This document shows positions 1 to 44,813 of a stretch of DNA of 44,813 nt, one piece after another (position 1 is the first letter of the stretch; each line of letters starts with the position of its first letter). Position numbers and translations under genes: made by a program. Below the pieces are notes generated by a model. The model saw nothing but the letters and a program-made list of their open reading frames with translations, did not search any database and was not told the origin of the DNA. This DNA comes from Rhodocyclaceae bacterium (GTDB lineage: Bacteria; Pseudomonadota; Gammaproteobacteria; Burkholderiales; CAIKXV01). Where the stretch lies: assembly GCA_020248265.1 (NCBI GenBank), contig JADCHX010000003.1, positions 1 to 44,813 of the forward strand, in the 5' to 3' direction.

Positions 1-417
1 CGCGATTCCTGCGGCGATGTCTGAGGGCGCGACGTTGAAGCCGGCGCCGGGCATGATCATGAGGTTTGCCAGGCGCGCCCTTTCGTCAAAGGTAAACGCG
101 TGCGAAGTGTCCGCCACCTCACCGGCGAGGTCGACATAGTGGACACCTGAAACGAGGCAGGCCTCGATGAGAAGCGTCTGGGTGGTCAGGAACTGGCCGG
201 AAAGGTGCAGGAGAAGTCGTACCCCCTGAAGGCGGCGCTCGATCTCGCGCGGGTCGCTCAAATCGAAAATCGACGATTCGAGGTCCAGCCGAGCCGCTAA
301 TCCGCGCACGGCGTCCTGGCGCCCGCCAAGGACGGGACGCAACCCGGCCCCAACAAACCCCTCGGCGCAAATCCGGCCCGTATAGCCCGCTGCGCCATAA
401 ATCAAAACTTCCGACAC
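1..417 (-). CDS. Saccharopine dehydrogenase-like NAD(P)-binding oxidoreductase, 5' part
   Basis: The gene runs off the left edge, so only the first 139 codons are visible. The N-terminus SEVLIYGAAGYTGR is a Rossmann dinucleotide-binding motif (GAxGYTG), and LAGEV/PGAGFNVAPSD further on are typical of the saccharopine dehydrogenase / trans-acting enoyl reductase superfamily. The true substrate cannot be told from this part. I chose the GTG at 417 because GAAGGAG lies just upstream and the Rossmann motif then begins at residue 8; an in-frame ATG at 444 would add nine residues and place the Shine-Dalgarno inside the gene. The frame is open to the window edge. The family assignment is good, the reaction is unknown. 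Confidence 0.8.
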   Translation of the reverse strand, partial: MSEVLIYGAAGYTGRICAEGFVGAGLRPVLGGRQDAVRGLAARLDLESSIFDLSDPREIERRLQGVRLLLHLSGQFLTTQTLLIEACLVSGVHYVDLAGEVADTSHAFTFDERARLANLMIMPGAGFNVAPSDIAAGIA

Positions 418-831
418 GGCTCCTTCTTCACCAAGATGGATCATCGGTGGGGCAGATAGAGCCAGATGATGTCACTCCCACCCCCCCCTCCCGAACTTGT
501 CGAGGTTGTCCTGTTCCCTCTCGGTCGTGGCGACTGTATCCGCTGACCAACAGGAACTTGAAGCGCTTTTCCTCGCTAGACAAGGCCGACGGCCGCGACA
601 TCGCAGGTCAGGTTGGTCGCCAGTACGACTTACTCCCAGACCTGCGCGTTGTCCTGCACCTCGTCGTGCGGCAGGGCCAGCACATCAGTTCGGGCTCTTG
701 CTGGCGGCGCTGGCCTAGACGCTGCTGCAGCGACTTCGGGTGTTGGCGCTACAGCACACGGAACTGCAGCGCGCCAGCGCGGCCGGTTGCCCTGCTTACC
801 CCTTGCAGCAGTGACTGGTGAAACACTTGGG
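418..831. other. Gene-poor gap with no supported gene
   Basis: This 414-nt stretch separates the oxidoreductase start from the end of the host attachment protein gene. Reading frames on both strands are short and have no recognisable motif. On the minus strand an open tail ends in DNAQVWE and a stop near 630, and a 50-codon ORF starts near 608; neither has a convincing Shine-Dalgarno or family resemblance. An interrupted C-run lies at 478-488. It may hold the promoter of the oxidoreductase or a decayed gene, but I cannot support either. Confidence 0.4.
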
Positions 832-1272
832 CTAGAGGTAGATGCACCCCTCCAGCTTGCGCGTGAGGCTGCGGGGGTCTGCCTTCGTGTAGTCTTTCTC
901 GAAACAGTCGGTGAGCATCCGCTGCAGCGGCGCACCGAAGTGGCGCCTGAGCCGCCCCATGAACTGCGGTGCGGCGCAGACGATCAGGCGCTGGTAGTGC
1001 TGCTGCTGGCGGCCAGTCTCGAGTGCATCCTTCAGTTCGCTCGCGAACCGTTCTGCCTCGGTGGCCCTGGGATCGGTAGCCGGCTGGTAGGCGGCGCGCT
1101 GGGAGGCGCCGCTTCGACCGTGCGCCGAATGGTCGGTGATCAGTTCGGCGAGCTTGGCCCGACTTCGGGCGTGGGCAAACTCGCGGAGCTTGCGCAGGCC
1201 TTTCTTCGGGCCCTCGTTGATGTACAGGCTTGCTGCACTTGCATTCGCCACCAGGATCCAGGTCACACTCAT
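832..1272 (-). CDS. Host attachment protein (baeRF-like family)
   Basis: A 146-residue protein beginning MSVTWILVANASAA and resembling the proteobacterial 'protein required for attachment to host cells' family (PF10116), which is related to archaeal-type release factor domains. Matching features are the N-terminal strand WILVANASAASLY, the internal DPRATEAERFASEL segment and the VCAAPQFMGRLRRHF segment. Despite the family name the biochemical role is unknown. I chose ATG 1272 because GGAGG lies 7 nt upstream; an in-frame extension to 1398 exists but its sequence is not family-like. It is a single gene, 129 nt beyond the end of envZ on the same strand. Confidence 0.8.
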   Translation of the reverse strand: MSVTWILVANASAASLYINEGPKKGLRKLREFAHARSRAKLAELITDHSAHGRSGASQRAAYQPATDPRATEAERFASELKDALETGRQQQHYQRLIVCAAPQFMGRLRRHFGAPLQRMLTDCFEKDYTKADPRSLTRKLEGCIYL

Positions 1273-1401
1273 CGCGCTACCTCCGTTGGTCGACTGCTGC
1301 GGGATCATTATGGACACCGGTTGCATCGGACCGCAAACGGTTTCTGCGCGACGCGCGAAATCCGGGTCGGTGGCGGTGGGCAAGCGGTACAAGTCCATTC
1401 T

Positions 1402-2709
1402 TCACTTTATCGGCAGCTCGACCGTAACCTTTAGCCCGCCGCCCTCGCGGTCTTCGAGCAGGACGCGCCCGCCATGCAGCCGCGCGATGCGGTCGACGAT
1501 CGCAAGCCCCAGTCCTGAACCCGGATCGGTGCGCGCGCTGCCGATGCGCTGGAACGGCTGCAGCATGCGTGCGCGCTGCGCCTCGGGGATGCCCGGCCCC
1601 CGATCGAGCACGCTGACCTGAACGCTCGACGCGCCGGTGCGTCCGGCACGGATCTCGACTGCGCTACCGCCGTGACGAAGGGCATTGTCGATGAGGTTCG
1701 ACAGCAGGCGCTGGAAAGACAGCGGACGCAGGCGGACCTTCGGCAGCTCCCCGGCCTGCGCGTGCACTGGCTGCCCGCGGCGTTCGTAGCGTTCGACGAC
1801 CGCGCGCACCGCCGCGCCAAGGTCGGTGTCGATCGTTGCCTCTTCGTTGCTGCCCTCGCGCACGTAGCTGAGGAACTGGTCGATGATCGCATCCATGTCC
1901 GCAATGTCCTGCACCATGCCCGCGCCGAGCGAGGCATCGCCCCCGGACGGCAGCATTTCGACGCCCAGCCGCAGTCGCGCGAGCGGCGTGCGCAGGTCGT
2001 GCGAGATGCCGGCCAGCAGGAGCTTGCGGTCCGCGTCGAGCGAGCGGACATCGCGCGCCATCTCGTTGAACGCACGCCCGAGCGCCGCCACTTCCTGCGG
2101 GCCCGACTCGGGCAGCGGCGGGGGCAGTTCGCCGCGGCCGATCGCGGCGGCCGCCGGCACTGCGGCACGCAGCGGTGCCGTGATCCGGTGCACGATCAGA
2201 TAGGCGCCGATGATCGAGAGCATCAGTACCAGCAGGCCCCAGGCGAACCACGTCCACGGGAACGGGTGCCGTTCGCGCGCCGGTGGCAGCTCGACCCAGA
2301 ACAGGTCCTCGTCGATGCGAAAGCTCACCCACAGTGCGCGCTCGCCGCCGCGGGCATCGTAGATGATCGTGTCTTCGCCGAGCCGCCGCCGCAGTTCGGC
2401 CACCACATGACCGATCACCGGACCGGTGCCGAGCGTGCCCTCGGGCAGTGAATCGTCGCCGGGATAGACGCGGATGCCCTCGGACTCGTTCAGTTCCGCC
2501 AGCAAAGCGCGGCGGCGCTCCGGTCGGGAGCCGATCAGTGCCGCCCGGGTGAGGTTGACCACGCTCGATACCCGCTCGGCGATCTGCCGCGCGCGCGGCT
2601 CCCGCTCGGACAGCGACAGCAGGGCGAACCAGGCCAGTTGCGACAGCACCAGCAGCGGGATCAGCATCGCGACCGTGCGCCAGAGCAGGCTGCGCGGCCA
2701 GGGGATCAT
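1402..2709 (-). CDS. envZ: Sensor histidine kinase EnvZ
   Basis: A 435-residue inner-membrane histidine kinase, partner of the OmpR regulator encoded 33 nt upstream. Residues about 13-31 and 155-174 form two membrane helices flanking a periplasmic sensor region. A HAMP region follows (about 172-225), then the H-box GISHDLRTPLARL with phospho-acceptor His237, the N-box NLIDNALRHG, the G1 box DRGPGIP and the G2 box GSGLGLAIV. Length and H-box fit the EnvZ subfamily, which senses envelope or osmotic state and both phosphorylates and dephosphorylates OmpR. The short ompR-envZ spacing points to one transcript. Confidence 0.9.
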   Translation of the reverse strand: MIPWPRSLLWRTVAMLIPLLVLSQLAWFALLSLSEREPRARQIAERVSSVVNLTRAALIGSRPERRRALLAELNESEGIRVYPGDDSLPEGTLGTGPVIGHVVAELRRRLGEDTIIYDARGGERALWVSFRIDEDLFWVELPPARERHPFPWTWFAWGLLVLMLSIIGAYLIVHRITAPLRAAVPAAAAIGRGELPPPLPESGPQEVAALGRAFNEMARDVRSLDADRKLLLAGISHDLRTPLARLRLGVEMLPSGGDASLGAGMVQDIADMDAIIDQFLSYVREGSNEEATIDTDLGAAVRAVVERYERRGQPVHAQAGELPKVRLRPLSFQRLLSNLIDNALRHGGSAVEIRAGRTGASSVQVSVLDRGPGIPEAQRARMLQPFQRIGSARTDPGSGLGLAIVDRIARLHGGRVLLEDREGGGLKVTVELPIK

Positions 2710-2742
2710 CGTGGCCCCGACGGCTGCGCCGCGCGCTGGCGG

Positions 2743-3477
2743 TCAGCGCGACGCATCGGGGACGAAAACGTAGCCGAAGCCCCAGACGGTCTGGATATAG
2801 CGCGGCTTCGCAGGATCTTCCTCGACCAGCTTGCGCAGGCGCGACACCTGCACGTCGATGCTGCGGTCGAACGGTTCCAGTTCGCGCCCGCGCGCGAGTT
2901 CCATGAGCTTGTCGCGCGAAAGCGGCGTGCCCGGGCTGGCGGCGAGCACCTTCAGCAGCGAGAATTCGCCCGTGGTCAGCGCCACGGATTTTCCGTCGCG
3001 GAGCAGGGTCCGGTTGCCGGTGTTCAGCGTGAAGGGGCCGAAGGTCACGTTGCCAGCCTGCGCATCGGGCGCGCCGGGGGGTGTTGTCGGGCCACGCCGA
3101 CGCAGCACCGCGTTGATCCGCGCGACCAGTTCGCGCGGGCTGAACGGCTTGGGCAGATAGTCGTCCGCGCCCAGTTCGAGGCCGACGATGCGGTCGACCT
3201 CGTCTCCCTTCGCGGTCAGCATCACGATCGGCAGCGTGGGCGAGGCCGCACGCAGCCGGCGGCAGATCGACAGGCCGTCCTCGCCCGGCAGCATCAGGTC
3301 GAGCACGACGAGATCGATCACGTTGCGTGCGAGCTGCTTGTCCATCGCCGCCCCGTCTGCCGCCACCTGCACCTGGAACCCCTGCTCGGTGAGGTAGCGG
3401 TTGAGCAGTTCGCGCAGCCGCACATCGTCGTCGACCACCAGCAGTCGCGTCTTGATCGTCTTGTCCATGGGTTGCAT
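2743..3477 (-). CDS. ompR: Response regulator OmpR
   Basis: A 244-residue two-domain DNA-binding response regulator. The receiver domain (about 11-125) has the acidic pocket VVDDD (16-18), phospho-acceptor Asp60 in VVLDLMLPGEDG and conserved Lys110 in LPKPF. The C-terminal winged helix (about 145-240) ends in the OmpR-type signature VWGFGYVFVPD. It is the first gene of the ompR-envZ pair. Start: ATG at 3477 gives MQPMDK; the second Met (3468) is also possible. Upstream at 3556-3570 is an AT-rich patch (AACATATTGTTACAA) with small inverted repeats, which could be an autoregulatory site, though this is a guess. Confidence 0.92.
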   Translation of the reverse strand: MQPMDKTIKTRLLVVDDDVRLRELLNRYLTEQGFQVQVAADGAAMDKQLARNVIDLVVLDLMLPGEDGLSICRRLRAASPTLPIVMLTAKGDEVDRIVGLELGADDYLPKPFSPRELVARINAVLRRRGPTTPPGAPDAQAGNVTFGPFTLNTGNRTLLRDGKSVALTTGEFSLLKVLAASPGTPLSRDKLMELARGRELEPFDRSIDVQVSRLRKLVEEDPAKPRYIQTVWGFGYVFVPDASR

Positions 3478-3555
3478 CGTAGCGCCACGCGGGGCAGGCG
3501 TGTGCGGGCGTCGTCCGCCGCTTGTAACCGGGCATGACCCCGGTACAGGGGGGCC

Positions 3556-3570
3556 AACATATTGTTACAA
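3556..3570. promoter_or_regulatory. AT-rich inverted-repeat patch in the ompR upstream region
   Basis: AACATATTGTT is a 4-bp inverted repeat around TAT and overlaps TTGTTACAA, a 4-bp repeat around T. It stands out in a GC-rich gap between two divergent genes, 79 nt upstream of ompR. Regulatory function is inferred only from base composition, symmetry and position. Confidence 0.25.
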
Positions 3571-3587
3571 AGGACCGCTTCCATCGC

Positions 3588-3616
3588 TTGGGTTGCGCCG
3601 TCAATCGCTCTACGAT
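3588..3616 (+). promoter_or_regulatory. Candidate sigma-70 promoter of the small secreted protein gene
   Basis: TTGGGT (3588-3593) and TACGAT (3611-3616) are separated by 17 nt and lie 29 nt upstream of the ATG at 3646. The spacing is ideal and both hexamers are moderate matches to the sigma-70 consensus. Confidence 0.35.
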
Positions 3617-3645
3617 CGGAGCCTGGGCATTCCTTCGGGGCAGGC

Positions 3646-3969
3646 ATGGTCGATCGGCAGCAGGCAACACGGGGTTTCGGGAGGCGTCCGGCGCTGCATG
3701 CGCTGTGCCTGCTGATGCTGCTCGTGCTGTTGCCGCCTGGGCGGGCGTCGGCTCAGCCTGCCGAGCCGCAAGGCGGGGCGCGCGAACGTTTCGAAGAGCG
3801 CCGGCAACGGCGCGACGACGCCCGCAATGATCACCGCCGCGACGAATTCCGGGAGCAGCGCCGTCGCCATCTCGAGGAACGGCGCGACCGCATGACGCCG
3901 GAAGAGCGACGCAGCCTTCGGCGCGACCTGCACGAGGCCGGACGCGACCTGTACCGCCAGGATCGTTGA
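3646..3969 (+). CDS. Small charged secreted protein, function unknown
   Basis: A 107-residue protein with an N-terminal signal sequence (hydrophobic LCLLMLLVLLPPG, then ASAQPAEP as a likely cleavage site). The mature part is almost entirely charged, rich in Arg, Glu and Asp, and is predicted helical, ending MTPEERRSLRRDLHEAGRDLY. The 'TPEERR' helix pattern recalls small periplasmic stress or chaperone-like proteins (Spy/CpxP-like), but I do not recognise a defined family. It diverges from ompR. I chose ATG 3646 because the upstream in-frame ATG (3562) would place a poor sequence before the signal peptide. Confidence 0.6.
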   Translation: MVDRQQATRGFGRRPALHALCLLMLLVLLPPGRASAQPAEPQGGARERFEERRQRRDDARNDHRRDEFREQRRRHLEERRDRMTPEERRSLRRDLHEAGRDLYRQDR

Positions 3970-4077
3970 TCCCGTTGCGATGCCCCCAGCAGTGCTCCTT
4001 GCCGCGGGGCACCGCGGCTGCACGCCGGTGGCTGCCGGTGCTCCGGTAGAATCAGCATTCCGCGCCGGTTGCCCACC

Positions 4078-4866
4078 ATGGTCCTGCTCGCCGTCGATAC
4101 CACTGCCGGTTGCTGTTCTGTCGCACTTCTGCGTGACGGTCGCCTGTGCGCGCGCAGCGCGGACGCCGGGCAGGGTGCGTCGTCCGCGTCGCCGCCGGCC
4201 CATTCGCAGCTGCTGCTGCCGATGATCGATGCGTTGCTGGCCGAGGCGGGTACGCCACTGTCGGCGCTCGACGCGATCGCCTTCGGTGCGGGGCCGGGTT
4301 CGTTCACCGGGCTGCGCATCGCCTGCGGCGTCGCGCAGGGGATCGGTCTGGCTATCGACCGGCCGCTGATTGCGGTCGATTCGCTGTCGTCGATCGCATG
4401 GGCCAGCGGACAGCCCCAGGTGATCGCCTGCCTGGACGCGCGGATGGGCGAGGTGTACTGCGCCGCATACCGGATCTGCCGCACGCAAGCCGGCCCGCAT
4501 CTGCCCGACGTCCCCGATGCCTCGATCGAGGTGGTTTTCGAGCCCTGGGCCTGTGCGCCGGATGCCGTGCCGGTGCCGCCTGGTGCGGGCTGGGTGGGCG
4601 GCGGCAACGGCTTCGCCGCGTACGGCGCTGCGCTGCGCCGGCGCCTGCCGGAACTGGGCACGATCGACGCCGCGCTGATGCCCGATGCACGCGCGGTGGC
4701 CGCACTGGGGGCGATCGCCTATCGCGCCGGCGCTGCCGTGGATGCCGCGCTGGCGGCGCCGTTGTACGTACGCGACAAGGTGGCGCTCGACTCGGCCGAG
4801 CAGGCCGCGCTGCGCGCTGGGGCCGTGCAGTCGCGTGCCGCGGTGCCGGCCGGGGTGGCGCGGTGA
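4078..4866 (+). CDS. tsaB: tRNA t6A modification protein TsaB
   Basis: A 262-residue member of the ASKHA fold family. The N-terminus [18 protein letters not shown] and the motif [15 protein letters not shown] are diagnostic of TsaB (YeaZ), the scaffold of the TsaB-TsaD-TsaE complex that makes N6-threonylcarbamoyladenosine at position 37 of ANN-decoding tRNAs in the cytoplasm. TTG at 4069 would add three residues; ATG 4078 fits the family N-terminus. A TAGAAT hexamer about 30 nt upstream could be the -10. The stop codon overlaps the GTG start of rimI, so the two are translationally coupled. Confidence 0.92.
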
Positions 4867-5324
4867 GTGCGCGCTGGGATGTCCAGCCGGTTGCCCGCCG
4901 GATGCTCGTGCAGGACCTGCCCGATGTGATCTCGATCGAGAATCGCATCTACGACTTCCCGTGGACCGACGGAAACTTCCGCGATGCGATCCGATCGGGC
5001 TACGATGCCGTGGTGGTGGAGTTCGGCGGCTCGCTGGTCGGCTATCGCGTGATGATGTTCGGCCCGGGCGAAGCGCACCTGCTGAACCTGTCCGTTGCGG
5101 CCGACTGGCAGCGCCGCGGCTTCGGGCGGCACCTGCTGGTGGCGTCGATCCACGACGCTCGGCGCGCGGACGCGCAGGCACTTTTCCTGGAAGTGCGCCC
5201 CTCTAATGCTGCCGGTATCTCGCTGTACGAAGGCATCGGCTTCAAGCGGGTCGGCGTGCGCAAGGGCTACTACCCCGCGCTCGGTGGCCGCGAGGATGCG
5301 TGGGTGATGTCGCTGCCGCTGTGA
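4863..5324 (+). CDS. rimI: Ribosomal protein S18-alanine N-acetyltransferase RimI
   Basis: A 153-residue GNAT acetyltransferase. The acetyl-CoA loop is [11 protein letters not shown] (R/QxxGxG type), preceded by [11 protein letters not shown] and followed by [20 protein letters not shown], the RimI hallmark. RimI acetylates the N-terminal alanine of ribosomal protein S18. The start is a GTG at 4863 that overlaps the tsaB stop (GTGA), giving MSARWDV; longer ORFs in this frame run antiparallel in reading sense over tsaB and are not real. The tsaB-rimI-udg order is common in proteobacteria. Confidence 0.9.
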
Positions 5325-5352
5325 CCGACCTGGACCCGTTCTGCCCTGCACG

Positions 5353-6144
5353 ATGAGCCGCCGCAGCGAAATCCTCGATGAAATGGGCCTTTCTCCGCGC
5401 TGGACACTGCGCGAGGGTCTCGCGCGTGCTACGCCAACGGTGGCGCCAGGCACCGTGGCCAGCGCCCCGGCTGCGGCGGACGACGCACGCGGTCCGGACA
5501 CGCACGCAGCGCCTGCAGCCGTCGATGCGCAGGGTCGTGCCGCGGCGATCATGCAGATGGACTGGCCACCGCTTGCCGAAGCGGTGGCGGGCTGCACGGC
5601 CTGCCCGCTCGCGGCCACCCGCAACTGCACGGTATTCGGCGTCGGCGACCGGAAGGCGTCCTGGCTGTTCGTCGGCGAGGGGCCGGGCGCCGAAGAAGAC
5701 GAGCGCGGCGAACCGTTCGTCGGCCAGGCGGGGCGCCTGCTCGACAACATGCTTGCCGCACTCGGGATGAAGCGTGGCGACGACGTCTATGTCGCGAACA
5801 TCGTCAAGTGCCGGCCACCGGGCAACCGCGTGCCGGCGGCCGCCGAAGTCGCTGCCTGCGAGCCCTACCTGCACCGGCAGATCCAGCTGCTGCAGCCGAA
5901 GGTGATCGTCGCGCTGGGCAAGACCGCGGCGGTCACGCTGCTGGGCAAGGAGCAATCGATCGCCAGCATGCGCGGCAAGGTGTTCCGCTATCGCGACACG
6001 CCGCTGATGGTGACCTATCACCCGGCCTATCTCCTGCGCACCCTGCCGGACAAGATCAAGGCCTGGGAAGACCTCTGCTTCATCCGCGAGCGGGTGGCCG
6101 AATGGCGCGCCGGCGCGGTACAGGATCTCCAGCCGCCGGGCTGA
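5353..6144 (+). CDS. Family 4 (iron-sulfur) uracil-DNA glycosylase
   Basis: A 263-residue uracil-DNA glycosylase that removes uracil from DNA in base excision repair. After a variable N-terminal 70 residues come the four 4Fe-4S cysteines: Cys81 and Cys84 (GCTACPL), Cys153 (VKCRPPGNR) and Cys169 (ACEPYL), with the C-x2-C and C-x15-C spacing of family 4. Motif A is [15 protein letters not shown] (uracil and catalytic site) and motif B is YHPAYLLR (about 222-229). ATG 5353 lies 28 nt after rimI, suggesting one transcript with tsaB and rimI. Confidence 0.9.
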
Positions 6145-6240
6145 GTCCGTCGTCCGGGCTTGAATGGCGTGGTAGCGTCCCCATGTTCCCGTCATTGCCC
6201 GGGGTGTGTCCGGGCACCGCCCCGATCCAAGGAGTCACCG

Positions 6241-6891
6241 ATGCGCCGACCGCTCTCCATACTTTCGCTCTGTACCGCGCTGCTGCTGGGCGGCTGCGGC
6301 TACAACACGCTGCAGGTGACCGACGAGACGATCAAGTCGTCCTGGTCGGAAGTGATCAACCAGTACCAGCGCCGGGCCGACCTGGTGCCGAACCTGGTGG
6401 CGACGGTCAAGGGCTTCGCCGAACAGGAGAAGGACATCCTGCTCGGGGTGACCAACGCGCGTGCGCGGGTCGGGTCGCTGCAGGCCACGCCCGAACTGGT
6501 GAACGACCCTGCTGCGTTCGCGAAGTTCCAGTCGGCGCAGGGAGAGCTGTCGTCGGCACTGTCGAGGCTGCTGGTGGTCGCGGAGAACTATCCGCAGCTG
6601 AAGTCGGACCAGAACTTCCGCGACCTGCAGGCGCAGCTCGAAGGGACGGAGAACCGGATCACCGTCGCGCGCAAGCGCTACATCGATGCGGTGCAGGCGT
6701 ACAACGTGACCGTGCGCCAGTTCCCCAGCAACCTCACCGCCATGGTGTTCGGCTACGGCGTCAAGGCGAACTTCACGGTCGAGAACGAGGCAGCGATCGC
6801 GAAGCCGCCGACGGTGGATTTCGGTGCGCGGCCTCCTGTACCGGCTGCACCGGCGGCGCCCGCCGCGCCGGCGCCTGCCCCCGCGAAATAG
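6241..6891 (+). CDS. lemA: LemA family lipoprotein
   Basis: A 216-residue LemA family protein. The N-terminus MRRPLSILSLCTALLLGGC is a lipoprotein signal ending in the lipobox LGGC, so it is probably membrane anchored. LemA features follow: YNTLQVTDE, then a helical bundle with YQRRADLVPNLVATVKGFA and ARKRYIDAVQAYNVTVRQFPSN. The C-terminus is a Pro/Ala linker. The role of LemA is not settled; it is usually found beside TPM-domain proteins, as here. ATG 6241 has AGGAG 7 nt upstream; the upstream in-frame ATG at 6160 is rejected. The next gene starts 1 nt after the stop. Confidence 0.9.
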   Translation: MRRPLSILSLCTALLLGGCGYNTLQVTDETIKSSWSEVINQYQRRADLVPNLVATVKGFAEQEKDILLGVTNARARVGSLQATPELVNDPAAFAKFQSAQGELSSALSRLLVVAENYPQLKSDQNFRDLQAQLEGTENRITVARKRYIDAVQAYNVTVRQFPSNLTAMVFGYGVKANFTVENEAAIAKPPTVDFGARPPVPAAPAAPAAPAPAPAK

Positions 6892-6892
6892 C

Positions 6893-7840
6893 GTGACCTG
6901 CGGCCGCATCGCACCGTCCCCGGCAGGCGTGCCTGCCGGCGGTCGCCGGTGGCAGGCCGCCTTGCGCACGGCGGCGGCGCTTCTCGCGGCCGTCCTCTGG
7001 CTGTCTTCGCTTCTGGTGGCCGTCGTGCCATCCACGGCCGTGGCACAGTCGCTGGTGGCCGTGCCTGCACTGGAGCGCCGGGTCACCGACCTCACGAAGA
7101 CGCTCGATGCCGCCCAGGCCGCCGCTCTGGAGGCGAAGCTGGCGGCGTTCGAGGCGCGCAAGGGCAGCCAGATCACGGTGCTGATGCTGCCCACGACGAA
7201 GCCGGAAGCGATCGAGCAGTACTCGTTGCGCGTGGCGGAGGCATGGAAGATCGGCCGGCGCAAGGTCGACGATGGCGCGCTGCTGCTGGTGGCGAAGGAC
7301 GACCGGGCGTTGCGTATCGAGGTCGGCTATGGCCTGGAAGGCGCGCTGCCCGATGCGGTGGCCCGGCGCATCATCGACGAGGTGATCGTGCCGCGCTTTC
7401 GCAGCGGAGACTTCGCCGGTGGCATCGATGCAGGCGTCGATCGGATGATCCGGGTGATCGACGGCGAACCACTGCCTCCACCGCCGGCACGCCAGGGCGG
7501 CCAGAAGCGTGACGGTATCGATTACGAAGCATTGCTGGTGCTGGTGCTGGTAGGCACTGCGTTTGCAGGCGGCATCCTGCGCGCGATCGTCGGCAAGGGC
7601 TGGGCTGCCGGTATCGTCGGCACCGGCATCGGATTGATCGCCTGGTCGATGAGCGGCGTGCTGGTGGTCGCCGTGGTGGCGGCGTTGATCGCGCTGGTCC
7701 TGACGCTGGCCGGTGCCGGCACCCGCGGCGGTGGCTGGTCTTCCGGCGGCGGCTGGTCCTCCGGCGGCGGCAGCAGTGGCGGAAGCTGGGGCGGCGGTGG
7801 CGGCGGGTTCGGGGGCGGCGGCGCCTCCGGCCGCTGGTAG
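6893..7840 (+). CDS. TPM-domain membrane protein (YgcG-like)
   Basis: A 315-residue protein with a signal sequence or N-terminal membrane helix (about 22-47), an extracytoplasmic TPM domain (about 55-195, with VPALERRVTDLTKTLD, then KIGRRKVDDGALLLVA and RIEVGYGLEGALPD), two membrane helices (about 208-265), and a Gly/Ser-rich tail ending GGGGASGRW. This is the usual architecture of YgcG/TPM proteins paired with LemA. The start is taken as the GTG at 6893, 1 nt after lemA; the ATG at 6824 lies within lemA and is less likely. TPM domains have been linked to thylakoid photosystem II repair (phosphatase) in plants; the bacterial role is unknown. Confidence 0.85.
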   Translation: MTCGRIAPSPAGVPAGGRRWQAALRTAAALLAAVLWLSSLLVAVVPSTAVAQSLVAVPALERRVTDLTKTLDAAQAAALEAKLAAFEARKGSQITVLMLPTTKPEAIEQYSLRVAEAWKIGRRKVDDGALLLVAKDDRALRIEVGYGLEGALPDAVARRIIDEVIVPRFRSGDFAGGIDAGVDRMIRVIDGEPLPPPPARQGGQKRDGIDYEALLVLVLVGTAFAGGILRAIVGKGWAAGIVGTGIGLIAWSMSGVLVVAVVAALIALVLTLAGAGTRGGGWSSGGGWSSGGGSSGGSWGGGGGGFGGGGASGRW

Positions 7841-7853
7841 GGGAGGCCTGCCG

Positions 7854-8351
7854 ATGAGCCTTTCGCGACGGCTGCGCCACCTGTTTACCGCCGAGCGTGC
7901 GATGCGCCGTGCCTTTCCGCCGTCCACCCTAGACCGTATCGAGCAGGCGATCGCACGCACCGAACGCCTGCACCGCGGGCAGATCTGCTTCGCGATCGAA
8001 GCCTCGCTCGACGGCGATGCGTTGTGGTCAGGGCAGCACGCGACCGACCGCGCGATCGAACAGTTCGGCCGGCTGCGCGTCTGGGACACTGCCGAGAACA
8101 ACGGCGTGCTGATCTACCTGCTCTGGGCCGATCGCGATGTCGAGATCGTCGCAGACCGCGGCATCCATGATCAGGTCGGTGCCGACGCGTGGGAGGCCGT
8201 GTGCCGGCAGATGGAAGCCGCATTCCGCGAAGGGCGCTTCGAGGAGGGTGCGATCGCAGGCATCGAGGCGGTGGGCGTACTGCTCGGGCGCCACTTCCCG
8301 GGCGATGGCAGCGAGCCGAACGAGGTGTCCGACCGTCCGGTCATCCTGTAG
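7854..8351 (+). CDS. TPM-domain protein, short cytoplasmic form
   Basis: A 165-residue TPM-domain protein without a clear signal peptide. It has the pattern FPPSTLDRIEQAIARTERLH, GQICFAIEASLD, NGVLIYLLWADRDVEIVADRGIH and the helix DAWEAVCRQMEAAFREGRFE typical of the second TPM gene in lemA-tpm-tpm clusters. ATG 7854 follows GGGGAGG with good spacing, 13 nt after the previous gene, so the three genes form an operon. A piece of this gene (8154-8212) is repeated downstream at 8927-8985. Confidence 0.85.
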   Translation: MSLSRRLRHLFTAERAMRRAFPPSTLDRIEQAIARTERLHRGQICFAIEASLDGDALWSGQHATDRAIEQFGRLRVWDTAENNGVLIYLLWADRDVEIVADRGIHDQVGADAWEAVCRQMEAAFREGRFEEGAIAGIEAVGVLLGRHFPGDGSEPNEVSDRPVIL

Positions 8352-8352
8352 G

Positions 8353-8409
8353 CGCTGCGCATTCGGCTGCGGATCACCCGTGTGGCCCGGCGCGGCCGAA
8401 TGCGCCGCG
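8353..8409. terminator. Bidirectional stem-loop between convergent genes
   Basis: A perfect 10-bp inverted repeat (GCGCATTCGG at 8357-8366 and CCGAATGCGC at 8396-8405) extends by 3 bp beyond one mismatch. It sits where the TPM gene and the minus-strand membrane protein gene meet and overlaps the end of the latter. There is no T-run, as is usual in very GC-rich genomes. Confidence 0.5.
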
Positions 8410-8856
8410 CCAGAAGAACAGGACGAGCCTCGCGAGTTCGAGCACGCCGACGATACAGGCGGGGGCAACCAGCAGGGCGAGCAGCGGTGACTGCGCCCCG
8501 TGATCCTTGATGACCAGAGCGCCCGCGCAGATCAGGGCGAGTGCGCCCACGATCAGCACAGTGCCTGACGCGAGCCAAGAACGACCGATACGCTCCGGGC
8601 CCGCGATGATCATCCACAACAGTACGCCTGGCGCGACACCGCTGGCCAGCATGAATATCGCGCCAAGGCCGGTGATGTGCCGATGCGCGGCTGCGTTGAG
8701 CGGATCGCGCGGCGACTCGAAGAATCCCCAGCCGAACACCATGCCCACGACGAGCGCAAATGGTGCGATAGCCAGGGTCGGGAGGACGGCCATCACCTTG
8801 AGTGCGAGTCCGAGGTCGGCCAGCGTGCTCCGGCCAGATGTCGAGGAAGAGTCCAT
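8374..8856 (-). CDS. Small integral membrane protein, function unknown
   Basis: A 160-residue protein with four hydrophobic segments: about 20-46 (VMAVLPTLAIAPFALVVGMV), 63-87, 95-113 and 123-150. No conserved enzymatic motif is visible and I do not recognise the family. It is convergent with the TPM gene. The start at 8856 has no good Shine-Dalgarno; an internal ATG at MAVLPT (preceded by AAGGTG) is a possible alternative that would leave the membrane segments intact. The antisense frame is also open, but hydrophobicity favours this one. Confidence 0.55.
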   Translation of the reverse strand: MDSSSTSGRSTLADLGLALKVMAVLPTLAIAPFALVVGMVFGWGFFESPRDPLNAAAHRHITGLGAIFMLASGVAPGVLLWMIIAGPERIGRSWLASGTVLIVGALALICAGALVIKDHGAQSPLLALLVAPACIVGVLELARLVLFFWRGAFGRAGPHG

Positions 8857-8926
8857 GGAGGTATGTGAACATGGCGACTACTGCAGCCACTGCCGGGTAC
8901 GTCGCGGATCCGGATCGGCCCGGGCC

Positions 8927-8985
8927 GACCGCGGCATGCATGCGCGGGTCGGTGCCGAGGCCTGGGAGGCCGCATGCCGGCAGAT
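8927..8985 (+). pseudogene. Duplicated fragment of the TPM-domain gene
   Basis: Bases 8927-8985 match 8154-8212 of the short TPM gene at 51 of 59 positions without gaps. The encoded residues also match (DRGMHARVGAEAWEAACRQ against DRGIHDQVGADAWEAVCRQ). Similarity stops sharply on both sides and there is no start or ribosome site, so it is a relic of a duplication. It lies about 15 nt before a 14-bp tandem repeat. Confidence 0.75.
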
Positions 8986-8999
8986 TACAGGCGCTGCGC

Positions 9000-9055
9000 G
9001 TCAGACGTCCAGCGTCAGACGTCCAGCGTCAGACGTCCAGCGTCAGACGCCGAGC
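9000..9055. repeat. 14-bp tandem repeat, about 4 copies
   Basis: The unit GTCAGACGTCCAGC occurs three times exactly (9000-9013, 9014-9027, 9028-9041), followed by a fourth copy with two changes (9042-9055). The fourth copy contains the last codons and stop (TCA on the plus strand, 9043-9045) of the glycosyltransferase gene, so the array looks like an amplification of its 3' end. Confidence 0.9.
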
Positions 9056-10182
9056 ACGCGCGCCAGTTCGCCGGTGACCTTCGACCAGGTGAAGTGGCCA
9101 TGCACCGCGGCACTGACCGTTGCCGGATCGAAGCGGCGGCGTCCGTCGATGACCTGGCCGAGCGCCTCGAACAGCGACTCGGGATCGGGCTCCAGCCAGG
9201 CCCGCTGGCCGGACTGCATCCGGCGGCTGTCGACCTGCAGGCCGATCGCCGGGTCGAAGTAGTCGTCGGTCGATCCGCCGCGCGTGACGACGATCGGCAC
9301 GCCGCAGGCGGCCGCTTCCAGCGGCGTGAGGTTGAAGCCTTCGGCCTTGTACGGCGACACGTAGCAATCCGCCGCGCCGTACAGCGCAGCCAGCTCGGCG
9401 ATGCCGAGGTTGTGCGATACGAACACGATCGACGACACCACGTCTTCGGTGAACAGGTGGCCGTCCGGTGACGCGGCGAGTCGCGCCAGGATGCGGTCGG
9501 CGGTCAACCCGTACAGGTTGCTCTGGTCCTTGAGCACCAGCTTCAGGTGCCGGTGCTTCGGACGCAGCCGTGCAAAGGCGGTGAGCAGCAGGTCGATACC
9601 CTTGTTCTCGGTCATCGCGCCCACCGACAGCAGCACGAAGTCGTCGTTGCGCACCCGCATCAGGTTGCGCAGGGTCTTGCGCGCCCTGCGCTCGATCGGC
9701 CTGAAGCTCGCCGGGTCGATGCCATGGGGCACCACATGAACCCGCGCCGGATCGAAGCCGGTGGCGACGAAGCCGGCCTTCGACCAGTGCGAGGGCGTGA
9801 CGATGGACAGCCGCTCGTCGCCGATCGCGCGTGCCGTATCGCCGCTGCCGAACATGCCGTCGGTGTGCTGGTACTCGGCGGTGCCGAACACGAACACGCG
9901 GCCGGCCTCGCAGGGGGACACATCGAACGGGAAGGCGATCCGCAGGACGACATCGGGCACTTCGCCCGGTCGCGGACCGCGGACGCCCTCGATCAGCTGC
10001 CGCTGCGCCGCGCTGAAGCCGCTGCCGTTGGCGCCGGCGTTCCAGCCGGCGTTGAAGAACGGCCGATCGACATGGCACAGGTCGAGGTCCGGGCGGCGGC
10101 ACAGTTCCAGCAGCTGCCACTGGTTGACGATCGCATACGAGTGGTTGATGCCGCGCCAGCCTTCGACCTGCAGTGTCTTCAT
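9043..10182 (-). CDS. Glycosyltransferase family 4 (GT-B)
   Basis: A 379-residue retaining GT-B glycosyltransferase, cytoplasmic. The acceptor half is about 1-165; the nucleotide-sugar half has VLLSVGAMTENKGIDLLLTA (about 195-215), LKLVLKDQSN, then the E-x7-E region AEGFNLTPLEAAACGVPIV followed by TRGGSTDDY. The N-terminus MKTLQVEGWRGINHSYAIVNQ is typical of a GT4 subgroup with unknown acceptors. The gene lies 8 nt after the DUF3422 gene on the same strand, so both are probably cotranscribed. The stop codon falls within a 14-bp tandem repeat. Sugar and acceptor cannot be predicted. Confidence 0.85.
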   Translation of the reverse strand: MKTLQVEGWRGINHSYAIVNQWQLLELCRRPDLDLCHVDRPFFNAGWNAGANGSGFSAAQRQLIEGVRGPRPGEVPDVVLRIAFPFDVSPCEAGRVFVFGTAEYQHTDGMFGSGDTARAIGDERLSIVTPSHWSKAGFVATGFDPARVHVVPHGIDPASFRPIERRARKTLRNLMRVRNDDFVLLSVGAMTENKGIDLLLTAFARLRPKHRHLKLVLKDQSNLYGLTADRILARLAASPDGHLFTEDVVSSIVFVSHNLGIAELAALYGAADCYVSPYKAEGFNLTPLEAAACGVPIVVTRGGSTDDYFDPAIGLQVDSRRMQSGQRAWLEPDPESLFEALGQVIDGRRRFDPATVSAAVHGHFTWSKVTGELARVLGV

Positions 10183-10190
10183 CGACGGCT

Positions 10191-11504
10191 TCAGTCGCCG
10201 ATCGGGGTGGGCGGGTTGCGCGCGGGGGCGCTACCCACGACCCGGCGCCGCACCCACCGGACGGTCATCGCCACCGCGAATGCCACCAGCGGAATCGCCA
10301 CTCCGGACACGATCGCCGCATCGATGCCGGTGCCGGCTGCCTCCAGGCCCTTCGCGGCATAGTCGATCAGCCCGACCACGTAGTAGCTGATCGCGACCAC
10401 GGACAGTCCTTCCACCGTCTGCTGCAGCCGCAGTTGCAGCCGTGCACGGCGGTCCATCGAGGCGAGCAGCGCCTGGTTCTGCTTCTCGCGCGCGATGCTC
10501 ACGCGCGTGGACAGCAGGCTGCTCGCGCGCGCGACCCGCTCTGACAGTTCCTGCAACCGGCTCGACAGCGAGGCACAGGTCGCCATGGCCGGCGACAGCC
10601 GCCGCGCCATGAATTCCTCGATGGTCTGCAGGCCGGTGATGCGGCGCTCGCGCAGTTCGCTGATGCGTGCGGTGACCAGCGCGTTGTACGCACGGCTGGC
10701 GCCGAACCGGTACTGGCTGGATGCGATCGCGCTCTCGACCTGCGCCGCGAGCTGGGTGAGTTCGCCGAGCAGCGTCTCGTCGCCGCGGTCCTCGTTCGCC
10801 ATTTCCTGGGTGAGCATGGCGAGCGAGCGCTCGATCTCGACCACGCGCGGCGATTCGCGCCGGGCGATCGGCAGCGCGAGCAGTGCCAGCACGCGGTAGG
10901 CCTCGATCTCGAACAGCCGCTGCATCATCCGCCCGGCCTGGTAGTCGGTGAATGCGCAGGACAGCATCAGGAAGCGCACGAACCCGTCGTGCTGGATCTT
11001 GAAGTCGGTGTACGCGAAGCCCGCGCCGTCGCCGATCGCCGCGCCGACGACCGCCGCCGAGCCGAAGAAATCCTGCAGCAGTGCCGGGTCGTCCGGCGTC
11101 TCGGGCGCGCGCATCACCTGTGCATGGGTCGCCACGATCACCCGGCCGGGGATGTCGGCCAGCCACTCCGGTGGCAGGTATTCGATCGCCGGCTGTGCGA
11201 ACGGACGGCTCGGCAGCCCGGGTACCAGCACGATGTAGGTGGAGAACTCGCCATGGCGCTCCCACTTCAGCTGGAACTCGCCGAACGGCACGCTGAACTG
11301 GTTCAGGTCTTCGCCCGGCGGCGAGCAGCCGAAGCGCTCGCACAGCGTGCGCAGGTGCGCGCGTTCGAGTTCTCGCTGTCCGGTTTCGACCTGGATCGCG
11401 AGGTAGGACCCGCGCACCGGGATGTCCAGCGGCTCGTAGGGTCGTGCATGCACCTCGTTCGCGGCGAGGAATCGGTCTGGAAGGTCGGGCGGCAGGCGGA
11501 TCAT
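10191..11504 (-). CDS. DUF3422 family membrane protein
   Basis: A 437-residue member of DUF3422, an uncharacterised proteobacterial family. Matching features are the N-terminal NEVHARPYEPL, the central DFKIQHDGFVRFLML and YQAGRMMQRLFEIEAYR, a long helical region, and two C-terminal membrane helices (about 365-420). The fold suggests an inner-membrane protein with a large cytoplasmic N-terminal part. I chose ATG 11504 (MIRLPPDLPDRF), close to the conserved N-terminus; an in-frame extension to 11633 overlaps the divergent alpha-2-macroglobulin gene. It heads a likely two-gene unit with the glycosyltransferase. Confidence 0.87.
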   Translation of the reverse strand: MIRLPPDLPDRFLAANEVHARPYEPLDIPVRGSYLAIQVETGQRELERAHLRTLCERFGCSPPGEDLNQFSVPFGEFQLKWERHGEFSTYIVLVPGLPSRPFAQPAIEYLPPEWLADIPGRVIVATHAQVMRAPETPDDPALLQDFFGSAAVVGAAIGDGAGFAYTDFKIQHDGFVRFLMLSCAFTDYQAGRMMQRLFEIEAYRVLALLALPIARRESPRVVEIERSLAMLTQEMANEDRGDETLLGELTQLAAQVESAIASSQYRFGASRAYNALVTARISELRERRITGLQTIEEFMARRLSPAMATCASLSSRLQELSERVARASSLLSTRVSIAREKQNQALLASMDRRARLQLRLQQTVEGLSVVAISYYVVGLIDYAAKGLEAAGTGIDAAIVSGVAIPLVAFAVAMTVRWVRRRVVGSAPARNPPTPIGD

Positions 11505-11596
11505 CGTTGGTATGTAGCCTGAAGGCATCGGTGGCCGCAAGCCCCACGATGGAAAACGGAGCGATACACTCGACCGTCCGATCGACTGACGGTTCC

Positions 11597-14500
11597 ATGA
11601 ATGGTTGCGGGATGACATTCCTCGCGCGGGCAAGGCTCCTGTGGCTGGCCGTGCTGGCGTCGGTTGCCGCTGCCGCTGCCGGCGCCACGCCGGTGTCGGT
11701 CGAGACCGCGCCGTCGGGTACGGTGAAGAACGTGCGCCAGTTCACCGCGCGCTTCTCCGAGCCGATGGTCCGGTTCGGCGATCCAAGGCTGGCCGATCCG
11801 ATGGAGGTGTCTTGCCCGGTGCCCGGGCGCGGCCGCTGGATCGATGACCGGACATGGGCCTACGACTTTGCTCGCGCGCTGCCCGGCGGCCTGCAGTGTC
11901 GGTTCACGCTGCGCGACGGACAACGCTCGGTCGCGGGGGCGCCGGTCGAGACGGGGCGTGCCGCCGGGTTTTCGACCGGGGGGCCGGCGATCGTCGCGGT
12001 GGCGCCGAGGGCCGGCGCCGGCGATGGCGACGGCCGGATCGGCGAAGACCAGGTGTTCGTCCTCGCGCTCGATGCGCATGCGACCACCGCCAGCGTGCTG
12101 GCCCATGCCTATTGCAGCGCCGACGGGATCAACGAACGCATCCCGGTGCGCATGGTCACCGGCAGCCTGCGCGCCGCCATCCTCGCGCGCAGCGAACTTG
12201 CGCCGGTCGGGGAGGTCGACAGTGGCGGGTTCGAGGCCTTTCTGGAGGCGAGTGCCGGCGCCGAGGCAAGGTCGCGCCGGCTGCTGGTCCGCTGCAGCCG
12301 CGAGTTGCCCGGCGACCGCGACGTGCGCCTGGTCTGGGGCAGGGGTATCGCGACGCCTGACGGCGTCGCCACCAGCGACGATCAGGTGCTGGCCTTCCGT
12401 ACCCGCCCGGCGTTCCGTGCGCGGTTCAGCTGCACCCGTGCGAACCAGGCCGCGCAGTGCATCCCGGTGCTGCCGATGCGCGTAGCGTTCACCGCCCCGA
12501 TCCCGGCCTCCATGGCCAAGGCGGTGACGCTGCGTGGGCCCGACGGGCGGCGCTACGCGCCCGTCCTGGAAGGCGAGGATCGGCCGGACGCAGGCGGGGA
12601 CGTGGCGGCAGCCGCCGCGCCGGAGGGCTTCGTCGGTCGCTTGCGCGGCTGGTGGTCGGCGCTCACCGGCCGGTTGCGCGCATCCTGGCGCGATCCCGCG
12701 GTCGACTGGGTGGAGTTCCGCGGGCCGTTTCAGGAGAACGCGTCGTTCACGCTGGAACTGCCGCCGCGGCTGCGCGATGACGCCGGGCGCCCGCTGGCCA
12801 ACGCGGACAGCTTTCCGCTCACGGTGCGCACCGACGAAGATCCGCCGCTGATCCGCTTCGCGGCGCGCTTCGGGCTGGTCGAGGCGAACGCGGGCGCGCT
12901 GCTGCCGGTCACGGTCCGCAACCTCGACGCCGGCAGCGGTGCCGACGGCACACAAGGCCGGCTGTTGCGCGTGGAGTCCCCGACGCCGCGGGAACTGGTC
13001 ATGTGGATGCAGCGCGCCAGCGAGCATGGCGGCGATGGCGGGGGGCCGGGCAAACAGTCGATCCTGCGCGGCGTGGAAGCTGCGCGCGACCTTTCGCTGC
13101 CGCGGACCACCGGTCCGCGCGAGTTCGAGGTGATCGGCATCCCGCTGCAGCGGCCGGGCTTCTATGTGGTCGAGTTCGCCAGCCGCCGGCTCGGCGCGGC
13201 ACTGCACGACACGCCGGAGGCGCAGCGGCAGCGCGAGGCGATCGACCGCGCCGCGGCCGAGGGACGGCCGCGCCCGTCCTTCGCCCCTCCGGCGCCGTCG
13301 CGCGACCCGTACTACGTGCCAGCCACGGCACTGGTGACCAACCTGGTCGCCCACTTCAAGCGGGGCCGCGAGGGGTCGCTGGTCTGGGTGACCTCGCTCG
13401 ACCGCGGCGAACCGGTGGAAGGGGCGCGTGTCCGGGTGCTCGATTGCGACGGCCGTACCTATCACGAAGGCATGAGCGATCGTGATGGACTGGTGCGGGT
13501 GGAGGTGGCATTGCCCACGGACGACCTGCTGCCGGGCTGCGAAAGCCGCTACGACCGGCGCCTGATGGTGATGGCTTCGCGGGGCGAGGATTTCACGTTC
13601 ACGATGACCGGCTGGGACGACGGCATCGCGCCTTGGCGGTTCAACCTCCCGACCGGCGACGCCGACGATCCCTACTCGGTGCGTGCCGTGCTCGACCGGT
13701 CTCTCCTGCGGGCCGGCGAGACGCTGCACCTGAAGCTGTTCGCGCGCGAGCGCCGGCGCACCGGCTTCGCGCTGCCGCCGCCCGCGCTGCTCGTGCCGAC
13801 GGTGGTGATCGAACACCTCGGCAGCGAACAGAAGTACGAGGTGCCGGTGCAGTGGGAGCCGCGTGGCGGCAGCGCACTCGGCACCTGGGATGTCCCGAAG
13901 GACGCCCGCCTCGGCGCGTACCGGATCGTCGCCCGCGAGCGACTGCCGGCCCGCGGCGGCGGCAGCCGCGAGCGTACCCGCGAACTCGGCGAGTTCAGGG
14001 TCGAACAGTTCCGGCTGCCGACGATGCGCGCGGCCGTGCGCCCGCCCGCGCTGCCGCTGGTCGGCGCATCGGAGGCCTCGGTCGACGTGCAACTCGCCTA
14101 CCTGGCGGGCGGGCCTGCCGGCGGGGCTGCGGTGCGCCTGCGTACCGCAGCGATGCCGCGCACGATGGGCTTCCCGGGCTACGAAGGCTTCGTGTTCGCC
14201 AATGGTGATGTGGCGGAGGGCGTGATCGGCAGCCGTACCGAGGTCGACCTGCTGGACGAACTGGATGGCGGCGCAGCCGAGCCGGACAGCCGCCGTGTGC
14301 GCGCCGACGACGATGCGCTGAAGGTGGTCGGCCTGCAGCGTGCGACGCTCGATGCCGCCGGCGGGGCCCGGCTGCGCGTGGCGGGCCTGCCTGCAGCCGC
14401 GATCCCTCAGGACCTGCTGTTCGAGCTCGAGTACCGCGACGCCAACGGCGAGACGCTCACCGCGAGCGCGCGCTCGGCCTGGCTTCCCTCGGCCGTGGTG

Positions 14501-17500
14501 GTCGGCCTGCGCGCCGATGACTGGGCCCGCGCGCGCGACCGCGTGAAGATGGAGGCGGTCGTGGTCGATCCGTCCGGAAAGCCGATGGCCGGGCTGCCGG
14601 TCACGGTGGACATGTTCCGGCGCGAGACCTTCTCGCACCGGCGCAGGCTGCTCGGGGGCTTCTATGCCTTCGAGAGCTACACGGAGACGTCGCGGCTGGG
14701 CACGCTCTGCAGCGCGCGCACCGATGCCGCCGGGCGCCTGTCCTGCGAAGGCAAGCCGCCGGCCAGCGGCAACCTGATCCTGCGTGCACGCGCGGTGGAC
14801 GCAGCAGGCCGGCCGAGCATCGGGCATCGCGAGGTCTGGATCGCCGGCGGCGAGCCCTGGTGGTTCGGCCAGCAGGACAGTGATCGCATGGACGTGCTGC
14901 CCGAAGCGCCGCGCTATGAGCCGGGGCAGACCGCGCGCTTCCAGGTGCGCATGCCGTTCCGCTCCGCCACCGTGCTGGTCACCCATGAACGCGAGGGCGT
15001 GGTCGATGCCGTCGTGCGCCGGCTGGCCGGCGATTCGCCGGTGATCGAGGTGCCGGTGCTGGCACGGCATGCCCCGAACATGTTCGTGTCGGTGCTTGCC
15101 GTGCGCGGGCGGGCGGGCGAGGTGCAGCCGACCGCGACCGTGGACCTCGGCAAGCCGGCGTTCCGGATGGGCATCGGCGAGATCGCGGTCGGCTGGCGCG
15201 CGCACGAACTGAAGGTGCAGGTCCGTCCGGAGCGCGAGGTCTACCGCGTGCGCGAGCGCGCGCGGGTGAACATCCGGGTGACGCGCGCCGACGGTTCCAT
15301 CCCGCCGGTGGGCAGCGAGATCGCGCTGGCCGCTGTCGATGAAGCATTGCTCGAACTGGCGCCGAACGATACGTGGGCACTGTTGCAGGCCATGATGGGC
15401 CGGCGCGGCATCGAGGTGCAGACCGCCACCGCCCAGATGCATGTCGTCGGCCGCCGCCACTTCGGCAAGAAGGCGGTGCTGTCTGGCGGTGGCGGCGGCC
15501 GGCAGTCCGCGCGCGAACTGTTCGACACGCTGCTCGCATGGCGCGGACGGGTCGCGCTCGACGCGAATGGTGAAGCGGTGGTCGAAGTGCCGCTGAACGA
15601 TTCGCTCAGTGCGTTCCGGATCGTGGCCATCGCCTCTGCCGGCGACGCGATGGGCGCCGGCCTGTTCGGAACCGGCTCGGCCAGCCTGCGCACGACGCAG
15701 GACCTGATGCTGCTGTCCTCGCTGCCTGCCCTTGCGCGCGAGGGTGACCGGTTCGACGCCGAGGTGGTGGTGCGCAATGCGTCGGAGCGCGCGATCGAGG
15801 TCATGGTTTCGGCCTCCGTCACGCCCGCGCCGGGCGGCGGCCCACCGGGTGCCGGCGCACGCCCGTCGCCTGCGGCGCCGATGCCGCTCGCCGCGCAAGC
15901 CCTGTCGCTGGCACCGGGGGAGGCGAAGCCGGCACGCTGGGCGTTCCAGGTGCCGGCCGGTGTCGATCTGCTCGCCTGGGAGATCGCCGCCGGCGAGCGC
16001 GGTGCGGCGAGCGCCGACCGGCTGCGCGTCGCGCAGCGGATCGTGCCGGCCGTGCCGGTGCGCACCCTGCAGGCCACCCTCGTGCAACTCGCCGCGCCAG
16101 GCGAAGCGATCGTGGTGCCGGTGCAGCGTCCGGCCGACGCGCTGCCCGGGCGCGGCGCGATCGAGGTGTCGCTGGCGCGTACCCTCGGCGGCGACCTGCG
16201 CGGGGTGCGCGAGTACATGCAGCAGTACCCGTACTCCTGCCTCGAACAGCAGGGCTCGCGCGCGATCGCGCTCGGCGACCGCGCGGGCTGGGATCGGCTG
16301 ATGGGTTCTCTGCCGGCCTGGCTCGACCGCGACGGGTTCGCCCGCTACTTTCCGTCGATGCGCGAAGGCAGCGACGTGCTGACCAGCTACCTGCTCACCG
16401 TTTCGCACGAAGCGGGATGGCCGATCCCGAAGGCCGCTCGCGACACGATGGCCGACGCGCTTCGCCGCTTCGTCGAAGGTCGCGTCTCGCGCGCATCGGA
16501 GATGCCCGCGGCCGACCTGCTGCTGCGCAAGCTCGCCGCACTCGATGCGCTGGCGCGCAGCGGCGTCGAGATCGAGCCGCGCTGGCTCGAGGCGTTGTCG
16601 ATCGCCCCGCAGTCGTGGCCGACCTCCGCGCTGCTCGACTGGCAGTCGCTGCTGCGCCGGGCGACGAAGCTGCCCGACCGTGAGCGCCGGCTGGAGGAGG
16701 CCGCGCGCATCCTGCGCGCACGCCTGACGATGCAGGGCACGGTGATGGGTTTCTCCACCGAGAAGACCGACCAGCTCTGGTGGCTGATGGTGTCCGGCGA
16801 CGTCAACGCCAACCGGATGCTGATCGCGGCGCTGGACGATCCGCGTGCCGCCGATGAGGCCGGTGCCCAGGACCTCGCGCGCCTCGCACGCGGTGCGCTC
16901 TCGCGCCAGCAGCGCGGCCGCTGGAACACCACGGTCGCCAATGCCTGGGGCGTGCTGGCGCTGGCCAGGTTCGCCGCGCGCTTCGAGGCGCAGCCGGTGG
17001 CCGGCCGCACGCTGGCGTCCACCGGCGGCGCCGCGGCACCGGTGTCCGTCGACTGGTCGCTGCCGGATGCAGTGCCCGGCACCGGCCGCGAGGCTTCGCT
17101 GCCCTGGCCGGAGGGCGCGACCGGCTCGCTGATGCTGCGCCAGGACGGCAGCGGGCGCCCGTGGGCGACCGTGCGCAGCCGTGCCGCGGTGCCGCTGCGC
17201 GAACGCCTCGACGCGGGTTTCCGCGTCGAACGCGAGGTCAGTGCCGTCCAGCAGAAGGTTGCCGGCCGCTGGTCGGTCGGCGACCTGATGCGGGTACGGC
17301 TGACGGTCGATGCGCAGGCGGACATGACCTGGGTGGTGCTGAGCGACCCGGTACCCGCCGGTGCGACGATCATCGGTTCCGGCCTCGGCGGACAGTCCTC
17401 GCTCGTGGCCGAGGCGCGCGGCGCAGGGCGGGGCCGGGTGGCCGAACCGGTGGCGCCGGTGTTCGAGGAGCGTTCGTTCGAAGGCTGGCGCGGCTACTGG

Positions 17501-17653
17501 CGCTACGTGCCGCGCGGCGGTTTCTCCGCCGAGTACGTGGTGCGGCTGAACCAGGCCGGTCGCTTCGAACTGCCGGCCACCCGCGTCGAAGCGATGTATG
17601 CGCCTGAAGTATTCGGCGAGCGGCCCAACCTGGCGTTCGAAGTCGCGCGATGA
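11597..17653 (+). CDS. Bacterial alpha-2-macroglobulin with thioester
   Basis: A protein of about 2,018 residues with a signal sequence (FLARARLLWLAVLASVAAAA), hence periplasmic. The macroglobulin repeats are followed by the thioester motif CLEQ (Cys1548-Gln1551) in YPYSCLEQQ, then the alpha-helical thioester domain and a C-terminal receptor-like domain. Bacterial alpha-2-macroglobulins trap foreign proteases by covalent thioester reaction and are often encoded next to PBP1C, as here (4-nt ATGA overlap). At about 2,000 residues it is longer than E. coli YfhM (about 1,650). No lipobox is seen, so it is probably not a lipoprotein. ATG 11597 or 11612 could be the start. Confidence 0.9.
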   Translation: MNGCGMTFLARARLLWLAVLASVAAAAAGATPVSVETAPSGTVKNVRQFTARFSEPMVRFGDPRLADPMEVSCPVPGRGRWIDDRTWAYDFARALPGGLQCRFTLRDGQRSVAGAPVETGRAAGFSTGGPAIVAVAPRAGAGDGDGRIGEDQVFVLALDAHATTASVLAHAYCSADGINERIPVRMVTGSLRAAILARSELAPVGEVDSGGFEAFLEASAGAEARSRRLLVRCSRELPGDRDVRLVWGRGIATPDGVATSDDQVLAFRTRPAFRARFSCTRANQAAQCIPVLPMRVAFTAPIPASMAKAVTLRGPDGRRYAPVLEGEDRPDAGGDVAAAAAPEGFVGRLRGWWSALTGRLRASWRDPAVDWVEFRGPFQENASFTLELPPRLRDDAGRPLANADSFPLTVRTDEDPPLIRFAARFGLVEANAGALLPVTVRNLDAGSGADGTQGRLLRVESPTPRELVMWMQRASEHGGDGGGPGKQSILRGVEAARDLSLPRTTGPREFEVIGIPLQRPGFYVVEFASRRLGAALHDTPEAQRQREAIDRAAAEGRPRPSFAPPAPSRDPYYVPATALVTNLVAHFKRGREGSLVWVTSLDRGEPVEGARVRVLDCDGRTYHEGMSDRDGLVRVEVALPTDDLLPGCESRYDRRLMVMASRGEDFTFTMTGWDDGIAPWRFNLPTGDADDPYSVRAVLDRSLLRAGETLHLKLFARERRRTGFALPPPALLVPTVVIEHLGSEQKYEVPVQWEPRGGSALGTWDVPKDARLGAYRIVARERLPARGGGSRERTRELGEFRVEQFRLPTMRAAVRPPALPLVGASEASVDVQLAYLAGGPAGGAAVRLRTAAMPRTMGFPGYEGFVFANGDVAEGVIGSRTEVDLLDELDGGAAEPDSRRVRADDDALKVVGLQRATLDAAGGARLRVAGLPAAAIPQDLLFELEYRDANGETLTASARSAWLPSAVVVGLRADDWARARDRVKMEAVVVDPSGKPMAGLPVTVDMFRRETFSHRRRLLGGFYAFESYTETSRLGTLCSARTDAAGRLSCEGKPPASGNLILRARAVDAAGRPSIGHREVWIAGGEPWWFGQQDSDRMDVLPEAPRYEPGQTARFQVRMPFRSATVLVTHEREGVVDAVVRRLAGDSPVIEVPVLARHAPNMFVSVLAVRGRAGEVQPTATVDLGKPAFRMGIGEIAVGWRAHELKVQVRPEREVYRVRERARVNIRVTRADGSIPPVGSEIALAAVDEALLELAPNDTWALLQAMMGRRGIEVQTATAQMHVVGRRHFGKKAVLSGGGGGRQSARELFDTLLAWRGRVALDANGEAVVEVPLNDSLSAFRIVAIASAGDAMGAGLFGTGSASLRTTQDLMLLSSLPALAREGDRFDAEVVVRNASERAIEVMVSASVTPAPGGGPPGAGARPSPAAPMPLAAQALSLAPGEAKPARWAFQVPAGVDLLAWEIAAGERGAASADRLRVAQRIVPAVPVRTLQATLVQLAAPGEAIVVPVQRPADALPGRGAIEVSLARTLGGDLRGVREYMQQYPYSCLEQQGSRAIALGDRAGWDRLMGSLPAWLDRDGFARYFPSMREGSDVLTSYLLTVSHEAGWPIPKAARDTMADALRRFVEGRVSRASEMPAADLLLRKLAALDALARSGVEIEPRWLEALSIAPQSWPTSALLDWQSLLRRATKLPDRERRLEEAARILRARLTMQGTVMGFSTEKTDQLWWLMVSGDVNANRMLIAALDDPRAADEAGAQDLARLARGALSRQQRGRWNTTVANAWGVLALARFAARFEAQPVAGRTLASTGGAAAPVSVDWSLPDAVPGTGREASLPWPEGATGSLMLRQDGSGRPWATVRSRAAVPLRERLDAGFRVEREVSAVQQKVAGRWSVGDLMRVRLTVDAQADMTWVVLSDPVPAGATIIGSGLGGQSSLVAEARGAGRGRVAEPVAPVFEERSFEGWRGYWRYVPRGGFSAEYVVRLNQAGRFELPATRVEAMYAPEVFGERPNLAFEVAR

Positions 17654-19890
17654 CGGCGCTGCGGCGCGTGGTGCTTCCGGCCAACGCGGTTTCGCTGCTG
17701 CTGGCCGGCCTGTTCCTGCTGTCATGGGCGGTGGTGCCGTCGTTCGAGCAGGTACGCGCCGATACGCTGCCGAGCGACCGCTGGCTGCTCGACCGCCATG
17801 GTGCGCCGCTGCAGGTGCAGCGGGTCGACGAGCACATGCGCCGGCTCGGCTGGACGCCGCTCGATCAGGTGTCGCCCGCATTGAAACGGGCAGTGATCGC
17901 CACCGAGGATCGCCGCTTCGCGCATCACCCGGGCGTCGATCTGCTGGCTATCGGCGCCATCGTGAAGTCTGCGCTGCAGAGGCCGACGGCGGATGCCGCG
18001 GCTCCGGTCCGCCGCCATGGCATCCGCGGTGCGAGCACGATCACGATGCAGCTGGCAGGGCTGCTCGACCCTGCGCTGGCGCCGGTGCAGGGGCGCCGTT
18101 CGATCCCGCAGAAGCTGCGCCAGGCCGCGCTGGCGCTGGCGCTCGGGCTGCACTGGCAACGCGATCAGGTGTTCGAGGCCTACCTGAACCGGGTGTCGTT
18201 TCGCGGCGAACTGCAGGGCGTCGAGGCCGCCGCCCAGGGGCTGTTCGGAAAGTCACCTTCGGCGCTGGACGAAGCCGAGTCGTGGCTGCTGGCGGCGCTG
18301 ATCGCGCGGCCGAACGCGTTGCCTGCACTGGTCGCCGCGCGCGCCTGTCGCCTCGCGCGCAGCGCTGGCGCCACGGCCGGCGCCGACGCAATGCCCGGCG
18401 GCGGCAGCCAGTCGTGCACGCGGTTCGAGGCACTGGCCGCCGCGCGGCTGTCGATGCCGCCGTCGATCGCGCCGCCGGTGGCGCTCGCGCCGCATGCCGC
18501 GCGGCTGCTGTTCGCGCAGGAGAGCGGCGCCCGCCGGCAGCCGCCGCTGGTGTCTTCGCTCGACCGCGACCTGCAGCGGTTTGCGACCGACGCGCTGCGT
18601 GCGCAGCTCGAAGCGATCGCCGGTCGCAACGTACGCGACGGTGCGCTGCTGGTGGTCGACAATCGCACCGGCGAAGTGCTCGCGTACGTGGGCAACGCGG
18701 GCGAGCGGTCCAGCGCGCGTTTCGTCGACGGCGTATCGGCGCCGCGGCAGGCCGGTTCGACGCTGAAGCCGTTCCTCTACGAGCTGGCGATCGAGCAGCG
18801 GCTGCTGACCGCGGCATCGCTGGTGGATGACTCGCCGGTCGACCTGGTCGCACCCAACGGGCTCTACGTTCCGAAGAACTATGACCGGCAGTTCACCGGC
18901 TGGGTGAGCCTGCGCACCGCGCTGGCCGGTTCGCTGAACGTGCCTGCGGTGCGTACGTTGATGCTGGTCGGTCCGGAGCCGTTCGCCGACCGCCTGCGCG
19001 CGCTGGGCTTCGCGGATGTCAAGCGCAGTGGGGACTACTACGGATACTCGCTGGCGCTCGGATCGGCCGAGGTGCGGCTGTCGCAACTGGTCAATGCGTT
19101 TCGAACGCTGGCCAATGGCGGTATCGCCTCGCCGCTGGTGATGCGACCCGGCGAGGCCGCACCCGACAGCGTGCGCCGCGTGATGGCGCCGGCTGCTGCC
19201 TTCATCGTCTCCGACGTACTGGCCGACCGCACCGCAGGGGCGCGCACTTTCGGTCTCGCCAGCGCGCTGGCCACGCGCGGCTGGAGCGCGGTGAAGACCG
19301 GCACCAGCAAGGACATGCGCGACAACTGGTGCATCGGTTTCTCCGGCCGGTACACGGTCGGCGTGTGGGTCGGCAACTTCGACGGCTCGCCGATGCACGA
19401 CGTGTCCGGCACGACCGGTGCCGCGCCGGTCTGGCAGGAGGTGATGGACTACCTGCATCGCAACCTGCCGTCGGACGCCCCGGTGCCGCCCGGCGGTCTG
19501 GTGCGGCAGTCGACCGACCCGGCGGCGGACCGGCCGGAGTGGTTCATCGCCGGTACCGAACTGGACCGTGTGCAGCGAGCCCCCGTCCGCGGTGGTGCCC
19601 CGCGCATCGTGTACCCGGGTGCCGGCATCATCGTCGCGATCGATCCGGACATCCCGGCGCCGCATCAGCGCCTGCTGTTCGCCGCCGGGCCGGGCGCGCA
19701 GGGCCTGCACTGGCGCATCGGTGGCCGGCGGCTGGCGCCGGCGGACCGTCCGTATCCCTGGCAACCGGTCCCGGGCAACCACCGGCTGCAACTGGTCGAT
19801 GCGCAGGATCGCGTGATCGACGAGGTACGATTCGAAGTACGCGGCGCGGCGCAGACGGGGTCCGCCGCTGCGCCGGTGTCACCCGGCTAG
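17650..19890 (+). CDS. pbpC: Penicillin-binding protein 1C
   Basis: A 746-residue bifunctional peptidoglycan synthase. One N-terminal membrane helix (about 10-30) is followed by a GT51 glycosyltransferase domain with catalytic Glu86 ([14 protein letters not shown]) and [12 protein letters not shown], then a transpeptidase domain with Ser370 and Lys373 (AGSTLKPF), the SLN motif at Ser428 and KTGTS at Lys549. The last 90 residues are the PBP1C C-terminal (BiPBP_C) domain. The start overlaps the alpha-2-macroglobulin stop (ATGA). The pairing suggests that the macroglobulin guards the periplasm when the wall is breached and PBP1C repairs it, which is the accepted model for this gene pair. Confidence 0.93.
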
Positions 19891-19955
19891 CACTGGGCGG
19901 CGTGCTATTCTTGCCCCGCCTTTCCATCCCGTCGACTCCTGGTTCAGACCCTCGA

Positions 19956-20798
19956 ATGAACGATCCGATTGCGCCGCTGCCGGCCGACCACGACATCGTC
20001 CCGCCGGCCCGTCCGACGGCCACCGCGCCCTACTACGAACCGCAGGGCCGTGAAGTCGAGATCTTCGAGGCTGCCTACAGCAAGCGCCTGCCGATCATGC
20101 TCAAGGGCCCGACCGGCTGCGGCAAGACCCGCTTCCTCGAGCATATGGCGTGGCGGCTGAACCGCCCGCTGGTCACGGTGTCCTGCCATGAAGACCTGAC
20201 TTCGTCCGACCTCGTCGGCCGCTTCCTGCTCGAAGGCAGCGAGACGGTGTGGCAGGACGGTCCGCTGACGCGTGCGGTGAAGGCCGGGGCGATCTGCTAC
20301 CTCGACGAGATCGTCGAGGCGCGCACCGATTCGACCGTGATCATCCATCCGCTGACCGACCACCGGCGCCGCCTGTCGCTCGAGAAGATCGGCCGCGAGA
20401 TCACCGCGCATGAAGATTTCCTGCTGGTGATCTCGTACAACCCCGGCTACCAGACGGTACTGAAGGACTTGAAGCCTTCGACCAAGCAGCGCTTCATCGG
20501 CCTGAACTTCGACTTCCCGGCCGAGGAGACCGAACGTCGTATCCTGTTGAACGAGGTGGCCGGCCTCGACGCCGAAAGCGCGGCCCGGCTCGTGTCGGTG
20601 GCGCGCAAGGCGCGCGCCCTCAAGGACCACGGGCTCGACGAGGTCACCTCCACCCGCGCGCTCGTCTACGCGGCAAGCATGATCAGCGCCGGCCTGTCGC
20701 CGATCGAGGCCTGCCAGGTCGCGATCATCAATCCGGTGACCGATGACATCGAACTGTCTGCGGCCTTGCTGGAAATCGTGCGGGCGCATTTCGAGTAA
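19956..20798 (+). CDS. CbbQ/NirQ/NorQ-type AAA+ ATPase
   Basis: A 280-residue MoxR-class AAA+ ATPase. Walker A is GPTGCGKT (51-58), Walker B is AICYLDEI with Asp117 and Glu118, and the C-terminal part (about 210-280) is the CbbQ_C helical domain ([15 protein letters not shown]). CbbQ/NorQ proteins act with a VWA partner (CbbO/NorD) to remodel or insert metal into client enzymes such as RuBisCO or nitric oxide reductase. Here the partner is two genes downstream (21439), but no such client is in the window. A TATTCT hexamer lies about 45 nt upstream as a possible -10. Confidence 0.88.
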
Positions 20799-20846
20799 CG
20801 CCGGTCGCGCCCGGCCTGGTTTCTCCGGGCGAGCCGGCACCCGACA

Positions 20847-21437
20847 ATGAGTTTCCTGTCGAGCCTCGGGCTGAACCTGCCCGAACTGATCCGTGAATAC
20901 GGCTACCTGTTCGTGTTCATCGGTACCATGCTCGAGGGCGAGACGGTCCTCGTCCTGGGCATGATCGCCGCCCAGCAGGGCCTGCTCGATGCCTGGCTGG
21001 TCGGCGCGGCCGCGATGCTCGGCACCTACATCGGCGATCTGGGCTACTACGTGATCGGTGTGCGTTTCGGGCGCTCGTTCCTCGACCGCTTCCCGAAGGT
21101 CGAAGCGAAAGTGCAGCGGATCAAGGGCTGGATCGTGCGCTACGACATCGCGATCATCATCATCAATCGCTTCCTCTACGGGTTCCGCATCGCCGCGCCG
21201 GTGGCGCTGGGCATGAGCGCAGTGCCGGCCTGGCGGTTCATGGTGTTCAACGTGGCCGGGGTCGCGGTATGGACCGCCGTCATCGGCGGCGCCGGCTATC
21301 TTTTCGGCAGCGCGCTCGAGACGCTGTTCGAAGATGTGCGCTGGCATGATCAGATCATCATCGGGCTGGTGCTGCTGCTCGGAATCGGGCTGTGGATCGG
21401 CCGCTACATTGCGCGCCGCGTGATGCGGGGAGGTTGA
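20847..21437 (+). CDS. DedA family membrane protein
   Basis: A 196-residue DedA (SNARE-associated / VTT domain) inner-membrane protein. Features are the N-terminal re-entrant region GYLFVFIGTMLEGETVLVLG, the central GYYVIGVRFGRSFLDRFPKV, the conserved NRFLYGFRIAAPVALGMS motif, and C-terminal helices (about 130-150, 170-188). DedA proteins are lipid scramblase-like and influence membrane homeostasis and drug resistance. It stands between the CbbQ-like and CbbO-like genes, 48 nt after the first, with its stop overlapping the Shine-Dalgarno region of the next. Confidence 0.88.
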   Translation: MSFLSSLGLNLPELIREYGYLFVFIGTMLEGETVLVLGMIAAQQGLLDAWLVGAAAMLGTYIGDLGYYVIGVRFGRSFLDRFPKVEAKVQRIKGWIVRYDIAIIIINRFLYGFRIAAPVALGMSAVPAWRFMVFNVAGVAVWTAVIGGAGYLFGSALETLFEDVRWHDQIIIGLVLLLGIGLWIGRYIARRVMRGG

Positions 21438-21438
21438 G

Positions 21439-24030
21439 ATGAGCGAACCCTCGGTGCCGGCCGACTCCGGATCGAACGCAGTCGCTGGCATGCCGGCCGG
21501 CGAGGCGCTGCGCGGCGCGCTCGACGAACTGTCGAAGGTCTCCTTCGTCGCCCACCGCGATGCGTCCTCGGCGCTGCCGTCGGTGCTGGCGGTGACCGGG
21601 GAGGCGGAAGCGCTGGAATGGCTGGCGGCCTGCCGCCGTCTGTTCGAGTTCGACCGCGACGCCGGCCGCGCGTTCACTCGCGGTACACCGGAGGCGATCG
21701 CGGCGTGCGGCGCGGTGCTGCCCTGGACGCGCCAGGCGCTGCACTTCCTCGACCTTCAGGGCTCGTGGAAGGCGATCGACGGCTTCATGGCGAACCTGGG
21801 CCATGCCTACGGCGCGCTCGGCCCGATCGGCCAGATCCGCTGGGCCGACATCGGCTTCGCCTGGTGCGCGCGCCATGCCGACAGCGGCAACGCCTACTTC
21901 AGCACCCCGGTGCGCGACCTCGCCGGGCGCCAGGGCGTGCCCGGCATCGAGCAGCTGAGCGCTCCGGCCGAGGAATTGTTCGCCACGCGCAGGCTCGGCC
22001 TGGCGACCTTCCTGCCCGGCGCGATCCGCGTGCGTGCGCTGCTCGGTGCCGGCGCGATCGCGCCCTGGGCGCGGCGCGGCATCGACGTGCTGACCGCCGA
22101 CCGCTTCCGCGGCGAGGCGTATTTCCGGCTCGAGTCCGAGGAGAGCCTGCGCCTGCTGCTCGACGATCTGCCGGGCTTCCGCGCGCAGCAGAACGAACGC
22201 TTCCTGAAGATGGTGCTGACCGCCTGGTATGGCGAGGCAGTCGAGGTGCAGGACAGCGGCTGGGCGCCCGACAAGGGCCGGCCGTTCGTCGAAACCGACG
22301 GCCGGGTGGTGCTCGCGCCGGTGACGCTGCCCGACCGCGAGCATGCGGTGCTCGGGGTGCTGCATGTGGCCGGCCACCTGCAGTTCGGCACCTATGCAGT
22401 GGCGCCGCTCAAGGGCCTGTTCTCGGAGCTCGGGCTGGACGCCGAGATCACCGAGGCGCGCGCGATCTCCTGGGAGCCGCTGATCGCGCAGTTCGGCGAT
22501 GACGTAGTGCGTTTCAAGCTGTTGTTCGACATCTGCGAAGACCTGCGCGTCGACAACGCGATCGCGATGATCGCACCGACCCACCTGCGCCGGATGGCAC
22601 GGCTCGCCGCGCTGGTCGCGATGCCCGAAGGCATCGCGCGCGACTACTACCAGCTTGCGCTGTCCACGCTGCAGCTCGCGCTGGGACGGCCGCACCCGCT
22701 GCCAGAACCGGTGGCCGACCAGCTCGCGCGGCTGCTCGAACCGGATGCGACCGTGATCGATGCCTTCCGCATCGCGCGGCTGCTGCTGCCGGTGCTGGCC
22801 GACCTCGGGCACCCCGAGACGCCCGAGGACGTGCAGGGCGCCTACCTGCCCGGACGTTCGCCCAACCTGGGCCGCGAGGTGAAGGCCGCGCAGGGACCGG
22901 GCAGCCAGGCCGAACGCAGCGAGCAGAAGGAATCCGAATCGGGCGAAGGCGAGGGCGAGCCCGACGAGGACAGCGAATCGGTCGAGCAGGAGATGGGTCC
23001 GCAGGACGCCGAGGCCGACGACAGCGGCGGTGCGGCGGCGCATGCGCAGTCGGCGGCCAACCGCAAGGGCTCGGGCGAGACGAAGACGGGCGAGCGCGCC
23101 CAGCAGCAGGCGAACAAGGCGAACGGACCCGACCGCGGGCTGCCGTATCCCGAGTGGGATTACCGCGAGAACCGCTACAAGGCCGACTGGGCATGGGTGG
23201 CCGAGAAGGTGTTGGCCGAGTCGAACCCGGCCGAGGCGCAGCGCCTCGCCGACCGTCATGCCGGCACGCTGAAGCGCCTGAAGAAGGCGATCCAGTCGCA
23301 GAAGCCGACCCGCCCGGCACCGCTCACCCGGCAGATGGATGGCGACGACCTCGACCTCGAGGCTGCGATCCGCTATGTCACCGAGCGAGCGGCCGGCCGC
23401 TCGCCGGAGGCGCGCGTCTACAAGCGGCGCGCGATCCGCAACCGCGATGTCGCGGTGACCCTGCTGGCCGACCTGTCGACCTCCATCATGCAGACCGTGG
23501 CCGACGGCAACGGCCGGCTGGTCGATACCATCCGGGCCGGCGTGATGCTGTTCGCCGAGAGCATGGAGGAAGTCGGAGATCCCTACTCGATCGCCGGCTT
23601 CTGTTCGAAGTACCGCGACAACGTCAACTACTATCGAATCAAGGATTTCGACCAGCCGTACAACGACACGGTGCGCGCCACGGTCGGCGGATTGTCCGGA
23701 AGGCTGGCCACGCGCATGGGTGCGGCGATCCGCCATGCGGTGCACCGCTTCGAGGGCGTGCAGACGCCGCGCCGGTTGCTGCTGCTGCTGTCCGATGGCC
23801 GCCCCGAAGACTATGACGACGGCGGCGACCGCCGCTACCTGCACGAGGACACGCGGATGGCGGTGAAGGAAGCGGTCAACGCGGGCGTACATCCGTTCTG
23901 CATCACTGTCGACACGCTGGCCAACCAGTACCTGCCGCAGATCTTCGGGCGCGGCCATTACCTCGTGCTCGACGATGTCGGCAGCCTGCCCGCGAAGCTT
24001 CCGGAGATCTACCTGAGGTTGCGCCGCTAG
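21439..24030 (+). CDS. CbbO/NorD-like VWA-domain protein
   Basis: An 863-residue cytoplasmic protein. The N-terminal 480 residues are a helical CbbO/NorD-type region, followed by an acidic, low-complexity linker (about 485-570, rich in Glu, Ser, Gln) and a C-terminal von Willebrand A domain. The metal-ion site has DLSTS (Asp678, Ser680, Ser682), TRMGAAIRH and SDGRPEDYDD. The VWA partner of CbbQ-type ATPases bridges the ATPase and its metalloenzyme client. ATG 21439 has GGGGAGG upstream and lies 1 nt after the DedA stop. Confidence 0.87.
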   Translation: MSEPSVPADSGSNAVAGMPAGEALRGALDELSKVSFVAHRDASSALPSVLAVTGEAEALEWLAACRRLFEFDRDAGRAFTRGTPEAIAACGAVLPWTRQALHFLDLQGSWKAIDGFMANLGHAYGALGPIGQIRWADIGFAWCARHADSGNAYFSTPVRDLAGRQGVPGIEQLSAPAEELFATRRLGLATFLPGAIRVRALLGAGAIAPWARRGIDVLTADRFRGEAYFRLESEESLRLLLDDLPGFRAQQNERFLKMVLTAWYGEAVEVQDSGWAPDKGRPFVETDGRVVLAPVTLPDREHAVLGVLHVAGHLQFGTYAVAPLKGLFSELGLDAEITEARAISWEPLIAQFGDDVVRFKLLFDICEDLRVDNAIAMIAPTHLRRMARLAALVAMPEGIARDYYQLALSTLQLALGRPHPLPEPVADQLARLLEPDATVIDAFRIARLLLPVLADLGHPETPEDVQGAYLPGRSPNLGREVKAAQGPGSQAERSEQKESESGEGEGEPDEDSESVEQEMGPQDAEADDSGGAAAHAQSAANRKGSGETKTGERAQQQANKANGPDRGLPYPEWDYRENRYKADWAWVAEKVLAESNPAEAQRLADRHAGTLKRLKKAIQSQKPTRPAPLTRQMDGDDLDLEAAIRYVTERAAGRSPEARVYKRRAIRNRDVAVTLLADLSTSIMQTVADGNGRLVDTIRAGVMLFAESMEEVGDPYSIAGFCSKYRDNVNYYRIKDFDQPYNDTVRATVGGLSGRLATRMGAAIRHAVHRFEGVQTPRRLLLLLSDGRPEDYDDGGDRRYLHEDTRMAVKEAVNAGVHPFCITVDTLANQYLPQIFGRGHYLVLDDVGSLPAKLPEIYLRLRR

Positions 24031-24060
24031 CCGGCGGCGCAGCCTCGGGCGGGGCGTGCG

Positions 24061-25047
24061 ATGGACGTGATCGCCATTGTGTTCGCGCTGCTGCTCGAGC
24101 AGTGGCGTCCGGTCACCCACTGGCCGCTGCAGCGCATCGATGCCCTGTTGCGCGGCGCGATCGACAGCCTGCCCGAACGGCTCGACGGCGGCCACGAATG
24201 GCATGCATGGCTCGGCTGGTCGCTGGTGGTCGGCCTGCCCGCGCTGCTGGTCGGGTCGCTCGGTGCCGCGCTCGGCCTGCTGAGCGGTGTTCTCTGGTTC
24301 CTGTTCATGGTGGTGGCGCTGTATTTCACGCTCGGCTTCCGGCTGTTCAGCCATCGTTTCACGGCGGTGCGCGACGGGCTGGCTGCGCGCCGGCTCGACC
24401 TTGCCGGCGCCGCGCTCGCCGACTGGCAGGGTGGTCCGCTGGCACCGACCGGCGGCGCCATGCCCGCGACCACGCCGGAGACGATCGCGCGGCAGGCGAT
24501 CGAGCGCGGCATCGGTGAAGCGGGGCGCTGGCTGTTCGGGGGTGCGTTCTGGTTCGTGCTGCTGCCCGGGGCGAGTGGCGCGGTGCTCTATCGTGCGGCC
24601 GACCGGGTCGCGCTGCGCTGGTGCGCCGCCCCGGTATCGACGCCGCACCCCGGCTTTGCCGTGGTGTCGTTGGCAGCCCTGAGCTGGCTTGACGCACTGC
24701 CTGCCCGCCTGGCGGCGGGGGCGTTCGCGCTGGTCGGCGATTTCACCGGCGCGGTCGAGGGATGGCAGGGGGCGACGCGCGAGCGCCCGGGCGAGCCGCG
24801 CGCGCTGATGGTGGCGGCGGCACTGGGTGCGCTGGGCATGGGACCCAACGCGCCCGCGGCGGGGGCCGGGGCCGAGCGCATGCCTGCCCGGGATTCCGAC
24901 GGCACCGTCGATGCGTTCGACGGCGCCGGCTGGGATGCAGATTCTTATGCAGTCGCCGTGCGCCAGATGGACGGCGCGGCGGCGCTGGTCTGGCGCAGCC
25001 TGCTGGTCTGGCTGGGCGTGCTGGGCATCGCTGCGCTGATCTTCTGA
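24061..25047 (+). CDS. CobD/CbiB-family membrane protein
   Basis: A 328-residue membrane protein of the CobD/CbiB/AmpE superfamily. The N-terminus MDVIAIVFALLLEQWRP is typical of the betaproteobacterial form; membrane helices lie near 50-100, 165-190 and 305-328, and the motif RDSDGTVDAF lies in the loop near 280. True CobD makes adenosylcobinamide from cobyric acid in cobalamin synthesis; no other cobalamin gene is visible, so the role here is open. It begins 30 nt after the CbbO-like gene and closes the plus-strand operon. Confidence 0.75.
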   Translation: MDVIAIVFALLLEQWRPVTHWPLQRIDALLRGAIDSLPERLDGGHEWHAWLGWSLVVGLPALLVGSLGAALGLLSGVLWFLFMVVALYFTLGFRLFSHRFTAVRDGLAARRLDLAGAALADWQGGPLAPTGGAMPATTPETIARQAIERGIGEAGRWLFGGAFWFVLLPGASGAVLYRAADRVALRWCAAPVSTPHPGFAVVSLAALSWLDALPARLAAGAFALVGDFTGAVEGWQGATRERPGEPRALMVAAALGALGMGPNAPAAGAGAERMPARDSDGTVDAFDGAGWDADSYAVAVRQMDGAAALVWRSLLVWLGVLGIAALIF

Positions 25048-25051
25048 CCGC

Positions 25052-25057
25052 TATACT
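25052..25057 (+). promoter_or_regulatory. Candidate -10 hexamer upstream of the CoA-transferase
   Basis: TATACT at 25052-25057 is a good sigma-70 -10 match 56 nt upstream of the ATG at 25113. I cannot identify a matching -35, so it is only a possible promoter. Confidence 0.25.
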
Positions 25058-25112
25058 CGTGGCAAAGAACAGCGCGCAACACACGCATCGAGTCTTTCCT
25101 CGGGGGAATCCA

Positions 25113-26342
25113 ATGGCATCGCCATCCACGGGCGCCGCACTGTCGGGCCTGAAGGTCGTCGACCTCACGCAGTACGAGGCCGGTACGTCGTGCACCCAGG
25201 CGCTCGCCTGGCTCGGTGCCGATGTCGTGAAGATCGAGCCGCCGAGCGGCGAGAGCGGTCGCTACGCGTCGACCAACGACAAGAAGCTCGACTCCTACTA
25301 CTTCATCCTGATGAACGCCAACAAGCGTAGCGTCGTCTGCGACCTGAAGTCCGAGACGGGCAAGGCGACGCTGATGCGCCTGGTCGAGAAGGCCGACATC
25401 CTGATCGAGAACATGTCGCCCGGCGGCATCGAGCGCCTGGGCTTCGGCTACGACGTCGTGAGCAAGCTGAACCCGCGGCTGATCTATGCACAGATCAAGG
25501 GCTTCGCGCCCGACGGGCCGTACGCGAACTACCTCAGCTTCGACATGATCGCGCAGGCCACCGGCGGCGCGTTCGCCATCACCGGGGAGGCCGGTGGTCC
25601 GCCGATGCGGCCCGGCCCGCACGTGGGCGACACCGGCGCCGGGCTGCATTGCCTGGTCGGCATCCTCGCCGCGCTCAACCAGCGCCACGCCACCGGGCGC
25701 GGCCAGCGCATCGAGGTGTCGATGCAGGATGCGGTGATCAACTTCAACCGCATCGTGTTCGCCGGTCAGCTGATGACCGGGCAGCCGGTCGCGCGGTCCG
25801 GCAACCAGAGTTCGCTGGGGGCAGCCGCGCCGAGCGAACTCTACCTGTGCCAGCCCGGCGGGCCGAACGACTACGTGATGGTCTACACCACGCGTGCCGG
25901 CAACTGGCACTGGCAGCGGCTGCTGAAGGTGATGGACCGCGAAGACCTGAAGGACGATCCGCGCTTCTCGACGCCGGGCGCGCGCGCGAAGAACGCGAAG
26001 GAAGTCGATGCACTGGTCGGCGCCTGGTGCAGCACGCGCACCAAGGTCGAGGCGATGGAGACGCTGCAGGCGGCTGGCGTGCCGGCCGGCGCGGTGCTCG
26101 ACACGCAGGAACTGATGGAAGACCCGCACCTGCGGGCGCGCGGCATGTTCGCCGACATCGACCATGCGACCCGCGGGAAGATGAGCATGCCCGGCTGGCC
26201 GGTGAAGATGTCCGAATCGACGGTGCCGGTGACCGCAGCGCCGCTGCTCGGCGAGCAGACCGCCGAAGTCCTGGTCGACTGGCTCGGCATGGACGAGGCG
26301 CAGGTCGCCGAGTACGCGAAGGTCAACCGGCCCGCCGCCTGA
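25113..26342 (+). CDS. CaiB/BaiF (type III) CoA-transferase
   Basis: A 409-residue CoA-transferase of family III. The N-terminal LSGLKVVDLTQYEAGTSCTQ is followed by the Rossmann-like CoA domain, IKGFAPDGPYA, and the catalytic aspartate Asp173 in VGDTGAGLH, equivalent to Asp169 of formyl-CoA transferase. The family moves CoA between carboxylic acids in oxalate, carnitine or aromatic acid breakdown; the substrate here is unknown. ATG 25113 has CGGGGGA upstream. Two solute-binding proteins follow (26391, 27447), suggesting uptake and activation of a carboxylate. Confidence 0.88.
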   Translation: MASPSTGAALSGLKVVDLTQYEAGTSCTQALAWLGADVVKIEPPSGESGRYASTNDKKLDSYYFILMNANKRSVVCDLKSETGKATLMRLVEKADILIENMSPGGIERLGFGYDVVSKLNPRLIYAQIKGFAPDGPYANYLSFDMIAQATGGAFAITGEAGGPPMRPGPHVGDTGAGLHCLVGILAALNQRHATGRGQRIEVSMQDAVINFNRIVFAGQLMTGQPVARSGNQSSLGAAAPSELYLCQPGGPNDYVMVYTTRAGNWHWQRLLKVMDREDLKDDPRFSTPGARAKNAKEVDALVGAWCSTRTKVEAMETLQAAGVPAGAVLDTQELMEDPHLRARGMFADIDHATRGKMSMPGWPVKMSESTVPVTAAPLLGEQTAEVLVDWLGMDEAQVAEYAKVNRPAA

Positions 26343-26390
26343 GCGGTGGTGGCAGCCGCCCGGATACCGCACAACGTCGACGGAGGCACG

Positions 26391-27365
26391 ATGGCACGAT
26401 CCGCCCGTACGCAGGAAATCGTCGCAGCCGCCCTGATCGGCGTGGCCACGCTTGTATCGAACCTCGCCGCCGCGCAGTCGTACCCGTCCAGACCGGTACG
26501 CATCGTCGTGCCCGGCACCGGCGGCGGCGGCGACTTCGCTGCGCGGCTGATCGGGCAGGGGCTCGCGCCCGTGCTCGGGCAGCCGTTCGTGGTCGAGAAC
26601 CGCCCGGTCGGCACCATTCCCGGCGAGATCGTGTCGCGTGCCGCACCGGATGGCCATACGCTGCTGCTGTCGGCCTCCACGCTCTGGCTGGCGCCGCTGC
26701 TGCAGGCGAACGTGCCCTACGACCCGCAGCGCGACTTCACCCCGGTGTCGCTGGTCACGATGTCGCCGAACATCCTGGTGGTGCCCAATTCGCTGCCGGT
26801 GAAGAGCGTGAAGGAACTGATCGCGCTGGCGCGCAAGCGTCCGGGCGAACTCAACTACGGCTCGGGTGCTGCCGGGTCGTCTAACCACCTGTCGGCCGAG
26901 CTGTTCAATGCGATGGCCAAGGTCGATATCCCGCGCATCAACTACAAGAATCCTTCGCAGGCGGTCACCGACCTGATCTCGGGGCAGATCCAGGTGCTGT
27001 TCTACAACGCCTCGACCGTGATCCCGCACATCCAGTCGGGCAAGCTGCGGGCACTGGCGGTGACCAGCGCGAAGCCGACCGCGCTGGCGCCGCAGTTCCA
27101 GACGATGGCGCAGGCGGGCCTGCCCGGCTACGAGGCGGTCGCGACCTTCGGCCTGTTCGGTCCGGCGGGGCTGCCGGCCCCGGTGGTGTCGCTGCTCAAT
27201 GCCGAAGTGGTGCGCTACCTGCAGCGCGCCGAAGTGAAGGAGAAGTTCATCGCCGCCGGCAGCGAGACCGTCGGCAGCACGCCGGACGAACTGGCTGCAC
27301 TGCTCAGGGCCGACCTCGCGCGCTTCGGGCGCCTGATCAAGGATGCGAACCTGCGGGCTGACTAG
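26391..27365 (+). CDS. Bug family solute-binding protein (TctC-like)
   Basis: A 324-residue periplasmic protein. A signal sequence (about 8-31, ending NLAAAQ) is followed by the Bug signature YPSRPVRIVVPGTGGGGDF and later PDGHTLLL, PYDPQRDFTPV and GELNYGSGAAGSSNH. Bug proteins bind organic acids for tripartite tricarboxylate transporters. No membrane subunit (TctA/TctB) is nearby. ATG 26391 has GGAGG 5 nt upstream, 48 nt after the CoA-transferase. The signature loop is unusually Gly-rich. Confidence 0.87.
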   Translation: MARSARTQEIVAAALIGVATLVSNLAAAQSYPSRPVRIVVPGTGGGGDFAARLIGQGLAPVLGQPFVVENRPVGTIPGEIVSRAAPDGHTLLLSASTLWLAPLLQANVPYDPQRDFTPVSLVTMSPNILVVPNSLPVKSVKELIALARKRPGELNYGSGAAGSSNHLSAELFNAMAKVDIPRINYKNPSQAVTDLISGQIQVLFYNASTVIPHIQSGKLRALAVTSAKPTALAPQFQTMAQAGLPGYEAVATFGLFGPAGLPAPVVSLLNAEVVRYLQRAEVKEKFIAAGSETVGSTPDELAALLRADLARFGRLIKDANLRAD

Positions 27366-27446
27366 CCGTGGCGCAGGCAGTGCCGCACGCCCGGACCACC
27401 GGGCGGCGGAGGTGGCAGGGCCGGCAGCCGGCCGGAGGAGGAAGCA

Positions 27447-28475
27447 ATGAAGGCAGATCGTTTCGCGTGGCATGCCTGGCGGGGGTGCCGCGAGCGGATT
27501 TCGAGGTTCGCGCCGGTCGCCGTGGCCATGGCGTGGCTGCCTGCCGGCGCGCTGCCCGAGGCAGTCGCCCAGCAGCCATCGTGGCCGGCGAAGCCGCTGC
27601 GCATCGTGGTGCCGTTTGCCGCCGGGGGCAGCAACGACGTGTTCGCGCGCGCGGTCGCCGAGCGCCTGCCGGCCGCACTGGGCCAGCCGGTGATCGTCGA
27701 GAACCGCGCCGGTGCCGGCAGCGCCACCGGGACGGCCTACGCTGCACGCTCGGCCCCGGACGGGCATACCCTGCTCGCGGTCTCGAGCACGCTCACCACG
27801 CTGGCCGCGGTACAGCCGAACCTGCCCTACAGCGTGCCGGGCGACTTCGCGCCGATCGGCCTGGTCGCGCGCAGCGCGCTGGGCCTGTTCGTCCACCCTT
27901 CGCTGCCGGCGAAGGACGTGCAGGGCCTGGTGCGGCTCGCGCGGGCACGGCCGGGCGAGGTCAATGCCGCGAACGCCGGCATCGGCGGCATCAACCACTT
28001 CGCATCCGAGATGTTCCAGTCGATCGCGAAGGTGAAGCTCACCCACGTGCCCTACAAGGGCAACGCCCCGGCGCTGGCCGACGTGATGGGCGGCCATGTA
28101 CAGATGATGATCAGCAGCCTGCCGCCAGCCCTGCAGCATGTGCGCAGCGGGCGGCTGCGGCTGCTCGCGGTCTCCAGCCCGGAGCGTTCGACCTTCGTGC
28201 CGGAGCTGCCGACGCTGGCCGAGGCCGGCCTGCCCGGCTACGCTGCCGAGTTGTGGTGGGGCCTTGCCGCACCGGCGCGCACGCCCGACCCCGTGGTGCG
28301 ACGCTTGTCGCAGGAACTGCAGAGGCTGCTCGCCGACCGTGACCTGCGCCAGCGCTTCCTCGACGAGGCGGCTGTGCCTTCGCCGGGCAGCCCGGAAGCG
28401 TTCGCCGACCTGATCGCACGCGACCTCGCCACCTGGCGCAAGGTCGCCGCAGAGGGTGGCATCCGGCCGGAGTGA
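27447..28475 (+). CDS. Bug family solute-binding protein (TctC-like)
   Basis: A 342-residue periplasmic protein with a longer N-terminal region and signal sequence (about 20-44). The Bug motif is WPAKPLRIVVPFAAGGSND, followed by VIVENRAGAGSATG and LTHVPYKGNAPAL. It is probably the second receptor for the preceding gene set. A GGAGGAGG run lies just upstream of ATG 27447, a strong ribosome site. It differs clearly from the first Bug protein, so the pair is not a fresh duplication. Confidence 0.87.
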   Translation: MKADRFAWHAWRGCRERISRFAPVAVAMAWLPAGALPEAVAQQPSWPAKPLRIVVPFAAGGSNDVFARAVAERLPAALGQPVIVENRAGAGSATGTAYAARSAPDGHTLLAVSSTLTTLAAVQPNLPYSVPGDFAPIGLVARSALGLFVHPSLPAKDVQGLVRLARARPGEVNAANAGIGGINHFASEMFQSIAKVKLTHVPYKGNAPALADVMGGHVQMMISSLPPALQHVRSGRLRLLAVSSPERSTFVPELPTLAEAGLPGYAAELWWGLAAPARTPDPVVRRLSQELQRLLADRDLRQRFLDEAAVPSPGSPEAFADLIARDLATWRKVAAEGGIRPE

Positions 28476-28504
28476 ACCGGCACCGTCGCATCGACGGCGG
28501 CAGC

Positions 28505-28518
28505 TATGATCGTACAAT
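28505..28518 (+). promoter_or_regulatory. Candidate -10 region of the DSD1-like gene
   Basis: TATGAT (28505-28510) and TACAAT (28513-28518) are both good -10 hexamers. The first contains the upstream in-frame ATG (28506), which favours the downstream TTG 28566 as start. A matching -35 is not clear. Confidence 0.35.
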
Positions 28519-28565
28519 CGGTGGCTGGATCGGCGTTCGCCCGTCCTTCAACGAGGCGAAATCCC

Positions 28566-29699
28566 TTGGCTGACCTGCGTTCGATCGAAACCCCCGCGCT
28601 GCTGCTCGACCGCGCACGCATGAACCGCAATGTCGGGCGCATGCAGTCGCAGGTTGACGGGCTCGGCTGCCGGTTGCGCCCCCACGTGAAGACCAGCAAG
28701 AGCTGGCCGGTGGTGCAGGCGCAGATGCAGGCCGGGGCAGCCTCGATCACCGTGTCGACGCTGAAGGAAGCCGAGCAGTTCTTCGCGCAGGGCGTGCGCG
28801 ACATCCTCTATGCGGTGGCGCTGGCACCGAACAAGATCGCCCATGCGCTCGACCTGCGGGCACGCGGCTGCGACCTGGCGGCGATCGTCGATTCGGTCGC
28901 TTCGGCCAAGGCGATCGCCGGTGCCTGCGCAGCCGCTCGCGTGCAGTTGCCGACGCTGGTCGAGGTCGACAGCGATGGCCACCGCTCCGGCGTGCGGCCT
29001 GGCGACCCGATGCTGGTCGAGATCGCACGCGTGCTTCACTCGGCCGGGTCACTGGCCGGAGTGATGACGCATGCCGGCGGGTCCTACGACCTCGACACCC
29101 CGGAGGCGCTGGGCGCGATGGCGGCGCAGGAGCGCGATGCAGTCGTGGCCTGCGCTGCGGCACTGCGTGCCGCAGGGTTGCCGTGCGAACGGGTCAGCGT
29201 CGGCTCCACGCCGACGGCGCTGTCGGCGACCGGCCTCGAGGGCGTGACCGAAGTGCGCGCCGGGGTCTACGTGTTCTTCGACCTGGTGATGGCCGGCATC
29301 GGCGTCTGCGGCCAGCAGGACATCGCGCTGTCGGTGCTGACCAGCGTGATCGGGCACCAGCCCGCGAAGGGTTGGATCATCGTCGATGCCGGCTGGATGG
29401 CGATGAGCCGCGACCGCGGTACCGCGAAGCAGAAGATCGATCACGGCTACGGCGCGGTGTGCGACGTAGCGGGTGAGCCGGTGCCCGCCTTGTGGATGGG
29501 TGCGGCGAACCAGGAGCACGGCATCGTGTCGATGCGCGACGGCAGCTGCCCGGACGACCTGGTGCAGCGTTACCCGATCGGTACGCTGCTGCGCGTGCAG
29601 CCGAACCATGCCTGCGCGACGGCAGCCCAGTACGAGGCCTATCGCGTGGTCGACGGCGGCGCGATCATCGACACCTGGCCGAGGTTCTCCGGCTGGTAG
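28566..29699 (+). CDS. DSD1-type PLP enzyme (D-threonine aldolase / D-serine dehydratase family)
   Basis: A 377-residue fold-type III PLP enzyme with an alanine-racemase-like barrel. The PLP lysine is Lys42 in RPHVKTSKS, GSTPTA contacts the phosphate region, and the C-terminal PNHACATAA carries the zinc His and Cys pair typical of this family. Members cleave D-threonine-like beta-hydroxy amino acids or dehydrate D-serine. The start is a TTG at 28566 with GAGG 9 nt upstream, which gives a family-like N-terminus (ADLRSIETPALLLD); the ATG at 28506 lies within -10-like hexamers. Confidence 0.82.
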   Translation: MADLRSIETPALLLDRARMNRNVGRMQSQVDGLGCRLRPHVKTSKSWPVVQAQMQAGAASITVSTLKEAEQFFAQGVRDILYAVALAPNKIAHALDLRARGCDLAAIVDSVASAKAIAGACAAARVQLPTLVEVDSDGHRSGVRPGDPMLVEIARVLHSAGSLAGVMTHAGGSYDLDTPEALGAMAAQERDAVVACAAALRAAGLPCERVSVGSTPTALSATGLEGVTEVRAGVYVFFDLVMAGIGVCGQQDIALSVLTSVIGHQPAKGWIIVDAGWMAMSRDRGTAKQKIDHGYGAVCDVAGEPVPALWMGAANQEHGIVSMRDGSCPDDLVQRYPIGTLLRVQPNHACATAAQYEAYRVVDGGAIIDTWPRFSGW

Positions 29700-29745
29700 G
29701 TTCACCGGCGAGTCGGCAGCGCGCGTCAGTGCGCGTCAGGCCGTA

Positions 29746-30564
29746 TCAGTGCGCGATCGGCGTGCCGCAACCGCGCAGCCGGCGGCCATCCACCTCGATC
29801 AGCACGGCCGCCGGGAACCGTTCGCCACTGATGTCGTCGACGCACGGGTCGGGCAGCACGACGATCACATGGCGGCGTCCGCCAGCCTCGGCGGTGTAGC
29901 GCGTGCTGCCATAGGCCGGGCCGGGCGCGGCGGTCAGGTCCGGCCATTCGTGCCGACCCTCGATGTCCCGGCTGCCGGCCGGCCCCGACAGCACGACGCG
30001 ATTGTCCGGCCCCACCTCCAGCAACCAGCCGGGCGCGCTGCCCTGGCCACGAAAGGTGATGCCGCGTGCCCGTGCATCCTCGACGAGCGACAGCGCACGC
30101 ACCTCGTTGCAATACACCGGCGGTGCCGGCTTGCGCTGGAGCATCGCCTGCGCGCCGCGTTGCCAGAACAGCCAGTCGGCATCCTCGAAACGCACGCCCG
30201 ATGCACTGGCCGCCTGAGGCAGTGTCCGACGCACCTCGCCGATGCGCAGTTCGACCGTCTTCAGCCCGGCCAACGCGCGCGTGCCCAGGGTCTGGCCGTC
30301 CTCGCAGCGCCAGCCCTCGGCGAGCAGGCGGGGCTGCATGCCTGCCGGCGCTGCCGTTGCCGGCCCGGCCGCCGCGGCCGGTGGCTGGACCGCCGCGGGG
30401 CCGGGGCGCAGCCAGCGGCAGCCAGACAGGGTCGCGGCAATCACCAGCAGCAGTGCAGGCAGCAGCAGGCGGTGCCGCCGCGTACGTGGCGCGGCAGCGG
30501 GGGCAGTGGCGACGGCGACGGCCGCCGCTACGGTCGCCGCCGTGTCTTCGCGGACGGTATGCAT
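29746..30564 (-). CDS. Lipoprotein with fused MliC and COG3650-like domains
   Basis: A 272-residue protein. An unusually long Ala-rich N-terminal stretch leads to a hydrophobic segment ending in lipobox LSGC (Cys49), so it is probably lipid anchored. Residues about 80-150 resemble MliC, the inhibitor of C-type lysozyme (WRCEDGQTLG, RTLPQAASASGVRFED, LFWQRGAQAML). Residues about 165-272 resemble the COG3650/HslJ-adjacent domain (GQGSAPGWLLEVGPD, CVDDISGERFPA, VDGRRLRGCG). The gene is convergent with the PLP enzyme. Role in resistance to host or predator lysozyme is inferred from the domain. Confidence 0.72.
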   Translation of the reverse strand: MHTVREDTAATVAAAVAVATAPAAAPRTRRHRLLLPALLLVIAATLSGCRWLRPGPAAVQPPAAAAGPATAAPAGMQPRLLAEGWRCEDGQTLGTRALAGLKTVELRIGEVRRTLPQAASASGVRFEDADWLFWQRGAQAMLQRKPAPPVYCNEVRALSLVEDARARGITFRGQGSAPGWLLEVGPDNRVVLSGPAGSRDIEGRHEWPDLTAAPGPAYGSTRYTAEAGGRRHVIVVLPDPCVDDISGERFPAAVLIEVDGRRLRGCGTPIAH

Positions 30565-30704
30565 GCCAGGATTGTATGCGCGGGCCTGCGCGACTGGTCT
30601 GCAGCACGGGTCTGCGGCGCCCTTGCGCACGCGCGCCGATTGTCCGACCCTTGAGGGGTTGACCCTGCCGCTGATCCGAATCCCCCTGCAAGGACCTCGC
30701 CGCG

Positions 30705-31460
30705 ATGGACACCCCGACGCCGGACCCGCGCCTGAACCTCATCGACCCCGATCCCGACGTCGCCTTCGACCGCGCGGTGGGCGAGTCGTACGTCCGCTAC
30801 GCGGGGATGCTCAACCAACGCGGCTACGTGCAGAGCTCGCTCGGCAACATGGTGATCCGCGTGCCCCATCCCAAGTACGCCGACGGCCTGTGCTACGTGA
30901 AGCCGCAGGGGCTGTCGCTGGAAGAGGCGACGATCGACGACCTGGTGATCACCGACATCCCGCATGGCGCGATCGTGCATGGCACCCGGGCCACCACCGT
31001 CGGCCACCAGATGAACCGGGAGATCCTGCGCCTGCGCCCCGACGTCAACTGCGTGATCCACCTGCACCATGACGAGACGATCGCATTCCTTGCCGCCGGC
31101 TTCGAGGAGATCCGCTCCACCTCGCTCACCTTCTCGTACCTGATGCAGAAGCCTGCCGCCTACCTGCCGGCGCACCTGAACGTCGAGGAGGACGTGGCGC
31201 CGATCAAGACCTTCATCCACGACACCAACTGCATCGTGATGCGCAGGCATGGCTTCACCGTGCTCGGGCGATCGGTGTCCGAGGCCTACCATCGCACCAA
31301 CGTCCTGGTGTCCGAGGTGAAGCGCAACATCATCGTCGAGACCCTGTGCGCCGCGCGAGGCACCCGGGGCGAGTACCTGTCGAAGGAAGACATGCAATGG
31401 ATGTTCGAGCGCGGCGATGCGGTCGTCTACCCGGAGGCGAAGCAGGCGGGCAAGGCATGA
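30705..31460 (+). CDS. Class II aldolase/adducin family protein
   Basis: A 251-residue class II aldolase-fold protein. The zinc ligands are HLHH (His119 and His121) and His182 in RRHGFTVLG; SSLGNMVIR and VKPQGL fit the substrate phosphate or carboxylate region. The family includes L-fuculose-phosphate aldolase, ribulose-phosphate epimerase and decarboxylase members, so the substrate is unknown. Its stop overlaps the start of the next Bug gene (ATGA), linking the enzyme to uptake of a small acid or sugar acid. Confidence 0.85.
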   Translation: MDTPTPDPRLNLIDPDPDVAFDRAVGESYVRYAGMLNQRGYVQSSLGNMVIRVPHPKYADGLCYVKPQGLSLEEATIDDLVITDIPHGAIVHGTRATTVGHQMNREILRLRPDVNCVIHLHHDETIAFLAAGFEEIRSTSLTFSYLMQKPAAYLPAHLNVEEDVAPIKTFIHDTNCIVMRRHGFTVLGRSVSEAYHRTNVLVSEVKRNIIVETLCAARGTRGEYLSKEDMQWMFERGDAVVYPEAKQAGKA

Positions 31461-32491
31461 GGGCGCCGGGGCGGCCGTCGCGATCGCAGGTTCGCCCGAC
31501 CGGATGCCTGCAACGGTTTGTGCCGGCCGTCGCCGCACTGTGCGTGCTGCTGGGTACGCAGGCTGCCGCGTCCATCGCGCAGGCGCAGCAGCCTGGCGCA
31601 TGGCCGTCGCGACCGGTGCGCATGCTGGTCGGCCTGCCTCCGGGTGGAACCACCGACCTGATGGCGCGGGCCACGGCGGCGCGGCTGTCCGACGGCGTCG
31701 GCCAGCCGGTGGTGGTCGACAACCGGCCCGGTGCCAGCGGTGCGATCGCGGGCGAACTGATCGCGCGCGCGACACCGGACGGCCATACGCTCGGGCTGGT
31801 CACCACCAGCACGCACTCGGTCGCACCGCTGCTGCTGTCGGTGCCACGCTTCGATCCGCGCAGGGACTTCACCCATGTGACGCTGGTCGGCACCACGCCG
31901 TACGTGCTGCTGTCCTCGGCGGCCTTCCCCGCCAAGACGATGCGCGAGGCGATCGACTACCTGCGTGCCAACAGTGGAAGGCTCAACTACGCGAGCGCCG
32001 GCGCCGGCACGCTCGGCCACCTGATCACCGAGGCCTTCCTGACCGAACTGCGGGTATCCATGACCCATGTGCCCTACAAGGGTGCGGCGCCGGTCTATCC
32101 CGAGCTGATGGCCGACCGGATCTCGCTGTTCTTCGACAACCCGGGCTCGTCGGTGCAGCTCGTGAAGGCCGGCAAGGTACGTGCGCTCGCGGTCAGCCGG
32201 CCGGTGGCGGTGCTGCCCGGCGTGCCGACCCTGATCGAGGCCGGCCTGAAGGGCTTCGACCCGGTCTTCTGGTACGGCGTGGTCGGGCCGGCAGGTATTC
32301 CGCGCCCGGTGGTCGAGCGGGTGCAGGGCGAACTGGCGAAGTCGTTCTCGAGCGACGCGGGCCGCGCCGAACTGGCCGGCTTCGGCGTCGACGCCGTGCT
32401 GTCGCGCCCGGAGGCCTTCGAGGCACAGAACCGTGCCGACATCGAGCGCTGGGGCAAGGTCGCGAAGGCGCTCGGGCTGAAGATCGACTGA
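31457..32491 (+). CDS. Bug family solute-binding protein (TctC-like)
   Basis: A 344-residue periplasmic protein. After a long N-region and signal sequence (about 20-42) come WPSRPVRMLVGLPPGGTTD, VVVDNRPGASGAIAG, PDGHTLGL and MTHVPYKGAAPVYPEL, all characteristic of Bug receptors. The ATG overlaps the aldolase stop by 4 nt, so the two are translationally coupled; receptor and enzyme probably handle the same compound. A strong hairpin follows the stop. Confidence 0.87.
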   Translation: MRAPGRPSRSQVRPTGCLQRFVPAVAALCVLLGTQAAASIAQAQQPGAWPSRPVRMLVGLPPGGTTDLMARATAARLSDGVGQPVVVDNRPGASGAIAGELIARATPDGHTLGLVTTSTHSVAPLLLSVPRFDPRRDFTHVTLVGTTPYVLLSSAAFPAKTMREAIDYLRANSGRLNYASAGAGTLGHLITEAFLTELRVSMTHVPYKGAAPVYPELMADRISLFFDNPGSSVQLVKAGKVRALAVSRPVAVLPGVPTLIEAGLKGFDPVFWYGVVGPAGIPRPVVERVQGELAKSFSSDAGRAELAGFGVDAVLSRPEAFEAQNRADIERWGKVAKALGLKID

Positions 32492-32493
32492 GT

Positions 32494-32516
32494 GCCACCG
32501 CGCGGGTCGCGGTGGC
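32494..32516. terminator. Bidirectional terminator hairpin
   Basis: GCCACCGCG (32494-32502) and CGCGGTGGC (32508-32516) form a perfect 9-bp stem with a 5-nt loop. It lies between the convergent Bug gene and the alpha/beta hydrolase gene. No T-run is present. Confidence 0.55.
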
Positions 32517-32537
32517 GTCCGGCGCCGGTTCTCGCGC

Positions 32538-33389
32538 TCAGCCTCGGGCCAGCACGCGCGCGATGAAGGCCTTCACCATCGCATGCGCGCGGTCGGTCTG
32601 CGGCCCCGGGTCGGCCACCCAGATGTGGCCGCAGCCCTCGAAGACCTCGCAGGTGCAGTCGCCGCCGGCCTTGCGGTATGACTCGGCGAACTTCACCTGG
32701 ATCTCCGGCAGCACGTTGTCGTCGTCGCCGCCCTGCATCACGAGCATGGGTGGCAGGGCGACCTTCTCGCCGCGGTCGAGGATCTCCTGCGGGTTGCCTT
32801 CGTGGATCGACCCGGGCGGGCTCCAGTAGATCGACGACCGGCGCACCATGTCCTCCACCCCGCGCCGCTCGGCGTTGAGATGGCGTGCATGCGGGTCGCT
32901 GATCGGCGAGCGCGTGGCCACGTAGCGCAGGCTGGCGTCGATCCCGGGATGGCCTTCCAGCGGCAGCGCAGCATAGCGCGCATCCGCCGGACGCATTCCG
33001 ATCAGCTGGGCGAGGTGCCCGCCGCTCGAACTGCCGAGCACGCCGACGGTGGACGGGTCGCCCTTCCACTGCTCACAGTTGGCCTTCAGCCAGCGCACGC
33101 CGTAGTGCGCGTCCTGCACCGAGGCGGGGTAGGGCGCTTCCGGCGCGAGGGTCAGGTCGATCGCCACCACCAGCAGGCCGCTGGCGGCGAGCGCCTCGTC
33201 CATCGGCACGTTGGCGAAGCGGTCCTTGTTGTTCCAGGCACCGCCGTGCAGGTCGAGCACGACCGGGAACGGGCCGATGCCCTGCGGCTGGTAGATGCGC
33301 GCCATCAGCTGGCGCTTCGGCGTCCTGCGGAACTCGACATCCCAGGTCCGTACTTCGAAGGTCGCATCCGGGTCGTAGCGCGTGGCCAT
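32538..33389 (-). CDS. Alpha/beta hydrolase, copy 1
   Basis: A 283-residue hydrolase resembling the dienelactone hydrolase/BD-FAE-like esterases. The oxyanion-hole motif is DLHGGAWNNKDR (about 47-57), the nucleophile is Ser121 in GSSSGG, and the acid and His are probably in GGDDDNVLPE and GCGHIWV. No signal sequence, so cytoplasmic. It is a tandem paralogue of the next gene upstream (33468-34319): same length and the same motif positions. Confidence 0.85.
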   Translation of the reverse strand: MATRYDPDATFEVRTWDVEFRRTPKRQLMARIYQPQGIGPFPVVLDLHGGAWNNKDRFANVPMDEALAASGLLVVAIDLTLAPEAPYPASVQDAHYGVRWLKANCEQWKGDPSTVGVLGSSSGGHLAQLIGMRPADARYAALPLEGHPGIDASLRYVATRSPISDPHARHLNAERRGVEDMVRRSSIYWSPPGSIHEGNPQEILDRGEKVALPPMLVMQGGDDDNVLPEIQVKFAESYRKAGGDCTCEVFEGCGHIWVADPGPQTDRAHAMVKAFIARVLARG

Positions 33390-33414
33390 CGTGGTCTTCT
33401 CCCTGCTCCGGCAT

Positions 33415-33452
33415 CGGCCGTGAAGGGGCGATTGTCGCCCGGTTCACGGCCG
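33415..33452 (-). terminator. Hairpin between the tandem hydrolase genes
   Basis: A 10-bp perfect outer stem (CGGCCGTGAA at 33415-33424 with TTCACGGCCG at 33443-33452), a small internal loop and a 6-bp inner stem (33426-33431 with 33435-33440) around a 3-nt loop. It follows the stop of hydrolase copy 2 and precedes copy 1 on the minus strand. It may attenuate transcription between them. Confidence 0.5.
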
Positions 33453-33467
33453 ACCGTCCGCAGCCGC

Positions 33468-34319
33468 TCAGGACGACAGCGATCGTGCGATGAAAGCCTT
33501 CACCACCGCTATCGCGCGATCGGTCTGCGGACCCGGATCGTCGACCCAGGCATGGTCGCAGCCTTCGAAGATCTCCAGGTCGCAGATACCGCCTGCATCC
33601 CGGTAGGATTGCGCGAAGCGTTCCTGCAGCCCGGGCAGCACGTTGTCGTCGGCGCCGCCCTGCATCACCAGCATCGGCGGTACCTCGACCGGCTCGCCGC
33701 GGTCGAGGATGGCCTGCGGGTTCGCCTCCGAGATCGTGTCCCACGGCTGGAAGTAGCGCAGGCTGTTGTCGATCATCTCGGTCCAGTCGCGCTGCTTCGC
33801 ATGGTCGTAGCGCGCCTGCGGGTCGCTGATCGGCGAGCGGGTCGCGACATAGCGCACGCCGCCGGCATCGAGGGCAGGGGCTTCGGCCAGCGGCAGCGCG
33901 CCGTACACCGGCTTGTGCGGCTGCATCGCGATCAGCTGCGCGATGTGGCCGCCGCTGGAGCTGCCGACGATGCCGAGCAGGGACGGATCGGCATTCCACT
34001 CGCGGGCATGGGCCTTCAGCCAGCGCACGCCCAGATGGGCATCCTGCACGTTGGCAGGGTACGGTGCCTCGGGCGCACGGGTCAGGTCGATCGACACCAG
34101 CAGCAGGCCGCTGGCGGCGAGCGCATGGGCCATGATCGGATTGTGCAGCCGGTCCTTGTTGTTCCAGGCGCCGCCGTGCAGGTGCAGCACCGGCGGGAAC
34201 GGGCCGGGTCCTTCCGGCTGGTAGATGCGCGCGAGCAGCGTGCGCGTCGGGGTCTTGCGGAACTCGATGTCCCGGCAGGCAACCGCATGGCGCGCGGCGG
34301 GATCGTACGGTGCAGCCAT
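33468..34319 (-). CDS. Alpha/beta hydrolase, copy 2
   Basis: A 283-residue paralogue of hydrolase copy 1. It shares HLHGGAWNNKDR, the nucleophile Ser121 in GSSSGGH, the block PEAPYPANVQDAHLGVRWLKA, and GGADDNVLPG and CDHAWVDDPGPQTDRA near the C-terminus. The two differ mostly in the lid region (about 150-200), which usually sets substrate choice, so divergence after duplication is likely. The ATG follows an AAGGAGG run 5 nt upstream. Confidence 0.85.
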   Translation of the reverse strand: MAAPYDPAARHAVACRDIEFRKTPTRTLLARIYQPEGPGPFPPVLHLHGGAWNNKDRLHNPIMAHALAASGLLLVSIDLTRAPEAPYPANVQDAHLGVRWLKAHAREWNADPSLLGIVGSSSGGHIAQLIAMQPHKPVYGALPLAEAPALDAGGVRYVATRSPISDPQARYDHAKQRDWTEMIDNSLRYFQPWDTISEANPQAILDRGEPVEVPPMLVMQGGADDNVLPGLQERFAQSYRDAGGICDLEIFEGCDHAWVDDPGPQTDRAIAVVKAFIARSLSS

Positions 34320-34381
34320 TGCGTCCTCCTTGCATCCGGCCCTTGCCGGCAGGGAGGCATTGTCACGCAGATTGCGCCGGG

Positions 34382-34415
34382 GGAGGCGGGGCTGAGGTTC
34401 TCAGGGCCCGCCTCC
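34382..34415 (-). terminator. Terminator hairpin after the peroxiredoxin gene
   Basis: A 9-bp stem (GGAGGCGGG at 34382-34390 and CCCGCCTCC at 34407-34415) encloses a second 5-bp stem (CTGAG at 34392-34396, CTCAG at 34400-34404) with a 3-nt loop. It lies 7 nt after the stop of the complete peroxiredoxin frame (34423). That position supports the long frame, rather than the early TGA, as the true gene. Confidence 0.55.
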
Positions 34416-34422
34416 GTCACGC

Positions 34423-34884
34423 TCAGATCGCGGCGAGCCTCGCCAGCAGGTCGGCGCTCTCCGGGACGGTACCCGGTGCGTAGACATGCGAGTGTCGGAT
34501 CACGCCGGTTGCGTCGACGATGAACACCGAACGCGCATCCATCCCGCGTTCATCGTTGAACACGCCATAGGCGCGGCCGACGCTGCCATGCGGCCAGAAG
34601 TCCGAAAGCAGCGGAAACGGCAGGCCACCGAGCGATTCCATCCACGCCTTCAGGCTGGGGACGGGGTCGGCACTGATCTGCAGGATTTCTGCGTCGAGTG
34701 CCTGGAATTGTGCGTAGTTCTCACGGAACCCGCTCACTTGATTCTTTCACCCACCGGTAAATGCGAAGGGCAGGAAGGTCACCACGGCGCGCCGGCCGCG
34801 GAAGCTGGCGAGCGTGAGCGTGGCACCGGTGTGCGATGCGAGCGAGAAATCCGGCGCGGCTGTGCCGGGTTGAAGAGCGGCCAT
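34423..34884 (-). CDS. AhpE-like peroxiredoxin with in-frame TGA (probable selenoprotein)
   Basis: A 153-residue thioredoxin-fold peroxidase if the TGA at 34749-34747 is read as selenocysteine (residue 46). The site reads PxxxTxx-TGA, with Pro39 and Thr43 in place, so the TGA replaces the peroxidatic cysteine. Downstream in the same frame come FPLLSDFWPHGSVGRAYGVFN, nearly the AhpE consensus, and Arg118, the active-site arginine. No cysteine codon occurs in the gene. A hairpin follows the TGA (34709-34737). ATG 34884 has AAGGAG 8 nt upstream. Reading TGA as stop gives a 45-residue useless fragment; the alternative is a pseudogene by one substitution, which the intact remainder argues against. 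Expression would need selA, selB, selC and selD elsewhere in the genome. Confidence 0.8.
34709..34737 (-). promoter_or_regulatory. SECIS-like hairpin after the in-frame TGA
   Basis: On the minus strand the transcript after TGA has 9 nt, then a stem-loop. Apical stem GGUUC/GAACU (5 bp with one G-U), a bulged A, GCG/CGC (3 bp), an A-A mismatch and GU/CA (2 bp) make 10 bp. The loop is CGUGA, with G as its second base, and begins 22 nt after the UGA. This fits the known bacterial SECIS rules (loop 3-14 nt, G in the first two loop positions, 16-37 nt from UGA). It would recruit SelB. Confidence 0.65.
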
Positions 34885-34994
34885 GGACGATGCTCCTTGG
34901 GCGGGTCGCGGTGCGGGAAATTGCACCGTGCCGCCATCGTAGCGCAGTCCGCGTTCGTCGGGCGCAGGCCGCCGCCCACCGACCCCCGCGCGGG

Positions 34995-35963
34995 TCAGGC
35001 GCCGCCTGCGGGCATCACCAGGCCGAGCTTGCGCTCGACCGCTCGCACATAGGCCAGGTGCGCGAGCGCGATGTCCTGGCTGGCCATGCCCTGGGTGACG
35101 ATCAGTGCGCGCTGCTTTGGATCGGTGCGGCCGGGATGCTTGCCACCGACGACCTCGGCCACCGTCGCATCGACCCAGCCCGGACCTTCCTCGCCGAACA
35201 GTTCGAGCAGTTCCTTCTGCAGCTGCTCGCGGCTGTCGACGACGAACAGGTCGGCCTGCTCGGCGTAGTCGCGGCCCGGTTCGGCGGTGTCGAGGGTCGC
35301 CACGACCGCGCCGGGCGCGATCCACGCCGCCTCGATCAGCGCCTTGCCGCTGTTGGTGGCGGTGAGCACCAGGTCGGCCCCGGAGACCGCAGCCTCGATG
35401 CTGTCCATCGCGCGGGCGGGGATCTTGTAGTGCGACTCGGCGCGGCTTGCCAGCGCCTCGCGGGTATGCGGCCGGCGCGAAACGACGCGCACCTCGCGCA
35501 GGTTGAAGAGCTTCGAGTAGTACTCGAGCGCGGTGGTCGCGAGGTTGCCCGCCCCGACCAGGGCCAGTACGCCGGCATCGGGCAGCGCGAGCTTGCGCGC
35601 AGCCATCACGATAGAGGCGACAGTGCGCTGCGCATAGCTCCAGGTCTCGTCGACGAAGGCCAGCGTGCGCGAGGATTCGGCATCGACCACCACCACGTAG
35701 CGGGTCGCATTGCTCGAGTTCTCTTCCGTCGACAGATGCGCCACCACGCGGAAGCCGGCGATCGACAGCGGGTCGAGGATGCAGGCCTTCAGGTGGTAGT
35801 GGTTCTCGTGCACGTCGCGCATGTTCATGTTGCGCGGCGACGGCCAGCGGATCTTCCCCTCTGCGTCCCACGCCACGACGCGTTCGATCTGCTCGATCAC
35901 GTCCTGCGAGGTGAGCAGCGACTGGCACTGGCTGGAGGTCAGGTAGATGGGCGGGTTCTGCAT
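34995..35963 (-). CDS. Ornithine cyclodeaminase / mu-crystallin family protein
   Basis: A 322-residue NAD(P)-dependent enzyme. The N-terminal half carries the substrate arm (IRWPSPRNMNM, HLKACILDP), and the dinucleotide site is VLALVGAGNLA (about 151-161) followed by VSRRPHTREA. The family includes ornithine cyclodeaminase, alanine dehydrogenase, ketimine reductases and tauropine-type enzymes, so the substrate is not settled. It lies 110 nt before the peroxiredoxin gene on the same strand and may share its transcript. Confidence 0.85.
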   Translation of the reverse strand: MQNPPIYLTSSQCQSLLTSQDVIEQIERVVAWDAEGKIRWPSPRNMNMRDVHENHYHLKACILDPLSIAGFRVVAHLSTEENSSNATRYVVVVDAESSRTLAFVDETWSYAQRTVASIVMAARKLALPDAGVLALVGAGNLATTALEYYSKLFNLREVRVVSRRPHTREALASRAESHYKIPARAMDSIEAAVSGADLVLTATNSGKALIEAAWIAPGAVVATLDTAEPGRDYAEQADLFVVDSREQLQKELLELFGEEGPGWVDATVAEVVGGKHPGRTDPKQRALIVTQGMASQDIALAHLAYVRAVERKLGLVMPAGGA

Positions 35964-36128
35964 GGTCGGGCTCCGGCGGAGATGTACTCAACCCCGGAGT
36001 CTACCGTCAAGCCTCCAGGGCCATGCTATCTTTCCGTGATCACACAATGCAGTCACACCCGCCCTGCCGGCGCCGGCTGGCGATCGAACGGATCCGCGAA
36101 GATGCGGAAGGACAGGAGCGCGCTGGGC

Positions 36129-37124
36129 ATGCGGCCGAAACGACTGGGCATACGGTTCGAAGGCTTCGAAGGTCTGGACGAAGCCAGGTCACTGGCGCTC
36201 GCGGCCGAGGCGGCCGGCGCTTCGAGCATCTGGATGTCGCAGCACCTGGGCGGACGCGATGCGCCGACGCTGGCCACGATCATCGCATCGGGCACGAAGC
36301 GCATCCGCGTGGTGCCGTCCAACCTGTCGCCGTTCATCGCGCACCCGACCACGGTGGCGATGATGCTGGCCACGCTGTCGGAGTTCGCACCGGGCCGGGT
36401 CGCCGCATCGATCGGCATCGGCAATCCGCTCGACCTGTCGCAGTCGGGCGCGGTGGTCGAAGACGCGGAGGACGCGGTGTGCGATTTCGTCGGTGCGCTC
36501 GACCGGCTGTTCGCGCGCCAGCCGGTCGAATTCGCCGGCCGCACCTTCAGGCTGGACGGCGCTAAGCTGAACGTCGCCGCTGGCGTGGCGATTCCCGTCT
36601 ACGTGACCTGCCTCGAGCCGAAGATGGCGCGCCGCGCAGGTGCGACCTCGGCCTCGCTGCAATTGTCGGCCGGTTTCTCGCCGGCCTTCGCCGGCGCCTG
36701 TGTCGAGGCGTTCGAGGGTGGCGCCTCCGGCGCAGGCATCGACGCGTCCGGCCGGCCCCGTGCCTGCTTCGCCTACTTCGGAACCGACGAACGCGAATCG
36801 TTCGAAGGCGTGCGGCGCAAGCTGGCCTACCTGTTCCGCAACCGGCTGATGGCCGAGAACATCCGGCTGTCCGGCCTGCCCATCGACCAGCCGGCGATCA
36901 TCGAGTGCATCGCCCGGCGCGACCTCGAGGCGGCGACGAAGCTGGTGCCCGATGCTGCGGTCGAGGCGTTCGCGGTCACCGGCAGCCTGTCCACCTGCGC
37001 TACGACCGTTCGCCGCTTCTTCGATGCCGGCATCGACGAGATGCTGATCAACGTCGGCTCGACCGAGGCCGAACGCAGGGCGGCGTTCGACCTGATCGCG
37101 GCGGTCAACGGCACGGCAGCCTGA
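36129..37124 (+). CDS. LLM class flavin-dependent oxidoreductase
   Basis: A 331-residue luciferase-like monooxygenase or F420/flavin oxidoreductase, TIM-barrel fold. Visible features: RLGIRFEGFEGLDEARSLAL, SIWMSQHLGGRDAPTLATIIA, RVVPSNLSPFIAHPTTVAMM and GRVAASIGIGNP. Substrate unknown. ATG 36129 has AGGAG about 10 nt upstream; an in-frame ATG at 36102 is an alternative. It is divergent from the ornithine cyclodeaminase homologue and convergent with the M16 peptidase. Confidence 0.82.
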   Translation: MRPKRLGIRFEGFEGLDEARSLALAAEAAGASSIWMSQHLGGRDAPTLATIIASGTKRIRVVPSNLSPFIAHPTTVAMMLATLSEFAPGRVAASIGIGNPLDLSQSGAVVEDAEDAVCDFVGALDRLFARQPVEFAGRTFRLDGAKLNVAAGVAIPVYVTCLEPKMARRAGATSASLQLSAGFSPAFAGACVEAFEGGASGAGIDASGRPRACFAYFGTDERESFEGVRRKLAYLFRNRLMAENIRLSGLPIDQPAIIECIARRDLEAATKLVPDAAVEAFAVTGSLSTCATTVRRFFDAGIDEMLINVGSTEAERRAAFDLIAAVNGTAA

Positions 37125-37126
37125 TT

Positions 37127-37168
37127 CCACGCGGCATGCGTGGAGGGGCTGGCCCTGTCAGGCCAGCC
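37127..37168. terminator. Two adjacent hairpins between convergent genes
   Basis: A 6-bp stem (CCACGC 37127-37132 with GCGTGG 37138-37143) is followed by an 8-bp perfect stem (GGCTGGCC 37147-37154 with GGCCAGCC 37161-37168, 6-nt loop). The second overlaps the M16 gene stop (37158-37160). They separate the LLM gene and the M16 gene. No T-run. Confidence 0.5.
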
Positions 37169-38390
37169 GTGTCCGAAGCAGCTTCTCCGCCTGGTCGCGC
37201 ATGCCGGGGCGCACATTGCCGGTCAGCGCGACCGCCGGGCCAGCATCGAGCATCCGCTCGAACAGCTGGCGCACCTTCGCACCGGTGACCGAAGCGATGC
37301 GGTCGAGCCATTCTTCGTGGCTGCGCGCGCGGCCGAGCGCGAACAGGTCCAGCGCTGCGTCTTCCAGCCGGCGTCCGGCGCGCTCCAGCGTGCGCAGCCT
37401 TGCGACGAGTACCTGGTTGCGCGCGCGGCGCAGTTCAGCGGGATCGACGCGGGCCGCATGATCGTGCAGCATCTTCGCGAGTTCGCCCAGCAGCGCCTCG
37501 ACGTTGGCCGGCGACGTCGAGGCCTCGACCATGAACTGGCCCCAGCTGTCCATCACGTCGGCCGAGCAATCGGCGTGGTATACGAGACCGAGTCGTTCCC
37601 GCAGGTGGTGCAGCAACGGCGAGCTCATCCCTTCGCCCAGCACGGCTGCGGCGACACGGGCGGTCGGATCGTCCGCACGCAGCGATGCGATCGGGAACCC
37701 GGCGACCAGATGGGTCTGGCTGCTGCCGGTGACGCGGCGCGCGCGTACGCCGCCGACGAAGGCCGGCGCGGCGATCGTGTTCTCTTCGCCGCGCGGCATC
37801 GACGCGAACGCCTTCGTCAGCGCGGCGAGCGCGGCGTCCGGATCGATGTCGCCGATCACCCCGGCGACCACGTTCGCGCCGGAGTACTGGCGCCCGACAT
37901 GGCGCACGAGATCGTCGCGCGTGAAGCGCGAGATCGTCCGTGCGGTGCCGATCACCGGACGCGCCACCGGATGCGCGCCGAAGCTCGCCTCGTCGAACAG
38001 GCGGTAGGCGGTGGCGACCGGATCGTCCTGCTCGTCGGCGAGCTCGGCCAGCAGCACGGTGCGCTCGCGCTCGAGCTCCGCCTCGGGATAGGTGGCGTGG
38101 CGCACGATGTCGCCGAGCATCCCGATCATCGCGACTGCATCGCGCGGCATGCCGTACATGTAGTACGCGGTGTGGTCCTTGTCGGTATGCGCGTTCACGT
38201 CCGCGCCGAGGCGCTCGGCGTCGAGGTTGATCCGGCGGGCATCGCGCCTGGGCGTGCCCTTGAACGCCATGTGCTCGATCACATGGCTGATGCCGTTGTC
38301 GCGCGCCGGTTCATGGGCACTGCCCGAGCGAACGAACACGCTCACCGACGCGGTGTGCAGGCCGGGGGCGCGTATCGCGAGCAGCCGCAC
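37158..38390 (-). CDS. M16 family metallopeptidase (zinc protease)
   Basis: A 410-residue protein with the inverted zinc motif HVIEH (His36, Glu39, His40) and the conserved block RERTVLLAELADEQDD downstream. The second domain has TGSSQTHLVAGFP and RERLGLVYH. It resembles the short bacterial M16B processing peptidases. The listed GTG is not a convincing start: in-frame coding sequence with a typical M16 N-terminus (LPFTTLANGVRLL) continues 31 codons upstream to a TAG at 38484-38486, but contains no ATG, GTG or TTG. A CTG (38417-38415) or an ATC (38453-38451) are the only near-start options. The true N-terminus is therefore unresolved. Confidence 0.8.
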   Translation of the reverse strand: MRLLAIRAPGLHTASVSVFVRSGSAHEPARDNGISHVIEHMAFKGTPRRDARRINLDAERLGADVNAHTDKDHTAYYMYGMPRDAVAMIGMLGDIVRHATYPEAELERERTVLLAELADEQDDPVATAYRLFDEASFGAHPVARPVIGTARTISRFTRDDLVRHVGRQYSGANVVAGVIGDIDPDAALAALTKAFASMPRGEENTIAAPAFVGGVRARRVTGSSQTHLVAGFPIASLRADDPTARVAAAVLGEGMSSPLLHHLRERLGLVYHADCSADVMDSWGQFMVEASTSPANVEALLGELAKMLHDHAARVDPAELRRARNQVLVARLRTLERAGRRLEDAALDLFALGRARSHEEWLDRIASVTGAKVRQLFERMLDAGPAVALTGNVRPGMRDQAEKLLRTRLA

Positions 38391-38577
38391 GCCGTTGGCG
38401 AGGGTCGTGAAGGGCAGGGATGCGGTGGCTGGGGTGGTGCGGGCGGTTCTGATCGGGCGCGTCCTGTCTGGCGGGTCCCGATGCTATCGTAGTAGGCCTA
38501 AAGATTTCCGCCAGCCTGCCGATGTCCCGGCCGTACATGCCGGAAATCGGCATCTGGAGCTCGCATCGGGGAGACGA

Positions 38578-40065
38578 ATGAACAAGTCCGCAAAGATCGC
38601 CGTGCTCACGCTCGGCGGCATCGCAGTCATCGGCGCCGGATGGGCTGGCGCCAGCATCTATGCCGGCCGGATCGCCGCCGCTGAAATGGGCAGCCTGGTT
38701 GCACGCGCGCCCGGGGGATCCGGGGTGAGCATTGCCGCCGCGCGCCACGACACCGGGCTGTTTTCGTCCGGCGGAACCTTCGAAGTACGCTTCGACGAGC
38801 ACTGCGACACCACCGGGGGCGCCGGCGGGATCGCGCTCAAGGTCGACTATCGCGTGTCGCACCTGATCCGCCCGGGTTCGATGATGCGCTTCGACTGGAC
38901 CATGGTGCCGTCGGGCGAAGTCGGTGCGGCGCTGTCCAAGGTCACCAACGGCGCGTTGCGGCTGGACGGGCAGGGAACGGTCGGCTACGGCCGGCAGGTC
39001 GCGTCCAGCCTCGCGATGCCTGAACTCGTCCTCGGCAGTGGCGCGCAGGCGATGCGCGTGTCGGCCGGCAGCGGCCAGGCAACGCTCGCCGGCAGTGCCT
39101 TCGGCATGCAGTGGAAGACCGAACGCATCGCCGGTCGCGGCGCGGGCAGCGCGCTGGAAGTGCTGAACTTCGGGATCGACGTCGATCTCAAGGACCGTGT
39201 GCGCGGTACCGGCAGCATGGCATTGAGCGTCGACCGGGTCGGCACCGGGTTGGGCACTGCCGAAGGCTTTCGCCTGGTGACAGCGGCCGCCGAGCGCGGC
39301 GACCGTACCGATGTGACGATCACGCCGAGCCTGCGCACCTTCACCATGCCCGGGCAGAAGGCGAGCGACCTGTCGATGCAGATCTCGCTGCGCGACCTGC
39401 ATACCGCCAGCCTCGAGGCGATCCAGCAGATCGGTCGCGAGAGCTGTGGCTTCAAATCGCTCAAGGCCGAGGAAGAGCAGAAGCTGCGCGCGGCGGTGCG
39501 TACTGCGCTGACCGGTGGCCTGTCGCTGGGCATCACGGAGGTCAAGGGCAGCGTCGGCGACGGCAGCCTCGAAGGCTTCCTGAAGGTCGAACTCAAGAAG
39601 GCCGCACAGGCCGCGGTGGCGGCCGCCGGCGCCGAGCCTGTCGCGATAGAGCTGGCGAACCTGCTGACCTCGAGCGGCGAGATCACCGTCAAGGGTAATG
39701 CGATCAATGCCGGGCAGCGCCAGATGGCGGTCGGCATGGGCATCGCCACCGAAGTGCCCGGCGGCCTGAAGGCGACGTTCGAGTACGCCGATGGCCTGTT
39801 CAAGGCGAATGGCCGGGTGTTCGACGCCAGCGCGGTGCAGGTTGCACTGTCGACGGCGGACCGCCGCCTGAACACGTTCCTCGGGGTGTCGATGCCTGCG
39901 CGGGCCGAACCCGGGGAAGGGCGGGCACCGGGACCCGATGTCTCGAGCGCCACCAGCCTTGCTGCGCCCGCCAAGCCCGCCAGCCCTGTGAATTCGGCGG
40001 TGCCCTCCGGTGCGAACAGTGCCGCTGCTGCACCGAATGCATACCCCGCAAGCAATTTCCGATGA
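38578..40065 (+). CDS. YdgA/DUF945 family protein
   Basis: A 495-residue protein with one N-terminal membrane helix or signal (AVLTLGGIAVIGAGWAGASIYAG) and a large extracytoplasmic part. The pattern SVSGIDAARHDTGLFSS-like (here VSIAAARHDTGLFSSGG) is typical of DUF945, a family of unknown function in the envelope of proteobacteria. The C-terminus (about 445-495) is a Pro/Ala/Ser-rich tail. ATG 38578 has GGGGAGA upstream. The stop overlaps the start of the Cys-repeat gene (ATGA), so the two are probably made together. Confidence 0.8.
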   Translation: MNKSAKIAVLTLGGIAVIGAGWAGASIYAGRIAAAEMGSLVARAPGGSGVSIAAARHDTGLFSSGGTFEVRFDEHCDTTGGAGGIALKVDYRVSHLIRPGSMMRFDWTMVPSGEVGAALSKVTNGALRLDGQGTVGYGRQVASSLAMPELVLGSGAQAMRVSAGSGQATLAGSAFGMQWKTERIAGRGAGSALEVLNFGIDVDLKDRVRGTGSMALSVDRVGTGLGTAEGFRLVTAAAERGDRTDVTITPSLRTFTMPGQKASDLSMQISLRDLHTASLEAIQQIGRESCGFKSLKAEEEQKLRAAVRTALTGGLSLGITEVKGSVGDGSLEGFLKVELKKAAQAAVAAAGAEPVAIELANLLTSSGEITVKGNAINAGQRQMAVGMGIATEVPGGLKATFEYADGLFKANGRVFDASAVQVALSTADRRLNTFLGVSMPARAEPGEGRAPGPDVSSATSLAAPAKPASPVNSAVPSGANSAAAAPNAYPASNFR

Positions 40066-40406
40066 GTACATCCATGAAGAATCGTTCCTTCCATGCAACG
40101 GCCGTCGCGGCGGCTGTTGCCTGCCTGCTGTCGGGCATGGCTGCCGATCTCCTGGCCCAGCCGGCGGCGGTCGCATTGCCCAAGACCGGCAGTTGCCCCA
40201 GCGGCTACTCGACCAGCGGCAACTACTGCGTACCGGGCAGCGGTGCGCGCTTCGCGCTGCCCAAGGTCGGCAGCTGCCCGAGCGGCTACTCGACCAGCGG
40301 TGACTACTGCCTGGCCAGCCAGGGGGCCAGGCATGCGATGCCGAAGACCGGTAGCTGCCCGAGCGGCTATTCGACCAGTGGCGATTACTGCCTGAGTTCG
40401 CGTTGA
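40062..40406 (+). CDS. Secreted protein with three CX10C repeats
   Basis: A 114-residue protein: signal sequence (about 1-33, hydrophobic ATAVAAAVACLLSGM) and three near-identical 27-residue repeats (38-64, 65-91, 92-114) with the core PKTGSCPSGYSTSGDYC. Each repeat has two cysteines ten residues apart (45/56, 72/83, 99/110), probably disulfide-bonded after export. I do not recognise a characterised family. The start at 40062 overlaps the YdgA-like stop by 4 nt; an ATG at 40074 would also work. DNA repeats match the protein repeats. Confidence 0.75.
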   Translation: MSTSMKNRSFHATAVAAAVACLLSGMAADLLAQPAAVALPKTGSCPSGYSTSGNYCVPGSGARFALPKVGSCPSGYSTSGDYCLASQGARHAMPKTGSCPSGYSTSGDYCLSSR

Positions 40407-40500
40407 ACTCGCGCTGAGCGATCCCGGGGCCGGCCGCCATCGCCCGGCGATCACTGCGATAATCAGGGTCACGCCGTCCCCGACGAAAAGGAAGCTGCCC

Positions 40501-41493
40501 ATGTCGTCCGGTTCTGCATCCACGCGCAGGTTCGCCCTCGCGATGACCCTTGCGACCTCCCTGCCGCTGCTGCCCTCGGCCGCGTACGCGCAGGCGTTCC
40601 CTGAAAGGCCGCTGCGTGTGGTCGTGCCGTACGGCCCGGGCGGTGGCACCGACAACCTGCTGCGCGTGATCGGCCCGGCCGCGGGCGCGACGCTCGGCCA
40701 GCCGGTGGTGCTCGACAACCGCCCCGGCGGTGCATCGATCATCGGCACCGAACTGGTGGTGAAGGCGGCAGCCGATGGCTACACGCTGCTCGCCACTGAC
40801 AGCGCGGTGCTGGTCAATCCGGGCCTGTTCAAGGCGAAGATGCCCTTCGACACCGTGAAGTCGCTGAGCGCGGTGACGATGCTCGCGTCCGCACCCGTGG
40901 TGCTGGTCGCGCATCCGGGCGTGCCGGCGAAGACGCTGGCTGACCTGCTCGCGCTCGCGCGGGCGAAGCCCGGCACGCTCAACTACGCATCGGGCGGCCT
41001 GGGCGCCTCGACGCACCTCGCCGGCGAACTGATGAAGCAGGTGGCCGGCGTCGACATCGTGCACATCCCCTACAAGGGAACGGGCCCGGCGATGAGCGAC
41101 CTGCTCGGCGGCCATGTGAGCATGCAGTTCTCCGGCATCAGCAGCGCACGTCCGCATGTCGATGCCGGCAAGCTGCGCGCGCTGGCCATCACCGGCCGGC
41201 AGCGCAACGCGGCGATGCGCGACGTGCCCACGTTCGAAGAGTCAGGCGTGAAAGGCGTCGACGCGGATACCTACTGGGGCCTGTATGCGCCCACTGGCGT
41301 GCCTGCGCCGGTACTCGCGTCGCTGAACCGCGCGTTTGGCGGCGCGATGCGCAGCGCCGCGCTGGCCGACCGGCTCGCCGACCTCGGCTTCATCCCGATC
41401 GCAAACTCGCCCGAAGAGGGCACGCGGCAGATGCGCGCGCAGATCACGCGCTGGGCCGAGGTGGTCGACCGCGCGAAGATCAAGGTCGAGTGA
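40501..41493 (+). CDS. Bug family solute-binding protein (TctC-like)
   Basis: A 330-residue periplasmic receptor. Signal sequence (about 8-29, ending AYAQA), then FPERPLRVVVPYGPGGGTDN, VVLDNRPGGASIIG, LNYASGGLGASTHLAGEL and VHIPYKGTGPAMSD. An AAGGAAG ribosome site precedes ATG 40501, and GATAAT about 40 nt upstream could be a -10. No neighbouring enzyme or transporter on this strand indicates its ligand. Confidence 0.87.
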   Translation: MSSGSASTRRFALAMTLATSLPLLPSAAYAQAFPERPLRVVVPYGPGGGTDNLLRVIGPAAGATLGQPVVLDNRPGGASIIGTELVVKAAADGYTLLATDSAVLVNPGLFKAKMPFDTVKSLSAVTMLASAPVVLVAHPGVPAKTLADLLALARAKPGTLNYASGGLGASTHLAGELMKQVAGVDIVHIPYKGTGPAMSDLLGGHVSMQFSGISSARPHVDAGKLRALAITGRQRNAAMRDVPTFEESGVKGVDADTYWGLYAPTGVPAPVLASLNRAFGGAMRSAALADRLADLGFIPIANSPEEGTRQMRAQITRWAEVVDRAKIKVE

Positions 41494-41578
41494 CCGCTGG
41501 CAGCGGCGCGAACCTGCGTGCCGGGCATTGCTTCGACATGGACACCAGGATGACCGCGTGCGACGGCCACGGGCGGCC

Positions 41579-42580
41579 TCAGTCGGGCTTGACCGCCGCC
41601 GCCTTCACCACCTTCGTCCACTTCACGATGTCCTCGCGGATCACCTGAGCGAAGCGCGCCGGCGTGCTGGCGATGATCTCGGTGCCCTGGCGCAGCAGGT
41701 TGTCGCGTACCTCGGGCGCCTGCACCGACTTCACCAGCTCGGCGTGCAGGCGGTCGACCACCGGGCCGGGCGTGCCGGCCGGCGCGAGCAGGCCGTACCA
41801 CGCGATCGACTCGTAGCCCTTCAGGCCGGACTGGTCGACGGTGGGCACCTCGGGCAGCAGCGGGGTGCGCGTGGTCGAGGCGACCGCGAGCGGCCGCAGC
41901 TTGCCCGCCTTCACGTGCGGCAGCGCGATCAGCACGGTGGTGAAGGTGAGCTGCGTCTCGCCGGTGATCATGCCGATGATCGAAGCCGCCGCGCCCTTGT
42001 AAGGGATGTGGGTCATCCTGACCCCGGCCATCATGTTGAACAGCTCGGCCGACAGGTGTGCCGGCGTGCCGTTGCCGACCGACGCGTAGTTGATGTCGCC
42101 GGGGCGCTTGCGTGCGAGCGAGATCAGGTCGCCGACGGTCTTCGCCGGCAGCGAGGGATGCACGACCAGGATGTTGGGCACGGTCGCGATCAGCGAGATC
42201 GGCGCGAAGGCCTTCTCGGTGTCGTAGGACAGGTCGCGATAGAGCGTCGCGTTCATCGAGTGGCTGGCGAAGGTGGCCAGCAGCACATGACCGTCCGGCG
42301 TCGCGCGTGCGACGACCTCTGTGCCGACCGTGCCGCCAGCACCGGAGCGGTTGTCGATCACCATCGGCTGGCCGAGCGCCTCGCTCATCTTCGGCACGAC
42401 GATACGCGCCACCGTGTCGATGCCGCCGCCCGCGGGGAACGGCACCACCACTCGGATCGGCTTGGAAGGCCAGGCCTGCGCGAGAACGGTCGCCGGCAGT
42501 GCAAGCAGCAGGGCCACCACGGCGGCGGCCGGGCGGGCGTTCGATCGGTGCGGAGCAAGCATCGGGCGGTATCCTGTCAA
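41579..42580 (-). CDS. Bug family solute-binding protein (TctC-like)
   Basis: A 333-residue periplasmic receptor. After the signal sequence (ending VLAQ) come WPSKPIRVVVPFPAGGGID, MVIDNRSGAGGTVGTE, PDGHVLLA and TEKAFAPIS, then MTHIPYKGAAASIIG. It is convergent with the previous Bug gene and sits just downstream of the nitrile hydratase operon on the same strand, beyond a hairpin, so it may take up a nitrile, amide or acid handled by that operon. Start may be 42580 or the next in-frame ATG, 42562. Confidence 0.87.
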   Translation of the reverse strand: MTGYRPMLAPHRSNARPAAAVVALLLALPATVLAQAWPSKPIRVVVPFPAGGGIDTVARIVVPKMSEALGQPMVIDNRSGAGGTVGTEVVARATPDGHVLLATFASHSMNATLYRDLSYDTEKAFAPISLIATVPNILVVHPSLPAKTVGDLISLARKRPGDINYASVGNGTPAHLSAELFNMMAGVRMTHIPYKGAAASIIGMITGETQLTFTTVLIALPHVKAGKLRPLAVASTTRTPLLPEVPTVDQSGLKGYESIAWYGLLAPAGTPGPVVDRLHAELVKSVQAPEVRDNLLRQGTEIIASTPARFAQVIREDIVKWTKVVKAAAVKPD

Positions 42581-42614
42581 GGGTGGCAGCCGGATTGTAG
42601 TACCTGCGTGTAGT

Positions 42615-42633
42615 GCCTGCGCCGGGTGCAGGC
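42615..42633 (-). terminator. Hairpin after the nitrile hydratase operon
   Basis: GCCTGC (42615-42620) and GCAGGC (42628-42633) form a 6-bp stem with a 7-nt loop, 14 nt after the stop of the accessory gene on the minus strand. No T-run. It may end the nitrile hydratase transcript before the Bug gene. Confidence 0.4.
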
Positions 42634-42646
42634 GCCCGTGCGCGGT

Positions 42647-43030
42647 TCAGGCGCGGGGCAGCACCACCGGCTTGCCATGCGGCGTGGCGTGCGCCGCGCG
42701 GTCCCAGGCGTCGATCCGCTCCGCCAGTTCCGCGTCGCCGACCACCGCCTTGCGTGCCGCCAGCGCCTCGAGCGCGGCGAGCCAACGCTCGTAGTAGCGG
42801 CTGCCATCGTCGTGCTCGTGCCGCGCGTTCGCCGCGGCGATCTCGGCCGATAGCGTGGCTGCCCATTCGCTCCAGGTGAACACACCGCGGCGATGCAGCT
42901 CGAGCGCCATCGCGAAGGCCTGCGCTTCCCAGGGCGCCCGGAACACCGGCCCGGCCTCGTCGCGCGGCAGTGCCGGCAGCGCGTCGAGATCGGCGGCGGT
43001 GTCGGCTTCAGGCCGGCAGTAGGTAGTCAT
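42647..43030 (-). CDS. Nitrile hydratase accessory protein
   Basis: A 127-residue small protein of the nitrile hydratase activator family. It resembles the N-terminal half of the beta subunit (PVFRAPWEAQAFAMALELHRRGVFTWSEWA). In cobalt-type systems a small beta-like activator (P14K) delivers cobalt and drives subunit exchange; iron-type systems use a much larger activator. The size therefore points to cobalt. Its start overlaps the end of the beta gene by 23 nt, so translation is coupled. Confidence 0.8.
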   Translation of the reverse strand: MTTYCRPEADTAADLDALPALPRDEAGPVFRAPWEAQAFAMALELHRRGVFTWSEWAATLSAEIAAANARHEHDDGSRYYERWLAALEALAARKAVVGDAELAERIDAWDRAAHATPHGKPVVLPRA

Positions 43031-43667
43031 CCCAGACGTCCAGGCAGAGGGTGTCGCGCGGGGAGGCCGCCTCGCCCCACAGTTCGGTGGCGGCGAAGCG
43101 GATGCTGTACATGTGCTGCGGCTTGCGGTCGCGGGTCATCGCATTGCTGTCGGCGAACGAGAACACGCCGTGGTCACGGTGGACGACGCCGCGCCGGCCG
43201 CGGGCATAGCGCGGCAGCCGGGTATGGCCCTCGGGCTGGAAGTTGCGCGTCATCACCGCATCGCCGACGCGGAACTTCGGCGCGACCTGCACCTCGTCCA
43301 TACGCGTGCGCCGGCGGGTACGCGTGATCGCCTCGACCTGAGACGGCTGCAGGCAGGCAGCCGCACGCTCGGCCGACGCGGGCTGTCCGCTCGCCAGTTC
43401 CGCCTCGTCGATCATGCCGCTCTCGACCAGCACGCGCTCCAGGCCGTACAGCGCGCGCTCGTAGTAGCTCGCCGCGAGGAAGCGGGCCGGGGGCATCCGT
43501 TCGCGCGCGTAGCGTCCCATGTCGCCGTTGTAGCGGCGGTGGAAGGCGCAGGCCATGCGCAGCGCGAACACCCGACCGTGCCAGTACTCGTGGAACACGC
43601 CGTCTTCCTGCTCGATCACCAGCGGACCCATGCCGTGCATGCCGCCCATGTCGTGGATGCTGTTCAT
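43008..43667 (-). CDS. nthB: Nitrile hydratase subunit beta
   Basis: A 219-residue beta subunit, beginning [20 protein letters not shown], the signature of NHase beta. Further matches are [18 protein letters not shown] and the C-terminal domain [22 protein letters not shown]-type segment (here [20 protein letters not shown]) and VWDDYLLPA. NHase hydrates nitriles to amides as an alpha-beta heterodimer. The start overlaps the alpha stop (ATGA). Confidence 0.93.
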
Positions 43668-44299
43668 GCGCCGCCCTCCGGACGCTTCGCGCTGCCGACC
43701 CCGACCATCGAGTCGCGGGTGACCAGCGCGGCGAGCGCCTCCTCGCTCCAGCCCTCGGTGCCGGCCGGTCGTTCGGGCACCACAAGGTAGCGCATCTCGG
43801 CGGTGGAGTCCCAGACACGTACCTCGACGTCCTCGGGGATGTCCTCGCCGAAGGCCTTCAGCACGCCGCGCGGGTCGACCACCGCACGCGCCCGATAGGC
43901 GTCGGACTTGTACCAGGCCGGCGGCAGGCCGAGCACTGGCCACGGATAGCAGGAGCACAGCGAGCAGACGACCAGGTTGCGCACCGCCGGGGTGTTCTCC
44001 ACCGCGACCATGTCCTCGGCATGCGGCTCGATGAAGCCGAACTCGGCCACCGCCGCAGTCGCATCGGCCAGCAGCCGCTCGCGGAACGCAGCGTCGACCC
44101 AGGCGCGGGCCACCACGCGCGCGCCATTGCGCGGCCCGACCCGATGCTCGTAGGTGTCGACGATCTCGTCGAGCGTCTTCGGGTCGATCAGGCCCTTCTC
44201 GACGAGCAGGGACTCCAGCGCCTTCACGCGCAGCGCCGGCCCGGAGAGCGGGCGATCGTGCGCATTTTCATGGTCGTGGTCGTGATGGTGGTCGCTCAT
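43664..44299 (-). CDS. nthA: Nitrile hydratase subunit alpha
   Basis: A 211-residue catalytic subunit. The metal-binding claw is VCSLCSC with Cys112, Ser113, Cys115, Ser116 and Cys117, followed by [15 protein letters not shown]. The enzyme turns nitriles into amides using low-spin Fe(III) or Co(III), with two of the cysteines oxidised. The Ser113 matches Fe-type enzymes (CSLCSC), but Tyr118 and the YPWP flank are of the Co type (CTLCSCY). The N-terminus is His/Asp-rich ([12 protein letters not shown]), perhaps a metal-collecting tail. ATG 44299 with GAGG close upstream is preferred over a GTG at 44308. Confidence 0.93.
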
Positions 44300-44308
44300 G
44301 ATCCTCAC

Positions 44309-44761
44309 TCAGGTGGCGTACAGGCCGCGCGGCAGAGGCAGCCGCGCGACACCGGCTGATCGATTCTACGGAACAATCGGTCCGGGACGGATTCGGCGGT
44401 GGCGCAGGCTGCGAGGGCCGCGCGCGACTTCGGCAGCGAGATGGCTGTGCTGCGGGTGCGGGCGCTCATGGTGGGCGGCGTTCCGTCCTTGCAGGGCGCG
44501 CGTCAGGCATCGGTGAAGCATCCCGAATCGCCGCCGTGCCAAGTGGCTTCGTCATTTCGTCGCCCAAATGACTGCGCCCACTGTTGGCGGCAAGTGCGTC
44601 GTCAGGTTGTCCGTTAGGCGGACCGATTGAGTAACATGAGCGTGTTTTTCGAAGATCGTATCGTCCGTTTAACAGTTTGTTGAAATACCCCCGCATCTTG
44701 GGGCACTTTCCGTCGTGAAGCCAGTCGAAGGTACAAGAGCCCCAGAGGCGAGAGTGGAACG
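44309..44761. other. Intergenic region between the nitrile hydratase operon and an insertion sequence
   Basis: No gene is supported in these 453 nt. The left part should hold the nitrile hydratase promoter on the minus strand; TAGAAT (minus, 44368-44363) is a weak -10 candidate. From about 44630 the base composition becomes AT-richer (AACAGTTTGTTGAAATA), as expected of the left end of the insertion sequence whose transposase starts at 44762. CCCCGCATCTTGGGG (near 44684) forms a small stem. The exact IS end cannot be fixed. Confidence 0.4.
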
Positions 44762-44813
44762 ATGCGCGGAGCCGACGTAACCCAGGAAAGGCTGTTTACG
44801 GTCAAGCAACTGA
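44762..44813 (+). mobile_element. Insertion sequence transposase, first codons only
   Basis: The last 52 nt encode MRGADVTQERLFTVKQL and then leave the window. This N-terminus resembles transposases of the IS5/IS1182-like group, which often begin MRGADxxQExLF. The ORF has a GAGAG ribosome-site-like stretch upstream (about 44749-44753). The AT-rich stretch before it fits an IS left end. The rest of the element lies outside the window. Confidence 0.6.

Follow-up and report, generated by a model that had tools for sequence, protein, structure and literature searches.

The gene and its surroundings

The window, which is the whole 44,813-nt stretch of a Rhodocyclaceae contig that was analysed, carries on its minus strand a frame (34884..34423) that begins with ATG and holds a single internal in-frame stop, the TGA at 34749-34747, which is codon 46 (Table 1). 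The sequence-only reading had described this frame, broken only by the TGA and preceded by AAGGAG 8 nt upstream of the ATG, and the description was confirmed. That ATG is the predicted start, placed through the alignment of relatives; because the frame is also open upstream of it, the mechanical ORF list gave a TTG-started frame of 414 aa (34747..35991), followed by a GTG-started frame of 104 aa (34423..34737). Mechanical gene calling splits such a gene, as had been foreseen, but into these two products and not with the 45-codon fragment that had been expected. TGA is an ordinary stop nearby, since all four of the neighbour genes examined end in it.

Table 1. Features of the locus and of the selenium-decoding genes in the same genome (C12 and C2 are contigs of that genome)
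Feature	Position	Strand	Basis or remark
Putative selenocysteine (Sec) peroxiredoxin gene, AhpE-like, 153 residues with Sec46	34423..34884	-	Frame, Pfam, relatives, selection; TGA terminator 34425-34423
Codon 46, in-frame TGA, proposed Sec codon at the peroxidatic position	34747..34749	-	TGA in 15/17 matching order-sample genomes and 22/22 collection loci
Ribosome-binding site AAGGAG, 8 nt before ATG	34893..34898	-	Sequence
Proposed bacterial SECIS hairpin (5' arm, CGUGA loop, 3' arm)	34712..34734	-	Loop starts 21 nt after UGA
Ornithine cyclodeaminase/mu-crystallin family gene	34995..35963	-	Upstream, same strand; PF02423, 120.5 bits
Alpha/beta hydrolase (BD-FAE/Abhydrolase_3)	33468..34319	-	Downstream, same strand; Pfam
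Second alpha/beta hydrolase copy	32538..33389	-	Pfam
tRNA-Sec	C12:28078-28169		72.9 bits (gathering 47); anticodon UCA
selB	C12:28247-30142		Beside tRNA-Sec; 432 bits
selA	C12:30168-31502		After selB; 580 bits
selD	C2:222109-223050		413 bits; own in-frame TGA, context GGGUGCK

Read through the TGA to its full 153 residues, the protein is without any Cys. It scored 117 bits against the Pfam AhpC-TSA model (gathering 26), and its top solved-structure matches were the Rv2238c/MT2298 entries (E about 1e-34), which we take to be AhpE; the Cys of their PLAFTGIC, presumably the peroxidatic one, was aligned with the TGA codon. Pro39, Thr43 and residue 46 fit PxxxTxxC, and FPLLSDFWPHG, AYGVFN and Arg118 are present in the window protein. 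Across 19 Sec rows, in which the site motif is PFAFTGGU, Pro39, Thr43 and Arg118 are invariant. The sequence marks of the peroxiredoxin superfamily, namely the PxxxTxxC/U pocket, the catalytic Arg and the AhpC-TSA domain, were all found, together with a mark of bacterial selenoproteins, an in-frame UGA aligned with the catalytic Cys of homologues.

Both halves of the gene flanking the TGA are under purifying selection. When the window gene was compared with eight relatives (L037, L039-L041 and L043-L046), dN was lower than dS in every one of the 16 comparisons, with dN of 0.01-0.28 and dS of 0.05-1.9 for codons 1-45, and dN of 0.01-0.18 and dS of 0.10-1.03 for codons 47-153.

The cyclodeaminase and/or the alpha/beta hydrolases also adjoin the gene in L037-L043 (82-97% protein identity), and this neighbourhood is absent from L044-L058 apart from weaker matches of 32-47%. 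The setting had been called unusual for a selenoprotein; it recurs in seven of the 22 collection loci and not as such in the other 15, and is immaterial to the Sec assignment. Ten chosen neighbour ORFs in five relatives (L044, L045, L048, L050 and L053) include genes for transporters or receptors, a gamma-glutamyltranspeptidase, an arylmalonate decarboxylase-like protein, a TPP enzyme and a short-chain dehydrogenase, and two of the ten have no Pfam match. No redoxin or redox partner was found among these ten ORFs or beside the window gene, and a search for sigma-70 promoter and terminator patterns found none. At 283 aa each, the two hydrolases do not differ in length, and both match the same Pfam families, apparently the outcome of a duplication. 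Elsewhere in the window (11444-17881), very long open frames overlap on both strands (2069 aa on the plus and 2126 aa on the minus strand), and probably at most one of them is a gene.

Relatives of the gene

To the window protein, 17 genomes in an order sample of 200 (window genome included) gave a match at a threshold of 1e-20; 15 of them carry TGA at codon 46, and the matches in the other two are different peroxiredoxins with Cys. In one genome (G131) the TGA-carrying gene is split across two contigs. A scan of a titled genome collection with peptide patterns that had been written with Cys yielded 22 loci, in partial overlap with the order sample, and the codon was TGA in all 22. By title, most hits are metagenome bins of Betaproteobacteria or Burkholderiales. 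Two bins labelled Bordetella parapertussis (L038 and L057) carry the gene with high identity to environmental Betaproteobacteria, and these labels look like bin mislabels.

That the TGA occupies the peroxidatic position in PxxxTxxC, as originally proposed, was upheld, and the same column has TGA in relatives down to the most divergent Sec lineage (G137 and G175), at 44-49% identity to the window protein, so the pattern is not chance. TGC or TGT at this codon in sister strains, beside other disabling mutations, had been named as the sign of a pseudogene; every sister genome examined carries TGA, none TGC or TGT, and the halves of the gene are under selection as described above.

Relatives with Cys were found further away. 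Among plasmid records, 23 matched and seven were read at the site, with Cys in 7/7. A phylum-wide profile search matched at least 262 of 398 genomes; among the matches listed, 30 loci were inspected, of which one is the window gene, 28 have Cys at the site and one (L098) gave no motif match. The 28 comprise 27 proteins of PrxQ/BCP look and the AhpE-like protein of genome G158 (L077). In L087, from the same search, the single counted TGA is the end of its frame, and the window genome itself has seven other AhpC-TSA-family stretches, with an internal stop in none.

Actinobacterial Cys relatives reach 43-45% identity, which puts them no further away than the most divergent Sec rows, and for this reason it is the tree that carries the statement that the clade is Sec-only. 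The 18 Sec rows in it form one clade with support of 99/94, while the deeper joins, that of this clade to the actinobacterial rows among them, have no clear support; M. tuberculosis AhpE was outside the row set.

The proposed downstream hairpin and the selenium-decoding genes

The RNA stretch past the UGA was studied in 40 candidates (the window and L019-L057), 35 of which had a long enough Sec stretch; 25 distinct sequences were left after duplicates and two divergent rows had been dropped. In these, codons 52-57 read GGG TTC CGT G(A/C)G AAC TAC, the last being CTC in one sequence, and all 1622 of the 1622 same-residue pairs were identical, i.e. there was zero synonymous change. Elsewhere in the gene, identical same-residue pairs numbered 2724/5215 over 25 upstream codons and 11564/19553 over codons 59-150. 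The synonymously frozen stretch extends to about codon 61, and it includes GGG and CGT, both of them minor codons by a count over four neighbouring genes.

The loop of the proposed hairpin is CGUGA or CGUGC and lies 21 bases past the UGA, or 24 in L032/L033. This divergent lineage has other amino acids, another stem and a shift of one codon, and has retained the CGUGC loop. With the register of the alignment chosen by the shared loop, 5/5 core pairs were possible in each of the 10 distinct rows, which stand for 21 sequences, and four pairs had changed on both sides; neither value was reached in 500 shuffles, and no slid register equalled it. The two-sided changes all stem from one split, that of L032/L033, which are identical over the aligned stretch. 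The consensus fold of the 23-base alignment was the proposed hairpin (covariation term -0.87), whereas the consensus of 26 sequences in codon register, at -3.4 kcal/mol, had a covariation term of +0.1, which amounts to none.

Folding of single sequences was less clear. The hairpin was the minimum-energy fold in 12 of the 26 distinct 51-nt sequences (window included) and in 19/26 at 43 nt, another fold being the minimum in 14/26 and 7/26, respectively. The folding energy does not stand out, with z between -2.64 and +0.06 over the seven sequences examined and at -1.12 for the window, and a search of Rfam found no family that matches the hairpin. The element thus has what is looked for in a bacterial SECIS, a hairpin just past the UGA with G or GU in a small apical loop, subject to these folding caveats; the case for it is made by the synonymous invariance and the one compensated split, as folding energy alone gives no support. 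By eye, the hairpins predicted after the selD TGA in the same genomes have GGU or GUU in the loop in nine of 11 distinct sequences (one has GGC and one another fold), and those predicted after the TGA of Sec formate dehydrogenases have GU in or near the loop.

The check suggested at the outset, a search of the same genome for selA, selB, selD and tRNA-Sec, turned up all four (Table 1) in an assembly of 4.55 Mb in 33 contigs that is 98% complete, so the gene set expected of a bacterium with selenoproteins (selA, selB, selC and selD) stands in one genome. A selA match over the cut-off was present in 15/15 genomes with the TGA gene and in 56 of the 200 order-sample genomes. The hypergeometric probability of this co-occurrence was 1e-9 when genomes were counted and 0.006 when genera were (five genera with the TGA gene; 40/108 genera with any selA match at 0.001), and the latter is the safer figure because the genomes are related. 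Divergent from selD in locus L059, an ORF at 2189-3709 (+) has the P-loop GRTGCGKS and a first half that is rhodanese-like by eye. Its product is perhaps a tRNA 2-selenouridine synthase (SelU/MnmH), a candidate picked out by eye from the sequence; if so, this genome may also put selenium into tRNA.

Other users of Sec were looked for in the 15 Sec-peroxiredoxin genomes. A formate dehydrogenase-N alpha gene with TGA was found in four (G144, G169, G005 and G090); in the other 11 no Sec formate dehydrogenase-N alpha was detected over the cut-off, and five of the 11, including the window genome, had no formate dehydrogenase-N alpha match at 1e-40. A TIGR01591 search (E up to 1e-60) showed an internal stop in none of 41 rows from 16 genomes, and of 14 loci read at the site, 13 had a Cys codon and L111 gave no match; this search alone does not exclude Sec enzymes, because the four formate dehydrogenase-N genes escaped it. 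SelD has a TGA in 13/15 of the genomes. In G137 and G175, which carry the most divergent Sec peroxiredoxin, SelD (L148 and L149) is the Cys form although selA is present, and the peroxiredoxin is the only selenoprotein found among the families tested (peroxiredoxin, formate dehydrogenase and SelD). In the window genome it is one of two found among the same families; several genomes are drafts, and further Sec genes may exist beyond these families.

Proposed mechanism, alternatives and known systems

The proposal that the TGA encodes Sec is supported by the sel gene set, the conserved TGA, the purifying selection and the compensated hairpin. As a prediction from sequence, it is very probable that the UGA codes for Sec. 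We propose that SelB would bring Sec-tRNA(UCA) to the UGA when the CGUG-loop hairpin is presented at the ribosome, and that, given available selenium, translation would yield the full 153-residue protein. With Pro39, Thr43 and Arg118 holding it in place, Sec46 would then attack H2O2 or an organic peroxide and be turned into a selenenic acid. This would need resolution from outside, because the protein has no Cys, most likely by a low-molecular-weight thiol (glutathione) together with glutaredoxin or thioredoxin, by analogy with mycobacterial AhpE. On three Sphingomonas/Sphingobium plasmids a Cys AhpE-like gene stands directly before a glutaredoxin-family gene, with an in-frame TAG in two of the three copies; as a pointer to the reductant, this neighbour is a hint and no more. 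In the two plasmid loci concerned (L153 and L154; match 601-1059) the TAG comes shortly after the peroxidatic Cys and no CDS is listed, the next gene (glutaredoxin) being listed as one. For the whole mechanism, a one-Sec AhpE-type peroxiredoxin with SECIS-directed UGA decoding and peroxide reduction, our probability from these sequences is roughly 0.8; the figure is lower than that for Sec at the UGA because the folding results are weak and because a role as sensor overlaps with the mechanism.

A nonsense mutation or an assembly error in an AhpE-like gene would account for a codon that is a normal stop in the window genome and for a gene that the ORF list splits. The same codon is TGA, however, in the 15 order-sample genomes and in all 22 loci of the overlapping collection set, selection has acted on both sides of it, and no other stop was seen in eight relatives checked codon by codon; conservation refutes this explanation unless a systematic error is common to the relatives, and we give it next to no credence. 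It is scarcely more credible that two proteins without Sec are made, an N-terminal peptide of 45 residues and a C-terminal protein of 104 residues that starts from the GTG at codon 50. The GTG-started ORF does exist, but this GTG is found in only nine of the 25 distinct sequences, the break would fall on the catalytic residue of a peroxiredoxin, and neither the co-occurring sel genes nor the frozen stretch directly past the UGA is what such a pair would call for. Readthrough can in general be promoted by sequences that follow a stop, and the downstream stretch might be such a generic stimulator, with a near-cognate Trp, Cys or Arg inserted; the Sec assignment is itself drawn from sequence. Against this stand the catalytic Cys position, the tRNA-Sec with selA and selB in the genome, and the finding that in the 200-genome sample the genomes with the UGA gene are a subset of those with selA, while a Trp or an Arg there should inactivate the peroxidatic site, so that only a slim chance is left to it. 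We rejected all three of these explanations because of the conservation, the selection and the co-occurrence with the sel genes.

A selenoprotein that acts as a thiol/selenol oxidoreductase or a peroxide sensor, and not as a bulk peroxidase, is unlikely rather than negligible. A single redox residue, the want of a redox partner among the neighbours scanned and the seven further AhpC-TSA-family stretches of the genome would suit it, but the invariant pocket of Pro39, Thr43 and Arg118 favours peroxide reduction.

If the Sec peroxidase is what the sequences suggest, this AhpE-type enzyme may be a main reason why these bacteria keep the selenium-decoding machinery. That this branch of environmental Betaproteobacteria retains the Sec system mostly, in some genomes even exclusively, for this enzyme and not for formate dehydrogenase is a tentative reading with slightly less than an even chance, put forward because the clade is seen only with Sec and because the settings differ while the UGA and the downstream element stay. 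A putative peroxidase clade, seen with Sec alone, in genomes often without a detectable Sec formate dehydrogenase is a testable case of why a costly decoding trait is kept.

In the accessible text of a 2006 survey, Betaproteobacteria have one selenoprotein family, FdhA being the only selenoprotein there (PMC1794560). Sec peroxiredoxins (TxxU) are an established kind according to the portions available of PMC13188914, PMC1088965 and PMC9312934, and the latter two, as lists of selenoproteomes, file 'Peroxiredoxin (Prx)' under COG1225 Bcp. The available part of the peroxiredoxin atlas (PMC5302317) nowhere uses the terms selenium, Sec-containing or TxxU, and among the open-access matches listed no paper on a Sec AhpE was apparent by title or abstract start. 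What looks new, therefore, is not Sec in a peroxiredoxin but an AhpE-type clade in Betaproteobacteria that is seen only with Sec, and also its weight as a Sec client, with 11/15 genomes lacking a detected Sec formate dehydrogenase and two of these 11 having a Cys SelD too.

The known Sec peroxiredoxins, such as that of Eubacterium acidaminophilum, share the Pfam family and have Sec at the same peroxidatic PxxxTxxU position (available text of PMC13188914 and PMC1088965), whereas the window protein scores 82.7 against the NCBIfam PrxU model (NF040737; cut-off 270). The thiol peroxidase Prx-SUH (NF045827) is likewise a Sec-containing peroxiredoxin-like protein, but its motif is given as CxxU in the accessible part of PMC13188914 and the window protein reaches 31.4 bits against a cut-off of 298; no NCBIfam model reached its cut-off with the window protein. 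Genome G158 and plasmids of Sphingomonas, Bosea and Halosolutus encode redoxins of the same broad AhpE-like group (37-39% identity), yet these have Cys, in the motif PxDWSPxC, and form a separate clade, and the plasmid genes, unlike the Sec gene, have a glutaredoxin or DsbA-family gene directly after them. The actinobacterial proteins of Nonomuraea and Tsukamurella plasmid records resemble the window protein in PLAF(T/S)GTC and in LLSDFWPHG or VLSDFWPHG, but have Cys and fall outside the Sec clade.

The AhpE subfamily is marked by a PxAF(T/S)xxC dyad and by Val or Ile directly before the peroxidatic residue, as given in the available part of PMC5302317. The Sec rows have the dyad (PFAFTGGU) but Gly45 in place of Val/Ile, and two actinobacterial AhpE-like rows have Thr there. 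The original assignment to the AhpE family holds as a supported affinity, through FPLLSDFWPHG, AYGVFN and Arg118, with the one signature position at variance. M. tuberculosis AhpE (Rv2238c) shares the PxAFTxxC/U pocket, FPLLSDFWPHG and the active-site Arg, and it differs in having Cys, not Sec, and Ile, not Gly, before the peroxidatic residue. The mycobacterial enzyme is a one-Cys peroxidase, against one Sec here, and mycoredoxin-1 or mycothiol reduces its sulfenic acid (available text of PMC4360819). The window protein would be its natural Sec counterpart, through which the chemistry of Sec and Cys could be compared in a one-residue peroxidase.
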